Part shown: positions 1 to 64,000 of the stretch, one piece after another | Layout of the letters: each line of letters begins with the position of its first letter | Position numbering within the stretch: position 1 is the first letter of the stretch | Source of the DNA: Phototrophicus methaneseepsis | GTDB taxonomy: Bacteria; Chloroflexota; Anaerolineae; Aggregatilineales; Phototrophicaceae | Assembly (NCBI RefSeq): GCF_015500095.1 | Contig: NZ_CP062983.1 | Coordinates: 124,001-188,000, forward strand | DNA: 64,000 nucleotides | Direction: 5' to 3' | Position numbers and translations under genes: made by a program | The notes under the pieces: model-generated | Database searches by the model: none | Told to the model about the DNA's origin: nothing | What the model saw: the letters and a program-made list of their open reading frames with translations, nothing else

Positions 1-3000
1 TACCCCCGATTAAATCGTCGGTGTCATCAACCATCTCGACATCAATTTCGACGACGTCATCACTTTCGTCACGCGCTTCGCTGCTGAGCCAATCCAGGCC
101 GTCTAATTCGGCCATATCTTGCAGGGTTTCTTCATCCTGCATAGCTTCCTGATCTTGCAACTCAGCAGGCTCGTTTTCGTCTTCTTCGCTGAGCCAATCC
201 ATATCCGCAGCAAGCAAGTCATCCTCGCCCTGTGCGTCGTCACCCTCATCCGAATCTTCATCCGAATCCAACTCTTGTAACCAGTCGGTATTCATGGAGA
301 AGGGATCATCGCTGTCATCAGCATCATCAGAGAGCCAATCGCCGCTGCTATCCTCTGGATTATCCTCTGGCTCCAAATCTTCTGGTTCCCAGTCGTAGTC
401 TGATCGATCGGGCATATCGTCCTGCCAATCTATAGTGTCGGATACAGGTTCGTCTAGCGGTTGATCTAGTATATCCTGAACAGAAATAGCTTCGTCCAGG
501 GTTGTATCTTCATCTGTCGTATCGTTGAAGTCAAAGTCAAAATCATCGTCGTCAAAGTCATCATCGTCATCGCCACCCAGCAAACCTTCGAACAACTCAC
601 CCGTATTGATGACGTCATCCGTGCCGGGTTCTTCGTCGATGAGTGCGTTATCACCTAGAGGCGTATCTTCTAATGGCGCTTCTCGTGTCGCTTCAGTATC
701 AGCCTCTGCGCCGGGATCGAGTTCTTCGCCAAAGTCGATATTATCAAATGCATCGTCATCGTCGCTGCCGAACAAATCATCGTCGAATTCCTCAGCATTG
801 AAAGTGTTGACGTCGAAAGAATCCGCGTCTAATGAATTCGCCTCGAACGAATCCACATCAAAGGCCTCTGCATCTATCGAATCCGCTTCGAAGGTGTGGA
901 AATCAAATGCGCTGTCGTCAAATTCAGCGGCGTCTTCAGAAGTATCTTCGGCATCATCTTCAGCAGTCATGGCATCATTAAGCTCGAAGGGATCCGAGAA
1001 AGATTCCTGGTCAAAACCGAGGTCGTCGTAGCCGGTGTCGTCGGATTCTTCATCCATCAAAATGGCATCAAACGCCTGCTCGATGTCATCCACTGTGACA
1101 TCATCATCTTCCATCACATCGACATCTGAAAACCACTCGTCTTCAGTATCATCCTGCGCAGTGTCCAGCGCTTCTACCTGTAAACTATCCCCTGCGCTGG
1201 TACCTTCTTCAGCAGCTTCTTCATCCTGGGAATCAAAATCTTGAGAATCAAAATCTGCGCCCCATACTTCTTGAAGGTCATCTGGCAGAGAGCCTGTTTC
1301 CGTCAGGTTTTCCATGGCGAAGAATTCTGCTAGGGCGCTGTCGTCCCAGTCGGATTCCTCATCGTCATCAGATGCATATTCGTCAAAAAAGTTATCGTCC
1401 TCATCTGAGGCCGCCCCGCCATAGGGGTAATCGGCTTCAGAAGATTCGATAAGTTCGGCGCCACTATTCTCTAACCAGGCTAAGGGGTCGTCCGTATCGC
1501 TGGATTCTTCGCTGGCATCCAGGCGAGATGTCGGCGTGAAGTTCTGCGCAATCTCGTCATATTCTTCCTGGCTGAGCGCATCTTCATTGAGTTCGATGCC
1601 ACTTGCTTCTAGCCAAGCCAGGGCATCCTGTTCATCCGCATTAATGCCAACTTCATCGTCGGGGATGTCTTCAAAAAACCGCGGGACCTCACGCTCAGAT
1701 TCTTCTACCAATTCAATGCCACTTTGGTGCATCCAGGCTAAGGGGTCTTCATCGTCTATGATGGCATCTGCATCTTCAATATCCGCAAAATCCGACTCAT
1801 CAGATGCAGCAGGAGCCTCTACATCCTCATCTTGCAGGTCAAACCAACTCGTATCAATTTCCGCCCGTTCGCCCGCTGCAGATGATGCCTCGACGGACTC
1901 ATCAAACGACGACTCGCCAAACGACGATTCGTCAAAAGTCGTTTCATCAAAGTCCGCTTCATCATCGAAATGTGTCAGTTCAGCTTCAGAATATTCTGTC
2001 GCGCCTAAATCTTCTTCGTCATTATCTGCGGGTTCATCCGCATCAAAAAATGTATAGACGTCGATGTCGCTACGATCCGCAAAATGATCTTCAAAAGTCT
2101 CCGATGAAGTATCTTCGCTATCTACGATTTCTGCTGGCTTTTCAGCCTCATCATAGCGGCCTGCCTGCGCATCCGTCAGCCAGCTCAGGTCGTCAGCATC
2201 TTCTTCATCTTCTTCAAAGTGACTGAGCATCCCGGTCAGGCCCGTTGAGACGCGTGGTTGAGACGCTGGCTCATCATAGCCACCTTCAGCGGCATCAATC
2301 AGCCAGTCAATGTCGTCTTCTTCGTCATCTTCCAGCAGATCACTGGTGTTTTTATTCAGCATCCCCGTGAGATGGCCCGTCTGTTTTGGCCGGAACAGAT
2401 CATCATCTTCTAAGATGCTGGATAGATCAAAATCATCAGATTCATCGCCCAGCATCCCGGTCAGGCCCGTCGAGACGCGCGATGGTGCGGCACCGCTAGC
2501 AGGGGCTGCGTCTTCCTCTATACCACCAAAGAGGTTCGCAAGATCAATTTGTTGGGCCGGTTGGGAGGCTTCCTCTTCATCCAGGTCCGCCAACCAATCA
2601 AGCGTATCCGCTTCCATGTTTGCGGGTTCTTCAGCAGGCTCTATGCTGGCAGGGCCAATAACCTCGACCTCGAAATCTTCATCCACATCACCCAGGGATT
2701 CCAACCAATCCGGGCTTTGCTCAGCGAGGGTTTGCTGTGCATATTGTTGATAATTGAGGACATCAATCACGAAGAGGCTGTCTTCTGCGCGCTCTTTCGT
2801 CGCAACTTCGACGGCCAGATACGGTTCGACGTCTTCTACCCGGCTGAGATAGCGCTGGGCATCGCTGGGACGCTGCTCTTGTAACCAGAGCTCTGCCAAC
2901 AACATATTGGCCGTGACACAGTATGGCAGCGACTTGAGCACATCCAGGGCCTGCTCAGCGGCATCCACATAGTGCTCACTATGCCAGAGCGCTTTGGCGA

Positions 3001-3508
3001 GCAGCAATTTGAGGTCCGGGCGATCCGGCGATTGAACCAGGGTTTGCGTCAGGGTATTAATCGCCTGATCGTAGAGTTCGTTGTTGATGAACTGACCTGC
3101 TGCGGCACCTGCCGTCAGATGAATGCGATCCAGAGGCTTATGGTTCTTTTCGCTGTAAACTTCTCGCAGGCTGGTGATGATGTTGGCGTCATTCGGCGCG
3201 AGGTCAAAAGCACGCTCATAATGGTAGAGAGATTTATCCAACTGTTTGAGCTTGCTATGGACATAGCCAAGCTGCGTCTGCACCCAGACATCGTCAATAT
3301 GTGCAGCCGCCAAACGCTGTAAAACGCTCAACGCTTCTTGCCATTGGGATTGCCCCATCAGCGCGCTTGCCAAGTAGCGGTAAGCGGTGGCATTCTTAGG
3401 ATAGCGCCCCAGAATATGGCGCGCGTGGGCGATTGCTTCGTCCATATTGCCGCGTCGGACGAATGTATCAATCTGTTTGAGATAATCTCTGAGGTTGATT
3501 TGCGCCAT
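1..3508 (-). CDS. TPR protein with very long acidic repeat-containing tail (3' end outside window)
   Basis: The frame is open without a stop from an ATG at 3508 to the window edge, over 1,160 codons; AGGGA lies just upstream of the ATG. Residues 1 to about 250 read as tetratricopeptide helices (pairs such as DEAIAHARHILGRYPKNATA, then blocks at WQEALSVLQRL and KSLYHYERAFDLAPNDA), suggesting a protein-interaction scaffold. After about residue 270 the chain is overwhelmingly Asp/Glu/Ser and probably disordered, with short recurring motifs: TGLTGML-type (three copies, about residues 348-430), and many DWL/AWLE motifs, three of them in a longer form, D-x-LAW(L/M)-x-x-SG(I/A)EL. There is no signal peptide or membrane segment, so it is probably cytoplasmic. 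I do not recognise a named family; TPR-plus-acidic-tail proteins occur in Chloroflexota. The Ser-rich open frames on the opposite strand are shadows of Asp/Glu codons. Function unknown. Confidence 0.85.
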   Translation of the reverse strand, partial: MAQINLRDYLKQIDTFVRRGNMDEAIAHARHILGRYPKNATAYRYLASALMGQSQWQEALSVLQRLAAAHIDDVWVQTQLGYVHSKLKQLDKSLYHYERAFDLAPNDANIITSLREVYSEKNHKPLDRIHLTAGAAAGQFINNELYDQAINTLTQTLVQSPDRPDLKLLLAKALWHSEHYVDAAEQALDVLKSLPYCVTANMLLAELWLQEQRPSDAQRYLSRVEDVEPYLAVEVATKERAEDSLFVIDVLNYQQYAQQTLAEQSPDWLESLGDVDEDFEVEVIGPASIEPAEEPANMEADTLDWLADLDEEEASQPAQQIDLANLFGGIEEDAAPASGAAPSRVSTGLTGMLGDESDDFDLSSILEDDDLFRPKQTGHLTGMLNKNTSDLLEDDEEDDIDWLIDAAEGGYDEPASQPRVSTGLTGMLSHFEEDEEDADDLSWLTDAQAGRYDEAEKPAEIVDSEDTSSETFEDHFADRSDIDVYTFFDADEPADNDEEDLGATEYSEAELTHFDDEADFDETTFDESSFGESSFDESVEASSAAGERAEIDTSWFDLQDEDVEAPAASDESDFADIEDADAIIDDEDPLAWMHQSGIELVEESEREVPRFFEDIPDDEVGINADEQDALAWLEASGIELNEDALSQEEYDEIAQNFTPTSRLDASEESSDTDDPLAWLENSGAELIESSEADYPYGGAASDEDDNFFDEYASDDDEESDWDDSALAEFFAMENLTETGSLPDDLQEVWGADFDSQDFDSQDEEAAEEGTSAGDSLQVEALDTAQDDTEDEWFSDVDVMEDDDVTVDDIEQAFDAILMDEESDDTGYDDLGFDQESFSDPFELNDAMTAEDDAEDTSEDAAEFDDSAFDFHTFEADSIDAEAFDVDSFEANSLDADSFDVNTFNAEEFDDDLFGSDDDDAFDNIDFGEELDPGAEADTEATREAPLEDTPLGDNALIDEEPGTDDVINTGELFEGLLGGDDDDDFDDDDFDFDFNDTTDEDTTLDEAISVQDILDQPLDEPVSDTIDWQDDMPDRSDYDWEPEDLEPEDNPEDSSGDWLSDDADDSDDPFSMNTDWLQELDSDEDSDEGDDAQGEDDLLAADMDWLSEEDENEPAELQDQEAMQDEETLQDMAELDGLDWLSSEARDESDDVVEIDVEMVDDTDDLIGG

Positions 3509-3729
3509 GAAGGTCCCTATTTGGGTGTTTGCCGTATGCCGTGCGCTGCTGACAAGCAACCGAATTATAACACAACCTGTATGGAAGCATTAAACAAAAA
3601 TCAGTTGATGCCTATCATATCAACGCAATTTTCAGGCCAGGGCTTCCCCCGCTTTTGTTCCCATGTATGATGAGATCGTTCCAATGATTACATTTTACTT
3701 TACTGTACACTGTTTACGCGAGTTGTGCG

Positions 3730-4899
3730 ATGAAGCTTCGGTGTGATTTATGCAATAGCCACGTTGGTTTGCGGTGTGGCTTCCTATATATCCGCTTATT
3801 CGGGCTTTTGCTGCTCATCAGCGGCAGCGTGCAGGCACAAAGCACCCCGCCGACGCTGGAAGACTTCTGGGAGGGGCGTGCGGAATGGGTCGTTGATGTG
3901 GCCGATGTGGGCCTGCCTATTGGCGAGAGTGATACGCTCGCCATCAGCGACGACACCTATTGGTCTTACCTGCATGGCAGCAATCAATCACACGGCGTGA
4001 TCGACCAGTGCGGGCAAGCGGTCGAATTCCCTGGCTGTACCGTCCGTTGGGAGAGCACCGATGACGGGCAGACGTTCACCTTACCAGTTGCTGTGTGCAT
4101 GATGACCTGCGAGACGTGCCCCTGTGATGATAACCGAGATCATATCACCGCACAGCAGTATCCACGCGTCGTGGCAACAGATGACCTGTTTTATATGGCC
4201 TATGAATGGCATGCCCAGACCATCCTGCGTACGTCGGAAGATGGCATCAACTGGTCAGATTGGGTTTATCTACGGGTGCCAGGCGGGACGTGGCCGCCAA
4301 GCTATGCGCCTTGCAGCGAGACGGAACGCATCGGGGCACACCCATTCATTCGTGGGCAAGCTGACGGCTGCCTGGTCGGCGCACCGCCTGGGCTGTATAT
4401 CGAAGGCGATACGATTTATGTCTTCGTAGAGGCAGGCTCCGCCCCGGCCCATATGCGCTGTTACAAAGGCGACCGTCACGGCCCGTTGGATGATCTACAG
4501 GTCTGCGAGACGGACCCACTCTTTGGGGGCGCGACTGAATACGGCCCTGTCGATATTTTAGGCGCAGCCGCCAACCCCTATTTTGATTTCCGTTACATCA
4601 GCAGCGCCGATGTGCTCCATGTCGGGGAGCATTACTACATGTTCTATGAAGGCATCCGTGGGCCAGATCAGCTTGAGCGGGGCATGGATACGCAGTTCGC
4701 GCTGGGGTTGGCACGCAGCACCACCAACGCCATTGATGGCCCCTGGGAGCGCTATACAGACAATCCCATCATCCAAGACCTGGGCTTTAACGTGGGCATC
4801 GGCCATGCGGATGTGATCGTCATCGAAGGTGTGACATATCTCTATACCGCCACAGACGAAGACACACGCGGACGCTATGTCCTGAGGTGGAAAGAGTAA
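3730..4899 (+). CDS. Secreted beta-propeller-like protein (glycoside-hydrolase-fold-like)
   Basis: The 389-residue protein has a positively charged N-terminus, a hydrophobic stretch (about residues 20-34, LFGLLLLISGSVQA) and a plausible signal-peptidase site before QSTPP, so it should be exported. The mature part is rich in aromatic residues and in repeated strand-like segments such as DDLFYMAYEW, LRTSEDGINW, DTIYVFVE, HYYMFYEGIR and VTYLYTATDED. That pattern resembles the five-bladed propellers of GH43/GH32/GH62-type enzymes and sialidase-like repeats. A Cys-rich insert (CMMTCETCPC) may carry disulfides. I cannot assign catalytic residues or a substrate. It stands alone, followed by the AT-rich TIR gene. 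The ATG lacks a clear ribosome-binding site. Confidence 0.7.
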   Translation: MKLRCDLCNSHVGLRCGFLYIRLFGLLLLISGSVQAQSTPPTLEDFWEGRAEWVVDVADVGLPIGESDTLAISDDTYWSYLHGSNQSHGVIDQCGQAVEFPGCTVRWESTDDGQTFTLPVAVCMMTCETCPCDDNRDHITAQQYPRVVATDDLFYMAYEWHAQTILRTSEDGINWSDWVYLRVPGGTWPPSYAPCSETERIGAHPFIRGQADGCLVGAPPGLYIEGDTIYVFVEAGSAPAHMRCYKGDRHGPLDDLQVCETDPLFGGATEYGPVDILGAAANPYFDFRYISSADVLHVGEHYYMFYEGIRGPDQLERGMDTQFALGLARSTTNAIDGPWERYTDNPIIQDLGFNVGIGHADVIVIEGVTYLYTATDEDTRGRYVLRWKE

Positions 4900-4974
4900 G
4901 CGGCACATGTGGCCAACATCTGTGCTATAGTTCTTGGTAATAGGAAACTATTTACCACAGAGCGCAAGAAAACA

Positions 4975-6249
4975 ATGGCTGATAGACTCTTTTTCATCTC
5001 CTATAAGAGTGAGCAATACTCCCAAGCTTTAAAAACGAAAGATTTTGTTGAAGAACAAGGATTCTTAGGCTGGCTAGACAATTCTGGTGGATTAGTTGCA
5101 GGTGATGCATGGAAAGAGATGATTGATAACGCTATCCAAGAATCAATTAGTCTCATCGTTCTTGTTTCGGCTGAGTCAATGCAATCGCCGTATGTGACTT
5201 ACGAATGGTCATATGCAATGGGATTAGGCAAAAGAGTTATTCCTGTATTCCTGCAAGATCCTGATAAGCCGCCCTTAAAATACTTAGATGGAAATGGCAA
5301 CACTCGTGAATTAGTACATCCCAAACTACATCCTCAGCATTTGCAACATGTGGCTATGTGGGATGAAAATCATCAGCAATGGGATAAGCTCGCTGAGGTT
5401 ATAAAATCTGTTTTTGAGGAAGTAAAAGTGCCGCTCATAGTTCAGACAATGCGTAACACCCTATTTGCTAACATATTCAATAGTAAGGAAAGAAGAGAAA
5501 TATTTCATGTTCTCAAAGATTATGAACATAAAGCAACTACAGATTTACTTATTCAGCTTTTCGATTTGCCATATAATATAGTAGTTGCTGAAGCAGGAAT
5601 AGCGCTCGCTCAAAAGAGTAAATATACAGATGAAAGAGCATATAAACCTTTAGAAGTAGGTCTTAAACTATCGGATACTTCAATTCAGGCTTTAGAATGT
5701 TTAGCAAAATATAACTCACCTGAAGCTGTTAAAATTTTGGTGGAAAGATATAAAGATCATAAAAAAGGTAATCTGGGAGCTTCCAGCGATCAAGTTCTTG
5801 ATACACTTTCAACAATGAAAGCTCAAGAGGTGGAATTTGAACTAATAAAGCTATTTCGTGAAGGTCATCGTTCGAACTCATTAAGTAATGCCCTTATAAA
5901 GTTACAGTCCTCAGAAATCATTCCATATTTAATTAGCAATCTAAAAGAGAAATACAGAGACGTTTATGATCCGTTCTGCATTAAAACTTTAGGTGGAATT
6001 CGTAGCGAAAATTCTATCCGTGTGCTAGGAGAAATTGTCGACACTTTAAAATCAGAGGACTCTGATACAATCAGCCAATCAAATTTGCAAGCTTTCGAGT
6101 TGGCTGTTGAAGGTCTAGCGAACATTGGCGGTCGTCAAGCGCTAGATATACTAGAGGATGCAAGGGATTGGGAATTATCGCAAACTGAATGTGATTATTT
6201 ATTAGATGAGGCAATTAAGCAGGTCAAATCAAATCTTGATTTTTACTAG
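4975..6249 (+). CDS. TIR domain protein with HEAT-like repeats, candidate defence protein
   Basis: The first ~130 residues form a TIR domain: the strand FFISYKSE, a middle block with AGDAWKEMIDNAI, and SPYVTYEWSYAMG followed by the strand KRVIPVFL. Glu77 in TYEW is at the position of the catalytic glutamate of NAD-cleaving TIR domains. Residues ~150-420 are helical repeats resembling HEAT/PBS repeats, usually a sensing or binding platform. Bacterial TIR proteins joined to sensor domains are often anti-phage NADases; that role here is inference. Base composition is clearly more AT-rich than both neighbours, consistent with horizontal transfer, and no partner gene is adjacent. I chose the ATG at 4975 because the TIR strand follows at once; an upstream GTG at 4909 would add 22 residues. 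Confidence 0.8.
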   Translation: MADRLFFISYKSEQYSQALKTKDFVEEQGFLGWLDNSGGLVAGDAWKEMIDNAIQESISLIVLVSAESMQSPYVTYEWSYAMGLGKRVIPVFLQDPDKPPLKYLDGNGNTRELVHPKLHPQHLQHVAMWDENHQQWDKLAEVIKSVFEEVKVPLIVQTMRNTLFANIFNSKERREIFHVLKDYEHKATTDLLIQLFDLPYNIVVAEAGIALAQKSKYTDERAYKPLEVGLKLSDTSIQALECLAKYNSPEAVKILVERYKDHKKGNLGASSDQVLDTLSTMKAQEVEFELIKLFREGHRSNSLSNALIKLQSSEIIPYLISNLKEKYRDVYDPFCIKTLGGIRSENSIRVLGEIVDTLKSEDSDTISQSNLQAFELAVEGLANIGGRQALDILEDARDWELSQTECDYLLDEAIKQVKSNLDFY

Positions 6250-6354
6250 ACTGAAGTTATTTCACTCATTAAAACCCCCTCAGTATCGCCACCTGGGCGG
6301 CAGTGGCCCCGTATAATAGAAGGCGTCACAGATAAAAATAGAAAGTAAACAGCC

Positions 6355-8022
6355 TTGGAGAACCTCTTCTTCCAGATTGAGACGCTCGTCATTGAGCTGC
6401 TGCTCGTCATCTCGATTGTGGCGATGATGGTCCAGTACCTGCGTGTTCCCTATACCGTCGCACTGGTGATCACTGGCCTGCTCATCTCAATCCTGCGTCC
6501 CCAGATCGAGGCCATTACCGGCCCTATCCAGCTTGAATTGACCTCTGAATTGATCCTGGCCCTGTTGGTACCACCGCTCATCTTTGAGGCGGCCTTCAAC
6601 CTGGATTTCGACAAACTCCGGCGCAGCCTGGGGACGATCCTCGTGCTCGCGATACCGGGCGTCATCGTTTCGATGTTCATCGTAGGCGGCGTGGTCGCTG
6701 GCACAACGGGCCTGAGCATCAGCGTGGCGTTGGTCTTCGGCGCGTTAATTTCCGCAACCGATCCGGTCAGCGTGATTGCCCTGTTTAAATCATTGGGCGT
6801 GCCTAAAAGGCTGGCGGTCCTGGTCGAAGGAGAATCGCTGCTGAATGATGGTACGGCGATTGTCGTGTTTAATCTGGTGCTGGGCATCGCTGTCGCCGGC
6901 GCTGTTGAATTCACGCTGTTGGAGGGCGTCATCGACTTCGTGACGGTGGTCGCGGGCGGCCTGATTATCGGCATTGTGTTGGGCACAGGGATTAGCTGGC
7001 TGATCTCCAGGGTTGATAATCATCTGGTAGAAACGACCCTGACGACGGTGCTGGCCTTTGGGGCCTTCTTAATTGCAGAGCGGCTGCACGTCAGCGGCGT
7101 ATTGGCGGTGGTAGCCGCAGGTATCCTCAATGGGAACAGCAGTTCACGCGGGATGAGCCCGACGACGCGCATCATCCTGAATAACTTCTGGGAATATATC
7201 GCTTTCCTGGCGAATTCGTTCATCTTCCTGCTGATCGGCTTTGAAGTCGATATCAGCGAGCTGCTGGCTGATTGGCAGCCGATTCTGTTTGCGATTGTCG
7301 CTGTGTTGGCTGCACGGATGATCGTCGTCTATGTAACGACGCGACTGATCGTCCCTGTGACGAAGCGCTCAAATATGATTGAGACAATCCCGAATAGTTG
7401 GCAGCATGTCTTAGTGTGGGGTGGTGTACGTGGGGCGATTTCCTTAGCATTGGCGCTGAGCTTGCCCTTTGCCCTGGGAGCGGATCGCGTCCTATTGATC
7501 CACATGACATTCGGTGTGGTGCTATTCTCGCTCTTCGTACAGGGTACGAGCATTGGCTGGCTGCTCAGCCGCCTGGGAATCGTGAAAAGAGACGAACGCC
7601 AGGAAGAATACGACCTCAATAATGCGCGCCTGTTCGCCCTGCGCTCTGCTGAAGCACACCTGAATGAACTGCATGATCGTCATCTGGTTTCACAACAGAC
7701 ATATGAAGAAGTCAAGCAAGAGTTGAACGTCGTCCAGACAGAATACCGAACATCCATGCAACATATGCTCATTGAACATCCTGAAATGCTGGCAACGGCA
7801 AAGCGCAACGTCTGGCGCGATTTGTTACAGGTTCAGCGCGATGCACTGCTCGACTTACGGCGCGATGGCACGATTTCCGAGCAGATTTTTGAGGAAATCG
7901 CCGTCGGCATCGACCAAGCCATTGACAGTGATCATCCACACCAACCCCATACGCATCCAGAAGAAGAAATACCCCAAGCTGCTCCAGCGGATGACACAGA
8001 CGAACCCGTCGAAGAAACGTAG
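6355..8022 (+). CDS. Na+/H+ antiporter, CPA1 (NhaP-like) family
   Basis: This integral membrane protein of 555 residues has about 12 hydrophobic segments in the first ~410 residues and a cytoplasmic tail. Family hallmarks are visible: the ATDPVSVIALFKSLGVPKRL block with the transport aspartate, VEGESLLNDGTAIVVFN, and the arginine-containing WGGVRGAISLALALSLP near the end of the membrane part. It exchanges Na+ or K+ for protons to control pH and ion balance. The tail (about 410-555) has coiled-coil-like helices and ends in an acidic, His/Pro-rich stretch (HPHQPHTHPEEE), perhaps metal-binding or regulatory. The start is a TTG at 6355. A 9-bp hairpin lies just after the stop. Cation specificity cannot be read from the sequence. 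Confidence 0.92.
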   Translation: MENLFFQIETLVIELLLVISIVAMMVQYLRVPYTVALVITGLLISILRPQIEAITGPIQLELTSELILALLVPPLIFEAAFNLDFDKLRRSLGTILVLAIPGVIVSMFIVGGVVAGTTGLSISVALVFGALISATDPVSVIALFKSLGVPKRLAVLVEGESLLNDGTAIVVFNLVLGIAVAGAVEFTLLEGVIDFVTVVAGGLIIGIVLGTGISWLISRVDNHLVETTLTTVLAFGAFLIAERLHVSGVLAVVAAGILNGNSSSRGMSPTTRIILNNFWEYIAFLANSFIFLLIGFEVDISELLADWQPILFAIVAVLAARMIVVYVTTRLIVPVTKRSNMIETIPNSWQHVLVWGGVRGAISLALALSLPFALGADRVLLIHMTFGVVLFSLFVQGTSIGWLLSRLGIVKRDERQEEYDLNNARLFALRSAEAHLNELHDRHLVSQQTYEEVKQELNVVQTEYRTSMQHMLIEHPEMLATAKRNVWRDLLQVQRDALLDLRRDGTISEQIFEEIAVGIDQAIDSDHPHQPHTHPEEEIPQAAPADDTDEPVEET

Positions 8023-8025
8023 GCC

Positions 8026-8047
8026 GATACCCCATGGTTGGGGTATC
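8026..8047 (+). terminator. Hairpin after the antiporter gene
   Basis: A perfect 9-bp inverted repeat, GATACCCCA and TGGGGTATC, with a 4-nt loop begins 3 nt after the antiporter stop. No U-run follows, so it may be a weak terminator or an mRNA-stabilising hairpin rather than a classical intrinsic terminator. Confidence 0.45.
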
Positions 8048-8087
8048 ATAGAATCAGGGTGAAATTAAAGGATTAGGGAGATCAAGC

Positions 8088-8921
8088 ATGGCGATTCATC
8101 GTTTTGAAGTCGGTACACTGAAGTGCATCGTACTGAGTGAACTGCAAAATCCAGTGACCTACGATGAGTCCTACGCTGGCTCACTCCCCAATGCCTCCTT
8201 TGACCAGATGCGCGCTGTCCTGGATGAGATCGGCGCAGGCGAAACGGGCAATCATGATATGAACGCCCTATTCGTTGATGATGGTAATAATAAACTGCTG
8301 GTCGATACAGGTTTGGGCAACCCAGAGCGATCTGGATTATTGGCTTCCCTGGCGGAAGCCGACCTCTCGCCGGAAGACATCACCATTGTGTACCTGACGC
8401 ACTTCCATGGCGACCACATCGGCGGCCTGACGCACCCTGATGGCAGCCTGACGTTCCCCAACGCTCGTTACGTCACGATGAAAGAAGAATGGGAGCATTG
8501 GACGAACGAAGCCACTTTAGCGACGATGGGCGAGCGTGCCGCCCTCATCCAGCAAAAAATACTGCCGCTCAAAGATAAGATGACGCTGCTAGCCCATAGC
8601 AACGCGATGATGGCGGGTGTGCAGGTCGTGGCTGCCCCAGGGCATACACCAGGCCACAGCGGCCTGCTCCTGAACAGCATGGGGCAACGTTTACTGGCCC
8701 TCGCTGATACAATCGGGCGGCTGCCACAGTTTACACGGCCAGATTGGCACTTCATCTATGATGCGGATAAGCCGCAGGCCGTACTGACGCGCGAAGCGAT
8801 GCTGGAACTGGCAGCGGATGAAAACCTGCTCACCTTCTTTTACCATATGGCGTTCCCCGGGCTAGGCTACGTAGAACGGGCCGGGAAGGGGTTCCGCTGG
8901 GTGCCTGTTGCAAGCAACTAA
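8088..8921 (+). CDS. MBL-fold metallo-hydrolase
   Basis: This 277-residue protein has the metallo-beta-lactamase fold signature THFHGDHIGG (His105, His107, Asp109, His110). A downstream metal ligand region is at AAPGHTPGHSGL, and a further histidine lies in the C-terminal FFYHMAFPG segment. It should bind two metal ions and hydrolyse an ester, lactone or similar bond; LLVDTGLGNPE and the overall length resemble the AHL-lactonase/N-acyl-hydrolase-like subgroup, but the substrate is unknown. There is no signal peptide, so it is cytoplasmic. The ATG is well supported by TAGGGAG upstream. It is the first of two closely spaced plus-strand genes, but the next encodes an unrecognised protein. Confidence 0.88.
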   Translation: MAIHRFEVGTLKCIVLSELQNPVTYDESYAGSLPNASFDQMRAVLDEIGAGETGNHDMNALFVDDGNNKLLVDTGLGNPERSGLLASLAEADLSPEDITIVYLTHFHGDHIGGLTHPDGSLTFPNARYVTMKEEWEHWTNEATLATMGERAALIQQKILPLKDKMTLLAHSNAMMAGVQVVAAPGHTPGHSGLLLNSMGQRLLALADTIGRLPQFTRPDWHFIYDADKPQAVLTREAMLELAADENLLTFFYHMAFPGLGYVERAGKGFRWVPVASN

Positions 8922-8997
8922 GCACCTGTGAGCAACCATCTAATCTGAATACGAAATTTGTGCACGCCAAGTTTGTGAATACCAGGCGCTTAAAATC

Positions 8998-9615
8998 ATG
9001 CTGGAACTCCATGCACTGACACTCTTTTATACGGCGCGTATTGGGGGCGATTTACATTTGCTGCCCCAGCTCTATACCTTCCTGACGCAGCTCGCCGCCA
9101 AACAGCCGCGTAAGCCGCTCCTGCTCGATATAGGCGAATCCTGCTCGCCGGAGGTGTGGCCGTGCGAAGTCACAGGGGGGCGCAGTACGCTCATTGTGCT
9201 GGATGGCATGGGTTATCATGCGGCCAATGCTGAAGGTGTGCTGGCAGAAGGCGAGCGATATAAGCTGCAAGGTGCGACCAGCATGGGCGTCGTCGATGCA
9301 CGCTATAGCTGGCGTTATGATGTCCCGCCCATACGCGACGAGGACATCGTCATCAGCCTACTGCCAGAGCCAACGCTACACCTGAATATTGTGCTGCAAG
9401 GCACGGATGCCACAACGCTCTCCAACCGTACGCTGCGGCTACAGCAGGTTGATAAGCGGCAGGTCGGCATTGTAGAAGTTGATCTGAAGGATGAACCCAG
9501 GCTCGTTTCGATGCAGGTCGTCGCGATGCCCTCCGGCTTACGACCGGACCCAACAATCAGCGCGGCGGTGGATTTCGTCGAAGATGAAGCCCGTTACCTG
9601 GAAAGCAGGCGCTGA
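8998..9615 (+). CDS. Conserved-looking hypothetical protein, 205 aa
   Basis: I do not recognise a family. The protein is soluble, with no signal peptide or membrane segment. The N-terminal half alternates hydrophobic strands and helices: LTLFYTARIGGDLHLLPQLY, then KPLLLDIGESC, then STLIVLDGMGYHAANAEG. This suggests an alpha/beta fold, vaguely like a phosphoesterase or nucleotidase N-terminal domain, including an LLDIGES segment that could hold a metal-binding Asp. It is encoded 76 nt after the MBL hydrolase on the same strand and before the kinase gene. Codon usage and base composition match the neighbours, so it is probably a real gene. Confidence 0.65.
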   Translation: MLELHALTLFYTARIGGDLHLLPQLYTFLTQLAAKQPRKPLLLDIGESCSPEVWPCEVTGGRSTLIVLDGMGYHAANAEGVLAEGERYKLQGATSMGVVDARYSWRYDVPPIRDEDIVISLLPEPTLHLNIVLQGTDATTLSNRTLRLQQVDKRQVGIVEVDLKDEPRLVSMQVVAMPSGLRPDPTISAAVDFVEDEARYLESRR

Positions 9616-9734
9616 AGAACCCCATGTGCAAGCCATACCTGGCGTCATCTCCCTTGGCTTGTCATCATTCCCGCATACTCTTTATCCCGCAATCTCGCAA
9701 TCTCACAGTAGAATAAGGTAGATTATCAGGTGGT

Positions 9735-12503
9735 GTGAAAAATCAGCACGGGTGGGGCTACGTGACGATACGTATTGGGGACCGTTTTGAACTGAATACA
9801 GAGCCTGCCTATATCCTTGGTGAAGGCGGCATGGGCACGGTATACGAAGGCGTAGACAGCCTGACAGGGCAGAAAGTCGCTATCAAGCGGCTTTCGACGG
9901 AAGTTGTACGCGACCGCCCAGAGACTTTAGAGCGCTTCGCACGAGAGGCGGAAGCCCTGCGTCGGCTCAATCATCCCAATATCGTGGATGTGATCGCAAC
10001 CATCAATGAAGACAATGAGCACTATATCGTCATGGAATATGTGCCCGGTGGTAGCCTGCGAGACATCCTCGACGAGCACGGTCCTTTGCCCTTGCGCCGT
10101 GTGTTGGAAATCGCGCTGGATCTGGCCGATGCCCTGACGCGCGCCCACCGTCTCAAAATCATCCATCGCGACCTGAAACCGGGTAACATCCTCCTCGCAC
10201 AGGATGGCACGCCGCGCTTGACGGATTTCGGCGTGGCACATCTCGATGACAAACCCGATGTGACGCGTACCGGGGCTGTCGTGGGCACCGTCAGCTATTT
10301 ACCGCCAGAAGCGCTTAATGGTCATCCGCTGGATGAGCGCGCCGACATCTGGGGATTTGGCGTGGTGCTGTATGAGATGCTCATTGGTCAGCGACCGTTT
10401 GAAGGCGAAACTGTGACAGCTCGCGTCACAGCGATTCTGACGCACCCTATGCCGGATATGTCTCGCTTGCGTTATGACGTGCCTGTGAGCGTGCAGTCAC
10501 TCATCGGGCGTATGCTGGCGAAAGAACCGACGATGCGCATCAGCAGCGTGCGACAGATCGGCACCGAGTTAGAAAGCATGCTGCACCAGATGGATCGTTC
10601 TACGCAGGTCATCCCACAGATGGGCGGCCCCACAGCAAGCTCTGGCCGTTTCGAAACCACACCAGGGCACCCGTATCAGCCAAATCCTGAAGAAACAGAA
10701 TATGACTTTACGCAGGGTGATGAGGCTGTCACACGCGATATACGCTATGGCGCCCCGAACCCCAGGTTGCAAGTCAGCAACCCGCCAACTGCGGAAACTT
10801 CCTCAACCGAAACCTATACCATCCCACAACCCCAAACGCAGCAGTCCGAGACAGCGCGCCCAGCGAAAAGGCCTCTCAATCTATGGCTGATGGGTGCTGC
10901 GGTGCTGGTGATCGCGGTGGTGGGTATTGCCCTATTTGTGAGCAACCTCTCCAGCGAAGGGGAGACGGACGAAAGCGCGGTGCCTATCGCAGCGACAGGC
11001 CACTATCGCGTCTTATTCGCTGAGCTTGAACCGCTTTCCGGGGCAACTGAACGCGACGTCACTCGCATTCTCGTTGATAGTCTCGAACAACGATATGAAG
11101 TGGCAGATCCTGGCACACACCTCGATATTGTGACCTATCCAAATCCAATCCGCAGTGCGAATGAAGCCATCACGGTTGCAAACCAGGAAAACGCGGCGGT
11201 TGTCATCTGGGGAACCTATGATGACGTTGTCATCCGCCTGGATGTACAGGTGGGCGATGTCTCGCTATTCCCGACGATGCACTTTCCGCGGTCATTGGTA
11301 GAACGTATCGCCAATGTACGTATTGAATTAACGGACCCACAAAACGAGAAAATTGCCCCTTATGTTGCCGGGGTCATGGCTGTACTCCATGCCGCTGATG
11401 GCAACCTCGTGGAGTGGACGCGGATGGTCGCCGCGATGCCTACAGAGACGACCCTAGCACAGGCGGTATCTTCTGTAGCGACCAGCACACATTGCTTCTT
11501 ACAGCAGTATCTTGCCGCGCCGGATGATGCGCTGACGTGCATCAATGCTGCCATTAGCACAGAATCCGGCAATGCCATCCTGTATTGGATGCGCGGTATG
11601 GCGCTGAATCGGCGCTTCTTGATTGAATTTGTCGATGAACGACTACTGCCATCTCACTTGAATTTGATGCGTGACCGCCTGGAGGGCGATTTCAGTACGG
11701 CAAAGCGACTGGGGCCGGATAATTGGGCTATGCCACTCTATACCCAGCTTGATGGGACCTCCGTGGGCAACCGCAAGAACAACCTGACTATCGCCAACAG
11801 CCTGAACGAGATCGAAGCGGCCATTCGACTGCGGCCAAATGATTGGGCACCCCTTTATATCCGGGCAGAACTCGCCTTTAAGAGTGGGGATGTCGCAGGC
11901 GCAAGGATGTACATCAGCCGTGCATTAGCCTCCAACCCGGATGTTACGCTGCCCTATACATCGGCGCTGCTGCTGGCTCTGCGCACAGGCGACTTGCCTG
12001 CCGCAAAAGATTATATTGAGACGATCCTGGCGGAATTCCCGGATACAACCGTATCGAGGCGGTTATTTGATGTGCTCGTGGGCGTCACAATGCCAGAAAG
12101 CCTCGTGCCCGGTGTGGTGAGCAATCTGGTCATCGGCCAGTACGAAGCGGCATCGTCTTTGTTACAGGCCTTTAACGCAGAGGGCAACAGCAGCCCCGGC
12201 TTGTTCGATGGCGATTTCACGCTGATCCTCCTGAGTGGCGTTGCTCAGTGTGGGCAGGGCCATTATGAACAGGCCCAACTCGCCTTCAACAACGTCATTA
12301 ATTTCGACCGCGATTTTATGGTTGCGCGGTTGCTGCGTGCCAGTGCCTACCGCCGACTAGGCGATACAGCACGGGCAGAGAATGACCTCAATGCAGTACG
12401 ACAGAGTGATCAGGCGGAACTGCTGCTACCCTATGCGGACGCTGTAGAAGCGGGCACACTCACCTGCGCCAATATCTTTGAGATTGACGAACTACAGGAC
12501 TAA
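9735..12503 (+). CDS. Transmembrane Ser/Thr protein kinase with extracytoplasmic TPR-like domain
   Basis: The kinase domain spans about residues 15-285: glycine loop GEGGMGTVYEG (29-39), Lys51 in VAIKRL, catalytic HRDLKPGN (Asp146), DFG at DFGVAHL and a PPEAL substrate segment. All key residues are present, so it should be an active PknB-type kinase. A Pro/Thr/Gln-rich juxtamembrane linker follows, then one membrane span at about 381-404 (LMGAAVLVIAVVGIALFV). The remaining ~520 residues lie outside the membrane; their C-terminal half is TPR-like (AIRLRPNDWAPLYIRAELAFKSG; VARLLRASAYRRLGDTARA). It probably transmits an envelope signal to cytoplasmic phosphorylation. The start is GTG 9735; GTG 9762 with GGTGGGG upstream is an alternative. 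Confidence 0.92.
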   Translation: MKNQHGWGYVTIRIGDRFELNTEPAYILGEGGMGTVYEGVDSLTGQKVAIKRLSTEVVRDRPETLERFAREAEALRRLNHPNIVDVIATINEDNEHYIVMEYVPGGSLRDILDEHGPLPLRRVLEIALDLADALTRAHRLKIIHRDLKPGNILLAQDGTPRLTDFGVAHLDDKPDVTRTGAVVGTVSYLPPEALNGHPLDERADIWGFGVVLYEMLIGQRPFEGETVTARVTAILTHPMPDMSRLRYDVPVSVQSLIGRMLAKEPTMRISSVRQIGTELESMLHQMDRSTQVIPQMGGPTASSGRFETTPGHPYQPNPEETEYDFTQGDEAVTRDIRYGAPNPRLQVSNPPTAETSSTETYTIPQPQTQQSETARPAKRPLNLWLMGAAVLVIAVVGIALFVSNLSSEGETDESAVPIAATGHYRVLFAELEPLSGATERDVTRILVDSLEQRYEVADPGTHLDIVTYPNPIRSANEAITVANQENAAVVIWGTYDDVVIRLDVQVGDVSLFPTMHFPRSLVERIANVRIELTDPQNEKIAPYVAGVMAVLHAADGNLVEWTRMVAAMPTETTLAQAVSSVATSTHCFLQQYLAAPDDALTCINAAISTESGNAILYWMRGMALNRRFLIEFVDERLLPSHLNLMRDRLEGDFSTAKRLGPDNWAMPLYTQLDGTSVGNRKNNLTIANSLNEIEAAIRLRPNDWAPLYIRAELAFKSGDVAGARMYISRALASNPDVTLPYTSALLLALRTGDLPAAKDYIETILAEFPDTTVSRRLFDVLVGVTMPESLVPGVVSNLVIGQYEAASSLLQAFNAEGNSSPGLFDGDFTLILLSGVAQCGQGHYEQAQLAFNNVINFDRDFMVARLLRASAYRRLGDTARAENDLNAVRQSDQAELLLPYADAVEAGTLTCANIFEIDELQD

Positions 12504-12540
12504 ACACGGCTGAGCGCCAGTCACGTGGTTATCGTACAGA

Positions 12541-12574
12541 AAAGGCACCAGCCAATTGGCTGGTGCCTTTTGCA
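12541..12574 (+). terminator. Intrinsic terminator of the kinase gene
   Basis: A perfect 30-base palindrome (12541-12570; arms start AAAGGCACCAGCC) lies 38 nt after the kinase stop and runs into TTTT. Because it is symmetrical and preceded by A residues, it may also act on minus-strand transcripts coming from 12669. Confidence 0.85.
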
Positions 12575-12668
12575 TCACGGCGCTTAGGTGATTAGGTGAC
12601 TGTTAGGAGAGGGGAACACTTTGTATATCGCCGTGTGATGCACCCTGGATAGGGCCTTCTCAACAAGG

Positions 12669-13457
12669 CTATACATCAGCGGTTGCGGTTGGCTCAGGCG
12701 TCACAGGGACCATGTTATTGTTACCGTAGCCATTACCGAATGGGCCAGGGCCGAAACCGCGATTGCCACCACGATTGTTGCCACGACTATTGCGCATACC
12801 CCCGCCCAGGCCAGGGAAACGCTGCTGGAAGTGACTGCCAAGGTCTTGCTCAAGCACAGCATCAACGCGTGCAGCGATAACATCTTCATCGACATTGGGG
12901 AACTGCTCAACAGCAGCAGCAATCAATTCATCGCGGACCGTATCGACATTGCCACCATTTTCTTCGATCAATTCAGCCAATGTCTGGCCGTTTGCAATGC
13001 CTTGTTGAATATCTTCAACGGTCAGCCCGGTAATATCCAGCACGTTCTGGATAAGGGTCAGGCCACGGCCATTATTCCACATGCGGCTGCCCAGTTCATG
13101 ATCCATCAAAGCATCGATTCGGCTTGATAGGGCAGCTTCATAACGTCCAAAGCCCAGGTCCAAAAGCTGCTGCTTGACGTCATCCACATCGCCGCCATTT
13201 TCTTCGATCAACTCCGCCAGGGTTTGCCCATTTGCAAAACCCTGCTGAATGTCTTCTAGCGTTAACCCGGTGATTTCCATGACCTGCAACATGAGGCCAT
13301 TACCTGGACCCCCAAACATCATAGCAGGCAGTGTGGTATCGGGAGTTGCCTCTGGTGTATCTTCCGGTTCCGGCGTGGTATCGTCCTGTGCACTGGTGAC
13401 AGCAACGCTGGCGAGCAGTAGGGCAAATACGGTGGTGAAAATCATAAGCTTTTTCAT
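12669..13457 (-). CDS. Secreted protein with duplicated helical domain
   Basis: A clear signal peptide (MKKLMIFTTVFALLLASVAVTSA, cleavage before QDD) precedes a Pro/Glu/Thr linker. Two copies of a ~70-residue helical unit follow (about 52-125 and 133-210). Each contains TGLTxEDIQQG, then ANGQTLAELIEENGG, then a helix ending near a DxxLGS motif. The unit resembles small secreted DUF2680/YckD-like helical domains; this is resemblance by eye. The C-terminus is Gly/Asn/Arg-rich (GNNRGGNRGFGPG) and likely flexible. The start is supported by GGAGG 11 nt upstream. It is monocistronic, convergent with the kinase gene. Function unknown; an envelope structural or regulatory role is only a guess. Confidence 0.82.
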   Translation of the reverse strand: MKKLMIFTTVFALLLASVAVTSAQDDTTPEPEDTPEATPDTTLPAMMFGGPGNGLMLQVMEITGLTLEDIQQGFANGQTLAELIEENGGDVDDVKQQLLDLGFGRYEAALSSRIDALMDHELGSRMWNNGRGLTLIQNVLDITGLTVEDIQQGIANGQTLAELIEENGGNVDTVRDELIAAAVEQFPNVDEDVIAARVDAVLEQDLGSHFQQRFPGLGGGMRNSRGNNRGGNRGFGPGPFGNGYGNNNMVPVTPEPTATADV

Positions 13458-14627
13458 TTGTTAAATACCTCCATCTGTTCCACTTTTGACGCGACATCAT
13501 CCGATAAGTTTCGTCGCGTTTATTCCGTTCATCTTGAGTAAAACAGGGAGTTGTAAGAGAAGTTTACAAGGACTGTAAAATATACGGACGATTTGTAAAG
13601 AATGTGTAAGTTCAATGAAGATGTTGATATTCAGCTATTTGACATACGACTAATAATTTATAGTTAACGATCTCTTGACCAGACCTGCATACCTTCTTCG
13701 CGACTTCTTCATAGCTCTCCTGTATTCTGATAGCGAATTTATCAAAGGCAGCGCAGAGCTATCTGTATGCCTGTTGCACCCTGTGATTATCTTTCTACAC
13801 CTTCTTGTAATCATCTTCCGCTTCATGCAGCCCTGGCCCGAAGACGACGACAATCGGGCCAGGGGTTTCTTCCTGAGCGTTTCTACCTGAGGTCACTAAG
13901 GCATTTTGCAGCACAGGGCTTTTTATCTGCTTGAGGCCGAGCAGGGCAGATACCGCATTCTGTTGTTGGATCTGGTGCCGCAGGCAGGGTAAAAGCACCA
14001 AAAGAGGGCCTATCTGCTGAGTTTTTTGCACGTTCAATAGGGCGGATATACAGGTCAAAACAGGCGGTTTGAGTGGGGTTCATGGCAAGCTCGCCGCTGT
14101 GGTAAGTAGGCTTTTCGCGGGACAAGAAGCTTGCAGTTGATGGCCTACCGGGCTGGCTGGTATCCCAAATAGATTTCCCCAGTTCACACATGATAGCTTG
14201 CTATAAATCCCAAAAATGCCCATTTGCGGCTTATCCCAAAGCCTAACACGTTCTTCTTGGGAAATAATTTGGGATAAGTATCGCCTGCTCTATATAGTCC
14301 CGGTGCATCCCCAGGCATTTTTTATTTCGCCTGAGCACGATATTGGGCGCTTTGCAAGCGCACCAGATTTTCACCTGTCAGAACACCCCTCTGCCCCATA
14401 TGAGCAGTTGCCGAGCCTGAAAAATCAGAATGCTGTCATAAGTGCTAACATAGAAAAAACGCAGCCCATAATTAGGCGACTTATCACGAATTACGACTTC
14501 GTCATACGACTTATCAGGATAAAGCAAATTCTGATAAGTCCGCTACACTTAAATAAACCATCTCAACGACCCTGTAGATGGCCCTGAATGATGCACTGTT
14601 GACATAAAGTCTGAAGCGAGCTGAAAC
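13458..14627. other. Gene-free 1.2 kb region with CTTATC/TTATCCCAAA repeats
   Basis: I see no convincing gene here. The first ~250 bases are AT-rich and contain the promoter region of the minus-strand secreted protein. From 14160 to 14540 the motif (C)TTATC recurs in both orientations. CTTATCCCAAA (14230-14240) faces TTTGGGATAAG (14268-14278). GACTTATCAG (14508-14517) faces CTGATAAGTC (14531-14540), with a further GACTTATCA at about 14479. Short frames in the middle lack codon bias and recognisable motifs. The right end leads into the VOC gene. Confidence 0.6.
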
Positions 14628-15347
14628 ATGTTCTTAGGCGATTCTGTGCAGCTTACCCTGACGACAAGGCATTTAGAGGCCTCCCTGGCCTTCTACAAAA
14701 AACTGAGCTGGCGCGTCCTAGACGCTGCCGACGACGAAGCCACATTGACGGATGGCAACCTCAACTTGCATCTGATCGTTGATGACGAAGCGCCCTCGCC
14801 AATGCTGGCTTATTATGGCAGCGATATTGCCGAAGTCCGCGAACGCTTTAACCCGGAGAAGATCAAGCGCAAAGGCTCGGCCACAGGGCGCGCCGCTTTT
14901 ACCTCTCCGAACGGGCTGGCTATCGCTATTAACGAGCGCAAGGCCAAATTCCCGATGCCAGACGGCACGCCCAACAGCCGGCAACCCCTCAGCATCCTGG
15001 GCCACCTGGGCGAGTTCAGCTTGCCTGTGAACAAGATCGTCCCGGCGGTTAACTTCTGGAGTAAGCTGGGCTATGAACCTTTAAACAGTGCCCAGATACC
15101 CCACCCTTACGCCATCCTCAGCGATGGACTTTTCGTCCTTGGCTTGCATGAGAGTACGACGATGCTGATGGCACTGGCTTATTTTTCGCCGGATATGGCC
15201 TCTCGCATCCTCCTGGTGGAATCTGCCGGGGTGGAGATCCGCCCTTTGATGCAAACAGATGCCGTCCGCATTGAGAACGCCGCCTTTATCTCGCCAGAAG
15301 GCCTGACTTTTCTGCTGTTTACCGGGGAGCCGTTCCTCAACTCATAA
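14628..15347 (+). CDS. VOC (glyoxalase/bleomycin-resistance) superfamily protein, two modules
   Basis: The 239 residues fold naturally into two vicinal-oxygen-chelate modules. The first begins VQLTLTTRHLEASLAFYKKLSWRV and ends near FTSPNGLAIAINE; the second begins LGEFSLPVNKIVPAVNFWSKLGYEP and ends FISPEGLTFLLFTGE. The beta-alpha-beta-beta-beta pattern and the 'xFYKKLxW' and 'FWSKLGYE' helix starts are typical. VOC proteins include metal-dependent lyases, dioxygenases and drug-binding proteins; metal ligands are not obvious here, so it could be a non-catalytic binder. It is a single gene whose upstream region carries paired CTTATC inverted repeats that may be operators. Confidence 0.75.
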   Translation: MFLGDSVQLTLTTRHLEASLAFYKKLSWRVLDAADDEATLTDGNLNLHLIVDDEAPSPMLAYYGSDIAEVRERFNPEKIKRKGSATGRAAFTSPNGLAIAINERKAKFPMPDGTPNSRQPLSILGHLGEFSLPVNKIVPAVNFWSKLGYEPLNSAQIPHPYAILSDGLFVLGLHESTTMLMALAYFSPDMASRILLVESAGVEIRPLMQTDAVRIENAAFISPEGLTFLLFTGEPFLNS

Positions 15348-15401
15348 TCCCTTGTGAGGCGGGGTTTCTTCATTTGGGATGCGCTTATTGGCATTAAAAA
15401 C

Positions 15402-15433
15402 AAAAAGGCGTGCTTAGTCGAGCACGCCTTTGC
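15402..15433 (-). terminator. Intrinsic terminator for the minus-strand secreted protein gene
   Basis: An 11-bp perfect stem (AAAGGCGTGCT at 15404-15414 and AGCACGCCTTT at 15421-15431) with a 6-nt loop. Read on the minus strand it continues into TTTTTGTTTTTA, a strong U-tract. Read on the plus strand the tail is weak, but it may also stop transcripts from the VOC gene. Confidence 0.85.
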
Positions 15434-15517
15434 CTTTCGGCTGGTCTCACCAGGGCTTCGCGGTAGGCTTGGGATGGGGGAAACCGCGCTGCCCTGGGTG
15501 ATGTTGTTTGTTATGTC

Positions 15518-16219
15518 TTACTCTTCGCGGGTGGTCACGCGGCCATCGAACGGCAGGTTGAAGATCATGACGGAGGTTTTGCCATCAGGCTTGCGAACCA
15601 TCAACTGATATTCACCGGAGGTCAGCTTGTACAGGCGGTAGTTGTCGCTGTCGGCGCTGTAAACCAGGGTGTTGACGTCGACCTGTTCCGGCATGGCTTC
15701 GATTGCGGAAGCCGGGACGTTCAGGGCTAGACCACCATCTGCCGCCCAAACCTGGAGCGTGTTACCATGTTCGGTCTCGTTGACGTATGCTGCAAAGTTA
15801 TCGCCACCGCAGGTCTTACCATTCAGGCGACCATCGCTGCTGCAGGTAAAGCCTTCGATTGTCGCGGCGGTTGAGCTAGCGGAACCACTCCATGTGGCAT
15901 CAGCATTGCTGTTGCTGCTGTACAGGTTCAGGAAGATGCGCGCACCTTCTTCAACACCCATGCTGTAGCCGAAGCTCTTGCCGACGGTGCCGTTGCTGGC
16001 GCCAAAGCTTGTGAAGACCAGTTCTGTATCGGTGTTGTAGTTGGTGACATAAGCGTACATGGTGCCGGAGCAGCCAGAAGCGTCGAAGCTGAATGAGATA
16101 TTGTTCGTACCGGCGCTAACCTGGTTGAGGCTGATGTTGCAGCTCTGGGCCTGTGCACTCAGGGCAAAACCGAAGATCATTGTTAAGGTCAGGATGAGGC
16201 TGATTGTGAACCGTTTCAT
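15518..16219 (-). CDS. Secreted hypothetical protein, 233 aa
   Basis: A signal peptide (MKRFTISLILTLTMIFGFALSAQA, cleavage before QSC) is followed by a Ser/Thr/Asn-rich, strand-forming region. That region contains paired cysteines (CNIS..., DASGCSGT, FTCSSDGRLNGKTCGG) that probably form disulfides. The C-terminal ~70 residues (DGGLALNVPASAIEAMPEQV; YRLYKLTSGEYQLMVRKPDGKTSVMIFNLPFDG) look like a second beta domain. I recognise no family. AAGGAG upstream of the ATG supports the start, and a strong terminator follows at 15402-15433, so the gene is monocistronic. A surface or extracellular role is inferred from the export signal only. Confidence 0.78.
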   Translation of the reverse strand: MKRFTISLILTLTMIFGFALSAQAQSCNISLNQVSAGTNNISFSFDASGCSGTMYAYVTNYNTDTELVFTSFGASNGTVGKSFGYSMGVEEGARIFLNLYSSNSNADATWSGSASSTAATIEGFTCSSDGRLNGKTCGGDNFAAYVNETEHGNTLQVWAADGGLALNVPASAIEAMPEQVDVNTLVYSADSDNYRLYKLTSGEYQLMVRKPDGKTSVMIFNLPFDGRVTTREE

Positions 16220-16689
16220 GTGAGTGTCTCCTTGATATTCTTTAATTGTGGCTTCGTTGTCGCCACAAGTTGTTTTTGTGCTTACACAATTAAATATAGG
16301 CTCATTTAGTCGTTTCTACAATTAAGATAACTACGTGAAATCAATCAAAATTTATTCTTTCATGCTATATTAGGGCCTAAAATGCTACGTATTTCTACGT
16401 AATTTCGCAGGAAACGCCCATTTTGCACCCTGAATATGGCTTAAGTTGGCCTTTCTTCCGTAAAGAATGAAGCGTGTCAAGCAAGTAAAATTAATGGAGA
16501 AAGCCTGTTCTTAATGATGTAATGCATTAAGGCTGTTATACGAGGTGTTATAAAAAGGGACTTAAAGCTTAAGAGGTGTACCCGCAAGTTTATTGAGAGA
16601 TAGGCCAGCTACCCTAAAGTGACCGTACGAAAGCTGTCTCTTTAATGAAGCGCAGCAAGGACGTACAATGGATAGCAGGAGGGATGATC
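16220..16689. other. AT-rich intergenic region between divergent genes
   Basis: This 470-base gap separates the divergent secreted-protein and sbcD genes and should hold both promoters. A short element of the form TACGTRWWTTC occurs around 16333 (ACTACGTGAAAT), 16385 and 16396 (two tandem TACGTA copies). It could be an operator. No small gene or RNA was recognised. Confidence 0.45.
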
Positions 16690-17997
16690 ATGGCTAAACG
16701 CAAAACGACCCCCAAAACCGCAGAGACAAAGCCGACGCCAGAGGCGGCTGCCAACGCGATACGCGTCCTGCATTTTGCGGATGTGCATATCGGTATGGAA
16801 AATTATGGGCGCACAGATGGCGAGACAGGCCTGAGCAGCCGCGTGGTCGATTTTTTGCGCCGTATGGAAGAAATGATTGATTACGCGCGCGAAAATGATG
16901 TCGATCTGATTATCTTCGCCGGGGATGCCTTCAAGACGCGCGCGCCCAGCCCCACCTACCAGCGCGAATTCGCCTGGCGCATCCGTGACCTGGCAGAACT
17001 CGCCCCGGTAGTGATGCTGGTTGGCAACCACGATCTACCACCTAATGCGGTAAAGGCCAGCAGCATCGAGATTTACGATACGCTGGATGTGCCCAATGTG
17101 CGCGTGGCACAGGAATATACCGTCTTTAAGATGGAGACCAAGCGCGGCCCCGTCATCATTGGCACAGCCCCTTACCCGATGCGCGCCCGCATGTTACAGC
17201 ATATACGATCCAGCCAGAAGACGATCCGCGAAGTAGACGACCTGCTGGAAGAACAACTCAATCACATATTAGAAGACCTGGCCGTCCAGGCAGACGAGCT
17301 TGACCCTGATAATGAAATTCCGCGTTTGCTCACAGGGCACTTTACCGTGCGTGGGGCCATTTTAGGCAGCGAGCGCAGTGTGATGCTGGGCCGCGACGTA
17401 CAAGTTTCGATTGGTCTACTGGCAGACCCGCGTTGGGATTACGTCGCTATGGGGCATATTCATAAATGGCAGGACCTCACGCTTGACCGAGAAGATGCCC
17501 CGCCTGTGGTCTATAGTGGCAGCCTGGAACGGATTGATTTTGGCGAGGAAGGCGACGACAAAGGGTATATGTGGGTCTCTCTGGCGCGCAATGCAACAGT
17601 TTATGAGCGCAAGGCGGTAACAGCACGCCCCATGATGACGCTGCGCATCGACTGTCGCACAGACAAGCTACCCACCCAGACCGTACTGCGCGAAATCAAG
17701 AAGTTTGATCTCAATGAAGCCATCGTACGCATCCATGTGCAGCTCACGCCGCAGACGGACGCCCTGCTCAATGACGCCCGCATCCGTGAAGCTCTACGAG
17801 AAGCGGGGACGTTCCATATTGCAGGCATCCGGCGGGACGTGGAACGAGCCTATCGCACGCGGTTGGATAGCAACCCGGAGCAACTCACCCATGAGCAGTT
17901 GCTAGAGCAGTACTTGCATATGCGCGATATGGACCCGGCCTACCGGAATGAGATTATCGAGGCAGGCAATAAGATTATCCACGACGAAGCAGATTGA
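16690..17997 (+). CDS. sbcD: DNA repair exonuclease SbcD (Mre11-like nuclease subunit)
   Basis: The protein shows the calcineurin-like phosphoesterase motifs of SbcD/Mre11: HFADVHIG, IIFAGDAFK, MLVGNHD, LLTGHFTV and AMGHIHKWQ. It also has the YSGSLERIDFGEE segment typical of the family, and a C-terminal capping domain. With the SMC-like ATPase SbcC it forms a Mn-dependent nuclease that opens hairpins and blocked DNA ends. The length (435 residues) is normal. I chose the ATG at 16690 because AGGAGGG ends 6 nt before it; the frame extends to 16645. The usual partner sbcC is not next to it: the following gene is on the other strand. Confidence 0.9.
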   Translation: MAKRKTTPKTAETKPTPEAAANAIRVLHFADVHIGMENYGRTDGETGLSSRVVDFLRRMEEMIDYARENDVDLIIFAGDAFKTRAPSPTYQREFAWRIRDLAELAPVVMLVGNHDLPPNAVKASSIEIYDTLDVPNVRVAQEYTVFKMETKRGPVIIGTAPYPMRARMLQHIRSSQKTIREVDDLLEEQLNHILEDLAVQADELDPDNEIPRLLTGHFTVRGAILGSERSVMLGRDVQVSIGLLADPRWDYVAMGHIHKWQDLTLDREDAPPVVYSGSLERIDFGEEGDDKGYMWVSLARNATVYERKAVTARPMMTLRIDCRTDKLPTQTVLREIKKFDLNEAIVRIHVQLTPQTDALLNDARIREALREAGTFHIAGIRRDVERAYRTRLDSNPEQLTHEQLLEQYLHMRDMDPAYRNEIIEAGNKIIHDEAD

Positions 17998-18026
17998 TAC
18001 TCGGTAAGCCAAAGCCTTGATGCCTG

Positions 18027-19139
18027 TTAAGGCGTCGCATCTTGGGGCATATCGCAATCTGTGCAGGTGATGGATCCAACCACTTCACCATGCGCAAGCT
18101 GCGTCACCCAATCGACGAAAGGCACGCCTTCCACAGTGTAGGTGTAGAACTCTGGTCGCAATAAGATGGTGTGCAGTTCTCCCGGCGCGGTATACGTAGC
18201 GAAGTTATCAATCTCCGCCTCAATATCGGCATAATTTTTCAGCATAAGATCGTACATATCCGGGATCACAAGGCCACCTAAGGAGAGGAAAGCCGCCTGC
18301 ACATCATCATAGGCGGCGTTGTACTGGCTAAAACTGATCTCTGGATACGCTGCGCCTACCCTGCGATAGAGCATCTCAAAGTTCATTGAGCCCAGGCGGA
18401 TGCCATCGAACAAGTCGGTGAGAATATCCATCGTGCCCCAGGCCCTAAAGACCATCGCCGCCAATACATGGTTACGATAACCACCACCTGCGTCACCAAG
18501 TTGCTCGATGCGCGCATCGGGGTAAGCTTCTGCGATGAACTGCGTGTAAAACGGCGTAGGGATCGCCCCGGCGCTGCTACCTGTGACAAAGACCGTACTC
18601 GGCTGTTGGAAGTTGGCAAATGTCCAATCCAACACAGCGCTGGCATTAACGAAGCCCTTGTGCTGGATGGTGAATGATTCCGTGACATCGCTGCTGTAAG
18701 TCGCCACCTGATTTCCCAGGAACACATCCCCCGTACAATAAGGCATGAAGACGACGTTATAGCTTGCAAAAGGGTTCTGCGGATTATCAAATTCAAAGAT
18801 GCCGGAATCCGGCGGCGTATCATCCTCATCAACGTAAGGATCATAAGAAGGGTTGGCGTGAATATCACAGATCGCTCCGAACCAGCATGCACCGCCGCCC
18901 TGGAAGTAAATCATCAATTCGTCGCTAGCTTCTACGGCTGGGCGCACGAAGAAAGCGTAAGGATCCCCCAGGGCGCAAATCGTCTCGCCACCCGGCATAA
19001 TCTGGGTCCAGGTGCCCGGTTCCAGGTCATCCCAAGTAAGAGGAGCACCCTGCGCTGCGTTAGACTGCGCCAGGGCGTGACCACTCCATAAAGGCATCAC
19101 AAAACAGAACAGCACCAGGGTAAAAATGAGTTTCTTCAT
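18027..19139 (-). CDS. Secreted pectin-acetylesterase-family hydrolase
   Basis: A signal peptide (MKKLIFTLVLFCFVMPLWSGHALA) is followed by a domain with the features of the pectin acetylesterase/Notum family. These are an oxyanion-loop motif FQGGGACWFG, a Cys-containing VFMPYCTGDVFLGN block, the nucleophile elbow VFVTGSSAGAIPTPF, and an Asp-rich QLGDAGGGYRN segment. The family removes acetyl or acyl esters from polysaccharides; the substrate here is unknown, but rhamnose and uronate catabolism genes elsewhere in the window would fit plant or exopolysaccharide use. I chose the ATG at 19139 at the signal peptide; the frame extends a few codons to a TTG at 19157. It is convergent with sbcD. Confidence 0.85.
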   Translation of the reverse strand: MKKLIFTLVLFCFVMPLWSGHALAQSNAAQGAPLTWDDLEPGTWTQIMPGGETICALGDPYAFFVRPAVEASDELMIYFQGGGACWFGAICDIHANPSYDPYVDEDDTPPDSGIFEFDNPQNPFASYNVVFMPYCTGDVFLGNQVATYSSDVTESFTIQHKGFVNASAVLDWTFANFQQPSTVFVTGSSAGAIPTPFYTQFIAEAYPDARIEQLGDAGGGYRNHVLAAMVFRAWGTMDILTDLFDGIRLGSMNFEMLYRRVGAAYPEISFSQYNAAYDDVQAAFLSLGGLVIPDMYDLMLKNYADIEAEIDNFATYTAPGELHTILLRPEFYTYTVEGVPFVDWVTQLAHGEVVGSITCTDCDMPQDATP

Positions 19140-19394
19140 CGGGTCATGCTTTCTCAAGAAATGTCATTTTAGCGCGCATCTGAAGGCGCGTTTGTCGCTA
19201 ATTTTAAACAACGTCATTCAGCATATCATAGGCGCGTTTGATGAGAATATGGCGAGCAAAGCCTGAGCACGACCGGGTGATGAATTGTTGATAAGGGCAG
19301 ATGCAGGCAAGCCAAAATAAAGCCCGGTCTTTCCTAGAAGCGGCCAACGCACTATGCTATGGGCGATATTGACTGACCAAGGGTTGCCACAATT

Positions 19395-21194
19395 GTGACG
19401 AAGAAAGTCCGTATTCTCTTCTGGATGACGATCATCTTGCTGTTAGCGGCGATGGTGCGCATCATTGGCTCCACACATTTTTCATTGTGGACCGATGAAG
19501 GCTGGACGACGTGGTTCGTCCAGGATTGGAGCCCGCAGTACACCGCGTTACGCCTCATTCGCAGCCGTCACCCACCCCTCTATTTTATGACGCTGGCTGG
19601 CTGGCAAAACCTGGCCGGGAATACACACATCGCGTTGCGCTTCCTGGAAATTGGCGCAGGCGTGATAACGACAGCCATCGTTTACAGGCTGACAGCAGAT
19701 CATTATGGCAAGCGTGCCGGGATTTATGCGGCGGCGCTCTTTAGCGTGCTGGATATCGCCACATACTACAACCAGGAAGTGCGCCATTATGGCTGGCTGA
19801 CGATGGCCGCGCTATGGACGACGTTCGTCTTCTTCCGGTTTATCCACAACCCCAACCGACGGCGATGGCTGTTATACGTGTTCAGCGTGACACTGCTCAT
19901 GCTAACGCATTACCTGGGCGGCTTGATCGTTCTGGTGCAGGTCTTCTTCGCGATGGTCTTATGGCGCGTGCCCCATGCCACCAAGCGCAAAATCGTCTGG
20001 GCGTGGTTCTTCGCCTTCCTGCTCTATACGCCCTGGCTACCGACTTTCTTCTATTCCTATGGCAATGTGGAGCGCGGCGTCGGGGGCTTCCCTGGCAGCT
20101 ACACAAACTCATTAGAAGACGTCATGATCTTGCTGGGGATGCTCTTTGGCGGGCAGTTGGCCCTATTGGGCAGCATGTACTTGATTGGCCTGCTCAATGT
20201 GCGGCGTTGGCGACTGCCGGACCTGTATTTCCTGCTGACAGGCATCGGTTTCTTTGCGGGTATGGTCGTGCTGAATGATTGGCGCGGCACCCTCACCCCG
20301 CGCATGATTTCTTTCCTGGTACCGTCGCTGATGATCTTCTGCGGTTATGGCATCACGCAGTTGCCAAAACGCTACCAACCCGTGATCCTGGGCGTTTCCG
20401 TGTTGCTCTCCGTGGTCACAGCGCCCGTCATTCAGCCACGTGTGAACCTCCCGGACCCGGTTGCCTATTTAGAGGAGCAATATACGCCGGGGGACCTCAT
20501 CATATTGGAGATGGGCCGCACAGACTTCGCCGCGACGTATGAAGTCCAGCAAGCGCTGGGCTCGCCGGAAATCCTCGCTAGCACCTGGGTGACGGACCCG
20601 CCCGCCTTCATCAATGAGATCACGCCAGCGCTAGAAGCGCATCAGCGCGTGTGGGTGATGCATTGGGTCCATGCGGCGATTGCCCTACCGCGTTTACAAG
20701 AGAACTATCTGGGGTATCAACTCGTCGCACACGAGACCTTCGAGAATGCGCCGGAAGTGCCTATTGCAGATAAAGAAGTGGATATCTACCTCTTTGAGAG
20801 GCTGGACGATACCCCGGTTGCGACATTTGACGAAACCATTGTGCTGCAAGATGCAATCTATGGTGAAAGTTTGCAGCCAGGGACACCGCTGTATGTCGAT
20901 CTCTGGTGGCAGACAAATGCCGCGCTGGACCGGGATTATTCTGTGGGGTTGTATCTGCGAGATTCAAATGGGGCTGTCGTCGCACAGGTCGATGGGCCGC
21001 TAGCTGAACGACCATCCAGCCAATGGCAACCGGGCGAGCTGATGAATCAGCGTTACGCGCTCACCCTGCCGGAAGCCCCCGGCACCTACAGCCTGGGCAG
21101 CAGCGTCTATTATTATGAAACGCCAGACAGCCCATTACAGGCCGAAGATGGCCCTGTGGTGAGCTTGGGCGAGGTGATTGTTACACAACCTTAG
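19395..21194 (+). CDS. Membrane glycosyltransferase, GT39/PMT-like
   Basis: This large membrane protein has about ten hydrophobic segments in the first ~370 residues. After the first span comes FSLWTDEGWTTWFVQDWSPQ, containing the Asp-Glu typical of the first periplasmic loop of GT-C enzymes (ArnT, PMT, GT39). TLAGWQNLAGNTHIALRFLEI and the NQEVRHYGWL loop are also typical. Such enzymes transfer sugars from polyprenyl-phosphate donors to proteins or lipids outside the membrane. The C-terminal ~220 residues are an extracytoplasmic beta-rich domain (VDLWWQTNAALDRDYSVGLYL). The start is GTG 19395 with AAGGG upstream. It ends at a shared terminator with the convergent SH3b gene. Confidence 0.85.
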   Translation: MTKKVRILFWMTIILLLAAMVRIIGSTHFSLWTDEGWTTWFVQDWSPQYTALRLIRSRHPPLYFMTLAGWQNLAGNTHIALRFLEIGAGVITTAIVYRLTADHYGKRAGIYAAALFSVLDIATYYNQEVRHYGWLTMAALWTTFVFFRFIHNPNRRRWLLYVFSVTLLMLTHYLGGLIVLVQVFFAMVLWRVPHATKRKIVWAWFFAFLLYTPWLPTFFYSYGNVERGVGGFPGSYTNSLEDVMILLGMLFGGQLALLGSMYLIGLLNVRRWRLPDLYFLLTGIGFFAGMVVLNDWRGTLTPRMISFLVPSLMIFCGYGITQLPKRYQPVILGVSVLLSVVTAPVIQPRVNLPDPVAYLEEQYTPGDLIILEMGRTDFAATYEVQQALGSPEILASTWVTDPPAFINEITPALEAHQRVWVMHWVHAAIALPRLQENYLGYQLVAHETFENAPEVPIADKEVDIYLFERLDDTPVATFDETIVLQDAIYGESLQPGTPLYVDLWWQTNAALDRDYSVGLYLRDSNGAVVAQVDGPLAERPSSQWQPGELMNQRYALTLPEAPGTYSLGSSVYYYETPDSPLQAEDGPVVSLGEVIVTQP

Positions 21195-21218
21195 CCCCCA
21201 TAAAACCAGCCAGAAAGC

Positions 21219-21254
21219 AAACAGGCGGCCCACATCGTGAGCCGCCTGTTTTTG
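21219..21254. terminator. Bidirectional terminator
   Basis: An 11-bp perfect stem, AAACAGGCGGC (21219-21229) and GCCGCCTGTTT (21241-21251), lies between two convergent genes. A T-run follows on the plus strand, and a shorter T-containing tract (TTTGCTTTC) on the minus strand. Confidence 0.85.
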
Positions 21255-21266
21255 GTTGCATACAGC

Positions 21267-23657
21267 CTAATTGAGTTCGTAACAGTTAATGCCGCCGAAC
21301 GCCTTCGTCTCATCACTATCCGCGACAGTGCCGCCGATTTCTGAGTAGCCAAATGGCAGTTCCACATCCAGCGTACCAGAGGGCGAACCACCAGAGGTCG
21401 TCTGCATATCCGTACCATCATCATAGATAATGGTCACGTCGCTATCCGCACCCGTCCAGCTAATGGTAACAGTTGCGGGGCTTTCGCCAGTGTATAAAAC
21501 TTTACACGACCACGTCGCTTCTAACGGGCCAACTGGCGGATTAGGATCACTACAATCCAGGGCTGGCAAGTTAATCGTCTCGTTACTATCACTGACAGTG
21601 CCACCCGATGGCGTACTGTAGTACAGCGTCAATGTGGTGTTGCCAGAGGGAGCTGTCCCGCTGGTGGTGTCGTTGCCATCACCATTATCATACGTAATCG
21701 TGACGTCGCTATCGGCATCGGTCCAGGAGAGGAGCGCCTGCGCCGGGATTGCACCGTTTTCAAGGCGCGTGCAGGCCCATGATGCAGCCAATGATGGCGG
21801 CGGATTAGGATCGCTACAATCCAGGGCTGGCAGGTTAATCGTCTCGTCACTATCGCTGACAGAGCCACCCGATGGCGTACTGTAGTACAGCGTCAATGTG
21901 GTGTTGCCAGAGAGTGCAGGCCCGGATACCTTGCTGTTGCCATCGCCATTATCATAGAGAATGGCGACATCACTATCGGCACCCGTCCAGGAGATGAGCG
22001 CCTGCGCCGGGACTTCGCCGTTTTCAAGGCGCGTGCAGGCCCATGATGCAGATAAGGTCGCCGGTTCTACTGTAGGTTCTTCCGTAGGCTCCTGTGTTGG
22101 CTCCTCAGTGGGTTCCTGCGTCGGCTCCTCGGTGGGTTCTTCCGTAGTAGATGGCGGCGGCGGGCTAGGATCCCCATCACGCTGAACCACACTGGTGCGA
22201 CCTGTGGAGCATAAGATTTGCTCGCCGCTCATCGCCAGCACTTCCCATTGAACAGCACTGCCCGTTGGATACTGGCCCACGGTTGCAATCACGCTCGTCT
22301 GGGGTGCATCAACTCGTAACTCGCCTGCCAAGGTATTCTCTGTCGCGTTCCAGAACAGGACTTTATACCATGCTGCACCCGCATAGGCCGTCCAGCTATA
22401 GGTTGCTGGCGTTACGGGGATGGCATCCACTGGCGCGATTAAGCTGAACTGATCGCACGTGTTGGGGGGCGGCGTCGGCGGCTGGCTTGTGGGGAAGATG
22501 ATCACAGGCGTATTGGGCGCGCTGGTGATGATTGTCGGCGGGATGTCGTCCTCACCACACATTTGCACGTCAATATCATAATTCAGCAAGCTGGCGGGGA
22601 ACGACTCCAACGTACAGAATTGCGAAAAGCCCGCTTGGTCCAGTGGTTCCGGCGTGGATGGCGCACAATTGACTGTCAGGTCATCCGGGCGACCATCAAG
22701 GCCCAGGTCTTCGCCTTCTGCGAGGCACATCGTCGTGCGGAACCCTTCCGGCACGGTGGTTTGTGTCCCATTTTCGTCGTCATAAATGATGAGTTCGCCA
22801 TCAATGACGATAAATTCCAGCAAATCGCCAGGGGGTAAGATGCGTACAATGACCGTTGAACCAATCTGGATGCGGGCACCATTCACAGTCAGGTCAATTT
22901 TGATGTCTTCCGGCCCCTGTACAACAAGGACGCTATCGGTCGCTGTTTCACAACGAACCCCACCAATCCCTGTGCGCAAATAAAAAGATTGCATGGGCGA
23001 CCGTTGGAAGCCATCCATCACAGGGAGGTCATCAAATGCGGGCATATCCGCGACAGCCGCACGTTCCAGCCAGCCAACGCGCTCATTAAACACCACGCGC
23101 AGCCAATCCGCGTCTTCGCTGCGGGCATCAACAGAGACAGCTTCTTCAGGGTTCAAGCTGCCAATGACATTGTTACGAAGGCTAGGGCCGCTGCGCACAG
23201 TGGCGCCGGTCACCGTCTGTACGATGATGGGGTCTGCTGCCTGGAAGGCATCTTCAGGGTCAACCGCATTTTCCACCTGCACATCACCCACCAGCATAAA
23301 GGTCACATTCTGGCCGGGGAGCGTTTCCGGCACGTTGGCCTGAACGCTCATCACAGCGACGCCCCATTGTTGCAGGGTGGTATCCAGGCCAGCCGTTGCA
23401 ATTTCTTCCAGGTCAATCAGCGGCGTTGTATCAGAAGGTATCGTAAAAAATCCATCGTCGACTTCTGCTACAAAAGAAGCATCGACACGGTTAAAGCCAT
23501 AACAGGCGCTATTGCGCTGTAGACCAGTACAATTTTCATCGACTGCTGCCAAGGCTTGCTGCACCAGGGCAACACAGGCGTCCTGCGCATTTGCTGTCGC
23601 ATAGGCCACAACCAGAATAACGCAGGCTGCAATCCAGATGATACGACGTCGGGCCAT
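21267..23657 (-). CDS. Secreted SH3b-domain protein with three C-terminal tandem repeats
   Basis: A signal peptide (IIWIAACVILVVAYATANA) starts this 796-residue exported protein. An SH3b domain lies around residues 150-200 (VTGATVRSGPSLRNNVIGSLN ... WLRVVFNERVGWLERA). A DUF-like beta region, a Pro-rich linker, a fibronectin/Ig-like segment and a spacer of repeated EEPTQEPT units follow. The C-terminus carries three ~80-residue beta repeats, each starting (S/T)W(A/S)C and containing SWT(G/D)ADSDV and LDCSDPNPP. The first two are nearly identical. It is probably anchored in or shed from the envelope and may bind glycans or peptidoglycan. AGGGGG upstream supports the start. The Cys pattern suggests disulfides. 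Confidence 0.85.
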   Translation of the reverse strand: MARRRIIWIAACVILVVAYATANAQDACVALVQQALAAVDENCTGLQRNSACYGFNRVDASFVAEVDDGFFTIPSDTTPLIDLEEIATAGLDTTLQQWGVAVMSVQANVPETLPGQNVTFMLVGDVQVENAVDPEDAFQAADPIIVQTVTGATVRSGPSLRNNVIGSLNPEEAVSVDARSEDADWLRVVFNERVGWLERAAVADMPAFDDLPVMDGFQRSPMQSFYLRTGIGGVRCETATDSVLVVQGPEDIKIDLTVNGARIQIGSTVIVRILPPGDLLEFIVIDGELIIYDDENGTQTTVPEGFRTTMCLAEGEDLGLDGRPDDLTVNCAPSTPEPLDQAGFSQFCTLESFPASLLNYDIDVQMCGEDDIPPTIITSAPNTPVIIFPTSQPPTPPPNTCDQFSLIAPVDAIPVTPATYSWTAYAGAAWYKVLFWNATENTLAGELRVDAPQTSVIATVGQYPTGSAVQWEVLAMSGEQILCSTGRTSVVQRDGDPSPPPPSTTEEPTEEPTQEPTEEPTQEPTEEPTVEPATLSASWACTRLENGEVPAQALISWTGADSDVAILYDNGDGNSKVSGPALSGNTTLTLYYSTPSGGSVSDSDETINLPALDCSDPNPPPSLAASWACTRLENGAIPAQALLSWTDADSDVTITYDNGDGNDTTSGTAPSGNTTLTLYYSTPSGGTVSDSNETINLPALDCSDPNPPVGPLEATWSCKVLYTGESPATVTISWTGADSDVTIIYDDGTDMQTTSGGSPSGTLDVELPFGYSEIGGTVADSDETKAFGGINCYELN
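21540..22060 (-). repeat. Tandem coding repeats in the SH3b protein gene
   Basis: Two adjacent ~255-bp units encode almost the same domain (residues about 535-700), differing mainly by a few substitutions. A third, more diverged unit lies nearer the 3' end (21290-21530). The near-identity at DNA level suggests recent duplication or gene conversion. Confidence 0.8.
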
Positions 23658-23883
23658 CTCTATCCCCCTAAAACGACACGCTGTAACACGTTTCTAACAC
23701 ATATCATCATAACTTAACCTTGCGCGAACACAACGCATGGGACGGAAAAAAGTTATAAAAACGTTGCAACGGCAACTAAGCCGTAACGGCGCATAACAGA
23801 TCCTGCGCGCATATCCATCCGCAGCTTATGCAATTGAGAAATATAAGCGACTGAAAACGATGTGCTTAAGGTGCGCGCTGTGC

Positions 23884-24393
23884 TTAAGGCGCACGATTGG
23901 GTGCATCATCCTGTGCCAAGCCGCTCAGGCCCGCGTTGGGTAAATCACAGCTCACGAAGCCAGACCAACGCACAATCTCCCAGGCGTCGCTGCTGGTATC
24001 AGGACGTTCAGCCCGTGTATAAATGCAAACGCCGCTAAAGCCCTGGCCTTCTTCCCATGTGCCCAGCAGCAAAATATCCCATGCATTGGGGCCATCCGGT
24101 TGGGCACGCCGGAATACAGCATTCAAAAAGCTGCCCCATTCAGCAGGTGTATAATCATCCACACACGCGCTCACGCTGCCATCCCGGCAGTTTTCCGCGA
24201 CATAGGCCACCAGTGTGTCGCTGAGATGGCTCATGGCTTCGGCATCATCGCCGCTGCCGGCTGCCTTGACAAAATCGACAGCGCTGGCATAAGCCGGATT
24301 CGTCTGCTGAGGGACCAGCAAAGCCGTCACAATAACGACGATCACCAGGGCCAATAAGACACCAGCAATCATTACAGGATTCATTTTACCCAT
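23884..24393 (-). CDS. Membrane-anchored hypothetical protein
   Basis: The protein begins with a single hydrophobic helix (VMIAGVLLALVIVVIVTALLV), an uncleaved anchor or signal, followed by a ~130-residue exported domain. The domain starts YASAVDFVKAAGSGDDAEAMSHLSDTLVAYVAENC, resembling the NTF2-like 'DUF4878/lumazine-binding-like' start seen in many exported small proteins. Pairs of cysteines (ENCRDGSVSAC, GVCIYT, FVSCDLP) may form disulfides. The family assignment is weak. I chose the ATG at 24393 because GAGAGA precedes it and the membrane helix follows directly; the frame reaches back to 24435. It lies downstream of the SH3b gene's promoter region in the same orientation but 226 nt away, so co-transcription is uncertain. 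Confidence 0.65.
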   Translation of the reverse strand: MGKMNPVMIAGVLLALVIVVIVTALLVPQQTNPAYASAVDFVKAAGSGDDAEAMSHLSDTLVAYVAENCRDGSVSACVDDYTPAEWGSFLNAVFRRAQPDGPNAWDILLLGTWEEGQGFSGVCIYTRAERPDTSSDAWEIVRWSGFVSCDLPNAGLSGLAQDDAPNRAP

Positions 24394-24630
24394 CAGTCTC
24401 TCACTTCGTGGTATAAAGCGATTTAGAATTGGCATGCATCATACGGATAAGGTCAGCCCGGTGCAAGAGTTTGGCTGTTCAGAGTTGGTTGTTCTAAAAA
24501 AGAGCCTTTTTGAATCCGGTTACCCGATGGTTACCCCACGCTGACTGGTAGGAAGCCGCAAAAACTGGTGTATAGTTAATATGTGGGTTCCCAAATACCC
24601 ACCATCCGCACGCAGCAAGGGGCAGCATCC

Positions 24631-25320
24631 ATGATCAAACGCAAATCAACAAATCACGTGCATTTTTTGTTCGATTGGGTCCGTACGATGCTGCTGGCCC
24701 AGTGGGGCGGCATTATCAGCTTTATCGCGGTTGCCTTCATCACGGAGTTGTTCATTGGCCCTAGTGCCATGCTCTTTGCGCTGTTAGGTGGGATCGTCTT
24801 TGCCGCGACAGTCGGGCAAGCACAACAAAATCTGCTTCAGGATTATACGGATGCGGACTTTGAAGGCTGGACGTTATTCAGCGCGATGGGCGGCGGGTTA
24901 AGCGCGTTGCCAGTTGCTATCTCATTTGGTAGCTTCAGCTTCATTTTTTACCTGGCGGGCCTGGAAGGTATCGCCCACCTCTTCCCAAGTATCCTGCCCC
25001 AGGTGGCCCTGAGTATCTTCACGCTGATGAGCCTTTTGCACTGGTTTAAATTGCGTGAACATGTTGACCACGCCTGGTTATGGGTGCTGGCAAATGTGGT
25101 TGGCGCATTGATGTTCATCCCCTTTGTACAGGGCAGCGGCATCGTCTCGATGCTGGTCATGCTCACACTGGCGATGCTCGCCCAGAATATCGTCACCGGC
25201 GTGACCATGCTGTTCTTATTCCTGGAAGACAGCCACCCCGATGATGGCCTACCGGATGAAGATCGATATGCACGTGCCTATGTGGAACTCTACACACGTG
25301 ATGAGCGTCCTTACGAATAG
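24631..25320 (+). CDS. Polytopic membrane protein, paralogue of the following gene
   Basis: This 229-residue protein has about six hydrophobic segments (e.g. GGIISFIAVAFITELFIG, MLFALLGGIVFAATVG, VVGALMFIPFVQGSGIV). A charged C-terminus (LFLEDSHPDDGLPDEDRYARAY) probably faces the cytoplasm. Its segment HAWLWVLANVVGALMF matches GWLWVLANLVGGLVF in the next gene, and both have a Q-rich loop after the second helix (GQAQQNLL / GSIQQYIL), so the two are paralogues. No known family was recognised. The ATG at 24631 has AAGGGG 9 nt upstream; the frame extends to a GTG at 24583 without a ribosome-binding site. Function unknown. Confidence 0.7.
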   Translation: MIKRKSTNHVHFLFDWVRTMLLAQWGGIISFIAVAFITELFIGPSAMLFALLGGIVFAATVGQAQQNLLQDYTDADFEGWTLFSAMGGGLSALPVAISFGSFSFIFYLAGLEGIAHLFPSILPQVALSIFTLMSLLHWFKLREHVDHAWLWVLANVVGALMFIPFVQGSGIVSMLVMLTLAMLAQNIVTGVTMLFLFLEDSHPDDGLPDEDRYARAYVELYTRDERPYE

Positions 25321-25429
25321 AAGAAGAGAAACTAGACCACAAATCTAGAAATGAATCGAACGATAGAACCACTTACTGTAGAACCACTTAATCTGTCAAA
25401 ATGCTCGTGACAAGAGGGATTACGTCTCT

Positions 25430-26218
25430 ATGGAACAGCAAACGCATCGCACAACACCCCGCAGAACGCAAGGCTATACCCCAGACAACTATAAGACGGA
25501 CAAGTTCTGGTCCCATTGGATTGGGGGCAGTATGCTGGTCTGGCCTATTTCGGTCGTAGTCGCAGCGGTCATCTTCGTCCCAACGGCTTTTTTCTTCGGC
25601 TCACTGCTGCAAATACACATGTTTGATTACACAGGCACCCGCTTCTCCGACTTGCTGATGGGCGGCGTGATGACCGTCATCGCTGGCGGCGCGATCGGCT
25701 TCGCTGTCGGGTCGATCCAACAATACATCTTAAAGAATATCCTGTTATGGACAGCCGACCGCTGGACCTTAGCGAGCGTACTGGGCGGCATCGCAGGCGG
25801 TATTATCGTCGGCTTCATGTTCTTGATGGATGACCCCTCTCTCTACTATGTTCATGACGTCACCATCTTCACAGCGATGCCGATTTACATCACCGTGCTT
25901 AGCATGGTGCAATATCTGGCTTTACGCGTCGCCGTGCGGTCTGGCTGGTTATGGGTCCTGGCGAATCTGGTCGGCGGGCTGGTCTTCAGTGGGCTACTGC
26001 TGCGCAATTCGCTCGACCCGGCGGTATGGGGTGATTTAATCGCTAGCCTTGGGATGTGGGCACTCGCGATCATCGCCCAGGGAGCCGTCACGGGTTATGT
26101 GCTGCTCTTCTTGTTTGAGCGACACGCCTATCCTTATGAAGAAGACGAAGATGACAGCATCGAAGAAGGCGTCACACGCACACCGGGTCAACATTCCGTA
26201 TGGGATAAGGCGATTTAA
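25430..26218 (+). CDS. Polytopic membrane protein, paralogue of the preceding gene
   Basis: The 262-residue protein has a polar 30-residue N-terminus, then six to seven membrane segments. The loop GSIQQYILKNILLWTADRWTLASVLGGIAGG and the segment LWVLANLVGG resemble the preceding gene product, including the position of a conserved Trp-rich turn. The acidic tail (EEDEDDSIEEGVTR) is cytoplasmic. AGAGGG precedes the ATG. The stop overlaps the start of the next gene (TAATG), so the two are translationally coupled. Together with the upstream paralogue this looks like a small duplicated membrane family of unknown role. Confidence 0.72.
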   Translation: MEQQTHRTTPRRTQGYTPDNYKTDKFWSHWIGGSMLVWPISVVVAAVIFVPTAFFFGSLLQIHMFDYTGTRFSDLLMGGVMTVIAGGAIGFAVGSIQQYILKNILLWTADRWTLASVLGGIAGGIIVGFMFLMDDPSLYYVHDVTIFTAMPIYITVLSMVQYLALRVAVRSGWLWVLANLVGGLVFSGLLLRNSLDPAVWGDLIASLGMWALAIIAQGAVTGYVLLFLFERHAYPYEEDEDDSIEEGVTRTPGQHSVWDKAI

Positions 26219-26775
26219 TGCCACCAGCCAATCCCGCAGAAAAACTGCTTCATGCGCCGCTTGCTGATCTCGTTGAACTGCTCATCAAACAGTTTAAGCG
26301 CCTGCTGACGGAACGCGGCCTGACGCTTACAACAGCGCAAATCAGCCAGATTGGGCAGCAAGCCGCCGACAAAGCCCCGCTCCCGACGAAAATCGACACA
26401 CTGCCGGGGCTGATCGGTGAGATGGTCGCGGAAAGCGAGGCCGAGCTGCAAAGCCGTTTCCAGATGGGCTTTGCGCAATCACTGGCGACGGATATGGACG
26501 TCATCGGCGGTTGGGAGACAACCAGCGAATTCCTGGAATTGGCGAATCATAAGAGCAATGCTGAACTGCGCATCTCCGCAGGGTCGACATTGTTGGCTTT
26601 CCTTGGCGATACCTCCCGGCTGCATAACCTGTTCAGCGTCATCGACGCTGACGGCGGGGCTATGGATGTGGATGCAGCGCTGGCGAGGCGTGCCTTATGC
26701 CATGTGGCAGAGGTGGACCCGCTCAGCAATGATTGGCTTGCCCAGGTTAAGACCCGGCTAGGCAAGACAGCCTAG
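26218..26775 (+). CDS. Hypothetical soluble protein coupled to a membrane protein gene
   Basis: The start overlaps the upstream stop by one base, indicating translational coupling. The 185-residue product is helical and charged, without export signals: LADLVELLIKQFKRLLTERGLTLTTAQISQIGQQAA, then a second half with ELRISAGSTLLAFLGDTSRLHNLFSVIDADGG resembling a HEAT-like helical repeat (NHKSNAELRISAGSTLLAFL). I recognise no family. Its coupling suggests that it works with the membrane protein encoded just before it, perhaps as a cytoplasmic partner. It ends 13 bases from the convergent SGNH gene, and no terminator was seen between them. Confidence 0.68.
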   Translation: MPPANPAEKLLHAPLADLVELLIKQFKRLLTERGLTLTTAQISQIGQQAADKAPLPTKIDTLPGLIGEMVAESEAELQSRFQMGFAQSLATDMDVIGGWETTSEFLELANHKSNAELRISAGSTLLAFLGDTSRLHNLFSVIDADGGAMDVDAALARRALCHVAEVDPLSNDWLAQVKTRLGKTA

Positions 26776-26788
26776 CTACAGGCCAATG

Positions 26789-27961
26789 CTACCAATCCAA
26801 CCAATCCTGTAAGAGGTCTGCCAGCACGGCGTTGCCATGCGCATTGAGGTGCATATCATCGCTGTGATAAAGAGCCTCGCCCTGTAGCGCCCGTTCTGTA
26901 AATGGCTCAATCGGGTCGTAGCAGCGCAGCGACAACGCATCACAAAGATCATGCATAGCTATACGTGCACTCGCCAGCCGATCAACGGCATCCTGGCCCA
27001 TAATGGGTGCTGTCAGGTGGGCATAGACTTCTTCGCGGGTGGGCATGATGATGACGGCAATCTCGCCACCCCAACCAGCGACTAATGCCTGCGCATCTTC
27101 GAAGGCTTGCCGTGATAGCCCTAAGCCGATCTGGTTCTGTTCTAACGACATATCCAGCGCGCTCTGTTCATAGGCACCACCAAATTGCAGCAAATATTCA
27201 TTGTTGGAGCCGTAGGTCACGCTCAGGGGCTTGATGTAGAGCGCTTCGCTCTCAGGGGTGCCCAGGTAGAGGCCTGTAAAGAGCGTTTCGATCACGGCAT
27301 AGGTGGCGCTGTTATGACGTAGCCAATCGCCCAGGCCGCTATCGTTGGCAGCTTCTGTCTCAGCCTCAGCAGCGACATCTGCCACTTCATCCCTGGAGAC
27401 AGCCAGTCCATAATCATCATTGAAGTCATTGCCGAAGAACTGCCACAGAACGAGGGGCGGCTCCAGCGGTGCGCCAAAGTCGCGCAGGATGCGCTCGTGG
27501 CTGGTGGTGCCCGTCACAGGTTGGCTGAGGTTCACCAGTCGCTTACCTGTCGCGGCTGATAATTGATCTACCCAGCAATCCACGCGCTCCGTAAAGCAAA
27601 AGCCAAAGCTATCACCGACCACAACCGCATCAGGGGCGAAGTCGACCGGGTCTGTGCGGAAGCCAATGCCGCCGCCTTCCCATAATTCGATGGTGCTCAC
27701 ATGAAAGCTAACCGTGGCACTGCCATATTGGAGGTCATCTTCAAGGCCGGGGCGCAGGGCGTAAAAATGGTCGCTGCTGCGCTGCCATGCTGGCGTCCAG
27801 GATTCACTATAAGGTTGGCCTGTCGTCACATAACGGGCGGCCACACCAATCTGCCCCGGCAGATTAGGGGCCAGCAGACGCAAGCCGATTTCCAACAAGG
27901 CCACAATCACAACCACATTGATAATGACGATCAGCAATACGCGACCGATTTTCTTGCCCAT
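26789..27961 (-). CDS. Membrane-anchored SGNH/GDSL-like hydrolase
   Basis: An N-terminal membrane helix (VLLIVIINVVVIVALLEIGLRLL) anchors an extracytoplasmic domain. Block I of the SGNH family is visible as VVVGDSFGFCF, with the serine nucleophile. A later block LWQFFGNDFNDDYG contains the expected Gly-Asn, and block V appears as DDMHLNAHGNAVLADLL with the Asp-His pair. The family includes esterases and the O-acetyl transferases/esterases that act on polysaccharides. The substrate is unknown, but it sits beside sugar-acid catabolic genes. I chose the ATG at 27961 because GGGGAG lies 9 nt upstream; the frame extends to 28030. Confidence 0.8.
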   Translation of the reverse strand: MGKKIGRVLLIVIINVVVIVALLEIGLRLLAPNLPGQIGVAARYVTTGQPYSESWTPAWQRSSDHFYALRPGLEDDLQYGSATVSFHVSTIELWEGGGIGFRTDPVDFAPDAVVVGDSFGFCFTERVDCWVDQLSAATGKRLVNLSQPVTGTTSHERILRDFGAPLEPPLVLWQFFGNDFNDDYGLAVSRDEVADVAAEAETEAANDSGLGDWLRHNSATYAVIETLFTGLYLGTPESEALYIKPLSVTYGSNNEYLLQFGGAYEQSALDMSLEQNQIGLGLSRQAFEDAQALVAGWGGEIAVIIMPTREEVYAHLTAPIMGQDAVDRLASARIAMHDLCDALSLRCYDPIEPFTERALQGEALYHSDDMHLNAHGNAVLADLLQDWLDW

Positions 27962-28076
27962 AGTGCCCATCTCCCCTGAGGCATGGTTTGCGGGCCATCT
28001 TAGCGGAAAGTGCAGCAACTCACGAGGCAAAGATTATTTGGTGGCTGTTTTGTATGGCACGCCATGTATTCATATT

Positions 28077-28096
28077 GGGCACGGCGCACCGTGCCC
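28077..28096. repeat. GC-rich palindrome, REP-like
   Basis: GGGCACGG and CCGTGCCC form a perfect 8-bp stem with loop CGCA in the gap between the SGNH gene and kdgK. A related element (AGGGGCACGGT...) is at 29189-29212, so this looks like a dispersed intergenic repeat. Confidence 0.6.
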
Positions 28097-28140
28097 TACA
28101 AAGCCATGTCAGGCGAGTATGCAGAACCCTACTGGTGAGC

Positions 28141-29100
28141 CTATCGCCGGAGGGCACCACCACGCCCGGTGACGAGGCTTTCCAGGTCCTCACGCGTGGC
28201 AAAGACCATATCGCCTAATGTCGTCAGGGCTAAGGCCGCCAGAGATGTACCATAGGCCATAGCTTCCTGTATGGGCTTGTCGTTCAGCAGGCCAAACAAG
28301 GTGCCTGATGCGAAAGCATCCCCCGCGCCAATGCGGTCCACAATCGTCACCGGCACGCTCTCAGCCTGATAGCGCTCGCTGCCATCATAAGCCCATGCGC
28401 CCTGGTCCCCACTGGTCAGGATGATGATACCACCCCATTTTTCGTGCAGGGCATCCAGCGCCCCACGGATATTATCCGGTACGCCCCACAGGTTGACCGC
28501 ATCACGCAGCGCCACAAAGACCACATCCGCCTGCTTACAAAAAGGGTCCAATACAGCCGCGGCTGTAGCTGTATCCCACAACAGGGCGCGGTAATTCACA
28601 TCAAATGAGGTCGAAACATCGTGCTCAGTGGCATAATCCAGCGCGGCAGCGACAGCAGCGCGGCAGCTCTCGCTGAGCGCAGGGGTAATACCTGTCAGGT
28701 GCAGCCAGCGTGTCTCGCCAATTTCTGCCAGGGGGAGTGTCTCCGGCGAGATATGGCTGGCCGCGGAATTCGCCCGATCATACCAGACGCGGATGCCGCG
28801 CGGATCTTCGCCATATTGAATGTAGTAAACGCCCATACGCTCATCCGGCGACCAATCCACCAGGTGCGTATCGACACCATGCCCGCGCAGATCGCGCACG
28901 CAAGCATGGCCGATGGGGTTATCTGGCAGGCGAGAATACCAGCACGAATGCAGCCCCAGACGAGCCATATTCGATGCAACGTTGGATTCCGCCCCGCCGA
29001 AGTTAATATCCAGAGAATGGGCCTGTTCCAGATACATGTTGCGCTCCGGAGAGAGGCGCAGCATGGTTTCTCCGAAGGTTAATAAATCATATTTTGCCAT
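28141..29100 (-). CDS. kdgK: 2-keto-3-deoxygluconate kinase-like PfkB sugar kinase
   Basis: This 319-residue ribokinase-family protein has the N-terminal FGETMLRLSPER and FGGAESNVASNMARLGL, typical of KDG kinases. The catalytic/anion-hole signature DRIGAGDAFASGTLFGLL is near residue 255, with the Asp base in GAGD. KDG kinase phosphorylates 2-keto-3-deoxy-D-gluconate at O6 using ATP, feeding the Entner-Doudoroff pathway from uronates or gluconate. Fructokinase or another PfkB specificity is possible, but the N-terminal FGE and the 'YYIQYGEDPRGIRVWYDRANSAAS' region favour KdgK. It lies 3' of an SMP-30 lactonase on the same strand, fitting sugar-acid breakdown. Confidence 0.83.
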   Translation of the reverse strand: MAKYDLLTFGETMLRLSPERNMYLEQAHSLDINFGGAESNVASNMARLGLHSCWYSRLPDNPIGHACVRDLRGHGVDTHLVDWSPDERMGVYYIQYGEDPRGIRVWYDRANSAASHISPETLPLAEIGETRWLHLTGITPALSESCRAAVAAALDYATEHDVSTSFDVNYRALLWDTATAAAVLDPFCKQADVVFVALRDAVNLWGVPDNIRGALDALHEKWGGIIILTSGDQGAWAYDGSERYQAESVPVTIVDRIGAGDAFASGTLFGLLNDKPIQEAMAYGTSLAALALTTLGDMVFATREDLESLVTGRGGALRR

Positions 29101-29188
29101 GATCGTCGTCCATCAGGTCACGTAAATCATCCATATAAAACATCAACATAAACCATCATTTGGGGATTGCCTGTCAGCAAGGTGACGT

Positions 29189-29212
29189 AGGGGCACGGTA
29201 AACCATGCCCCT
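29189..29212. repeat. GC-rich imperfect palindrome, REP-like
   Basis: AGGGGCACGGT and ACCATGCCCCT pair with one mismatch or wobble around a two-base centre, between kdgK and the SMP-30 gene. It matches the core of the palindrome at 28077-28096. Confidence 0.6.
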
Positions 29213-29252
29213 GAGTAGTATCGCTTTTGGCAGTGCCTACGCCTGGCAGCAC

Positions 29253-30107
29253 CTACCCCCGGAAGATAGGCTCCGGCAGCCCTGGCACGTCCACACGCAG
29301 ACGGAAGATATCACCAGCCTGAGGTTGTTCCGTGCGCGGCGTCTGGCCCAGGGCGCAGGTAATATACAGATCGCGCAGGTCCGGGCCGCCAAAGGTAGCG
29401 CTGGTGACCTTCGCCACCGGGATTTCTACAATACGGTCTACTTCGCCCGTGGGCGTGTAACGCGTTATATTGTAGCCATCCCACCGGGCCGACCAGATAT
29501 AACCTTCGCTATCGACGGTCATACCATCGGGCACACCGGGCACATTCGGGTTATGCAGGAAGTTACGGCGATTGCTGATGTCCCCTGTTTCGCCATCAAA
29601 GTCGTACATATAAATCGTACGCGGATCAGAATCGGTGTAGTACATGATGGTGCCATCCGGCGTCCAACCGATGCCATTGGATGTGCTGATGCCTGTTTCC
29701 ATGTGGTCGACCGTCAGATCATGGTTGAGGCGATACAGATTGCCGCCGTAATCCGGCCCCATCGTCCCTACCCAGAAGCGCCCCTGTGGGTCTACAGCCC
29801 CATCATTGAAGCGATTTTCCGGGATGTCCGTTTCAATTTCGATAATCGGCTCCACATGCTCGGAGTGCCCATCCCAAAAGGCAAAACTCTTGCGCGTCGC
29901 CACCACAAAGCCGCCGCTGGCACGGATCGCCAGAGCACACATCATATCCGGGAAGGTCATGACGGTGTGTTCGTCACTTTCCGGATGATAGGTATGGACA
30001 GTATTTTCCAGCAGGTCCACCCAGTACAATTTTTGTTCACCCGCATGCCAGACCGGGCCTTCGCCCAGGCTGCATTGTGCCGGGACCACATTTTCAAGAG
30101 ATGTCAT
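29253..30107 (-). CDS. SMP-30/gluconolactonase/LRE family lactonase
   Basis: The 284-residue protein is a six-bladed propeller of the SMP-30/LRE type: LGEGPVWHAGEQKLYWVD with the metal-binding Glu near the N-terminus, ENRFNDGAVDPQGRFWVGTM with the Asn and Asp ligands, STSNGIGWTPDGTIMYYTDS, and VPDGMTVDSEGYIWSARW. All the usual metal-site residues (Glu, two Asn, Asp) are present. It should hydrolyse sugar lactones produced by aldose dehydrogenases. Next to kdgK and opposite a semialdehyde dehydrogenase it fits an oxidative pentose or hexuronate route; the aldose dehydrogenase and dehydratase are not in the window. GGAAAAAG upstream supports the start. Confidence 0.9.
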   Translation of the reverse strand: MTSLENVVPAQCSLGEGPVWHAGEQKLYWVDLLENTVHTYHPESDEHTVMTFPDMMCALAIRASGGFVVATRKSFAFWDGHSEHVEPIIEIETDIPENRFNDGAVDPQGRFWVGTMGPDYGGNLYRLNHDLTVDHMETGISTSNGIGWTPDGTIMYYTDSDPRTIYMYDFDGETGDISNRRNFLHNPNVPGVPDGMTVDSEGYIWSARWDGYNITRYTPTGEVDRIVEIPVAKVTSATFGGPDLRDLYITCALGQTPRTEQPQAGDIFRLRVDVPGLPEPIFRG

Positions 30108-30468
30108 TGTCTTTTTCCAAACAGATTACTGAAATAAGCTCAATACGCGCTATGTGGCCTGTATTATAAGCGATTCCATCCAGGGCCATGCAGCACATCA
30201 GGACCAATCGTACCGCCTTTAGGGTACATCACGCTATAGTAACAGGTGGTAGATATGTTAAAACAGAGAAGATGAGCATACGAACAGCGAACGCAGCAGT
30301 CAACACATATACCAAGCCATGCACCAAGCAAACCAATGAATCGCTGGTTTGCCTTTAAGCGATTTGATAGCATGCCTTCACGCGTTACTTTGCGTCGGCA
30401 CGTTGAATAAAGCAGCACACCATCTATTGAACACTTGAATTTCATGCATGAAAGAGGACGCAGCGATT
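30108..30468. promoter_or_regulatory. Divergent promoter region with inverted repeat
   Basis: The 361-base gap between the divergent lactonase and dehydrogenase genes holds an 8-bp inverted repeat, GCAAACCA (30328-30335) and TGGTTTGC (30345-30352), spaced by 9 nt. That geometry suits a dimeric repressor such as a LacI- or GntR-type protein, but no regulator gene is adjacent. An open frame on the minus strand here has no recognisable content. Confidence 0.45.
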
Positions 30469-32052
30469 ATGACTTTACAGCCGATACTCATCAACGGCAC
30501 CTGGCAGCAAGCGACTGGCCCCGATGGCGATTTTAAGGCGCATAACCCCGCCACCACAGAACCGCTCGACCATGATTACCCTGTTTCTTCCTGGGGAGAC
30601 CTTGAAGCGATGCTCACAGCCGCTCAGGAAGCCGTTGTGGCCCTGCGGGATACCTCACCGGAGATGCTGGCTGATTTCCTATATGCTTATGCGGACCTGA
30701 TCGACGTGCACAAAGCGGAACTCGTCCAAACAGCGCATCTGGAAACAGCGCTGCCAGCAGAAACACGCCTGACCGGGGAATTGGGCCGTACCACCAATCA
30801 ACTACGGCAGGCAGGCGACGCGACACGCGCCCGCACTTGGGTCACTGCCACAATTGATACGTCTGCTAACATCCGCGCGATGTATGGCCCTATCAATGGC
30901 CCTGTGGTCGTCTTTGGGCCGAATAACTTCCCGCTGGCATTTAACGGGGTCAGTGGTGGGGATTTCGCGGCGGCGATTGCAGCGGGTAATCCCGTCATTG
31001 CCAAAGGGCATCCATCACACCCACGCACCACGCAGTTATTAGCAGAACTCGCTCTGGAAGCGATCAACAAGACGGACGCCCCTAAAGCACTGGTGCAGAT
31101 GTTTTACCATACCAGTAATGAAAACGGCCTCAAGCTGGTTTCGCATCCTATTACCGGGGCAACGGGCTTTACGGGCAGCCGGGGCGGCGGTATGGCGCTC
31201 AAAGCAGCCGCGGACGAAGCCGGAAAGCCCATCTATCTGGAGATGTCCAGCGTGAACCCTATTGTGATCTTACCGGGCGTGCTGGATGAACGACGCGACG
31301 ATGTGGCCCAGGAACTATACGCTTCCTGCACACTGGGTGCGGGTCAATTCTGTACCAATCCAGGGCTTGTGCTGATGATCGATAGTGACGACGCTCAGCA
31401 GTTCGTACAGTCCGTTAAAGATCGGATGGAAGCCAACGAACCCGCCCCCATGCTCAACGAAAGCGGCGTCAAGACCTTGCAGCAGGGCGTGGATAACTGG
31501 GCGGAACACGGTGCAACGCGCATCACCGGTGGGCACGCCATGGATGCGGAGGGATTCAAATTCGCCCACACACTCTATACCGTCCCAGGCGAGACCTTCC
31601 TCGCCAACAGCGAAGCCCTGCAAAAAGAGGCCTTTGGCGCAACGTCACTGATTGTGCTGGCGAAAGATGCGGCTGAACTGAAGTCACTCATCGAAGCACT
31701 GGAAGGTAACCTGACGGGCTGCTTCTACAGTGCGGAGAGCGGCGCGGATGATGCGCTCTATGATGACCTGGTGCCTATCCTGCGCACCAGAGTAGGCCGT
31801 CTGCTCAATGATAAGATGCCGACAGGCGTCGCCGTCAGCCCGGCCATGCAGCATGGTGGCCCTTACCCGGCGACCGGGCACCCTGGCTTTACCTCGGTCG
31901 GTATACCTGCCGCCATTCATCGCTTCGCAGCCTGGTATAGCTATGATAACGTCCGGCCCCACCGCCTGCCACCGGAGCTGAAAGACAAAAATCCGACGGG
32001 CACCATGTGGCGCTTCATCGACCTGGCATGGACGCAATCGGACGTCGGCTAA
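30469..32052 (+). CDS. Aldehyde dehydrogenase, 2,5-dioxovalerate (ketoglutarate semialdehyde) type
   Basis: The 527-residue enzyme has the ALDH fold: FGPNNFPLAFNGVSGGDFAAAIAAGNPVIAK at the cofactor site, GFTGSRGGG, catalytic Glu in YLEMSSVNPIV and catalytic Cys in GAGQFCTNPG. The long form and the FGPNNFPLAF / GHPSHPRTT motifs are typical of the NADP-dependent alpha-ketoglutaric semialdehyde dehydrogenase group. That group completes oxidative (Weimberg-type) pentose and galactarate pathways to 2-oxoglutarate. The divergent lactonase supports this. AGAGGA 10 nt upstream favours the ATG at 30469 over 30448. Another aldehyde substrate cannot be excluded. Confidence 0.85.
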   Translation: MTLQPILINGTWQQATGPDGDFKAHNPATTEPLDHDYPVSSWGDLEAMLTAAQEAVVALRDTSPEMLADFLYAYADLIDVHKAELVQTAHLETALPAETRLTGELGRTTNQLRQAGDATRARTWVTATIDTSANIRAMYGPINGPVVVFGPNNFPLAFNGVSGGDFAAAIAAGNPVIAKGHPSHPRTTQLLAELALEAINKTDAPKALVQMFYHTSNENGLKLVSHPITGATGFTGSRGGGMALKAAADEAGKPIYLEMSSVNPIVILPGVLDERRDDVAQELYASCTLGAGQFCTNPGLVLMIDSDDAQQFVQSVKDRMEANEPAPMLNESGVKTLQQGVDNWAEHGATRITGGHAMDAEGFKFAHTLYTVPGETFLANSEALQKEAFGATSLIVLAKDAAELKSLIEALEGNLTGCFYSAESGADDALYDDLVPILRTRVGRLLNDKMPTGVAVSPAMQHGGPYPATGHPGFTSVGIPAAIHRFAAWYSYDNVRPHRLPPELKDKNPTGTMWRFIDLAWTQSDVG

Positions 32053-32206
32053 GGTTACATCCCCTGGTCCCTTCTTCATCGCATTGGCACGTGGAAGGGA
32101 TCTAGGGGTTTCTTAGAAGTATCATGCTGGAGAATTTTGTCAGCGAAGGCGAGGTGCAGCAGTACCTCTATTACCGTCTGTCGGGGTGTGGTAACCGCAT
32201 TTAGAG

Positions 32207-33616
32207 CTAATAGAAAATTGCTGTTCTACGTTCAAGCCAAACAAAGAAATCCATATCAGATGAGATGAATTCCTCAATATCATCTCTCTTAATTAGTACA
32301 ATGTGTTGACCATCTCGGCCCATGCGTTTCAGTTCAGAAAACACTTCATTTGTGAAGCCAGATAGGCAAACGAAAAATCCGATCCTTACCATTCGCTGGT
32401 GATTACGAAGTTTACCTTCGAAGTTGCGAATTTCTGCCGTACCTACCGGCCTACTCCAGTTTTTGCATTCGATGAAAAACAACGGAGATTGGAAAGCGAG
32501 CCAAAAAGGACGATCAATATTGTTTTGTATAACTAGATCGATTTCTTCATCGCCAGTTGAAACTCGCTTATCAACTAGAGTTAGGACATTGTTCAATGTA
32601 AAAAGTAATTCTGTGAGATCTTCTAATGCTTTACCTTTTTCATTATTTGACTTTGCAGTGTCACACGATAAAAGCAGTTCTTTACATCGAGACTTTATAT
32701 ATTGTGTACGCAGATCTTCTTCATTCTCAAATAGTGCTTTGAATACTCGATTGTATAGACTAACCTTCTGAATAAGATTCTGAGCAAAATCAAAGTGAAT
32801 ACTTTCCAAGTATTGTTGTGGGGGTAGTAATTCACCATACAAATAATCTGTGTTTACGCATTCCGATATATCAAGCTTGAACTCTTCAATTGGATCAGCG
32901 ATTTCAAGGGCTAGGCGTGCCCAAAAGAAAGTGAGAATTTCTTCAAACTCCGAATATGCGTAGAAAGTATGTGGCTCGAATAGAATTAGTACCATCATTA
33001 TGCTGTATGGGAATTGCTCGAAGTGAGCCAGCATATATTCGCGAACTTCTGATACGTCAATCACACCATATCTGCGAATACTGGAAAAATATTCTTTTGC
33101 TGATTTTGTGGGACGTGGTTCCAGTCCATATCGCTTGTAGAAGTCTGGATCAAGGGCTTTGTAATTGTAATCAAGATGAAAAGGAGGTGATTTGAAGTCA
33201 GATGTGAATAACTTTTGAATAAAGTGAATGAAATCTTCTAGACATTTTTTGCTGGCTTGTTTTCCTTGATTGGTTAAATAGGCGTGTAATTTGTGTTTGA
33301 CATCTTCTGGTGAATATGTGGTTTTATTTAGCCGACTCTGTAATTCCTCATACATAGCTTGGTAAAGGTCATCATAGAAAAACTCAAAGATGTTTGCAAA
33401 GAAGTCGATGGTATATCCGTAAGTTTCCAAACGGTTTATGGCTTCTCGACATGTGGTTCTATAACCGAGTTCCGAATAATGTGTCTCGTCATCTGTAGAG
33501 TGGACCTCATCAAGAATGTAATAGTAATCATCCTTGCTGAAGAAGAATGTATAGAAGTCAGGAATACCCCTGTACGATTCGACTAGTTTTCCAAATCTAA
33601 CCTGTGACCTACTCAT
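32207..33616 (-). CDS. Restriction-endonuclease-like protein (Mrr-type PD-(D/E)XK fold)
   Basis: The C-terminal ~130 residues carry a PD-(D/E)XK nuclease core: KALEDLTELLFTL helix, GDEEIDLVIQN with Asp360, then FFIECKNW with Glu383 and Lys385, followed by a helix and the strand IGFFVCLSGFT. This resembles Mrr-like type IV or standalone restriction nucleases. The first ~320 residues are helical, rich in Phe/Tyr/Glu, and unrecognised. The gene is markedly AT-rich compared with its neighbours and sits alone between catabolic operons with no methylase, suggesting an acquired defence gene that could recognise modified or foreign DNA. AAGGTAA upstream supports the ATG. Confident on the fold, not on the target. 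Confidence 0.78.
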   Translation of the reverse strand: MSRSQVRFGKLVESYRGIPDFYTFFFSKDDYYYILDEVHSTDDETHYSELGYRTTCREAINRLETYGYTIDFFANIFEFFYDDLYQAMYEELQSRLNKTTYSPEDVKHKLHAYLTNQGKQASKKCLEDFIHFIQKLFTSDFKSPPFHLDYNYKALDPDFYKRYGLEPRPTKSAKEYFSSIRRYGVIDVSEVREYMLAHFEQFPYSIMMVLILFEPHTFYAYSEFEEILTFFWARLALEIADPIEEFKLDISECVNTDYLYGELLPPQQYLESIHFDFAQNLIQKVSLYNRVFKALFENEEDLRTQYIKSRCKELLLSCDTAKSNNEKGKALEDLTELLFTLNNVLTLVDKRVSTGDEEIDLVIQNNIDRPFWLAFQSPLFFIECKNWSRPVGTAEIRNFEGKLRNHQRMVRIGFFVCLSGFTNEVFSELKRMGRDGQHIVLIKRDDIEEFISSDMDFFVWLERRTAIFY

Positions 33617-33699
33617 GAATTACCTTGTCGCAGTTTAAGAGTATTGTTTCGGTTCTTTGACAAGTATATGCGGTACTGAAGTATCTAGATATATAAATA

Positions 33700-33728
33700 C
33701 AAAAAGACCAGCATGATGGCTGGCCTTT
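33700..33728 (-). terminator. Terminator of the rhamnose operon
   Basis: On the minus strand AAAGGCCAGC pairs with GCTGGTCTTT (one wobble, 6-nt loop), and the transcript runs on into TTTTTGTATTT. It lies ~80 nt after the last operon gene and just before the AT-rich nuclease gene. Confidence 0.78.
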
Positions 33729-33754
33729 AGTCTGGAATAGCCTATGCTTTGAGA

Positions 33755-33806
33755 TTATTTTCCCTCTGGCGAGACCACTCGCTAGCACGTTAGCGATGCG
33801 AGTTAC
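33755..33806 (-). pseudogene. Possible relic of a LutA-like C-terminus
   Basis: Immediately after the deazaflavin-oxidoreductase stop, a minus-strand stretch encodes VTRIANVLASGLARGK. That closely matches the last residues of the neighbouring LutA-like protein (VAHIADVLASGLPKGK). The DNA differs mostly at synonymous positions. The frame has no start of its own, and a one-base length difference displaces the TAA. It looks like the leftover 3' end of a second LutA-type gene. Confidence 0.5.
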
Positions 33807-33808
33807 TT

Positions 33809-34402
33809 TTATGCGGAGTTTCGCCGCTTGCCAAGAAGCCACACCACAATCACTACCGCACCGATGAAAGGCCATATCCAGACCAGATCACCCAGGCCGT
33901 CTTCATTTGTCGAGGGCGCTATCCTATGAATATGGAGCAAACGGTAGGTGTCGGTCGCCTGGGCGAGTGCGACATCGCTCATGGTATGTGGATTAACGCC
34001 TCCGGCAAGGGCCGCAAAGCCGCTGTTCTTGAGGACTTCACGCATGATGGTGATATGTTGCTCGCAGTTGGTGACATCTTCCGCATAAGCTTGCCATGCA
34101 CCATCTGGTAGCCACACCTCAATATGGGGATGTGCCATGATGTTCTTATACCAGTGGGCGACTTTCCCAAACCCAGAAGTGATGTAGATCTCGCCGTTAA
34201 TTTCAGCATAGTTAACAGGTGTGCGCCGCGGTAAGCCGGATTTGCGCCCAATGTGGTTCAGCACCATAAAGCGCCCAATACCAAAGGGCCAAAAGCTAAT
34301 GTAAGGCCCCAGCCCGAGCCGCCAGTTCAACAGCATAAACCCGTTCAGGCCTTTGAATGCCTGCCGCAAAATGCGTTGTGCGCTGTCAGGTATGGTAGAC
34401 AT
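33809..34402 (-). CDS. Deazaflavin (F420)-dependent nitroreductase-family protein with C-terminal membrane helix
   Basis: The 197-residue protein has the split-barrel signature of the DDN/F420H2-dependent reductase family: FMVLNHIGRKSGLPRRTPVNYAEINGEIYITSGFGKVAHWYKNIMAHPHIEVWL. The GRKSGLPRRTPV turn and the W-Y-K-N-I segment are characteristic. The family reduces quinones, nitroaromatics and enones with reduced F420. A C-terminal hydrophobic helix (LVWIWPFIGAVVIVVWLLGKRR) likely tethers it to the membrane, which is unusual for the family. Its ATG lies one base past the LutA stop, so the two are co-translated. This suggests an electron-transfer partnership in lactate or lactaldehyde oxidation, which is inference. 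Confidence 0.8.
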   Translation of the reverse strand: MSTIPDSAQRILRQAFKGLNGFMLLNWRLGLGPYISFWPFGIGRFMVLNHIGRKSGLPRRTPVNYAEINGEIYITSGFGKVAHWYKNIMAHPHIEVWLPDGAWQAYAEDVTNCEQHITIMREVLKNSGFAALAGGVNPHTMSDVALAQATDTYRLLHIHRIAPSTNEDGLGDLVWIWPFIGAVVIVVWLLGKRRNSA

Positions 34403-34403
34403 T

Positions 34404-35171
34404 TTACTTTCCTTTGGGCAGGCCGCTTGCCAATACGTCCGCGATATGGGCCACGCGCTTGCCGGATTTCTTACGAGAGAGGCCGCCATTCATCTGCGTC
34501 AGGCAGCTTGCATCGCCTGTGATGATGGTATCGGCTTCGCTGGCTTCGATATTTTCGATCTTAGTTTGCAGCATCGCATTGCTGACGTTTGCCATCTTCA
34601 CAGCGAATAGGCCGCCGAACCCACAGCAAACATCGCACTCTTCCAGATCGTGAATTTCGGCATTTTCCGTATTTTCCAGGAGGGTACGGGCTGCACTGCC
34701 CAGCCCCAGCATACGCAGGCCATGACACGCATCATGGAAGGCAAAGTGTTCTTGTTTGGGTAACTTGAGGTGTAAATCTTCAATGCCCAGGCCTTCCACC
34801 AGATATTCTGTAAATTCCCAGGTGATGGAAGCGGCTCGCTCTGCCAGCGGCCCCCATTGTGGGTCGCCTTCAAAGAGCGATGGGTACTCGTGGCGGATCA
34901 TCGCTGTGCAGGAGCCAGATGGCGACACGATGACTTCCGCATTGGCAAAGGCTTTGAGGAATTGCTTGGCGACAGTTGCAGCTTCTTCACGGTAGCCGGA
35001 GTTGAAAGCAGGCTGGCCGCAGCAGGTCTGTGCCATCGGGAAATCCACCGGGATACCGAGATGCTCCAATATCTGCACCACAGACATGCCCGTATCAGGG
35101 TAGATCATATCGACAATGCAGGTGACGAACAGAGAAACGGGCTTATCTTTGGGAGAAGGACGGGCCAACAT
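34404..35171 (-). CDS. lutA: LutA-like (Fe-S)-binding CCG-domain protein
   Basis: The protein has two CCG (cysteine-rich) domains: TCIVDMIYPDTG ... QTCCGQPAFNSGY in the first ~70 residues, and FHDACHGLRMLGL ... ECDVCCGFGGLF near residues 155-205. This is the LutA/GlpC-type arrangement binding an iron-sulfur or heterodisulfide-type cluster. In LutABC it helps oxidise L-lactate to pyruvate, which fits because rhamnose breakdown yields lactaldehyde and then lactate. LutB and LutC are not present in this window. It follows the fused aldolase gene by 112 nt, with a strong hairpin in the gap, and is coupled to the next gene. The start has no strong ribosome-binding site. Confidence 0.85.
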   Translation of the reverse strand: MLARPSPKDKPVSLFVTCIVDMIYPDTGMSVVQILEHLGIPVDFPMAQTCCGQPAFNSGYREEAATVAKQFLKAFANAEVIVSPSGSCTAMIRHEYPSLFEGDPQWGPLAERAASITWEFTEYLVEGLGIEDLHLKLPKQEHFAFHDACHGLRMLGLGSAARTLLENTENAEIHDLEECDVCCGFGGLFAVKMANVSNAMLQTKIENIEASEADTIITGDASCLTQMNGGLSRKKSGKRVAHIADVLASGLPKGK

Positions 35172-35215
35172 ATTTTCGAACTCACTTTTTACTAACTCGC
35201 TTCGTCATATTCACG

Positions 35216-35245
35216 CAGGATGCAGGGCACGCACCCTGCATCCTG
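35216..35245. repeat. 12-bp perfect hairpin within the rhamnose operon
   Basis: CAGGATGCAGGG and CCCTGCATCCTG form a perfect 12-bp stem with loop CACGCA between the fused aldolase gene and lutA. There is no U-run, so it is more likely an mRNA-stability or processing element, or a REP-like repeat, than a terminator. Confidence 0.6.
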
Positions 35246-35283
35246 ATGAATGATTTCATTATGACTCTGTGTGTCGCAATTCG

Positions 35284-37473
35284 CTAGCGTAAGAAGGCCT
35301 CATGTAGACCACCATCCACGCTGAAAATCTGCCCGGTGGTCTTGCTGAAGGCATCTGTGCTCAGCAGATAGGCCACCTCAGCCTGATCATCGGGTGTGAT
35401 CGGTTGCTTGGTGAGGGTGCGTTGTGCATAGAAATTCGCCAGTTTACTGCGTAAGGCTTCTGTTTCTTCAGCATCGCTGTAGTCAATGTTGTATTTGGTC
35501 AGCGAACTGATAACGCGGTCGCGCGGGAACATGCTGCTGCCCTCGACAACTGTCGCCGGGGCGAGGCCGTTAACGCGTACCAACGGCGACAGCTCAACCG
35601 CCAATTCACGCACCAGATGATTGGCCGCGGCCTTGCTGGTATCGTAAGCGACAGAACCCTTCTTAGAGACAGCCGCATTCACGCTGGTCGTCAGGACGAG
35701 CGTCCCCGTAAGGCCCTGCTCTTCCCAGATGCGACGGGCTTCATCAGCCACGATATAGCCACCCATAACGTTGACATCAAAGGTAAAGCGCCATTTGTCG
35801 TCAGAAACATGGCCGCTCTTATCTGGCGGGACGAACACGCCAGCCGTCACAATCACATTGTCGATGCCACCGTAGGCCAACAACACCTGGTTCAGCATGG
35901 CGCGCACACTCTCGCGGTTGGTGATATCAGCACTCAGGCCAATAGCTGGCCCACAGCCGGAAATGCCCGTACCAGCGACACCAATGCCCATGCCGTAAAT
36001 ATCTGTCAGCTTGGCGGCAGTTGCTTGTGCAGCATCCGCGTTTAAATCCACACAGACAACCTGCCCGCCATCTTTAGCGACGCGCAGGGCGGTTGATTCA
36101 CCAATGCCGCTGCCTGCACCAATGACCATGACAATATTGCGCGCCAGGGCTTTTTCCGGCGGCATACGGCGCAGTTTAGCTTCTTCCAGCGCCCAATATT
36201 CAATATCGAAGGCTTCCTGACGCGGCAGCGCCACATACTCGCCCACGGATTCCGCACCGCGCATGACAGCCACAGCATTATTATAAAATTCCGCCGTCAC
36301 GCGCGATTCACTCTTATTCTTGCCCCAGGCGATCATACCAATGCCAGGGATCAAGATCACACGCGGGTTGGCATCACGCATGGCAGGGCTATCCGGGTGC
36401 TTGCACTGGTTGTAGTAAGCTGCGTAATCTTCGCGGTACTGGGCCATACCCGTTTCCAGCTTCGCCATCAGCGCGTCGACATCTTCAGCCTGCGGGTTCC
36501 AATCCACGAAGAGGGGCTTAATCTTTGTACGCAGGAAGTGATCCGGGCAGGAGGTGCCCAACTCAGCCAGACGGACGGCGTCCTTGCTGTTGACGAAGGT
36601 CATAATGGCTTCGTCCATCTGCACTGTCCCGATGAAGCGCTGGTCCTGGCTGACCATGCCACGCAGCGTCGGCAGGGTGGTATAGAGTATGTTATTTGCG
36701 TCAAGCTCCGGCAGTGCCTGGTACTGCTGCCCGCCGAAGGTCTTGTCGCCTTGATCATGCGCTTCTAGATAGCGAGCAGCCTTCTCGATGAGCGTCAGCG
36801 ACAGTTCATAGCATTCTTTATCATCATCAGCCCAGTTGATGAGGCCATGCGCCCCCAGAATAATGCCCTTAATGCCAGGGTTCATCTGGAGCGCTTCTTC
36901 CAGCACCAGGCCCAGATCGAAGCCGGGGCGCTGCCAATCTACCCAGACGACTTCATCGCCGTAAATTTCTTTCGTCAGTTGCGGGCCATTGCTGCATGCT
37001 GCGATGGCAATCACAGCGTTAGGATGCGTATGATCGACATGGCGATAGGGGATGAAAGCGTGCAGCGGCGTATCAATCGAGCTGGCGCGGGGGTTGAGGT
37101 TGTAGACGCAGTGCGGGTACATGCCGACCATCGCGTCTTCGATCTCTGTTTTGACACCCTTTTCATCGGCGCTGTCGTAAACGCCTTTAAGCGCATTGAG
37201 CTTATCCATATACAACGAGGCAAAATTGGCGCGCTTCGCTGTACGCAGGTCGCCGCCACTGCCCTTGACATACATGATGTCGACTTTTTCGCCCGTGAGG
37301 GGGTCCGGCATCATGATCTTGGATGAGGTATTGCCGCCGCCCGTATTCGTGATGCGCTGGTCATCGCCCAGGATATTGGAGCGATAGACGAGGCGCTCTA
37401 CCGGGTCGAGCGTATTGGCATAAGCATCATCCCATAGATAATTGACGTGCTTATAATCTCCAGGTTGGTACAA
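35284..37473 (-). CDS. rhaEW: Bifunctional rhamnulose-1-phosphate aldolase / lactaldehyde dehydrogenase
   Basis: The 729-residue protein joins two enzymes. The N-terminal ~410 residues form a class II aldolase domain: NTGGGNTSSKI, then YVKGSGGDL, then the metal-binding HTHPNAVIAIAA and ILGAHGLINW. The C-terminal ~290 residues are a short-chain dehydrogenase: VIGAGSGIGESTALRVAKDGG near 447, then TTSVNAAVSKKGSVAYDTSKAA with the catalytic Ser, Tyr and Lys. The aldolase splits rhamnulose-1-phosphate into DHAP and L-lactaldehyde, and the dehydrogenase oxidises the latter to lactate. This matches RhaEW (YuxG) of Bacillus. The start is TTG 37473 with AGGAAA upstream. It follows rhaA in the operon. 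Confidence 0.93.
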   Translation of the reverse strand: MYQPGDYKHVNYLWDDAYANTLDPVERLVYRSNILGDDQRITNTGGGNTSSKIMMPDPLTGEKVDIMYVKGSGGDLRTAKRANFASLYMDKLNALKGVYDSADEKGVKTEIEDAMVGMYPHCVYNLNPRASSIDTPLHAFIPYRHVDHTHPNAVIAIAACSNGPQLTKEIYGDEVVWVDWQRPGFDLGLVLEEALQMNPGIKGIILGAHGLINWADDDKECYELSLTLIEKAARYLEAHDQGDKTFGGQQYQALPELDANNILYTTLPTLRGMVSQDQRFIGTVQMDEAIMTFVNSKDAVRLAELGTSCPDHFLRTKIKPLFVDWNPQAEDVDALMAKLETGMAQYREDYAAYYNQCKHPDSPAMRDANPRVILIPGIGMIAWGKNKSESRVTAEFYNNAVAVMRGAESVGEYVALPRQEAFDIEYWALEEAKLRRMPPEKALARNIVMVIGAGSGIGESTALRVAKDGGQVVCVDLNADAAQATAAKLTDIYGMGIGVAGTGISGCGPAIGLSADITNRESVRAMLNQVLLAYGGIDNVIVTAGVFVPPDKSGHVSDDKWRFTFDVNVMGGYIVADEARRIWEEQGLTGTLVLTTSVNAAVSKKGSVAYDTSKAAANHLVRELAVELSPLVRVNGLAPATVVEGSSMFPRDRVISSLTKYNIDYSDAEETEALRSKLANFYAQRTLTKQPITPDDQAEVAYLLSTDAFSKTTGQIFSVDGGLHEAFLR

Positions 37474-37558
37474 CGTGTGTTTCCTTTCTTATAGCGTATC
37501 GTTTTTATAGGTTAGTGTGATGTCGTATCGCCTGACGCACTATAGAGTGTGCAAGGCA

Positions 37559-38821
37559 TCATGAACGGCGTTGTGATAAAACAGCTTTCTCGTACTGGTT
37601 GATCTCATCCATAAAGGCGAAGCCAACCGGGACACCCTGCTGTTCACAGTACATATCCCATACAGCACCAAAAGGCATGCCCTTTAGTTCTTCCAGCAAG
37701 GCCAGCCGCCCCGTGAAGTTCCCTTCATGCTCATACTGAAGCAGCATATCGCGCGGCTCCAGCAAAGCTAGCAGCAAAGCACGCAGGGCGTTGCGCGTGC
37801 CGATGACCCAGGCCGCAATACGATTGATACTGGCATCGAAGAAATCCAGGCCAATGTGAATACGGTCCAGAGCGCGGCTGCGGATAATCTGCTGCATGAT
37901 GGCTTGCAATTCATCCGTCAGCGTCACCACATGATCGCTATCCCAACGTACCGGGCGGCTGACGTGTAAGAGCAGTTCCGGCACATAGAGCAGGACCGAT
38001 GAAATCTTATCGGAGATGACTTCTGTCGGGTGGAAGTGACCGGCATCCAGGCAGAGCAGCTTTTGCCGCGAAGTCGCATAGCCCAGGTAGAACTCATGCG
38101 AGCCTACAACATAACTTTCTGAGCCAAGGCCGAACAACTTACATTCGATAGCGTCCAGGTTATGTTCAGGGTCAAGCGATTCTTTGAAGATGATGTCTAA
38201 TGAATCGCGCAGGCGCATGCGCGGCCCGAAGCGATCTACTGGGACATCTTTATAGCCATCGGGTATCCAGATATTGGTCACAGCCGGGGTACCCAGTTCC
38301 TTGCCGAAGTACGCGCCGACTTCACGACTAGCGATGCAGTGCTCCACCCAGAACTGACGCACGCCTTCGTCCTCGCTGGCAAGCGTGAAGCCATCATCCG
38401 CCATGGGGTGCGAGAAGCATGTCGGGTTAAAATCCACCCCATGATGATTCTCTTTAGCCCAATCCACCCAACTGGCAAAGTGCTCCGGGCGGATTTCATT
38501 ACGAGGCACTTTCTGGTCGCTATCCAGGTAGATAGCGTGCAGATTCAGGCGGTGTTCCCCAGGGATAAGGCTATAGGCTTTATCCAGGTCACGACGCAGC
38601 TCTGCGACAGTACGCGCCTTGCCGGGATAGTTGCCCGTTGCCATGATGCCACCACTCAGGGCGCGGTCAGGGTCTTCAAAGCCGATGACATCATCGCCCT
38701 GCCAGCAATGCAGGCTGATAGGAATCGTCTTCAGCGTTGCCATAGCCGCATCGACATCGACGCCCAGGGCTGCATAGCGCTCTTTGGCTAGTTGGAATGC
38801 TTGTTCCACATCTTGACTCAT
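37559..38821 (-). CDS. rhaA: L-rhamnose isomerase
   Basis: The protein is full length (420 residues) and aligns by eye with E. coli RhaA throughout: [107 protein letters not shown] and [23 protein letters not shown]. The metal-binding Glu, Asp and His residues within these blocks are kept. It converts L-rhamnose to L-rhamnulose in the cytoplasm. GGAAGG precedes the ATG. It sits between rhaM and the fused aldolase gene with short gaps, clearly in one operon. Confidence 0.97.
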
Positions 38822-38867
38822 AAAAGGACCTTCCAGTAAGAATATTTATCGAGCAGATTCATTTTCA

Positions 38868-39191
38868 CTAATCAATATGGAAGACTTCTTCGATCTCCAT
38901 CATCGTTTGGTCTGGGCGGGCACCTTCAGGGATTTCAAAATAAGGGGCCATGGCCGCCTGCCAACGTTCGTTTACGTCGGTGCCTTCCATACAGGCAATC
39001 GCTGCTTCTAGCGATTCTTGCGTTTCAAAATAGCCGAAGATGGTGCCATCTTCTCGCATAAAGAGGGAGTAGTTCTTCCAGCCACAAGCACTGAGAGCTT
39101 CTTTCATTTCCGGCCAGACGTTGCGGTGATGTTCTTTATATTCGTCGATGAGGTCTTGCTTCACTTTTAAAATAAATCCGACGCGCTTCAC
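38868..39191 (-). CDS. rhaM: L-rhamnose mutarotase
   Basis: This 107-residue protein matches RhaM in length and motifs: FILKVKQDLIDEYKEHHRNVWPEM, with His22 at the catalytic position, NYSLFMREDGTIFGYFE, and a C-terminal MMEIEEVFHID. RhaM interconverts alpha and beta anomers of L-rhamnose so that the isomerase receives its preferred form. The start is GTG with GGAGG at good spacing. It is followed after 46 nt by rhaA, and is 220 nt downstream of the FGGY kinase gene. Confidence 0.93.
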   Translation of the reverse strand: MKRVGFILKVKQDLIDEYKEHHRNVWPEMKEALSACGWKNYSLFMREDGTIFGYFETQESLEAAIACMEGTDVNERWQAAMAPYFEIPEGARPDQTMMEIEEVFHID

Positions 39192-39411
39192 AAAACTTCC
39201 TCCAAATAAAATATCTTCTTAGCAAGCCCTGGGGCAACCTTCATGAGCGACGTAAAACCATACTTGATGCTGTGCACGCTTTACGGTGCCAATAAGGCAA
39301 TACTTTAATTGCTATAGGCTAACGCTCCATTAGCGATAGTAACCCCAAACGGCAATCAAGTCAAAGTATATGAAGTTAAATGAAAGCAAACGAAAGCCGC
39401 TTAAGTGAGGC

Positions 39412-40878
39412 TTAATCGTCACTTAAAGCGCGCATATGATCATACAAAGCTTGCTGCTGCTGGCGCATCTGCGCCCACGTATCTCGATAGGCTGCTCGTG
39501 GTTTGTAGACATCGCGCACAGGGACTTTATAGCGTGCCAGCGGCGTATCATCCAGGGCGCTGAGCACCAGTAACGCAATACCGCGTGCAGTGACTTCTGG
39601 CGTGGCGAGCAGATGAATCGGCACGCCCAGGGCATCTGCGAGCATCTGCGGCCATGCCCTGGAATGATGCAGCGCGCCACCCCCAGCATAAACCTGACGC
39701 GCATCGCCCAGTTGATCTGCAATCATCGCCAGCCGCAGCGCGACGGCTTCCATCAACGCCTGCAAAATATCGAGCGACGATGTGCCCAAACGCAAGCCCT
39801 GTATGACCCCGCTGGCATCCGTCCACCAGCCGGGGCTGCGTTCCCCGGCGAAGAGCGGCAGCATATGTAAGCCATGTTGGCCGGGGAGTGCTTCTAGGAG
39901 CGCCTGAGCTTCGGCGTCTTCATCGGGCAGGTTGAGCGTTTCGCGCGCCCACTCGTACAAACTGCCCCCCTCGGTCGTTGCACCGCCGATCAAATGCAAT
40001 TTTTCCGTCACACGGTAGCCCCATAAGCCAGAGGGCACAAAAGGCGTATGCTGTTGGGATGTTTCTGGGACAGTCCGGCGGACAGCCGCCGTCGTCCCAA
40101 CGGTGAGCGCCAGTGTATCCGCGTCAATCGCCCCACTGCCGATATTGGCCGCGGCACCATCACCGACAGCAAGATAAAAAGGCACTTCTGCCAGGGCAGG
40201 CCAGCGCTGTGCATACTCAGGCGACAGCCCTATCTGCACAGCATCCATATCTGCCAATTGCGGGAACTGTGTGGCATCCAGGCCGAGCACTTCGAGCCAT
40301 GTTTCATCCCAGGTTTGTTCAACCCGGTTGAGCAGGCCGCTCCAGGAAGCAACAGAATAACTGCAAGGAACAGGCCGCCCAAACCAGGCACAATAACAAT
40401 AAGTGGCAAAATCCGTCCATAAAGCCACATCATCAACCAGATCAGGGTGGGTCTGCTTCAGCCAGTGCAGCTTGGGCGGATGATAGGCCGTGTGCAGGCG
40501 GCAGCCTGTACGCTGATGACTGGCTTCCAGGTCCATTCGCCCTGCCAGCACATCGACGGAATCCGCGCTCTGGCTATCTGCATAAGTATAGACAGGCGTG
40601 ACAGGTTCATTGTGATCGTCGACACCCAGCAGGTTGCCCACAAAACAACCCATCCCCACGGCCCGGATAGATTTTGCAGATTCGTGTGCCAGCACATCAT
40701 CGACGCAACTTTCCAGTAGTTGCCGGACCTGTTTTGCATCAGCGGTGACCTGCCCCGGCTTTTCAACATCGAAGTTGTGCGCCCGTTGGGAGACGGCATC
40801 GTCTATCATCTGGGCATCATCATCCATCAACAAAGCGCGCACTGAGGAACTGCCCGCATCTAATATCAGAATGCTCAT
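39412..40878 (-). CDS. FGGY-family sugar kinase, gluconokinase-like, probable rhamnulokinase of this operon
   Basis: The 488-residue kinase has both FGGY domains: LDAGSSSVRALLMD at the N-terminus (phosphate loop), VGDGAAANIGSGAID and TVGTTAAVRR in the middle, and GERSPGWWTDASGVIQGL and YAGGGALHHSRAWPQMLADALG in the C-terminal half. These read more like the FGGY gluconokinase subgroup than like classical RhaB. Because it heads the rhamnose operon and no other kinase is present, it may phosphorylate L-rhamnulose; a gluconate role is the alternative. GGAGG 8 nt upstream fixes the ATG at 40878; the frame extends to 40959. The 425-base region upstream should hold the operon promoter. Confidence 0.82.
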   Translation of the reverse strand: MSILILDAGSSSVRALLMDDDAQMIDDAVSQRAHNFDVEKPGQVTADAKQVRQLLESCVDDVLAHESAKSIRAVGMGCFVGNLLGVDDHNEPVTPVYTYADSQSADSVDVLAGRMDLEASHQRTGCRLHTAYHPPKLHWLKQTHPDLVDDVALWTDFATYCYCAWFGRPVPCSYSVASWSGLLNRVEQTWDETWLEVLGLDATQFPQLADMDAVQIGLSPEYAQRWPALAEVPFYLAVGDGAAANIGSGAIDADTLALTVGTTAAVRRTVPETSQQHTPFVPSGLWGYRVTEKLHLIGGATTEGGSLYEWARETLNLPDEDAEAQALLEALPGQHGLHMLPLFAGERSPGWWTDASGVIQGLRLGTSSLDILQALMEAVALRLAMIADQLGDARQVYAGGGALHHSRAWPQMLADALGVPIHLLATPEVTARGIALLVLSALDDTPLARYKVPVRDVYKPRAAYRDTWAQMRQQQQALYDHMRALSDD

Positions 40879-41303
40879 GCAGCGGCCTCCTGCTTGCAAG
40901 TCTTCATCGTGACCCAGGTCCTCATGGCGAACTCCTAACCGGCGTAGCTGGTTTATCAATCAACAGGCCTCTGATTATACAGCCTTGCACGACCTACCTT
41001 TCAACCCATAACAGCGATTTTCGTCAAGCGTTAGTCCGCGCTCGTCGTTATATCTGGAAATATAGCGTCATAAGAAAAAGCCGTATCTGGCCGTTCTTAA
41101 GCCCTATAAATAGTAAAATTTGGGCGGTACAACGGGGAAACTCGTAGGAAAATGACGCTCAAAGGATGATTCTGAGAAATTCCAAGGAAACTCTCATCTT
41201 TTTAGGGGTTTGTAAGGCGACTTACGACATCATTGGAATTAGGTTGACGAGAGGTCAGCAACTTAACAAGTGAATGACCTCATGTATTGGGGATAGATGC
41301 AAG
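40879..41303. promoter_or_regulatory. Divergent intergenic region upstream of the rhamnose operon
   Basis: This 425-base gap lies between the minus-strand rhamnose operon and the plus-strand GT2 gene, so it should contain both promoters. Its centre is AT-rich. I see no strong palindrome, riboswitch or small gene, and no regulator gene adjoins it. Confidence 0.4.
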
Positions 41304-42254
41304 ATGTCTGCTGAACATGCAACAGTCAGCATAGGGATTCCAGTCTATAACGGCGAGAATTATATCTCTCAAGCGATTGAGACCTTGCTGGCACAAACAT
41401 ATACAGATTTTGAACTTATTATTACGGATAACTGCTCCACAGATGCCACGCCAGACATCTGCCAAAGTTATGCCACACTCGACTCCCGCGTCCATTATCA
41501 CCGCAACGAAACTAACATCGGGGCCTCACGAAATTACAACCGCTGCTTCGAGCTATCGAATGGGAAGTATTTCGCCTGGGCTGCACATGATGATGAACAT
41601 GCGCCCACGTTTCTTGAAAAAACAGTCAAGTTGCTGGACGAAAACCCGGATGCCGTCATGGCCCATGCCAGAACGCAGATTATCGACGGTTATGGGAAAG
41701 TCATCCCTGTGCCGGAGAATACGCTGCATGTGCGCGTCTACGACAGCGTTGGCGAAAAGATGACTGTCGGCGTGGATTACACCGACCGCAAGCTCGATAG
41801 CCACCGCAAGAGCACCCGCTTCGATGGCATTATTATGCATACCACCTGGTGCTACGACATCTTCGGCCTGATGCGCCGCGAAGCGCTTGCGCGCACATCC
41901 CTGCACCAGTCGTTCTATGGGACAGATAAAGTCCTGCTGGCAGAAATGGCCCTGATGGGGCGCATCCTGCACGTCAATGAACCGCTCTTCCGTAACCGCC
42001 GCCATCCGCAGCAATCCGGCCACATCGCCACAGCGAAAGAGCGCGAAGCGTGGAACAATCCACTGACAGGCACCCATCATCCGATGCCGCAGTGGTTGTG
42101 CATGCAAGGGTATTATCACGCAGTCGCCACAACGCCGATGTCGATCTCTGAACGTACGCGCTGCATGACGACGCTAGCAGCTTATGCCGCTAACCCGGAT
42201 TCCTGGCTGCGATTGATCAACGAAAAGATGTACAAGCCCTCCTATGCCGTCTAG
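41304..42254 (+). CDS. Glycosyltransferase family 2
   Basis: The 316-residue protein has a GT-A fold: VSIGIPVYNGENYISQAIETLLAQTYTDFELIITDNCSTD at the N-terminus (nucleotide-binding strand and first Asp), then FAWAAHDDEHAP with the DxD-like metal site. A hydrophilic C-terminal part lacks membrane spans. It should transfer a sugar from a nucleotide donor to a growing surface polysaccharide or glycan. The acceptor is unknown. GGGGATAG upstream supports the ATG at 41304. It stands at the start of the polysaccharide/deoxysugar cluster but is 252 nt from rfbF, with a long hairpin in between. Confidence 0.88.
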   Translation: MSAEHATVSIGIPVYNGENYISQAIETLLAQTYTDFELIITDNCSTDATPDICQSYATLDSRVHYHRNETNIGASRNYNRCFELSNGKYFAWAAHDDEHAPTFLEKTVKLLDENPDAVMAHARTQIIDGYGKVIPVPENTLHVRVYDSVGEKMTVGVDYTDRKLDSHRKSTRFDGIIMHTTWCYDIFGLMRREALARTSLHQSFYGTDKVLLAEMALMGRILHVNEPLFRNRRHPQQSGHIATAKEREAWNNPLTGTHHPMPQWLCMQGYYHAVATTPMSISERTRCMTTLAAYAANPDSWLRLINEKMYKPSYAV

Positions 42255-42371
42255 TTCTACGATCTAGTTCTATCGTCCAGGGCTGCGCATCCGCAGTACC
42301 ACTGCCATAAGTATCATGGCGCAGCGTTATCGCAACAGCTCACACTGTAAGACTATCAAAGAAAGCACATC

Positions 42372-42416
42372 GGTGATTTAAGGGAGCAAGCCAACCGCTT
42401 GCCTCCTTAGATCGCC
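42372..42416 (+). other. Long stem-loop upstream of rfbF
   Basis: The strand from GGTGATTTAAGG (42372) pairs with the strand ending CTTAGATCGCC (42416). It makes a ~20-bp stem with a few wobble pairs and one mismatch, capped by a 5-nt loop. It lies ~90 nt before rfbF with no U-tract, so it could be a leader structure or a terminator of the GT2 gene. Confidence 0.5.
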
Positions 42417-42506
42417 ATGGCAAACCACATCGGTCACTGCCTTTGTATGGAGTCTGTTTGCTAAATTTCGTCAATTTCGTTGGGTCTGGATAGAGAGGTA
42501 CATGAT

Positions 42507-43277
42507 ATGAAAGTCGGCATTTTAGCAGGGGGCGTCGGATCGCGCCTGTCAGAAGAAACACAAGTCAAGCCAAAGCCGATGGTCGAAATCGGCGGTATGC
42601 CCATCCTGTGGCACATCATGATGCACTATTCCTGCTTCGGTCACAACGAATTTGTCGTTGCGTTGGGGTACAAAGGCGAGTACATCAAAAAATACATGGT
42701 CGATTACTGCTCGCTTTCCAGTAATCTCACCGTCCACCTCAAAACAGGCGCCGTCGAAATGGCGGATGCTTACCGCCCCGATTGGAAAATTGACCTTGTT
42801 GATACGGGCATCCCAACCAATACCGGCGGGCGCATCAAGCGCTTACAGCCCTACATGGGTAACGAAACCTTCTTCCTAACGTGGGGGGATGGCGTCTCTA
42901 CAGTGGACTTTGACCAACTGCTGGCCTTCCACAAGTCGCATGGCAAGCTCGCCACCCTGACGGCTGTCCGGCCTCCGGCACGCTTCGGCCATCTGGATTT
43001 CGAAGGGGACCAGGTCCAGCGCTTTACGGAGAAGCCCCAAACAGCAGAAGGCTGGATCAACGGCGCGTTCTTCGTCCTGGAGCCAGAAGTATTCGACTAT
43101 ATCGACGGGGATGATACGCAGTTCGAAAAAGAACCGTTGGAACGCCTCGCCGCCGATGGTCAGTTGATGGCTTACCGTCATGAGGGCTTCTGGCAGTGTA
43201 TGGATACCCTGCGTGATAAACTGCGCCTGGAGACAATGTGGCAATCCGGCGAAGCACCCTGGGCCATGTGGGAGTAA
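42507..43277 (+). CDS. rfbF: Glucose-1-phosphate cytidylyltransferase
   Basis: The 256-residue nucleotidyltransferase begins [18 protein letters not shown], then [18 protein letters not shown]. It contains the family features [25 protein letters not shown] (metal-binding Asp) and [18 protein letters not shown]. It makes CDP-glucose from CTP and glucose-1-phosphate, the first step to CDP-linked 3,6-dideoxy or branched sugars. AGAGAGG supports the ATG at 42507. The next gene begins 4 nt after the stop, so the three genes rfbF, SDR and methyltransferase form an operon. CDP-glucose 4,6-dehydratase (RfbG) itself is not obvious in the cluster. Confidence 0.93.
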
Positions 43278-43281
43278 CCCC

Positions 43282-44340
43282 ATGCGCGTACTGGTCACAG
43301 GCGATAAAGGCTATATTGGCACGCTGCTGGTCCCTATGCTGCTCGACGCAGGTTATGATGTCGTCGGCCTGGATACAGACCTGTTCTCTCGCTGCACCTT
43401 CGGCGATGAGAGCGCCATGGCCGATATTCCCAGCATCCGCAAGGATATTCGCGATGTCAGCCCGAATGATCTGGCAGGGTTTGACGCTGTGTTGCATCTA
43501 GCTGGCCTCTCCAATGATCCGCTCGGCGATTATCGGCCACAGCTCACGGAGGAGATCAACTATAAAGCCTCTGTGCGGCTGGCACGATATGCCAAAGAAG
43601 CAGGCGTTGAGCGATTCATCTTCTCATCGTCGTGCAGCAATTATGGCGCTGCGGGGGAACTCCCTGTTGATGAGACATCCGCCCTCAACCCGGTGACACC
43701 CTATGGTGAGAGCAAGGTCAATGTCGAGCGAGCGGTGAGTGAGCTGGCTGATTATCACTTCAGCCCGACATTTTTACGCAATGCGACGGCTTACGGTGTC
43801 TCGCCCCGGTTGCGCTTCGATCTCGTACTGAACAACCTCGTTGCCTGGGCTTATACCACCGGGCGCGTCTTCATCAAGAGCGATGGCAGCCCATGGCGGC
43901 CTATCGTGCACATTGAAGATATTTCGCGGGCATTCCTGGCTGTGCTAGAAGCCCCACGAGAGGTTATCCATAACGAAGTGTTCAATGTGGGACGCACACG
44001 AGAGAATTACCGCGTGCGGGAGATCGCCGATATTGTGAAGGAGACGGTCCCTGGCTGTGAGATTGAGTATGCAGCCGATGGCGAACCAGATAAGCGCACC
44101 TACCGCGTTGATTGCAGCAAAATCCTGCGCACCTTGCCGAACTTCTCGCCACAGTGGGATGCACGCCTGGGCGCTCAGGAACTCTATGAAACCTACAAGC
44201 GCATTGGCCTGACGCTCGATGAATTCGAAGGGGAGCGTTACCGCCGTATCGCTCATGTTAAACAATTAATTGATGATGGTTTGCTGGATAGCGACCTGCG
44301 CTGGCAAATCCTCGACCGTGAAACTAGAGAATCCGCTTAA
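43282..44340 (+). CDS. NAD-dependent sugar epimerase/dehydratase (extended SDR)
   Basis: The 352-residue protein begins with a Rossmann motif [17 protein letters not shown]. The active-site block [20 protein letters not shown] has the catalytic Ser. The Tyr-Lys pair appears in [33 protein letters not shown] and [17 protein letters not shown] complete the extended SDR pattern. It acts on a nucleotide sugar as an epimerase, reductase or dehydratase; its position between rfbF and a sugar C-methyltransferase suggests a CDP-deoxysugar substrate. The ATG at 43282 lies 4 nt after rfbF; the longer frame overlaps rfbF and is unlikely. Confidence 0.88.
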
Positions 44341-44366
44341 GAAGCCTTACAAGAGAGATGATCCAC

Positions 44367-45626
44367 ATGACAAACATCGACGTTGAAACCAAGAAGATTT
44401 ATACCTCGGTCACGGGCTGTCGTGCTTGCGGCCACCAACACCTGCAATCCATCGTCGACTTCGGCGAAACGCCCCTGGCAGATGGCCTGCTCTTCGAGAA
44501 TCAGATTGACGAGCCATGCCTGACGGCACCGCTGCGCCTCGCGTTCTGCCCGAATTGCGCGCTCGTACAAATCACAGAGAGCGTGGACCCTGAAATCTTG
44601 TTTGGTGATGACTACCCGTACTTTTCATCCGTCTCACCCGCTTTGATGAAACACTTCGGCGATAGCGCTCGCAGCTTGATCGAAGCACGCAACCTGGGGC
44701 CAGATAGCCTCGTGATCGAAGCCGCCAGCAACGATGGTTATATGCTGCGCCACTTTGTAGAAGCGGGTGTCGCCGTCCTGGGCATTGACCCCGCCAAAGG
44801 CCCGGCAGAAGCTGCCCAAAAAGCAGGCGTCCGTACGCTGCACACCTTCTTCACTTATGATCTGGCGAAGGAACTTGTAGAAAAAGAAGGTCAGGCAGAT
44901 GTCTTCTTGGCGAATAATGTTTTGGCCCATGTGCCGGACCTGAACGGCTTCACAGCAGGTATCGCCCTATTGCTGAAAGAAGATGGCGTGGCCGTCATCG
45001 AAGCGCCCTATCTGGTCGACCTCATCCAGCATGGCGAATTTGACACGATCTATCATCAGCACCTGTGCTACTTCTCCATCACAGCCCTGACGCACCTCTT
45101 CAAGCAGCATGGCCTGTACCTGAACGATGTCATCCGCACGTCGATCCATGGTGGCTCACTGCGCCTGTTCGTGGAGAAAATCGACGCACCCCAACCGCGC
45201 TTACAGCAGATCCTGGCTGATGAAAAGGCCGCGGGTGTCGATACACTGGCTTATTACGAAGACTTCGCCCAGCGCATCGCAGATGGCAAAGCCCAGGTAA
45301 TGGAAATCCTGCGGACCGCCAAGGCTGAGGGCAAACGCATCGCCGCTTATGGCGCTGCCGCCAAAGCGACCACCTTACTGGCTTACTATGGCATTGATCA
45401 TACCCTTGTTGATTATGTGGTTGACCTGAATACGCGCAAACATGGCCGCTATATGCCAGGTGCCTTGTTGCAGATCCGCCCGGTAGAGACCTTGCTGACA
45501 GATAAGCCGGATATGGTGCTCATGCTAGCCTGGAACTTCGCGGAAGAAATCCTCAAGCAGCAGAGCGCTTACCTGGAACAGGGCGGGCACTTCGTCATCC
45601 CCATCCCGCAGCCGCGTGTCGTCTAA
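44367..45626 (+). CDS. SAM-dependent sugar C-methyltransferase with zinc-binding N-domain
   Basis: The 419-residue protein has the three-part layout of TylC3/NovU-like enzymes. First comes an N-terminal zinc motif [12 protein letters not shown] ... FCPNCALVQ (four cysteines). The SAM-binding domain follows, with [16 protein letters not shown] and [12 protein letters not shown], then [14 protein letters not shown] and [12 protein letters not shown]. The C-terminal domain has [20 protein letters not shown]. Such enzymes add a methyl group to C3 of a keto-deoxysugar. With RfbF and the SDR it points to a branched CDP-deoxysugar for surface glycans. The ATG at 44367 has AAGAGAG 9 nt upstream; 44358 is an alternative. 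A strong terminator follows. Confidence 0.9.
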
Positions 45627-45700
45627 AGGCAGCCGGTGCCCTTGAGCGGCTCACAAAACAAAAAAATATGGCGCTTGCCATGCGCCCGCATAAGGAGAAC

Positions 45701-45730
45701 AAAAAGCCACCCTAGACGGTGGCTTTTTGT
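45701..45730 (+). terminator. Terminator between convergent sugar genes
   Basis: A perfect 11-bp stem, AAAAAGCCACC (45701-45711) and GGTGGCTTTTT (45718-45728), has a 6-nt loop and a T-run on either strand. It ends the rfbF operon and probably also the convergent GT4 gene. Confidence 0.88.
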
Positions 45731-45775
45731 TATTGGTGTTGTTGTATCACATTGTATCGCGACGATAGCAGATGA

Positions 45776-46942
45776 TCAGGCAAGCTCGGTCTGGTCTGTG
45801 GCGTGGCGTTCTGCGGGTTGATGCAGATACTTCTTATAAAGGCGGATCATCTCGCAGGTGACATCTTTCCAGGTATAGTTCTGCTCGACAATCCGGCGTG
45901 CATTCTGGCCCATGAGAGCGAGTTCTTCGTCTGTAGCCTGGGCCACCTTTTTGAACTGGGTGGTAATCTCTTCAACGGTGAGCCCGGTAGCCCGGTAGCC
46001 ACTCTCGCCATCAACAACCATGCCCTGAGGGTCTGCACCTGTGGTGACGAGGCAGGGAACCCCGTTCGCCATGGCTTCCAGAATCGAAAAAGAATGCCCC
46101 TCCCATAATGAGGTATGCACAAACACATCGGCAGCAGCCAGGGCGCTCAGTTTGTCCTCGTCATAAAGTGGCCCTGTAAAGATAATCTGTTCCGTCATGC
46201 CGAGTGTATCAACGAGCGTCATCAATGTAGACAGACTGCCTTTATGATCTGGTCCCACCAGGGCAAGCCTGCTATCCGGTAAATCGGCCTTAGCAAAGGC
46301 ACGGATCGCGTACTCCAGGCCTTTCTGATAGGGGTCCAGGCGACCAATGAAGAGATATAAGCGCTTATCTTTTAGCTGTGGAAAGCGATCCAGGAACAGT
46401 GCCTCATCAACGCGCTGAATATTCACGTTGATACCATTCGGCACACACTCAACGGGGACCGTCACACCATACTGGTGGCAATCGGCAATATCTCCGACCT
46501 CATGGATAAATTCCGCTTCGTTGAAGTACGGCAACTGTACCAGATACTTATACGGATATTTGACATACCAACGGCGACGCAACAGATATTTATTGAGGTT
46601 GCCATGGGTCGTCACGGTGTATGGAATCTGGTTGCGCTGCAACCAATGGGCGACCCCTGCACTAGCGATATTATAGGACGAATGGAGATGAACAATATCC
46701 GGTTGCCACTCCCGAAGCGCTTCTTGCAGCTCATCGGAAAGGCCATATTTAAAGCGCGTTGAAGGGAAATTACGAACTTCGACGCCTTTAATGGGCGATG
46801 TAGCCGGGTCATCATCTATCGCAAAGACGGCGACATCATGACCGAGAGCAGCCAAGTTCCTGCTCAAGTGGTATATGGTTTGCTTCGTGCCATCCGCCTT
46901 GGTTGGATGATACGCGCCAACCGTGAACTGTATAATTCGCAT
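45776..46942 (-). CDS. Glycosyltransferase family 4
   Basis: The 388-residue protein has a GT-B fold. The N-terminal motif MRIIQFTVGAYHPTKADGTKQTIYHLSRNLAALGHDV is followed by PDIVHLHSSYNIA. The donor-binding half carries LYLFIGRLDPYQKGLEYAIRAF and VFVHTSLWEGHSFSILEAMANGVPCLVT, with the E-x7-E motif. It should transfer a nucleotide sugar to a glycan acceptor with retention. It belongs to the same polysaccharide cluster but is transcribed toward it from the other side. GGAGAG upstream supports the ATG at 46942; the frame continues to 47074. Confidence 0.9.
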   Translation of the reverse strand: MRIIQFTVGAYHPTKADGTKQTIYHLSRNLAALGHDVAVFAIDDDPATSPIKGVEVRNFPSTRFKYGLSDELQEALREWQPDIVHLHSSYNIASAGVAHWLQRNQIPYTVTTHGNLNKYLLRRRWYVKYPYKYLVQLPYFNEAEFIHEVGDIADCHQYGVTVPVECVPNGINVNIQRVDEALFLDRFPQLKDKRLYLFIGRLDPYQKGLEYAIRAFAKADLPDSRLALVGPDHKGSLSTLMTLVDTLGMTEQIIFTGPLYDEDKLSALAAADVFVHTSLWEGHSFSILEAMANGVPCLVTTGADPQGMVVDGESGYRATGLTVEEITTQFKKVAQATDEELALMGQNARRIVEQNYTWKDVTCEMIRLYKKYLHQPAERHATDQTELA

Positions 46943-47319
46943 GTCGTCTCTCCGCATGTGGTGTGCATCAATGGTGCATAACCTCGATGTATCGCGCACA
47001 TCTTTATAATAAAGGTTCCTGGCGAAATAACAGGTAACAATTTCATTAATTACGGAAAGATAGGACAGAGGCACTATTGGGACTTTGACTTACAAAGGCC
47101 CGCTTTTTTGATTTTTCACCTTTCAACCGACCCATCTAGGCTTTATTTCTGGAATTATTTCTAATGATGTCTTCCTAAGGTGCAGGCGTATTGCACCATA
47201 ACAGAGCTTGCATTCAGCTAACAATGGTGCGATGGTGCTGGTGAGAGGCCGATTAAGCACACTATAATAGCGCTCATAGCGCCATTGATTATGTTCGTAT
47301 AGATCAGATAGGAAACGTG
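46943..47319. promoter_or_regulatory. Divergent intergenic region
   Basis: This 377-base gap separates the divergent GT4 and aminopeptidase genes and should hold both promoters. A small inverted repeat GGTGCA (47179-47184) and TGCACC (47192-47197) occurs in the half nearer the aminopeptidase. Nothing else was recognised. Confidence 0.4.
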
Positions 47320-48573
47320 ATGACATTCGATTTTGAAGCCACACTCAAGAAATACGCCGAGGTCCTGGTACGCGTCGGGGCCAATGTGCAACCTGGCAAG
47401 AAGATGGTCTTCAATGCCCCGGTCACGGATGACCCGACGATTCGCCGCCTGTGCCATTACATCATCGCCAGCGCTTACGATGCCGGGGCCAGCCTTGTGC
47501 TCACGAATTGGACAGACGAGCAGGAATTCAAAATCCGGCTGGAGCATGCCACAGATGGTACCTTCGAAGAAGCGGATAAATGGGGCGAACAAGCCCTCTA
47601 CGATATCATCAAGGATGGGGGTTCCGCGCTGTCGCTGCGTGTCGCTGACCCGGACCTGCTGGAAGGCCAGGACGCAACCAAGATCGCAACCTATCGTAAA
47701 GCAGCCGCAACCCTGCGCCAGCCCACGCGCAAGCTCTGGAACCAGGGCATCGGCACATGGAGCCTTGCGAGTGGCTCTTACCAGCCCTGGGCGGATAAGG
47801 TCGTTCCGGGCCTACCCACGGAAGAACGCGTCGCTAAATTATGGGAGATGATCTTCCAGGTGACGCGCGTGCTGGAAGAAGACCCCGTCGCAGCATGGCA
47901 AACCCATTCCCAAAACCTCATCGACCGGGCCAAATACCTGACCGAGAAGCAGTATAGCGCCCTTAAGATCACCTCTCCGGGGACTGATTTGACGCTGGGG
48001 CTAGCTGATAACCACATCTGGCTGGGTGGCGGCGATCTGACACAGGATGGCCTACCCTATATGCCGAATATCCCAACAGAAGAAGTCTTTACCATGCCAC
48101 ACCGGGCGCGCGTTGATGGCACCGTCACGTCCACCAAGCCGCTGATCTATTCCGGCACCATGATTGACGACTTTTCGCTGACGTTCAAAGATGGCAAAGT
48201 AGTTGACCTGAAAGCGGGCAAAGGCGAGGAAACACTGCGTAAAATGCTGGAAACAGACGAAGGCGCGCCCCGCCTGGGCGAAATCGCCCTCGTACCGCAC
48301 AGTTCCCCCATTTCCCAGATGGGCGCACTGTTCTATAACACGCTATTTGATGAGAACGCATCCTGCCATATCGCGCTGGGTGCCGCCTACCACAACACCA
48401 TGGAAAACGGTCCCTTCATGAGCGAAGAAGACTATGCCGCGGCGGGTGGTAACAGCAGCCTAATCCATACCGATTTCATGATCGGCAGCGGCGAAACGTC
48501 CATTGATGGCGTTAAAGCGGATGGCAGCACAGAACCTGTGATGCGCAGTGGCGAATGGGCCTTTGAGCTTTAA
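47320..48573 (+). CDS. Aminopeptidase, M29 family (AmpS-like)
   Basis: The 417-residue protein matches M29 metallo-aminopeptidases: KYAEVLVRVGANVQPGKKMV at the start, LKITSPGTDLTLGLADNHIWLGG, PNIPTEEVFTMPHRARVDGTV with the metal-binding Glu and His, GEIALVPHSSPISQMG, FYNTLFDENASCHIALG and the tail HTDFMIGSG. The Glu, His, Tyr and Asp ligands for the two-metal site are all present. It removes N-terminal residues from peptides in the cytoplasm. The ATG at 47320 follows AGGAAA; a GTG at 47317 is adjacent. It is monocistronic, ending in a strong terminator shared with the convergent LysR gene. Confidence 0.93.
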   Translation: MTFDFEATLKKYAEVLVRVGANVQPGKKMVFNAPVTDDPTIRRLCHYIIASAYDAGASLVLTNWTDEQEFKIRLEHATDGTFEEADKWGEQALYDIIKDGGSALSLRVADPDLLEGQDATKIATYRKAAATLRQPTRKLWNQGIGTWSLASGSYQPWADKVVPGLPTEERVAKLWEMIFQVTRVLEEDPVAAWQTHSQNLIDRAKYLTEKQYSALKITSPGTDLTLGLADNHIWLGGGDLTQDGLPYMPNIPTEEVFTMPHRARVDGTVTSTKPLIYSGTMIDDFSLTFKDGKVVDLKAGKGEETLRKMLETDEGAPRLGEIALVPHSSPISQMGALFYNTLFDENASCHIALGAAYHNTMENGPFMSEEDYAAAGGNSSLIHTDFMIGSGETSIDGVKADGSTEPVMRSGEWAFEL

Positions 48574-48594
48574 AGTAGTCGAATCTATAAACCA

Positions 48595-48626
48595 AAAAGG
48601 CCCTCTTATAAACGAGGGCCTTTTGT
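48595..48626. terminator. Bidirectional terminator
   Basis: AAAAGGCCCTC (48595-48605) and GAGGGCCTTTT (48614-48624) form an 11-bp stem with an 8-nt loop between convergent genes; T-runs occur on both strands. Confidence 0.88.
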
Positions 48627-48643
48627 ATGATTTGCAAAGTATC

Positions 48644-49564
48644 TCACCCTTGTAGGACGCTCTCAAGGCTGGGGTACCCGGTACAGAGCTGCTGCAGGAA
48701 GGCACGAGCAACAGGCGTATAAGGCAGGCTTGTATCCCATATCAGCTTGAGATTGCGCTCTAAGGGCACATCATCAATGCTAAGGCCATAGAGCAAGCCA
48801 GCTTCCACCTCGCGGCGAACAGCATACTCCGGCAAAATCGTTACGCCTAAATTAGACATCACAGATTGCTTAATCGCTTCCGGGTTATCAAATTCAGCGA
48901 CGATACTTGGCTTGACGTTATGCTTGCGCAAAATATGGTCAATCCAGATGCGCGTGCGGCTGCCTTGCTGGCGAGTCACAAAAGGCTGACCATCTAACTC
49001 ACGAATATCAATATGTTTGGCACCATGCCATGAATGCGATTTGGAGACCACAAGGTACATATCAATAGGTGCCAGGACCAGATGCCCCAGGCCCTCTGTG
49101 TGAATATCTTCTAATTCGCCTTCGACAAAGCCCAGGTCCAGCTTATGAGACAGCACATCGTTGACGATTTCCGTGGTCACATTGGTGGAAAGCGAAACGC
49201 CCAAATTGGGGTAGCGCTTGCGGAACCCTTGCAGCCAATCTGGCAATAAGTAGACGCTGACGCCGGGTGTAGAGCCGACCATCAACTGCCCAGAAACGAG
49301 GTTTTCAACATTGGTGACGGCGGCTTCTGCTTCTGCGACAAGCCGCAAAATACGCTGTGTATAAGTATGCAGCGTGGTACCGGCTTCCGTCAGGCTGACG
49401 CCGCGCCGCCCACGTGTAAATAACTTGGTACCCACATGCTTTTCAAGATCATGAATGTGCTGGCTAACGGCAGGCTGTGTCATGTGTAGCTGCGATGCTG
49501 CTGCGCTGAAACTACCGTGCTGCACCACTGATGCAAAAATTTCCAGTTTGTATAAACTGAGCAT
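48644..49564 (-). CDS. LysR-family transcriptional regulator
   Basis: The 306-residue protein has the LysR winged helix at residues 1-60 (LEIFASVVQHGSFSAAASQLHMTQPAVSQHIHDLEKHVGTKLF), a linker helix, and a two-lobed effector domain from about 90 (LMVGSTPGVSVYLLPDWLQGF; GFVEGELED; VILPEYAVRREV). It resembles the CysB/CbbR type in the way the effector domain begins. LysR proteins often control a divergent gene; here the divergent neighbour is the tail of a convergent tetR gene, so the target is not obvious. No self-operator was assigned. Confidence 0.92.
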   Translation of the reverse strand: MLSLYKLEIFASVVQHGSFSAAASQLHMTQPAVSQHIHDLEKHVGTKLFTRGRRGVSLTEAGTTLHTYTQRILRLVAEAEAAVTNVENLVSGQLMVGSTPGVSVYLLPDWLQGFRKRYPNLGVSLSTNVTTEIVNDVLSHKLDLGFVEGELEDIHTEGLGHLVLAPIDMYLVVSKSHSWHGAKHIDIRELDGQPFVTRQQGSRTRIWIDHILRKHNVKPSIVAEFDNPEAIKQSVMSNLGVTILPEYAVRREVEAGLLYGLSIDDVPLERNLKLIWDTSLPYTPVARAFLQQLCTGYPSLESVLQG

Positions 49565-49703
49565 AGCCGCCTCATCTTGGTATTAGAATAACCTTATATC
49601 AGTATGACATGCTTCCGTACAAGCGGCAAGGTCGATCGTCCTGAATTAATGACGAACAACCACATCTTTTCATGATATGGCCTCTCTGTTCCTGGACAAA
49701 TGC

Positions 49704-50330
49704 TTATTGTTGCATCGCTGCGATTACATCCTCATCAATATTCAGCGACCACAGCATCCCTTTAAACACCATCTGCTGCATCATAACGGCAATTTCCTGG
49801 GGGGATTCTTGCATGCCATTATCCAGCCACCATTTGATGATGGCGATCAAGGAGCCACTCATCATGCTGGCTTGCAGTGCCAGCGGCACCCGCGTCTGAT
49901 GCCCAGTCGGCAAGATTGATTTTAGCATCTTCTGGCAAAATTCTTCCGACAGGTAATCCAGCACGCGCACTGTAAAGGCCATACTGCCCCGGTCGCTGAG
50001 CATCACACGGTAAAAATCAGCATATTCGCGGACATGTTCAAAGTCGCTGGGATCGACGCAGTTTTCATCCATGAAATCTTGTGGCGAAGGCATCGCCTGG
50101 TCAAATAACGTCTGGTAGACATCGCGCATACTGCGGAAAAGTAAATCATCCTTATTGCTGTAATGCATATAAAATGTGGTTCGTGCGACATTGGCACGGT
50201 CAGCAATATCAGAGACCGTGATACTGTCGTAGCCTTTCTCCTCGATGAGGCTTAAAAGGGCATCCCGCAGCAAATTGCGGGTCCGCTGGATGCGGCGATC
50301 TTCTTTTTGTGGAGCAGCGTTTTCAGCCAT
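49704..50330 (-). CDS. TetR-family transcriptional regulator
   Basis: The 208-residue protein has the TetR helix-turn-helix near residues 12-60: RTRNLLRDALLSLIEEKGYDSITVSDIADRANVARTTFYMHYSNKDDLLF. A helical ligand-binding domain with a C-terminal TetR-type helix pair follows. It is divergent from a cytochrome P450 gene, and the shared 222-base promoter region contains two copies of CCTGTTCAAAA plus a palindrome. The likely role is repression of itself and of the P450, released by a small hydrophobic ligand. The ATG at 50330 is chosen for AGGTG upstream and the usual N-terminal length; the frame reaches to 50360. Confidence 0.92.
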   Translation of the reverse strand: MAENAAPQKEDRRIQRTRNLLRDALLSLIEEKGYDSITVSDIADRANVARTTFYMHYSNKDDLLFRSMRDVYQTLFDQAMPSPQDFMDENCVDPSDFEHVREYADFYRVMLSDRGSMAFTVRVLDYLSEEFCQKMLKSILPTGHQTRVPLALQASMMSGSLIAIIKWWLDNGMQESPQEIAVMMQQMVFKGMLWSLNIDEDVIAAMQQ

Positions 50331-50339
50331 ATTCTGACA

Positions 50340-50350
50340 CCTGTTCAAAA
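50340..50350. promoter_or_regulatory. CCTGTTCAAAA element, copy 1
   Basis: The exact 11-mer lies 9 nt upstream of the tetR start on the opposite strand. It recurs at 50420-50430 and three times in tandem at 52698-52730. Position suggests an operator for the TetR protein; this is inference. Confidence 0.5.
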
Positions 50351-50419
50351 ACTTACACACACATTCAACTACTTCTTGACAGTCAAAATCATTTTCGCTT
50401 TACTTAAATTATACTACAA

Positions 50420-50430
50420 CCTGTTCAAAA
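50420..50430. promoter_or_regulatory. CCTGTTCAAAA element, copy 2
   Basis: The same 11-mer as at 50340-50350, mid-way in the tetR/P450 intergenic region. The two copies are 80 bp apart, start to start. Confidence 0.5.
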
Positions 50431-50510
50431 AACACCATTTTGTTGTTTTCAGGACATAGGTGAATAAGTAACCATCTGTTGGCAGCGTATCACATCACCA
50501 GAGATTTTAT

Positions 50511-50526
50511 CTGGAACAGGTTCCAG
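50511..50526. promoter_or_regulatory. Palindrome upstream of the P450 gene
   Basis: CTGGAAC and GTTCCAG flank a 2-nt centre (AG), ending 26 nt before the P450 start. It shares the GAACAGG/CCTGTTC core with the neighbouring 11-mers and could be the strongest operator half-site pair. Confidence 0.5.
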
Positions 50527-50552
50527 TTTGTGAGAGAGAGGATATATCCAAC

Positions 50553-51944
50553 GTGGCAATTCCATTCAACAACATTCCAGGCCCGGAAAATCCCGATAAC
50601 CTGTTTAAGACCTTCCAGACCATGCAAAAGTGGACAAGCGACACCATTGGCTCCGTCGAAGAAGCATTTGAGGCTTATGGTGATGTCGTGCGCCTCTCCC
50701 TGGGTGGGGATATGGTCCTCATGCGCCACCCGGAGCACTTGCACGAAGTGATGGTCACAAAGGCCAAAGCCTTCAATAAGGGCTTTGAGTATACCGATGA
50801 GAAACGTGGTCTGGCTCGCTTCGTCGGTAATGGCATCCTGACCAGTAACGGCGACTTCTGGCGCAAGCAGCGTAAACAGGTTGCCCCGGCCTTCCACACA
50901 CAGCGCATCACGGCCTATGCAGAGGCGATGGTCCAAGCCGGTGACGAGATGTTAAACCGCTGGCCGGACCAGGGCGTGCTCGATATTTCCCACGAGATGA
51001 TGACTGTGACGCTCAAGATTATCGCTGGCACACTCTTCCAGCAAGATCTCTCCTCAGACGTGGACCGCATTGACCAGGCCATGGATGACATCAACGCTTA
51101 TAACGGCAAATTCAGCATTTTGCCAACGTGGATGCCCACACCGATGGAGCGCCGCGCACGTCGTGCCAAACAGGACCTTGATGAGATCGTCTACCAACAA
51201 ATCGAAGCCTGGCGGCGTCACGGCAAAGATAATGGTAGCCTGCTCAGTATGCTGATGCTGGCTGAAGATGATGAAGGCAACCATATGCGTGATGAGCAGG
51301 TGCGCGACGAAGCCGTGACGCTGCTGCTGGCAGGCCACGAAACCACGGCGAACGCCCTCAACTGGACGTTCATGCTCCTCTCTCAGAATCCGGATGTAGC
51401 CGCCAAACTTCATGAAGAAATCGACAGTGTGCTGCAAGGCCGCCTGCCTTCGCTCGCAGATTTGCGCAACCTGCCTTACACGGAGATGGTTATCAAAGAA
51501 GGTATGCGCCTGTATCCGCCTGCGTGGAGTGTAGGCCGCTTAGCCATGGAAGATCTCCAGATTGGCGATTATGAAATTAAAGCAGGCACAGGCGTCAACA
51601 TGAGTATTGTGCATATGCACCGTGATCCGCGCTGGTGGGAGGATGCCATGGCCTTTAGGCCAGAGCGGTTCGCCCCGGAAAATGCGGATAAAATCAATAA
51701 GTACGCTTATATGCCTTTTGGCGGCGGCCCGCGTGTGTGCGTCGGCAACAGCTTCGCCCAGTTAGAGGCGCACCTGCTGCTGGCGACCATCGCCCAGCGC
51801 TATACGCTTTCATTGCGTCCGGGGCAGGTCGTCACGCCAGAAGCGCGCATTACAATGTTCCCACGCGGCGGCCTGCCTATGCAGGTGCAGCGCCGTGAAG
51901 CGATCAGCCATCACGAGGCCAGGGCCGTCGCTCAACCCGTCTAA
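50553..51944 (+). CDS. Cytochrome P450
   Basis: The 463-residue protein has all P450 landmarks: I-helix AGHETT (260-265) with the acid/threonine pair, the K-helix EGMRLYPP (ExxR), the PERF-type meander FRPERFAPENADK, and the heme-binding FGGGPRVCVGNSFA with Cys396 as the axial ligand. It lacks a membrane anchor, so it is a soluble bacterial monooxygenase needing a ferredoxin or similar partner, which is not encoded nearby. The sequence resembles the CYP102-heme/fatty-acid-type group in general style, but the substrate is unknown. The start is GTG with AGAGAGG upstream. It is divergent from a TetR regulator that probably controls it. Confidence 0.95.
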   Translation: MAIPFNNIPGPENPDNLFKTFQTMQKWTSDTIGSVEEAFEAYGDVVRLSLGGDMVLMRHPEHLHEVMVTKAKAFNKGFEYTDEKRGLARFVGNGILTSNGDFWRKQRKQVAPAFHTQRITAYAEAMVQAGDEMLNRWPDQGVLDISHEMMTVTLKIIAGTLFQQDLSSDVDRIDQAMDDINAYNGKFSILPTWMPTPMERRARRAKQDLDEIVYQQIEAWRRHGKDNGSLLSMLMLAEDDEGNHMRDEQVRDEAVTLLLAGHETTANALNWTFMLLSQNPDVAAKLHEEIDSVLQGRLPSLADLRNLPYTEMVIKEGMRLYPPAWSVGRLAMEDLQIGDYEIKAGTGVNMSIVHMHRDPRWWEDAMAFRPERFAPENADKINKYAYMPFGGGPRVCVGNSFAQLEAHLLLATIAQRYTLSLRPGQVVTPEARITMFPRGGLPMQVQRREAISHHEARAVAQPV

Positions 51945-51975
51945 AATTCTGGCCCCAAATCCCCTATTACATCCC

Positions 51976-52006
51976 AAAGGCCACCCTTAAACAGGTGGCC
52001 TTTTGC
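51976..52006 (+). terminator. Terminator of the P450 gene
   Basis: AAAGGCCACC (51976-51985) and GGTGGCCTTT (51994-52003) form a 10-bp stem followed by TTTTGCTTG, 30 nt after the stop codon. Confidence 0.85.
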
Positions 52007-52089
52007 TTGTTACCAACAAGAGGCTCCGTACGTTTGTGACTTTTTAGCAAAATGCCATCCATCTGATATAACTTTAATCATATTTTTAC

Positions 52090-52127
52090 AAACTGCACAA
52101 AAAAAACCATTTTCATTTGTGCAGTTT
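52090..52127. promoter_or_regulatory. Perfect 12-bp inverted repeat upstream of a microprotein gene
   Basis: AAACTGCACAAA (52090-52101) and TTTGTGCAGTTT (52116-52127) are exact inverted copies separated by 14 nt. The right arm ends about 50 nt before the small gene's ATG. The spacing fits either an operator for a dimer on one DNA face or a leader hairpin. Confidence 0.6.
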
Positions 52128-52178
52128 GGATGCATAATGAGGGCATCTTACGAAGGTAGACCAACAAGGAACCCAACA

Positions 52179-52316
52179 ATGAGTGATTTGATGTTAAGCA
52201 CGATCGCAAATGCGCGTCACAAAGAACTTTGCAAAGAAGCCGACCACGCACGCCTGGTTAACCTGGCAAAGAGATTGCCATTCCCGCGTCAGCGCCGGAA
52301 GTCCATTGCGCACTAA
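52179..52316 (+). CDS. Small basic protein, 45 aa, paralogue of the next gene
   Basis: The ATG has AAGGAA 7 nt upstream. The product is MSDLMLSTIANARHKELCKE followed by an amphipathic ADHARLVNLAKRL helix and a basic tail PFPRQRRKS. It shares a pattern with the next small gene: M-x3-ML, then a His/Lys-rich helix, AD-x-x-RLV-x-LA, then an arginine cluster. It has no membrane segment or known domain. It has its own inverted repeat upstream and a classic terminator 25 nt downstream, so it is an independent transcription unit. The paralogy supports it being a real gene. Nucleic-acid or protein binding by the basic tail is a guess. Confidence 0.65.
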   Translation: MSDLMLSTIANARHKELCKEADHARLVNLAKRLPFPRQRRKSIAH

Positions 52317-52341
52317 AATCATCAAAAGATGACGACAAGAG

Positions 52342-52367
52342 GGAGCACACAATGTGCTCCTTTTTAA
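52342..52367 (+). terminator. Intrinsic terminator of the microprotein gene
   Basis: GGAGCACA (52342-52349) and TGTGCTCC (52353-52360) form an 8-bp stem with a 3-nt loop, followed directly by TTTTTAATTT: a textbook rho-independent terminator. Confidence 0.9.
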
Positions 52368-52510
52368 TTTAATGCGTTTGCGAAAATGTATTTGGAAAAC
52401 GTGTTTGATGCAATGTGATTTTTCAATCAGAGGAACAGAGCAGGAAACGGGAAGCCCCAAAGCAGCGAAAAGCGCATACTGAAAGCATCAGCAGAGGAGG
52501 AGAAACGATC

Positions 52511-52681
52511 ATGAATGAACCGATGCTTGATGCCGTACTCGCACACCAGAAAGCACTGCGCGAAGTCGCCGATCGTGAACGGTTGGTATCGCTGGCAATA
52601 CAACCTCGTCGTCGCCGCAAACTCAAACCAGGGCATGGTTCTATCGTTGCGGTAATTATCACCCTGTTGATGGCGAAGTAG
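52511..52681 (+). CDS. Small basic protein, 56 aa, with hydrophobic C-terminus
   Basis: A strong ribosome-binding site (AGGAGGAG) precedes the ATG at 52511; the frame extends to 52415 without one. The product begins MNEPMLDAVLAHQKALREVA, then DRERLVSLAIQPRRRRKLK, matching the neighbouring 45-residue protein at ML, the helix, AD-x-x-RLV-x-LA and the basic patch. It adds a hydrophobic end, GSIVAVIITLLMAK, that could insert in or touch the membrane. No known family. Shared signals and sequence suggest a duplicated microprotein family; the role is unknown. Confidence 0.68.
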   Translation: MNEPMLDAVLAHQKALREVADRERLVSLAIQPRRRRKLKPGHGSIVAVIITLLMAK

Positions 52682-52697
52682 GGTTTGCTATCAACAG

Positions 52698-52730
52698 CCT
52701 GTTCAAAACCTGTTCAAAACCTGTTCAAAA
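52698..52730. repeat. Three tandem CCTGTTCAAAA units
   Basis: Three exact 11-bp copies in direct, gap-free tandem, one per DNA turn. The same 11-mer appears twice in the tetR/P450 promoter region. The array lies just after the 56-residue protein gene and abuts a terminator hairpin. Confidence 0.85.
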
Positions 52731-52758
52731 AGGGGATGTGTGTACAAGGACATCCCCT
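52726..52758 (-). terminator. Terminator of the minus-strand membrane protein gene
   Basis: On the minus strand AGGGGATGT pairs with ACATCCCCT (52731-52739 and 52750-52758), followed by TTTTTGAAC from the last tandem repeat unit. It lies 20 nt after the stop of the 136-residue membrane protein gene. Confidence 0.7.
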
Positions 52759-52777
52759 CAGATGAATCCGCGCCAGT

Positions 52778-53188
52778 TTACTCACGCCCCACTTGATAAA
52801 GCATATATAAGCCCAGGCCGAAGAAGTACAACCCAAACACAATAGGCAGCCCTGTCAACACGGGCGATGCGCCCAGTTGGAAGCCGGCAAATAAGCCACC
52901 TAACAGCAGGACAGCCCCCACGCCGACGATGATCAGCGAATTGGTGCGGCGGGTCTGGCTATTCTCCTGCCAGATGCGCTCGGCCAGGTCGCGCAGTTCC
53001 ATCTGGCTCTTCCCCGTGCGCTGGCTGAACGTCCGCAGGAATTTACGCTTATCCGGCCCCTTCTTGAGGATCTCGACGCCGAGGGCGTAGAGTTCTTCTT
53101 CTGTGATCGCCCCTTTACCAGGCTCTTTATCGACTTGCAATGCGTGATCGTCGTCTAGGCTGGCGACGGTCCTTTGCGGCTCGCTCAT
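52778..53188 (-). CDS. Small membrane protein with cytoplasmic helical domain
   Basis: The 136-residue protein has a charged N-terminal ~75 residues (KGAITEEELYALGVEILKKGPDKRKFLRTFSQRTGKSQMELRDLAERIW), probably a cytoplasmic helical domain. Two membrane helices follow (SLIIVGVGAVLLLGGLFAGF and TGLPIVFGLYFFGLGLYMLY). No family was recognised. GGAGG 7 nt upstream fixes the ATG at 53188, the second in the frame. It is divergent from ridA and ends at the terminator that follows the tandem 11-mers. Function unknown. Confidence 0.7.
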   Translation of the reverse strand: MSEPQRTVASLDDDHALQVDKEPGKGAITEEELYALGVEILKKGPDKRKFLRTFSQRTGKSQMELRDLAERIWQENSQTRRTNSLIIVGVGAVLLLGGLFAGFQLGASPVLTGLPIVFGLYFFGLGLYMLYQVGRE

Positions 53189-53405
53189 GATCATGCCTCC
53201 GTTGGCGCGCCCGCGCCTTGCGATTGTGCCGCAAGCATACCATATTTAACGGCCAGCGCAGTATGATCCGATGAACTGGTCCTATGATCACTCGCTGAGG
53301 AGGACGGTTTGCAGTAAGCTCTACGGAAATAAGCGCGACACGACGCTTTCTCCCTTGTGATTTGTTTGCAGCCCACTTTGAATCCCACAACGAAAGAAGC
53401 ATTCT

Positions 53406-53798
53406 ATGAAGCAGTTCAGGAATCCAGACACAATCCACGCCCCCGTCGGGAAGTACACCCACCAGATTGAAGTGACAGGCCTTGAGAAGTTGCTCTTCAT
53501 CGCCGGGCAGATCGGCATGGATCATGAGGGCAATCTGCCAGAAAATGCGCTCGATCAACTGTCAATAGCCCTCGATAATCTGCTGCTCAACCTTGAAGCA
53601 GCCCATATGCAGATCAACCATGTGACGAAGATGACGCTTTACATCGTTGGCCCTGATATGGACGCTGCCGCACGCCGAGAAATCCTCAGGTCGAAGCTGG
53701 GCGATCACGCGCCTACCATGACGCTCGTCTATGTGGTGGCACTGGCAAACCCGCGCATAAAGGTAGAAGTTGAGGCTTTTGCAACGCTAGATTCGTAA
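53406..53798 (+). CDS. RidA family (YjgF/YER057c/UK114) protein
   Basis: The 130-residue protein has the RidA layout: a strand start with LLFIAGQIGMDHEGNLP, the helix ALDQLSIALDNLLLNLEAAHM, VTKMTLYIVGPDMD, and the C-terminal motif ALANPRIKVEVEAFATLD, which includes the conserved Arg before V-E-V-E-A. RidA enzymes are trimers that hydrolyse reactive enamine/imine intermediates from PLP enzymes; several subfamilies have other or unknown roles. The gene is separated from its plus-strand neighbour by a 333-base leader-like region, so it is probably monocistronic. Confidence 0.88.
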   Translation: MKQFRNPDTIHAPVGKYTHQIEVTGLEKLLFIAGQIGMDHEGNLPENALDQLSIALDNLLLNLEAAHMQINHVTKMTLYIVGPDMDAAARREILRSKLGDHAPTMTLVYVVALANPRIKVEVEAFATLDS

Positions 53799-54131
53799 TG
53801 AATGATGGCAGACTGGGCGAGTTTTATGGGCTCATATGATTAAAAAATGCCCAAATTTGTAAAATTTGTCTCAGAAATGCCCTTTTACCCTTAAAACTTA
53901 ACGTATCAGGACGGTGCTTGCCTTGTCACACGCTGCTTGTATATGGTAAACTGCCAGAAATCTCGTTTGGCATACAGTAATACTGTAACCTAGTGGACGA
54001 CAAGCCCCGACAGCCTAATCAAATAGACCAACAAAACGCGCCGTGCAGTTTTTGCTGCCCGGTTTTTTGCGTTTCTGGCTGTTCTGGATGGGTCTCATAA
54101 CGAGGCCGGGGCGCAGTAGAAAGGAACCCTG
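53799..54131 (+). other. Leader region of the CNNM/CorC gene with terminator-like hairpin
   Basis: This 333-base gap carries a hairpin at 54041-54062 (CCGTGCAG and CTGCCCGG, one mismatch) followed by TTTTTT. It lies 70 nt before the downstream transporter start and 240 nt after ridA. A terminator placed there suggests attenuation or a riboswitch-type leader controlling the transporter. I could not match a known riboswitch class by eye. A weak promoter-like pair may be TTGCCT (53919) and TATGGT (53943). Confidence 0.45.
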
Positions 54132-55532
54132 TTGGACGACAGTACTTCGGGCAGTTTGCTCGGAATCGCTATATCAATAGCGCTTTATGCGCTGCTGACC
54201 TTAAGTTATGCCGCTCTCTCGAACGTCAGGCAGTCTAGCCTGCAGGAAGAGGCCGAAGAAGGCAATCGCCGTGCGGAAAAGACGCTCGCACTCCTCAAGA
54301 AGTCATCTCAAGTTGGCGCGACGTATGCCGTGCTGACGATGGCCCTGACATTCATCATTGCGGTGTTGGCATCGAATGCCTTCTTACAACCGCTGGTCGC
54401 AGCAACTGAGGTTGAAGAATCGCAAGTCGCCCTGGGCGTGCTTGGGATGGCAAGTGTCGCGGCGCTGACGATTATCCTGGGACGTAGTGTGCCGGAAGGC
54501 GTCGGCAGTTCTTATGCCGATAGCATCGCAATGCTGTTTACGTCGGCCATGTCCCTGAGCGTGACGCTGCTTTCCCCGTTGACGCGTGGACTGATGTTCA
54601 TCAGCCGTGCCGTCGCAGGCGTATTTGGCGGTGGTCAGTTAGTGAATACCGTCACGGAAGAAGAAATCCTCTCTTTGGTGAACGAAGGCAATACCGAAGG
54701 CACCATCGAGGACAAAGAAAAAGAGATGATCTTCTCCGTGTTGCAACTCAATGAAACGAACGTCCGAGAGGTGATGACGCCACGTATCGACATCGTGGCT
54801 GTCGATGTGAATACACCACTGACGGAAGCACTAGATAACTTCATTGATACGGGCTTTTCGCGCTTGCCTGTGTTCGAAGAAAATATCGATAACATCGTTG
54901 GCCTGCTTTACGCCAAGGACCTGCTGAATTTGTGGCGGCGCGGCGGATTGCAGAGCGACCGTACGGTACGGGAGATGGTTCGTCCGGCTTACTTCGTCCC
55001 TGAGACGAAGCTGGCTGATGAACTCCTGCGCGAGTTACAAAGTCGTAAAGTCCATATGGCGATTGTCGTCGATGAATACGGTGGTACCAGCGGCCTGGTC
55101 ACGATTGAAAACCTGATTGAAGAAATCGTGGGCGATATTCAGGACGAGTACGATTACAACGAAGAAGAAGAATATACGCGTAACGGCAATGGTGAATACC
55201 TGATCGACGCCAGCATGGACCTGGACGACTTCAACGAATTGTTGGAAGTCCACTTACAAGCGCCGGAGACGGATACACTCGGTGGGTATATCTATATGCG
55301 CCTGGGCCATGTGCCGGATGAAGGGGAAGTCATCGAAACAGACGAGCTGACGATGACGGTGCTCTCGATTGATGGCCGACGCATCCGCAAGGTAGAAGTC
55401 ATGCGTAAGACGCCGCCGGAAACCGATACCGAAAACACAGAAACGACCATCGAAGACGCCGCAGAAGCTTCGTCTTCAACAGAGCCACCTGAGGATGATG
55501 ATTCCTCCCAACCCCTGGCGGATGCTTCATGA
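54132..55532 (+). CDS. CNNM/HlyC/CorC family membrane transporter-like protein
   Basis: The 466-residue protein has the layout of this family. An N-terminal DUF21/CNNM membrane domain (about 1-200) has hydrophobic helices and the linker [35 protein letters not shown] pair of CBS domains follows ([20 protein letters not shown] ... ; [20 protein letters not shown]). A C-terminal CorC/HlyC domain carries [20 protein letters not shown], and an acidic tail ends the chain. The family is linked to Mg2+/Co2+ export or Na+-coupled Mg2+ transport, with nucleotide sensing by the CBS pair. The start is TTG with AAGGAA upstream. It overlaps cdd by four bases. Confidence 0.92.
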
Positions 55533-55939
55533 CGACTGCTATCCAAGTTGATGCGCTGATTCAGGCGGCGATCACCGCCGCCGATTATGCTTATGTGCCC
55601 TATTCGGAGTATCCGGTGGGGGCCGCCTTGCTGACGACAGAGGGCGAGATCTTCACCGGCTGCAACGTGGAAAATGCCGCTTATCCGGCGGGTATCTGTG
55701 GCGAGCGTACAGCGGTCTTCAAGGCGGTTAGCGAAGGAGAACGCAGCTTTCAGGCGATTGCCATCGCCACCAAGAATGGCGGGGCGCCCTGTGGCATCTG
55801 TCGTCAGGTGATGTATGAATTCGCGCCGACGCTGCGCGTCATCTGCTGCGATTTTGAAGGGGCGGTCACGATTGACCAGCCCCTCAACGAGCTGCTAGTA
55901 CATGGCTTCGGGCCTAGTTCTCTGCCACGACCTGACTAG
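55529..55939 (+). CDS. cdd: Cytidine deaminase
   Basis: The protein (136 residues) has the cytidine deaminase motifs GCNVENAAYPAGICGERTAVFKAVSEGE (zinc Cys plus catalytic Glu) and PCGICRQVMYEFAP (two further zinc cysteines). YVPYSEYPVGAALL at the N-terminus is also typical. The homotetrameric enzyme deaminates cytidine and deoxycytidine to uridine for pyrimidine salvage. The ATG overlaps the TGA of the CorC-type gene (ATGA), so translation is coupled. The VanZ gene follows 38 nt later. Confidence 0.97.
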   Translation: MTTAIQVDALIQAAITAADYAYVPYSEYPVGAALLTTEGEIFTGCNVENAAYPAGICGERTAVFKAVSEGERSFQAIAIATKNGGAPCGICRQVMYEFAPTLRVICCDFEGAVTIDQPLNELLVHGFGPSSLPRPD

Positions 55940-55977
55940 GCCGATCCAACCCTACTACCCATATCACCGCTAGACCG

Positions 55978-56463
55978 ATGATTCGACGTCTACTCAAGTT
56001 ATTCCTCGTTCTCGTGCTGTTCCTCTACCTGCTGCTGCTCGTGCGGCTGATCGTGTTCAAGTACCCTGACGACATGATGCTGTACAATCTGCGCAATTGG
56101 TCGCCGGAAGCGGTGCTTCGGCACGCCCGCAGGGCCAATCTGACGCCTTTCCATACGATTGGGTACAGCCTCGCCTATCGCCAGTTCAATTTAGTGAATG
56201 TGCTGTTTTATAACATCCTGGCTTTTATTCCACTGGGGTTGATCGCTTCGGCGCTGATCAAACGGCGTTGGCGCTGGCTACTTGTGCCGTTGATGGGCCT
56301 GCTGGTTTCAGTCAGCCTGGAAGCAATGCAACTGGTGACGACCCTGGGCGAAGGTGATATTGACGATGTCATTCTCAACTTCACCGGGGCGGTCATCGGC
56401 TATATGCTGTTTGCGATCATCGTACGAATCGGCAACTGGTTCAAACGAACATTCTTGATATAG
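55978..56463 (+). CDS. VanZ-like membrane protein
   Basis: The 161-residue protein has four membrane helices and the VanZ pattern: a first helix (LFLVLVLFLYLLLLVRLIVF), a loop with NLTPFHTIGYSLA, NVLFYNILAFIPLGLIASAL, then LVSVSLEAMQLVTTLGEGDIDDVILNFTGAVIGYMLF, with the conserved E-x-x-Q and D-x-x-D-x-x-x-N-x-x-G motifs. VanZ proteins alter low-level teicoplanin susceptibility in enterococci, but most family members have no defined role. It is the third gene of the corC-type, cdd and vanZ run. Confidence 0.9.
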   Translation: MIRRLLKLFLVLVLFLYLLLLVRLIVFKYPDDMMLYNLRNWSPEAVLRHARRANLTPFHTIGYSLAYRQFNLVNVLFYNILAFIPLGLIASALIKRRWRWLLVPLMGLLVSVSLEAMQLVTTLGEGDIDDVILNFTGAVIGYMLFAIIVRIGNWFKRTFLI

Positions 56464-56502
56464 CCCCTCTCCAGCGGAGCAGCACGGAGAGGGACGGACG
56501 AA

Positions 56503-57402
56503 TTAGCCAAAATATCCCGATTCGCTGATAATTTCATCGGCTGGCAGGAATGTCGCTTCTGCGATGGTGCGGCCTGTTTGCTGTAGATAAGCTTGTACAA
56601 TCCGGTAGCCAATGGCATAGCCGCCATACGTGGGCATACCGATGGGCTCCGCGCCAGTCATCTGCCGCCAGTGATCGCCGAAGATATAGGCCCGTACCAC
56701 GCCGAAGCCGCTCACGTCCAGGCCATCCTGGATGAGTGCCTTGGCTGTTGCGAGCTGGCTATTGTCGAAGTCGGTGACGTAGTGGCCGAGCACCGCATCA
56801 CCAAACAAGGCCCCCGCGAAGGACTCCGCAAGGCCTTCCAGCACGATATATTCTCCCACAGTGATATTCGGCGTGAACGGGAAGATTCTTAGCCGGATCA
56901 GATGGTGCATCTCATGAACGACCGTCCCCGGCAGCGCCCGTAAATTGGCCTCCGTCGGCGTATCGTACTGCACGACGAAACGCGGCTGGAACCAATCTGT
57001 TGCACCTGTGTAGCCCCGCAGCACTGGATCAGACCGTTCTGCATCGCCTAGCGTCAGCCAGCCTTCGATGTGATCAAATGGAATGCGGTCAGCATACGGT
57101 GCAAAGCACTGGACAGCCCGCTGCATTGCTTCTGCCGCGATGCGCCAGACATCGGCAGCTTCTAAGGTTGTGAGCACATCAGGCTCCGTTGTCAGTTGAT
57201 CAGGCAACAGCCAATTCCAGGTACGTGCTCCTGCCAGCGGGTCATCATCCCCCTGAGACATCATGCTCATCATCTGCTGCCATGGCTGGACCAGACCCTG
57301 GATATAGCGCTGCTGGCGCGTTTCGGCATCCGGCGCATGGATGACATCGTGATAGATACGATTTGTAGCGACGAATTGCGTCGCAATCGGTTGTGTTGAC
57401 AT
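56503..57402 (-). CDS. Putative zinc metalloprotease, DUF2268-type
   Basis: The 299-residue protein contains HEMHHLIRL (zinc-binding HExxH) followed ~30 residues later by EGLAESFAGALFG, whose Glu could be the third ligand. FNLWLxx-type N-terminal helices, AVQCFAPYADRIPFDHIEGWLTLG and PTYGGYAIGYRIVQAYLQQTG at the C-terminus match the DUF2268 predicted Zn-dependent protease family. No signal peptide is visible, so it is likely cytoplasmic. Substrate unknown. It is convergent with vanZ and divergent from ada. Confidence 0.8.
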   Translation of the reverse strand: MSTQPIATQFVATNRIYHDVIHAPDAETRQQRYIQGLVQPWQQMMSMMSQGDDDPLAGARTWNWLLPDQLTTEPDVLTTLEAADVWRIAAEAMQRAVQCFAPYADRIPFDHIEGWLTLGDAERSDPVLRGYTGATDWFQPRFVVQYDTPTEANLRALPGTVVHEMHHLIRLRIFPFTPNITVGEYIVLEGLAESFAGALFGDAVLGHYVTDFDNSQLATAKALIQDGLDVSGFGVVRAYIFGDHWRQMTGAEPIGMPTYGGYAIGYRIVQAYLQQTGRTIAEATFLPADEIISESGYFG

Positions 57403-57526
57403 GGTTTTCCTCTCTATTCATGAACCATGCCCATCCTAAGCTATGACGCAACGTGAGGGTCAAGTGTTTTAATGGGTAAAATGGACCTATTGCGTCCTTT
57501 TACATGTCAATTAGACTGATAAAGGT

Positions 57527-57580
57527 TCACAAAGGGACATCCCCGACAATCAGCAAGTTGATAACATCCCCCCTTTGTGA
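57527..57580. promoter_or_regulatory. Inverted repeat upstream of ada
   Basis: TCACAAAGGG (57527-57536) and CCCTTTGTGA (57571-57580) are perfect 10-bp inverted copies 34 nt apart, about 100 nt before ada. They may form an operator pair or a hairpin. No E. coli-type Ada box was seen. Confidence 0.5.
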
Positions 57581-57682
57581 TTCACTTCGTTTATCAAAGA
57601 TGCGGGCGCAAGAATCGGGAGGCACATCGCATCTGAGGCATGTATGCTCGTTGCATTGCACCGAGCAAACGGAGGCTGAACC

Positions 57683-58759
57683 ATGATACAGGAATTTACG
57701 CTCGACCTCACAGAAGATGTCTGTTACAAGGCGGTCGCCAATGGGGACCCTGCCTACGACGGGCAATTCGTCGTGGCTGTTAAGACAACAGGCATCTACT
57801 GCCGCCCATCCTGCCCAGCACGCACCCCTAAGCGCGAGAACGTCGAGTTCTTCCCGCTGCCGGCTGCTGCTGAATGCAACGGTTATCGTCCTTGCAAACG
57901 CTGCAATCCGCGCCAGCATGATATGCAGGATGAGCAGGCCCGTCGCGTGCAAATTATCTGCGATTATATTACCGAGCATCTCGATGCGGATTTATCGTTG
58001 GAGGCACTCGCCCAACAGGTCCATCTCAGCCCGTACTACTTCCAGCGGACATTTAAGCAGATGATGGGCATTACGCCGCGCCAATACGCTGAAGCCAAAC
58101 GCATGGACTGCCTGAAAGAGCATTTGCGTGATGGCCTGAGCGTGACAGATGCCGTGTATGAAGTCGGCTTTGGGGCCAGCAGCCGCATGTACGAGCGTGC
58201 TGATGCGCATCTGGGCATGACGCCGACGACCTATCGCAACAAGGGCGAGGATATGACCATCGTCTATACGATTGTCAATTGCCCATTGGGGCGGATGTTG
58301 ATCGCAGCGACAGAACGTGGCATTTGTAAGATTGATATGCGCCACAATGATGAAGAACTCGTCGCACGTTTGATTGAAGAATTCCCGAAAGCCACCATCG
58401 CCAATGATGATGACGCGATGTGTGATTACGCGCACCAAATCGTGGCCCATCTAAACGGTTGGCAGCCCCATCTCGATTTACCCATCGACATCCGGGTTAC
58501 CGCCTTCCAGCAGCGGGTGCTCTCTGAATTACAACGCATCCCTTACGGCGAAACCCGCTCTTACAAGCAAATCGCGGAAGCCATCGGCAACCCGCGCGCT
58601 GCCCGTGCTGTTGGCAACGCCTGCAACGCCAACCCGGTCCCGATCCTCATCCCATGCCATCGCGTCATCCACAGCGATGGGGGCATCACGGGTTATGCCT
58701 TCGGTCCAGAGGTCAAGAAGCAAATCCTCGATACTGAGCGAGAGAATAAGCCGGAATAG
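57683..58759 (+). CDS. ada: Bifunctional Ada: methyl-phosphotriester/O6-methylguanine DNA methyltransferase and activator
   Basis: All parts of Ada are present in 358 residues. The N-terminal zinc domain has Cys40, Cys44, Cys71 and Cys74 (equivalent to E. coli C38/C42/C69/C72). An AraC helix-turn-helix follows (LEALAQQVHLSPYYFQRTFKQMMG). The C-terminal methyltransferase domain carries PILIPCHRVIHSDG with the suicide acceptor Cys325. Methylation of Cys40 turns the protein into an activator of the adaptive response to alkylation. GGAGGC precedes the ATG. An alkA or alkB gene is not next to it. Confidence 0.96.
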   Translation: MIQEFTLDLTEDVCYKAVANGDPAYDGQFVVAVKTTGIYCRPSCPARTPKRENVEFFPLPAAAECNGYRPCKRCNPRQHDMQDEQARRVQIICDYITEHLDADLSLEALAQQVHLSPYYFQRTFKQMMGITPRQYAEAKRMDCLKEHLRDGLSVTDAVYEVGFGASSRMYERADAHLGMTPTTYRNKGEDMTIVYTIVNCPLGRMLIAATERGICKIDMRHNDEELVARLIEEFPKATIANDDDAMCDYAHQIVAHLNGWQPHLDLPIDIRVTAFQQRVLSELQRIPYGETRSYKQIAEAIGNPRAARAVGNACNANPVPILIPCHRVIHSDGGITGYAFGPEVKKQILDTERENKPE

Positions 58760-58827
58760 ATTGTCTGTTACACGGGTGTGAGCCTGAAGTAATCGCAGTG
58801 CTTTGGCCGGATGATGCTAAATAAAAA

Positions 58828-58856
58828 AAACGCCCCGATGTGGGGCGTTTCGTTTT
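58828..58856. terminator. Bidirectional terminator between ada and rpsD
   Basis: AAACGCCCC (58828-58836) and GGGGCGTTT (58842-58850) form a 9-bp stem with a 5-nt loop; A-rich and T-rich flanks give U-tracts on both strands between these convergent genes. Confidence 0.88.
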
Positions 58857-58880
58857 TAATGCGATACTGCGAAGCTGGAA

Positions 58881-59507
58881 TTAGGTCAGGCGGTTGTAGT
58901 ATTCAACCACGAGCTGAATATCAACCTGGGCCTGAATTTCGCCTTCTTCCGGGATGCGCAGGAAGGTCGCGCTGAATTCGTTCTTATTCACCGAAAGATA
59001 CGGCGGATAAGCAGCGATCTGGTCAACCCATTCAATAACATGGACGTTCTTCTTCATCTTGTCGCTCAGGGAGATGACATCCCCTGGCTTCACCTGATAA
59101 GAAGGCAGGTCCAGGCGCTGGCCGTTAACCAACACATGACCATGTACAACCAGTTGGCGAGAAGCCCAGATGGTTGCGCCAAGGCCGGCTTTATAAACCA
59201 GATTATCCAGGCGGCGTTCCAGAATGCCGAGCAGGTTCACACCGGTTGCGCCGGTCATCTGCACAGCTTTTTTGTAGTAGTTACGCATCTGGCGTTCACG
59301 TACATTGTAGATGTACGCCAGCTTCTGCTTTTCGTCGAGCTGCTGACCGTAGTCGCTGCGACGACCACCACGGAAGGATTTTTCCTTACCGTGATCACCA
59401 GGCGGATAGGCGCGCTTGTCTAGGATGCGCGAGTACTTCGGGCGCGGCACCAGCAACGTGCCGAAGCGTCGCTGCTGCTTTGCTTTAGGACCATGATACG
59501 ATGCCAT
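58881..59507 (-). CDS. rpsD: 30S ribosomal protein S4
   Basis: The 208-residue product matches S4 throughout: MASYHGPKAKQQRRFGTLL, RAYPPGDHG, SDYGQQLDEKQKLAYIYNVRERQMRNYYKKA, RRLDNLVYKAGLGATIWASRQLVVHGHVLVNGQ in the S4 RNA-binding domain, and VVEYYNR at the end. It lacks the zinc-binding cysteines, so it is the C-minus form. It binds 16S rRNA early in 30S assembly. It is not beside rpsM/rpsK/rpoA, so here it is a standalone gene that may be autoregulated. GAGG upstream supports the ATG at 59507; the frame extends to 59567. Confidence 0.97.
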   Translation of the reverse strand: MASYHGPKAKQQRRFGTLLVPRPKYSRILDKRAYPPGDHGKEKSFRGGRRSDYGQQLDEKQKLAYIYNVRERQMRNYYKKAVQMTGATGVNLLGILERRLDNLVYKAGLGATIWASRQLVVHGHVLVNGQRLDLPSYQVKPGDVISLSDKMKKNVHVIEWVDQIAAYPPYLSVNKNEFSATFLRIPEEGEIQAQVDIQLVVEYYNRLT

Positions 59508-59727
59508 TTGTTGTCTTACCTCATTTATATCGTTGCACCAGGCCAGCCGCTGCCCAGTACGATTCATTCAAATGAATGTGACGCGAGAACGGAACGTATC
59601 TATTCTATGGAGCTGTGCGACATTTTCCAGGGGGAGTTTTGCAGATCAAGCTGCTGAAAAGGCTCATTCAACGTGAATCAGCCCTATGCACAGCCCCACA
59701 GCAGCCTATGAAAACGTATGCGGTAGC

Positions 59728-61281
59728 TCAGCCGATCTGCGGCGGGCGCAGTTCGTGTAGATCATCCAGGGAGATATGCCCATCGCGTAAGGCGCGCAGT
59801 GCGGCGTTGGTACGGTCCCGGACTTTCAACTTGGTCATAATGCGAGCCATGATCTCGATCATTTCAGTCATGGGCACGTTGAGCTTCGCGCCGATTTGCT
59901 CGTCACTGTAGCCTGCGGCCACGTGCAGCAAAACAGCTCGCTCCGTTTCAGTGAGTTCATTATCCGCATCATTGAGCATGCCGCTAACGATCTTACCGGC
60001 AATGCCACGTCCGAGGACAATCTCATCGTCCATCACTTTGCGGATGGCATCCATCAGCTTGCTCTCATCGGTGCTCTTGAGCAAATACCCATGCGCACCA
60101 GCCCGCAGAGCACGCATGATGTAGATGTCATCATCGCGGCCCGTCAGCACCAGCACTTTAACGTCTGGGGCTTGCTCACGGATGCTTGGCAGAATATCCA
60201 GGCCAGATTTCCCCGGCATATTCAGGTCCAGCAGCAGCACATCAGGCTGTAACTCCAGCGTGCGCAGCAAAGCCTGATCGCCATCGCTGGCCTCTGCCAG
60301 GACGAGGAATTCTTCATTGGCTTCCAGGTAACTCGCCAGGGCACGCCGCAGCAGCACATGATCATCCGCCATGACCACCTTAATCATCCGCCGGGGACGC
60401 GCATTTGGGTCATTCAGGCGGCCCGTCTGGCGTGTCGCTGAAGACTGATCAATTTCAGCATCACGCCCGGTGGTAAAGCCACCCACGGGCAGCGTCGCCT
60501 CTAATGCCTCTGCCAGGAGGTCCGCTGATTGGAAGCGCCGATCTTTGCGCTTTTCCAGCGTTTTAAGGATGACGTGTTCCAGGGAAGGCGTGATATCCGG
60601 TTTGATGAGGCGCGGCGGTGGCGGTGGCTGCTGAACGTGCTGCAGCAACAGGGCTGTGATGTCATCGGCATTAAATGGGAGCTGCCCAGTTAGCATCTCG
60701 TAAAGCACGATGCCGAGCGAATAAATATCTGTGCGGCGGTCCAATTCGTGGCCCTGGGCTTGCTCCGGCGAGATATACGCTGGCGTGCCGATGACCATCC
60801 CCGGAGCCGTTACGCGTTTGGCTTCTCGCGGTAACGCCAACCCCAGGTCCATAATCTTGATCTGCCCCTGGGGTGTCACTTTGATATTCGCAGGCTTAAT
60901 ATCTCGATGGATGATGTCGTTCTCGTGGGCATAATGCAGCGCCCGCGCGATCTGCGAACCCAGCGCGACGACTAATTCCGGCGCGGAAGGCACATAGGAC
61001 GCGAGCGAATCGCCATCAATATATTCGACGACGAGATAATCACGGTCGCTATCCTTGCCCATATCGTACAAGGCCATGATATTGGGATGATTGAGTTGGG
61101 CGGCTGCGTTGGCTTCCTGGAAGAAGCGAACACGGGTTGATTCTCGCACGTGGGGCAGCAAGACTTTAATCGCCACATCACGCCCAAGCAGGGAATCACG
61201 CCCCAAATAGACGGTCGATGTCGCGCCCTCACCGATATGTGCCAGAATTTCGTAGCGTTGGTTGAGCTTCTTGCCGATCAT
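59728..61281 (-). CDS. Ser/Thr protein kinase fused to a NarL-type response regulator
   Basis: The 517-residue protein combines two signalling systems. Residues 1-257 form a eukaryotic-like kinase: GEGATSTVY, Lys39, HRDIKPAN (Asp127, Asn132), and DLG at Asp145 in place of DFG. A ~40-residue linker leads to a receiver domain (299-420) with DD at 306-307, phospho-acceptor Asp352 in LLLDLNMPG, Thr380 and Lys402, all conserved. A LuxR/NarL helix-turn-helix ends the chain (445-500: LTETERAVLLHVAAGYSDEQIGAKL), though its recognition part (PMTEMIEIMARIMTKLKV) is not the usual TV-x-x-H. The kinase could directly control its own DNA-binding domain. No transmembrane segment. Confidence 0.93.
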   Translation of the reverse strand: MIGKKLNQRYEILAHIGEGATSTVYLGRDSLLGRDVAIKVLLPHVRESTRVRFFQEANAAAQLNHPNIMALYDMGKDSDRDYLVVEYIDGDSLASYVPSAPELVVALGSQIARALHYAHENDIIHRDIKPANIKVTPQGQIKIMDLGLALPREAKRVTAPGMVIGTPAYISPEQAQGHELDRRTDIYSLGIVLYEMLTGQLPFNADDITALLLQHVQQPPPPPRLIKPDITPSLEHVILKTLEKRKDRRFQSADLLAEALEATLPVGGFTTGRDAEIDQSSATRQTGRLNDPNARPRRMIKVVMADDHVLLRRALASYLEANEEFLVLAEASDGDQALLRTLELQPDVLLLDLNMPGKSGLDILPSIREQAPDVKVLVLTGRDDDIYIMRALRAGAHGYLLKSTDESKLMDAIRKVMDDEIVLGRGIAGKIVSGMLNDADNELTETERAVLLHVAAGYSDEQIGAKLNVPMTEMIEIMARIMTKLKVRDRTNAALRALRDGHISLDDLHELRPPQIG

Positions 61282-61525
61282 AGGCCCCCAGGCGAGAGGC
61301 TTTTTCTACAATTCAGTGTGTAAGCAGTGTCACTCTCAGTCTCACAAGCATACCATATCCGTACTTGCCATGCACACTCATGGTGCAGTAATTCAGGGAG
61401 ATTACGGATACAAATGTCACTTGCAACATATCTGCCAAAAACGCGTACTTATAGTAGGTTTAAGGAAAAGACATGACATAATCACCAATAAGGCGTTTTA
61501 GAATAAAATATGTGGATAATGTGCT

Positions 61526-61906
61526 ATGTCTAAAAATGATCGGTCTGATACAGGCCATACGCTCATTAAATTAGCCTTCTCTTTCCTCACATGGAGCTCG
61601 TTGGTCCTCGTCGCGATTGTGTTCAATACTGGCGATGGGCTCATCATCCCGATCCTGCTGTTTATGGGGTTCTTCCTCGTGCTGATTAATGGCTTCATCT
61701 GGGATTGGGGACAGGGGATGCAACATCGGCAGCAGCGGCGAGAAGCAGAAGAAAAGCGTAAGCGTGATATGCTTGATTCCGTCCTACGCAATATGAGCAA
61801 TGAACAATTGATGGCCCTACGTACCCGCTTGAGCGACCCTGATTTTGATGACGATCTCAAGCAAATGCTCGGGGATGATGGCGAATACATCATTGATCAA
61901 CTTTAA
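61526..61906 (+). CDS. Small membrane protein, KRDMLDS-tail family, copy 1
   Basis: The 126-residue protein has two membrane helices (LIKLAFSFLTWSSLVLVAIVF and LIIPILLFMGFFLVLINGFIW). A cytoplasmic tail at residues ~75-122 contains EEKRKRDMLDSVLRNMSNEQ and LMALRTRLSDPDFDDDL with GDDGEYI. Two more genes downstream encode the same layout, so this is a tandem family. No known domain was recognised; the tail resembles short SHOCT-like or helical interaction motifs. There is no clear ribosome-binding site before the ATG, which may indicate leaderless translation. Confidence 0.72.
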   Translation: MSKNDRSDTGHTLIKLAFSFLTWSSLVLVAIVFNTGDGLIIPILLFMGFFLVLINGFIWDWGQGMQHRQQRREAEEKRKRDMLDSVLRNMSNEQLMALRTRLSDPDFDDDLKQMLGDDGEYIIDQL

Positions 61907-61999
61907 CGGTCACTATTTCAATTGAGACAAGGGAAACCACCAGCAAGCGTTTTCGTGGCCGCCCGGCACACGAAATGAGTTTATTCATCGGGGAGCACC

Positions 62000-62377
62000 A
62001 TGATTGTACGTTCAATTACGACATTTCTGATGTGGCTAAGTTATCTGACGATATTGGTCATGATGCATGATGAGCTTGGCAACGCGATTATCGCGCTGGC
62101 AGGCGTGCTGATGATTCCCCTGGCGATTGCAAGTGCCGCGATGTGGGATAGTTTTAAAGAAAAAGAACCCGAGAAAAAAGCGACTCAGGAAGTTGATGAA
62201 GTCTCGTTTAACCGGGAAAAGCGCAAACGCGATATGCTGGATTCTATCCTGAGAGATTTAAGCGACGAGCAGCTTGCAGCCCTCAAAGAGCGCCTGAGTG
62301 AGCCTGACTTCGAGGATGATTTACAGGGTATGATCGGGGATGATGGCGAGCTCATCATGACTCGACGCTCAAACTAG
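62000..62377 (+). CDS. Small membrane protein, KRDMLDS-tail family, copy 2
   Basis: The 125-residue protein has the same plan as its neighbours: two N-terminal membrane helices (TTFLMWLSYLTILVMM, NAIIALAGVLMIPLAIASAAMW), a charged linker, then REKRKRDMLDSILRDLSDEQ and LAALKERLSEPDFEDDL, ending in IGDDGELI. The tail is more conserved than the membrane part, implying a cytoplasmic interaction partner. It is 94 nt from copy 1 and 75 nt from copy 3, so co-transcription is plausible. Confidence 0.72.
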   Translation: MIVRSITTFLMWLSYLTILVMMHDELGNAIIALAGVLMIPLAIASAAMWDSFKEKEPEKKATQEVDEVSFNREKRKRDMLDSILRDLSDEQLAALKERLSEPDFEDDLQGMIGDDGELIMTRRSN

Positions 62378-62451
62378 GCGTTATGGCGATATCACAGATG
62401 TGATGTGTCATAAGGCTCGCCCAAAATGCGTTTTGTGTTATGAGATAAACA

Positions 62452-62937
62452 ATGGTTGAAAAGCAAAAGATAAGATCGAACAGACGCCGCTTACGCCGGG
62501 AACTCAGGCAGCAACGCCATGAGCTCAGGCGCAGACGCCGTATGATACGACGAAAAGAAAGTTACAGCACAATGGATACACTCGCGAAATCAATTGCAAC
62601 AGTCATCATGTGGGCTGGCATGTTAGGGGTTATTTTCCTCGCCATTCCCAATATGGGTGGGCTGGCGGTTTTACTGGCGCTCGTGCTCATGATCCCCTTG
62701 CTCGCGATAATGGCCTTTATGTGGGTTGTGAACTCGCCATTCGCTTATAACCACTCTCAACGAGGGAAGCAGCAAGAAGAAAACCAGGAAAAGCGCAAAC
62801 GCGATATGCTGGATTCCGTCCTGAGAGAACTGAGCGATGAGCAGCTCGCAGCCCTCAAATACCGCTTAAGCGAGCCGGATTTTGAAGAACGCCTGGAATA
62901 TATGATTGGCGATGATGGCGAACTCATTCAGCGCTGA
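62452..62937 (+). CDS. Small membrane protein, KRDMLDS-tail family, copy 3 with Arg-rich N-terminus
   Basis: This copy adds a strongly basic 35-residue N-terminus (RRRLRRELRQQRHELRRRRR) before the two membrane helices (KSIATVIMWAGMLGVIFLAIP and LAVLLALVLMIPLLAIMAFMW). The conserved tail follows: QEKRKRDMLDSVLRELSDEQ, LAALKYRLSEPDFEERL, then IGDDGELI. An internal ATG at 62572 would remove the basic part, leaving a protein like copies 1 and 2; which start is used cannot be told. The DNA in the tail is nearly identical to copy 2, indicating recent duplication. Confidence 0.72.
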   Translation: MVEKQKIRSNRRRLRRELRQQRHELRRRRRMIRRKESYSTMDTLAKSIATVIMWAGMLGVIFLAIPNMGGLAVLLALVLMIPLLAIMAFMWVVNSPFAYNHSQRGKQQEENQEKRKRDMLDSVLRELSDEQLAALKYRLSEPDFEERLEYMIGDDGELIQR

Positions 62938-63049
62938 TGCATTGGGCCGCCACGCCAGCCAATGATCGAACGATGAGAAGATAGGTCACTGTAAGGAAAA
63001 CGCGCTAAACTGGCTCTATGTGACGGAAATAGCAGCAAGAGCCACGTTT

Positions 63050-63616
63050 ATGTACACTGAAAATAAGCGCAAAAACGCCGATATCATCCGTTCAAAAAGC
63101 CTGCTGTATGTGACCACTTCTCTTGCCATCATCCTCGGCATGATCGGTATCTTCAGTCAGGCATCTCTGGGGCTCTATCTCAACTGGGGCGACCATCTTG
63201 CACAATATGCCGTTGGCGGGCTGGGCCTGACAGGCGGCTATCTGTACCTCTACTGGCAGTTTATGCGGTCTTTGCAGCATAACAACAGCGTTGAGGCCGG
63301 TACAGCCTACTTGCTACGCGCATTCTTGCTATGTGGGACGATCTTCTCCATGTTCAACCTCACAGTGCATGCAGCTTATACAGCTTACAGTGGCTCTATG
63401 GCCGTGGTCTCAGTGTTGTGGGTGCTCAGTTTGGTGACGCTATGGATCACCCATAACCAGACAGCAGCACAGGCATGCCTCTACCCTGAAGTCAACGTGC
63501 AGGGGGCTTATGATGCGGTTGAGCGACTCAGAGATACCTATGGGGATGAATTCATTGATGAGCTGATTGATGAAGGGCTACCCCTGGCCAGCACGAATCA
63601 CCGTTCGGTGCGGTGA
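63050..63616 (+). CDS. Polytopic membrane protein with DUF-like C-terminal tail
   Basis: The protein has four hydrophobic helices (LLYVTTSLAIILGMIGIF, LAQYAVGGLGLTGGYLYLYW, AYLLRAFLLCGTIFSMFNL and MAVVSVLWVLSLVTLWI) and a 45-residue soluble end (VQGAYDAVERLRDTYGDEFIDELIDEG). No family was recognised. The start is uncertain: ATG 63050 with a weak AAGAG upstream is preferred to GTG 63020, which has none. It follows the three-gene membrane family on the same strand and converges on the cysteine synthase gene. Confidence 0.65.
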   Translation: MYTENKRKNADIIRSKSLLYVTTSLAIILGMIGIFSQASLGLYLNWGDHLAQYAVGGLGLTGGYLYLYWQFMRSLQHNNSVEAGTAYLLRAFLLCGTIFSMFNLTVHAAYTAYSGSMAVVSVLWVLSLVTLWITHNQTAAQACLYPEVNVQGAYDAVERLRDTYGDEFIDELIDEGLPLASTNHRSVR

Positions 63617-63667
63617 GACGCTGACCAGAGTTTGCAATACGTGCCTGCCATAAGCGCGGCACACAGG

Positions 63668-64000
63668 TTAGGCTTGTTCTTGCCAAAAGCTCTCGCTGAG
63701 ATACTTATAGGCATTATCAGGGAACAGGGTGACGACGACGCCCGGTTTGTGCGCTTCGGCCAATTCATTGGCGACCTGTAACGCAGCGACCATCGCGGCA
63801 GCGGCACTGATGCCGACCAGATAACCTTCTTCACGGGCTAAACGCCGGGCCATCTCATAAGTGGCCTCTGTTGAAATTGCCAGGTTACGGTCCGCGAAGG
63901 CTTCGTCATAAATCCCTGGCTTAATGGCCGTTTCGATATGCTTCCAGCCTTCAATGCCATTAAAGGCGCTATCCGGCTGTGCCGAGATGATTTCAATATT
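63668..64000 (-). CDS. PLP-dependent cysteine synthase, C-terminal part
   Basis: The visible 110 residues are the C-terminal third of an O-acetylserine sulfhydrylase-family enzyme. GIEGWKHIETAIKPGIYDE is followed by STEATYEMARRLAREEGYLVGISAAAAMVAAL and the family's end motif VVTLFPDNAYKYLSESFW. The enzyme makes cysteine from activated serine and sulfide (or a sulfur-carrier protein) with PLP. The N-terminal lysine that binds PLP lies outside the window. It is read on the minus strand and ends at TAA 63668. Confidence 0.92.
   Translation of the reverse strand, partial: NIEIISAQPDSAFNGIEGWKHIETAIKPGIYDEAFADRNLAISTEATYEMARRLAREEGYLVGISAAAAMVAALQVANELAEAHKPGVVVTLFPDNAYKYLSESFWQEQA

What the first reader, a model, noticed from the sequence alone, without database searches (positions are those of the whole stretch)
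59728..61281. Single-chain Ser/Thr kinase-receiver-LuxR regulator
An intact eukaryotic-like kinase is joined to an intact receiver (Asp352, Thr380, Lys402) and a NarL-type DNA-binding domain. It could merge Ser/Thr and His-Asp signalling, with the kinase phosphorylating its own regulator half. The DLG motif and altered recognition helix hint at divergence.
Basis: partly seen in the sequence, partly recalled or inferred. Interest (0 to 1): 0.75.

Follow-up and report, generated by a model that had tools for sequence, protein, structure and literature searches.

The report
Ser/Thr kinase fused to response regulator
A bacterial protein joins an intact Ser/Thr kinase to an intact two-component receiver and a DNA-binding-like tail that has lost its usual DNA-contact residues, so it probably converts a two-component signal into Ser/Thr phosphorylation rather than acting as an ordinary gene switch.

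Summary
In detail: one 517-residue ORF on the minus strand (61281..59728) encodes a PknB-like kinase, a receiver and a NarL/LuxR-type C-terminal domain. It is not a frameshift artefact: 39 of 61 genomes of the order (own included) carry the whole fusion, and 6 more a part. Kinase catalytic residues and the receiver's acid pair, Asp and Lys are invariant in all 41 aligned proteins. The genome has the length printed for Phototrophicus methaneseepsis ZRK33.

The new point is the C-terminal domain. It keeps its predicted fold and is under purifying selection, but its recognition helix has lost the residues typical of NarL regulators and varies more than between paralogues. Best reading: a receiver-gated Ser/Thr kinase whose 'DNA-binding' domain is now a dimer or docking module. 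The same domain order occurs in at least three other proteins, one directly behind a histidine kinase on a Chlorohelix plasmid. Function is inferred, not shown.

The parts
59728..61281 (-). whole gene, 517 aa: Ser/Thr kinase + linker + receiver + NarL/LuxR-like domain
   Evidence: ORF; Pfam; 39 full-length family members
60511..61254 (-). PknB-like kinase domain, residues 10-257; K39, E56, H125-R-D127, N132, D145, G147, T158, T166 invariant in 41 of 41
   Evidence: aligned to PknB/Stk1; fold match to PknB
60388..60498 (-). hypervariable, Ser/Thr-rich linker, residues 262-298 (19-55 aa across 41 proteins)
   Evidence: (pLDDT < 50 at 268-296)
60040..60378 (-). receiver domain, residues 302-414; D306, D307, D352, K402 invariant in 41 of 41, T380 is T in 40 and S in 1
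59794..59958 (-). NarL/LuxR (GerE)-like helical domain, residues 442-496; predicted fold kept, typical DNA-contact residues lost
59827..59874 (-). former recognition helix, residues 470-485 (PMTEMIEIMARIMTKL), without the T-V-K-x-H pattern
59731..59793 (-). C-terminal stretch (GxIxLEDLH-type) conserved inside the family

Best explanation
A receiver-gated Ser/Thr kinase. SHOWN here by sequence: an intact PknB-type kinase and an intact receiver in one chain, joined by a fast-changing linker predicted to be flexible; a NarL-type C-terminal domain that keeps its predicted fold but not the typical DNA-contact residues. INFERRED: an unknown histidine kinase (none lies beside the window gene) or a small phosphodonor phosphorylates D352. 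The receiver and C-terminal domain then pair up as NarL/VraR/DosR-type regulators do, bringing two kinase domains together so that they phosphorylate each other on the activation loop (T158, aligned with the first Thr of PknB's V-T-Q-T) and switch on. The output is Ser/Thr phosphorylation of other proteins, not direct transcription. The former HTH acts as a dimer or docking module.
For: Kinase and receiver active-site residues invariant. The recognition helix is 35% identical on average within the family although the receivers are 60% identical; in 16 unfused orthologous NarL regulators it is 84% against 67%, and among 36 mixed paralogues 46% against 42%. Helix charge is negative on average, 0 of 39 have K/R at 475, 33 of 39 are acidic at 473 and/or 476. 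The domain is nevertheless kept: dN/dS 0-0.28 in the 9 of 11 pairs where it could be computed, block pLDDT 87-94 over residues 441-500. T158 is T in 39/39 and aligns with the PknB activation loop. L32, which I take to be PknB L33 (mutated in solved entries titled L33D/L33E; its role in the dimer interface is recalled), is L in 39/39, but also in 60 of 76 other kinases. Variable linker length suits proximity rather than a rigid interface. In Ca. Chlorohelix a separately assembled fusion sits directly behind a HisKA_3 histidine kinase, as its closest unfused relative does.
Against: No biochemical evidence. No histidine kinase among the window neighbours scanned, and no neighbour is shared by the whole family, so the phosphodonor is unknown. 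A changed recognition helix could mean new DNA specificity rather than loss. The AlphaFold model (pTM 0.56) gives no confident contact between the halves, and a second model of the regulator half could not be made. L094 and L095 keep canonical recognition helices, so joining a kinase to a receiver need not go with loss of DNA binding.
Confidence: 0.5

Rival explanations
1. It remains a transcription factor: the receiver-HTH half binds DNA of unusual sequence (or with a partner), and the attached kinase tunes it by phosphorylating it in cis, as Stk1 and PknH do in trans to VraR and DosR.
For: GerE still scores above the Pfam cut-off in the window protein and is detected in 25 of 25 scanned members at E <= 0.01; predicted fold kept; VraR is the closest solved regulator and is phosphorylated by a PknB-type kinase on T106, T119, T175, T178 (PMC4601284 passages); S/T at 314 in 30 of 39 and at 403 in 34 of 39.
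Against: DNA-facing Thr, basic and His/Tyr residues lost and helix more variable than between paralogues. Of the four VraR acceptor sites only the equivalent of T106 (S403) is usually Ser/Thr; the T178 equivalent (473) is acidic in 19 of 39 and T in 3.
Confidence: 0.27
2. The two halves work separately: a constitutive PknB-like kinase carries a receiver-HTH tail that only localises it or takes up phosphate (a phosphate sink).
For: Fast-evolving linker predicted with low confidence; no gene-neighbour partner common to the family.
Against: Receiver phospho-site residues invariant over the family, and proteins of the same domain order occur in other lineages.
Confidence: 0.15
3. Assembly or annotation artefact joining two genes.
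For: None found.
Against: 39 full-length copies in 39 genomes of the order.
Confidence: 0.01

Closest known systems
PknB/Stk1-type Hanks kinases
   Same: Kinase domain 35-41% identical to M. tuberculosis PknA/PknB and S. aureus Stk1 structures over about 270 columns; catalytic residues and activation-loop Thr
   Different: No PASTA domain in the Pfam scan; the C-terminal half is a response regulator; middle residue of DFG is L in 22 of 39
VraR / NarL / DesR response regulators
   Same: Receiver plus HTH in the same order; the five solved sequences at E <= 1e-22 are three VraR, NarL and DesR
   Different: Fused behind a kinase; typical recognition-helix residues lost; conserved C-terminal stretch
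Trans-acting crosstalk pairs: Stk1-VraR, PknH-DosR, StkP-ComE
   Same: Ser/Thr kinase and response regulator meeting (PMC4601284 passages; PMC6010298 abstract and passages)
   Different: There two separate proteins and a DNA-binding output; here one chain, and the two VraR acceptor Thr of the DNA-binding domain are not conserved
M. tuberculosis Ser/Thr kinase with a MalT-like C-terminal domain (PknK; name recalled)
   Same: Kinase fused to a transcription-regulator-like half (PMC1262709 passage)
   Different: MalT-like, not receiver-NarL; that no phospho-Asp site is involved is recalled
Ca. Chlorohelix allophototropha WP_341472197.1 and Rhodococcus koreensis WP_241031924.1
   Same: Same domain order kinase-receiver-GerE, annotated as 'protein kinase'
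   Different: Chlorohelix: appears separately assembled, canonical HTH, histidine kinase just upstream. Rhodococcus: weak receiver (40.8 bits) and GerE (27.9 bits) scores, HATPase_c protein just downstream

Membership tests
Hanks-type Ser/Thr kinase (PknB group) | catalytic Lys, Glu, HRD, Asn, DxG, activation-loop Thr | tested here: met
   41 of 41
Hanks-type Ser/Thr kinase (PknB group) | kinase activity on Ser/Thr | not testable with these tools
   needs an enzyme assay
Response regulator receiver domain | acid pair, phospho-Asp, Thr/Ser, Lys | tested here: met
   D306, D307, D352, K402 41/41; 380 T40 S1
NarL/FixJ DNA-binding response regulator | GerE fold | tested here: met
   Pfam GerE in 25 of 25 scanned; four helices predicted; a separate model and fold search of this half could not be made
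NarL/FixJ DNA-binding response regulator | recognition-helix residues (T-V-K/R-x-H/Y) | tested here: not met
   T473 3/39, K/R475 0/39, H/Y477 6/39, against 16/16, 16/16, 15/16 in unfused orthologues and 37/37, 21/37, 36/37 in other NarL rows; that these residues contact DNA is recalled
NarL/FixJ DNA-binding response regulator | cognate histidine kinase beside the gene | tested here: not met
   scanned window neighbours hold none. Elsewhere in the family a PAS histidine kinase lies divergently next to the L108 copy and a frame of the same cluster next to L031. Orphan regulators are common, so this weighs little
Stk1-VraR-type cis phosphorylation substrate | Thr acceptors of VraR conserved in receiver and HTH | tested here: not met
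   of four VraR sites only 403 is usually S/T (34/39); 473 acidic in 19/39
PASTA-type PknB/StkP kinase | PASTA repeats after the kinase | tested here: not met
   none in the Pfam scan

The most novel reading that the evidence does not exclude
A family of receiver-gated Ser/Thr kinases in one order of Chloroflexota turns His-Asp phosphorelay input into Ser/Thr phosphorylation inside one protein. It began as a DNA-binding regulator whose HTH was later remodelled into a kinase-pairing module, and the same fusion has been invented several times in bacteria.
Probability: 0.4. Interest if true: 0.75.

Novelty: new variant of a known kind. Interest (0 to 1): 0.55.

Why it matters
The crosstalk between Ser/Thr kinases and response regulators that I found in print works between separate proteins. 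A conserved single-chain fusion with both active sites intact makes the link testable with one purified protein. The contrast between the order-wide family (recognition helix remodelled) and the Chlorohelix fusion (canonical helix kept, histidine kinase beside it) gives a natural comparison between a kinase-output and a DNA-output version of the same architecture.

Tried and rejected
Frameshift or artefact: rejected. DLG as a sign of inactivity: rejected. A gene neighbourhood common to the whole family: not found. There is local sharing: the three f3 loci share neighbours, so do the three f4 loci, and the window shares the small-protein array with L045, L111 and L025 and rpsD with L045. An FtsK-like gene on the same strand lies next to the fusion in 5 of 38 family loci (L107, L116 and L097 with Pfam FtsK domains; L020 and L032 by partial matches at the locus end), but about half of the 38 loci hold only about 1.5 kb or less of flank on each side, and in the window's genome the two FtsK_gamma matches lie elsewhere, the nearer about 134 kb away. 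Of neighbours outside the window I Pfam-scanned 11 proteins from 9 family or family-like loci (not counting L179): two were histidine kinases (before L095; divergent beside L108).

One shared origin of all kinase-receiver-HTH fusions: not favoured, but the tests are uneven. In the first regulator tree (80 rows, without the unfused relatives of L095) holding L095 with the family was not rejected (p-AU 0.804, likelihood even higher), nor was L094 (p-AU 0.349). After adding 16 unfused relatives and dropping three long-branch rows (L130, L133, L087), L095 sat among those relatives (17 rows, support 100) and the family placement gave p-AU 0.041. L094 was not retested. In the kinase tree L094 groups with the family (support 91, not starred). 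The kinase-tree AU tests did not finish and were not resumed. The 16 relatives and L176 have no kinase in the regulator's frame (frames of 216-406 aa); beside one of them, L188, a kinase-like frame lies separately.

Phage collection: 0 records with 80% of the query in one place. Literature: searches. None of the titles and abstract starts listed describes this architecture, but only part of the hits was listed (20 of 47, 10 of 112), only open-licence papers are held, and I read passages, not whole texts. PMC1796606, which holds the three Pfam names once each, was not opened. A review of regulator output domains was not held.

Rows dropped: of 17 same-genome NarL-like places fetched, 15 aligned at the BLAST cut-off (L131 and L132 dropped). 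The 'mix' set has 37 rows including L094 and two copies of one G062 place (L159/L161); identities used 90%-non-redundant subsets (32 of 39, 16 of 16, 36 of 37). The six partial matches (G028, G005, G034, G021, G053, G024) were not in the 41-row alignment. The structure model and the Pfam scan used 25 of the 41 proteins. The Mann-Whitney values treat related sequences as independent and are not used.

Full report
WHAT IS THERE. The ORF lies on the minus strand, 61281 to 59728, 517 aa, ATG start. Pfam finds Pkinase (10-257), Response_reg (302-414) and GerE (442-496). The window belongs to a 5,631,885-base single-contig genome; the same length is printed for Phototrophicus methaneseepsis ZRK33, CP051151 (passage of PMC8941918), so I take that to be the organism. 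Of the 93 matches in this genome one place covers both halves.

IS IT REAL. In 61 genomes of the order (own included), 45 match at E <= 1e-90: 39 over the whole length and 6 in part, 4 of these ending at a contig end by their coordinates. By family code: f1 29 of 37, f3 4/4, f4 4/4, f7 4/4, f8 4/4, but f2 0/5, f5 0/1, f6 0/2. The 16 without a match were searched again at E <= 1e-58 and gave kinase-only matches in 6 and none in 10. In a sample of the class 13 of 249 matched at 1e-80: 12 in this order and one outside, L094. In a sample of the phylum 4 of 301 matched at 1e-70: two in the window's family (own genome and G015), one kinase-only (L096) and one full-length, L095.

ACTIVE SITES. In 41 full-length proteins (39 of the family, L094, L095) the kinase residues K39, E56, HRD, N132, D145, G147, T158, G165, T166 and the receiver residues D306, D307, D352, K402 are invariant; 380 is T in 40 and S in 1. 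The middle of DLG is L22/F15/M2 in the family, against F in 75 of 76 other kinases compared. T158 aligns with the first Thr of the PknB V-T-Q-T activation-loop motif; that this is a PknB autophosphorylation site is recalled.

THE C-TERMINAL DOMAIN. AlphaFold with 25 sequences gives mean pLDDT 83.7, pTM 0.56, block pLDDT 87-94 over residues 441-500 with four helices, and under 50 at 268-296. Against 15 same-genome NarL regulators the recognition-helix charge differs (-0.69 in 39 family members, +2.0 in the 15). Against 16 unfused orthologues from the phylum and 37 mixed NarL rows the contrast holds: helix identity 0.352 with receiver identity 0.595 (family), 0.844 with 0.669 (unfused set), 0.456 with 0.419 (mixed). 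T473 is kept in 3/39, K/R475 in 0/39, H/Y477 in 6/39; acidic residues stand at 473 and/or 476 in 33/39. In NarL the aligned stretch reads T-V-K-V-H-V-K-H-M; which of these contact DNA is recalled. The domain is not decaying: dN/dS is 0 to 0.28 in 9 of 11 pairs (two saturated), against 0.06 to 1.33 for the linker in 9 of 11.

CIS-PHOSPHORYLATION. VraR is phosphorylated by Stk1 on T106, T119, T175 and T178, which lowers DNA binding (PMC4601284 passages). By the alignment these fall at S403, V416, P470 and E473 of the window protein. Of these only 403 is usually Ser/Thr (34/39); 473 is acidic in 19/39. Position 314 is S/T in 30/39.

NEIGHBOURS. The window gene is followed by rpsD and faced by an array of small membrane-type proteins. 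No neighbour is common to the family. An FtsK-like gene stands next to the fusion on the same strand in 5 of 38 other family loci, from families f1 and f7, and a PAS histidine kinase is divergent next to it in L108, with a frame of the same cluster next to L031. In the window's genome the FtsK_gamma matches lie elsewhere. The FtsK link is a lead to cell division, no more.

SAME ARCHITECTURE ELSEWHERE. L095 is WP_341472197.1 on a plasmid of Ca. Chlorohelix allophototropha. Its kinase half is 58-61% identical to kinases of its own genome and order (L200, L198) and its regulator half 55-69% identical to 16 unfused regulators. It lies 45 bases behind a histidine kinase with HisKA_3 and HATPase_c; the closest unfused relative, L179, also directly follows a HisKA_3 histidine kinase. 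L094's regulator half is 68% identical to unfused L176. A Rhodococcus koreensis plasmid carries a fourth case, WP_241031924.1, with a HATPase_c protein 44 bases downstream. I read these as repeated fusions. Chlorohelix is the strong case; L094 is weaker, because its kinase half groups with the family (support 91) and the one likelihood test made did not reject a shared regulator half. The Rhodococcus case was not placed in a tree.

MECHANISM. Shown: intact kinase and receiver in one chain, typical DNA-contact residues lost, domain retained. Inferred: Asp phosphorylation pairs the C-terminal halves and lets the kinases activate each other; output by Ser/Thr phosphorylation. Against: no partner kinase beside the gene, no predicted interface, no experiment.

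VERDICT. A new variant built of known modules, conserved and testable, not a new kind of system.

Noticed in passing
window 61526-62937 (+): Three tandem small membrane-type proteins sharing a C-terminal KRDMLDSxLRxxSxEQLxAL...GDDGE stretch, divergent from the kinase gene; matches in 4 of 41 genomes (own, six in sister G001, weak ones in G006 and G015); two of the three have no Pfam match.
   Followed up: partly
window 58881-59567 (-): Ribosomal protein S4 (rpsD), directly downstream of the kinase gene on the same strand; also downstream in sister locus L045.
   Followed up: partly
L107, L116, L097, L020, L032: FtsK-like DNA translocase gene on the same strand next to the kinase-receiver gene in 5 of 38 family loci.
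   Followed up: partly
window 57683-58759 (+): Ada-type protein (Ada_Zn_binding, AraC HTH, methyltransferase domains).
   Followed up: no
L201 1804-5925: 1373-aa histidine kinase with WD40-like propeller repeats (PD40) directly before the Chlorohelix kinase-receiver protein.
   Followed up: partly
L188: An unfused relative of the Chlorohelix regulator half has a separate kinase-like frame in the same short locus, a possible unfused pair.
   Followed up: no
family alignment, residue 208: I208 in 39/39 family members where 58 of 76 other kinases have P.
   Followed up: no
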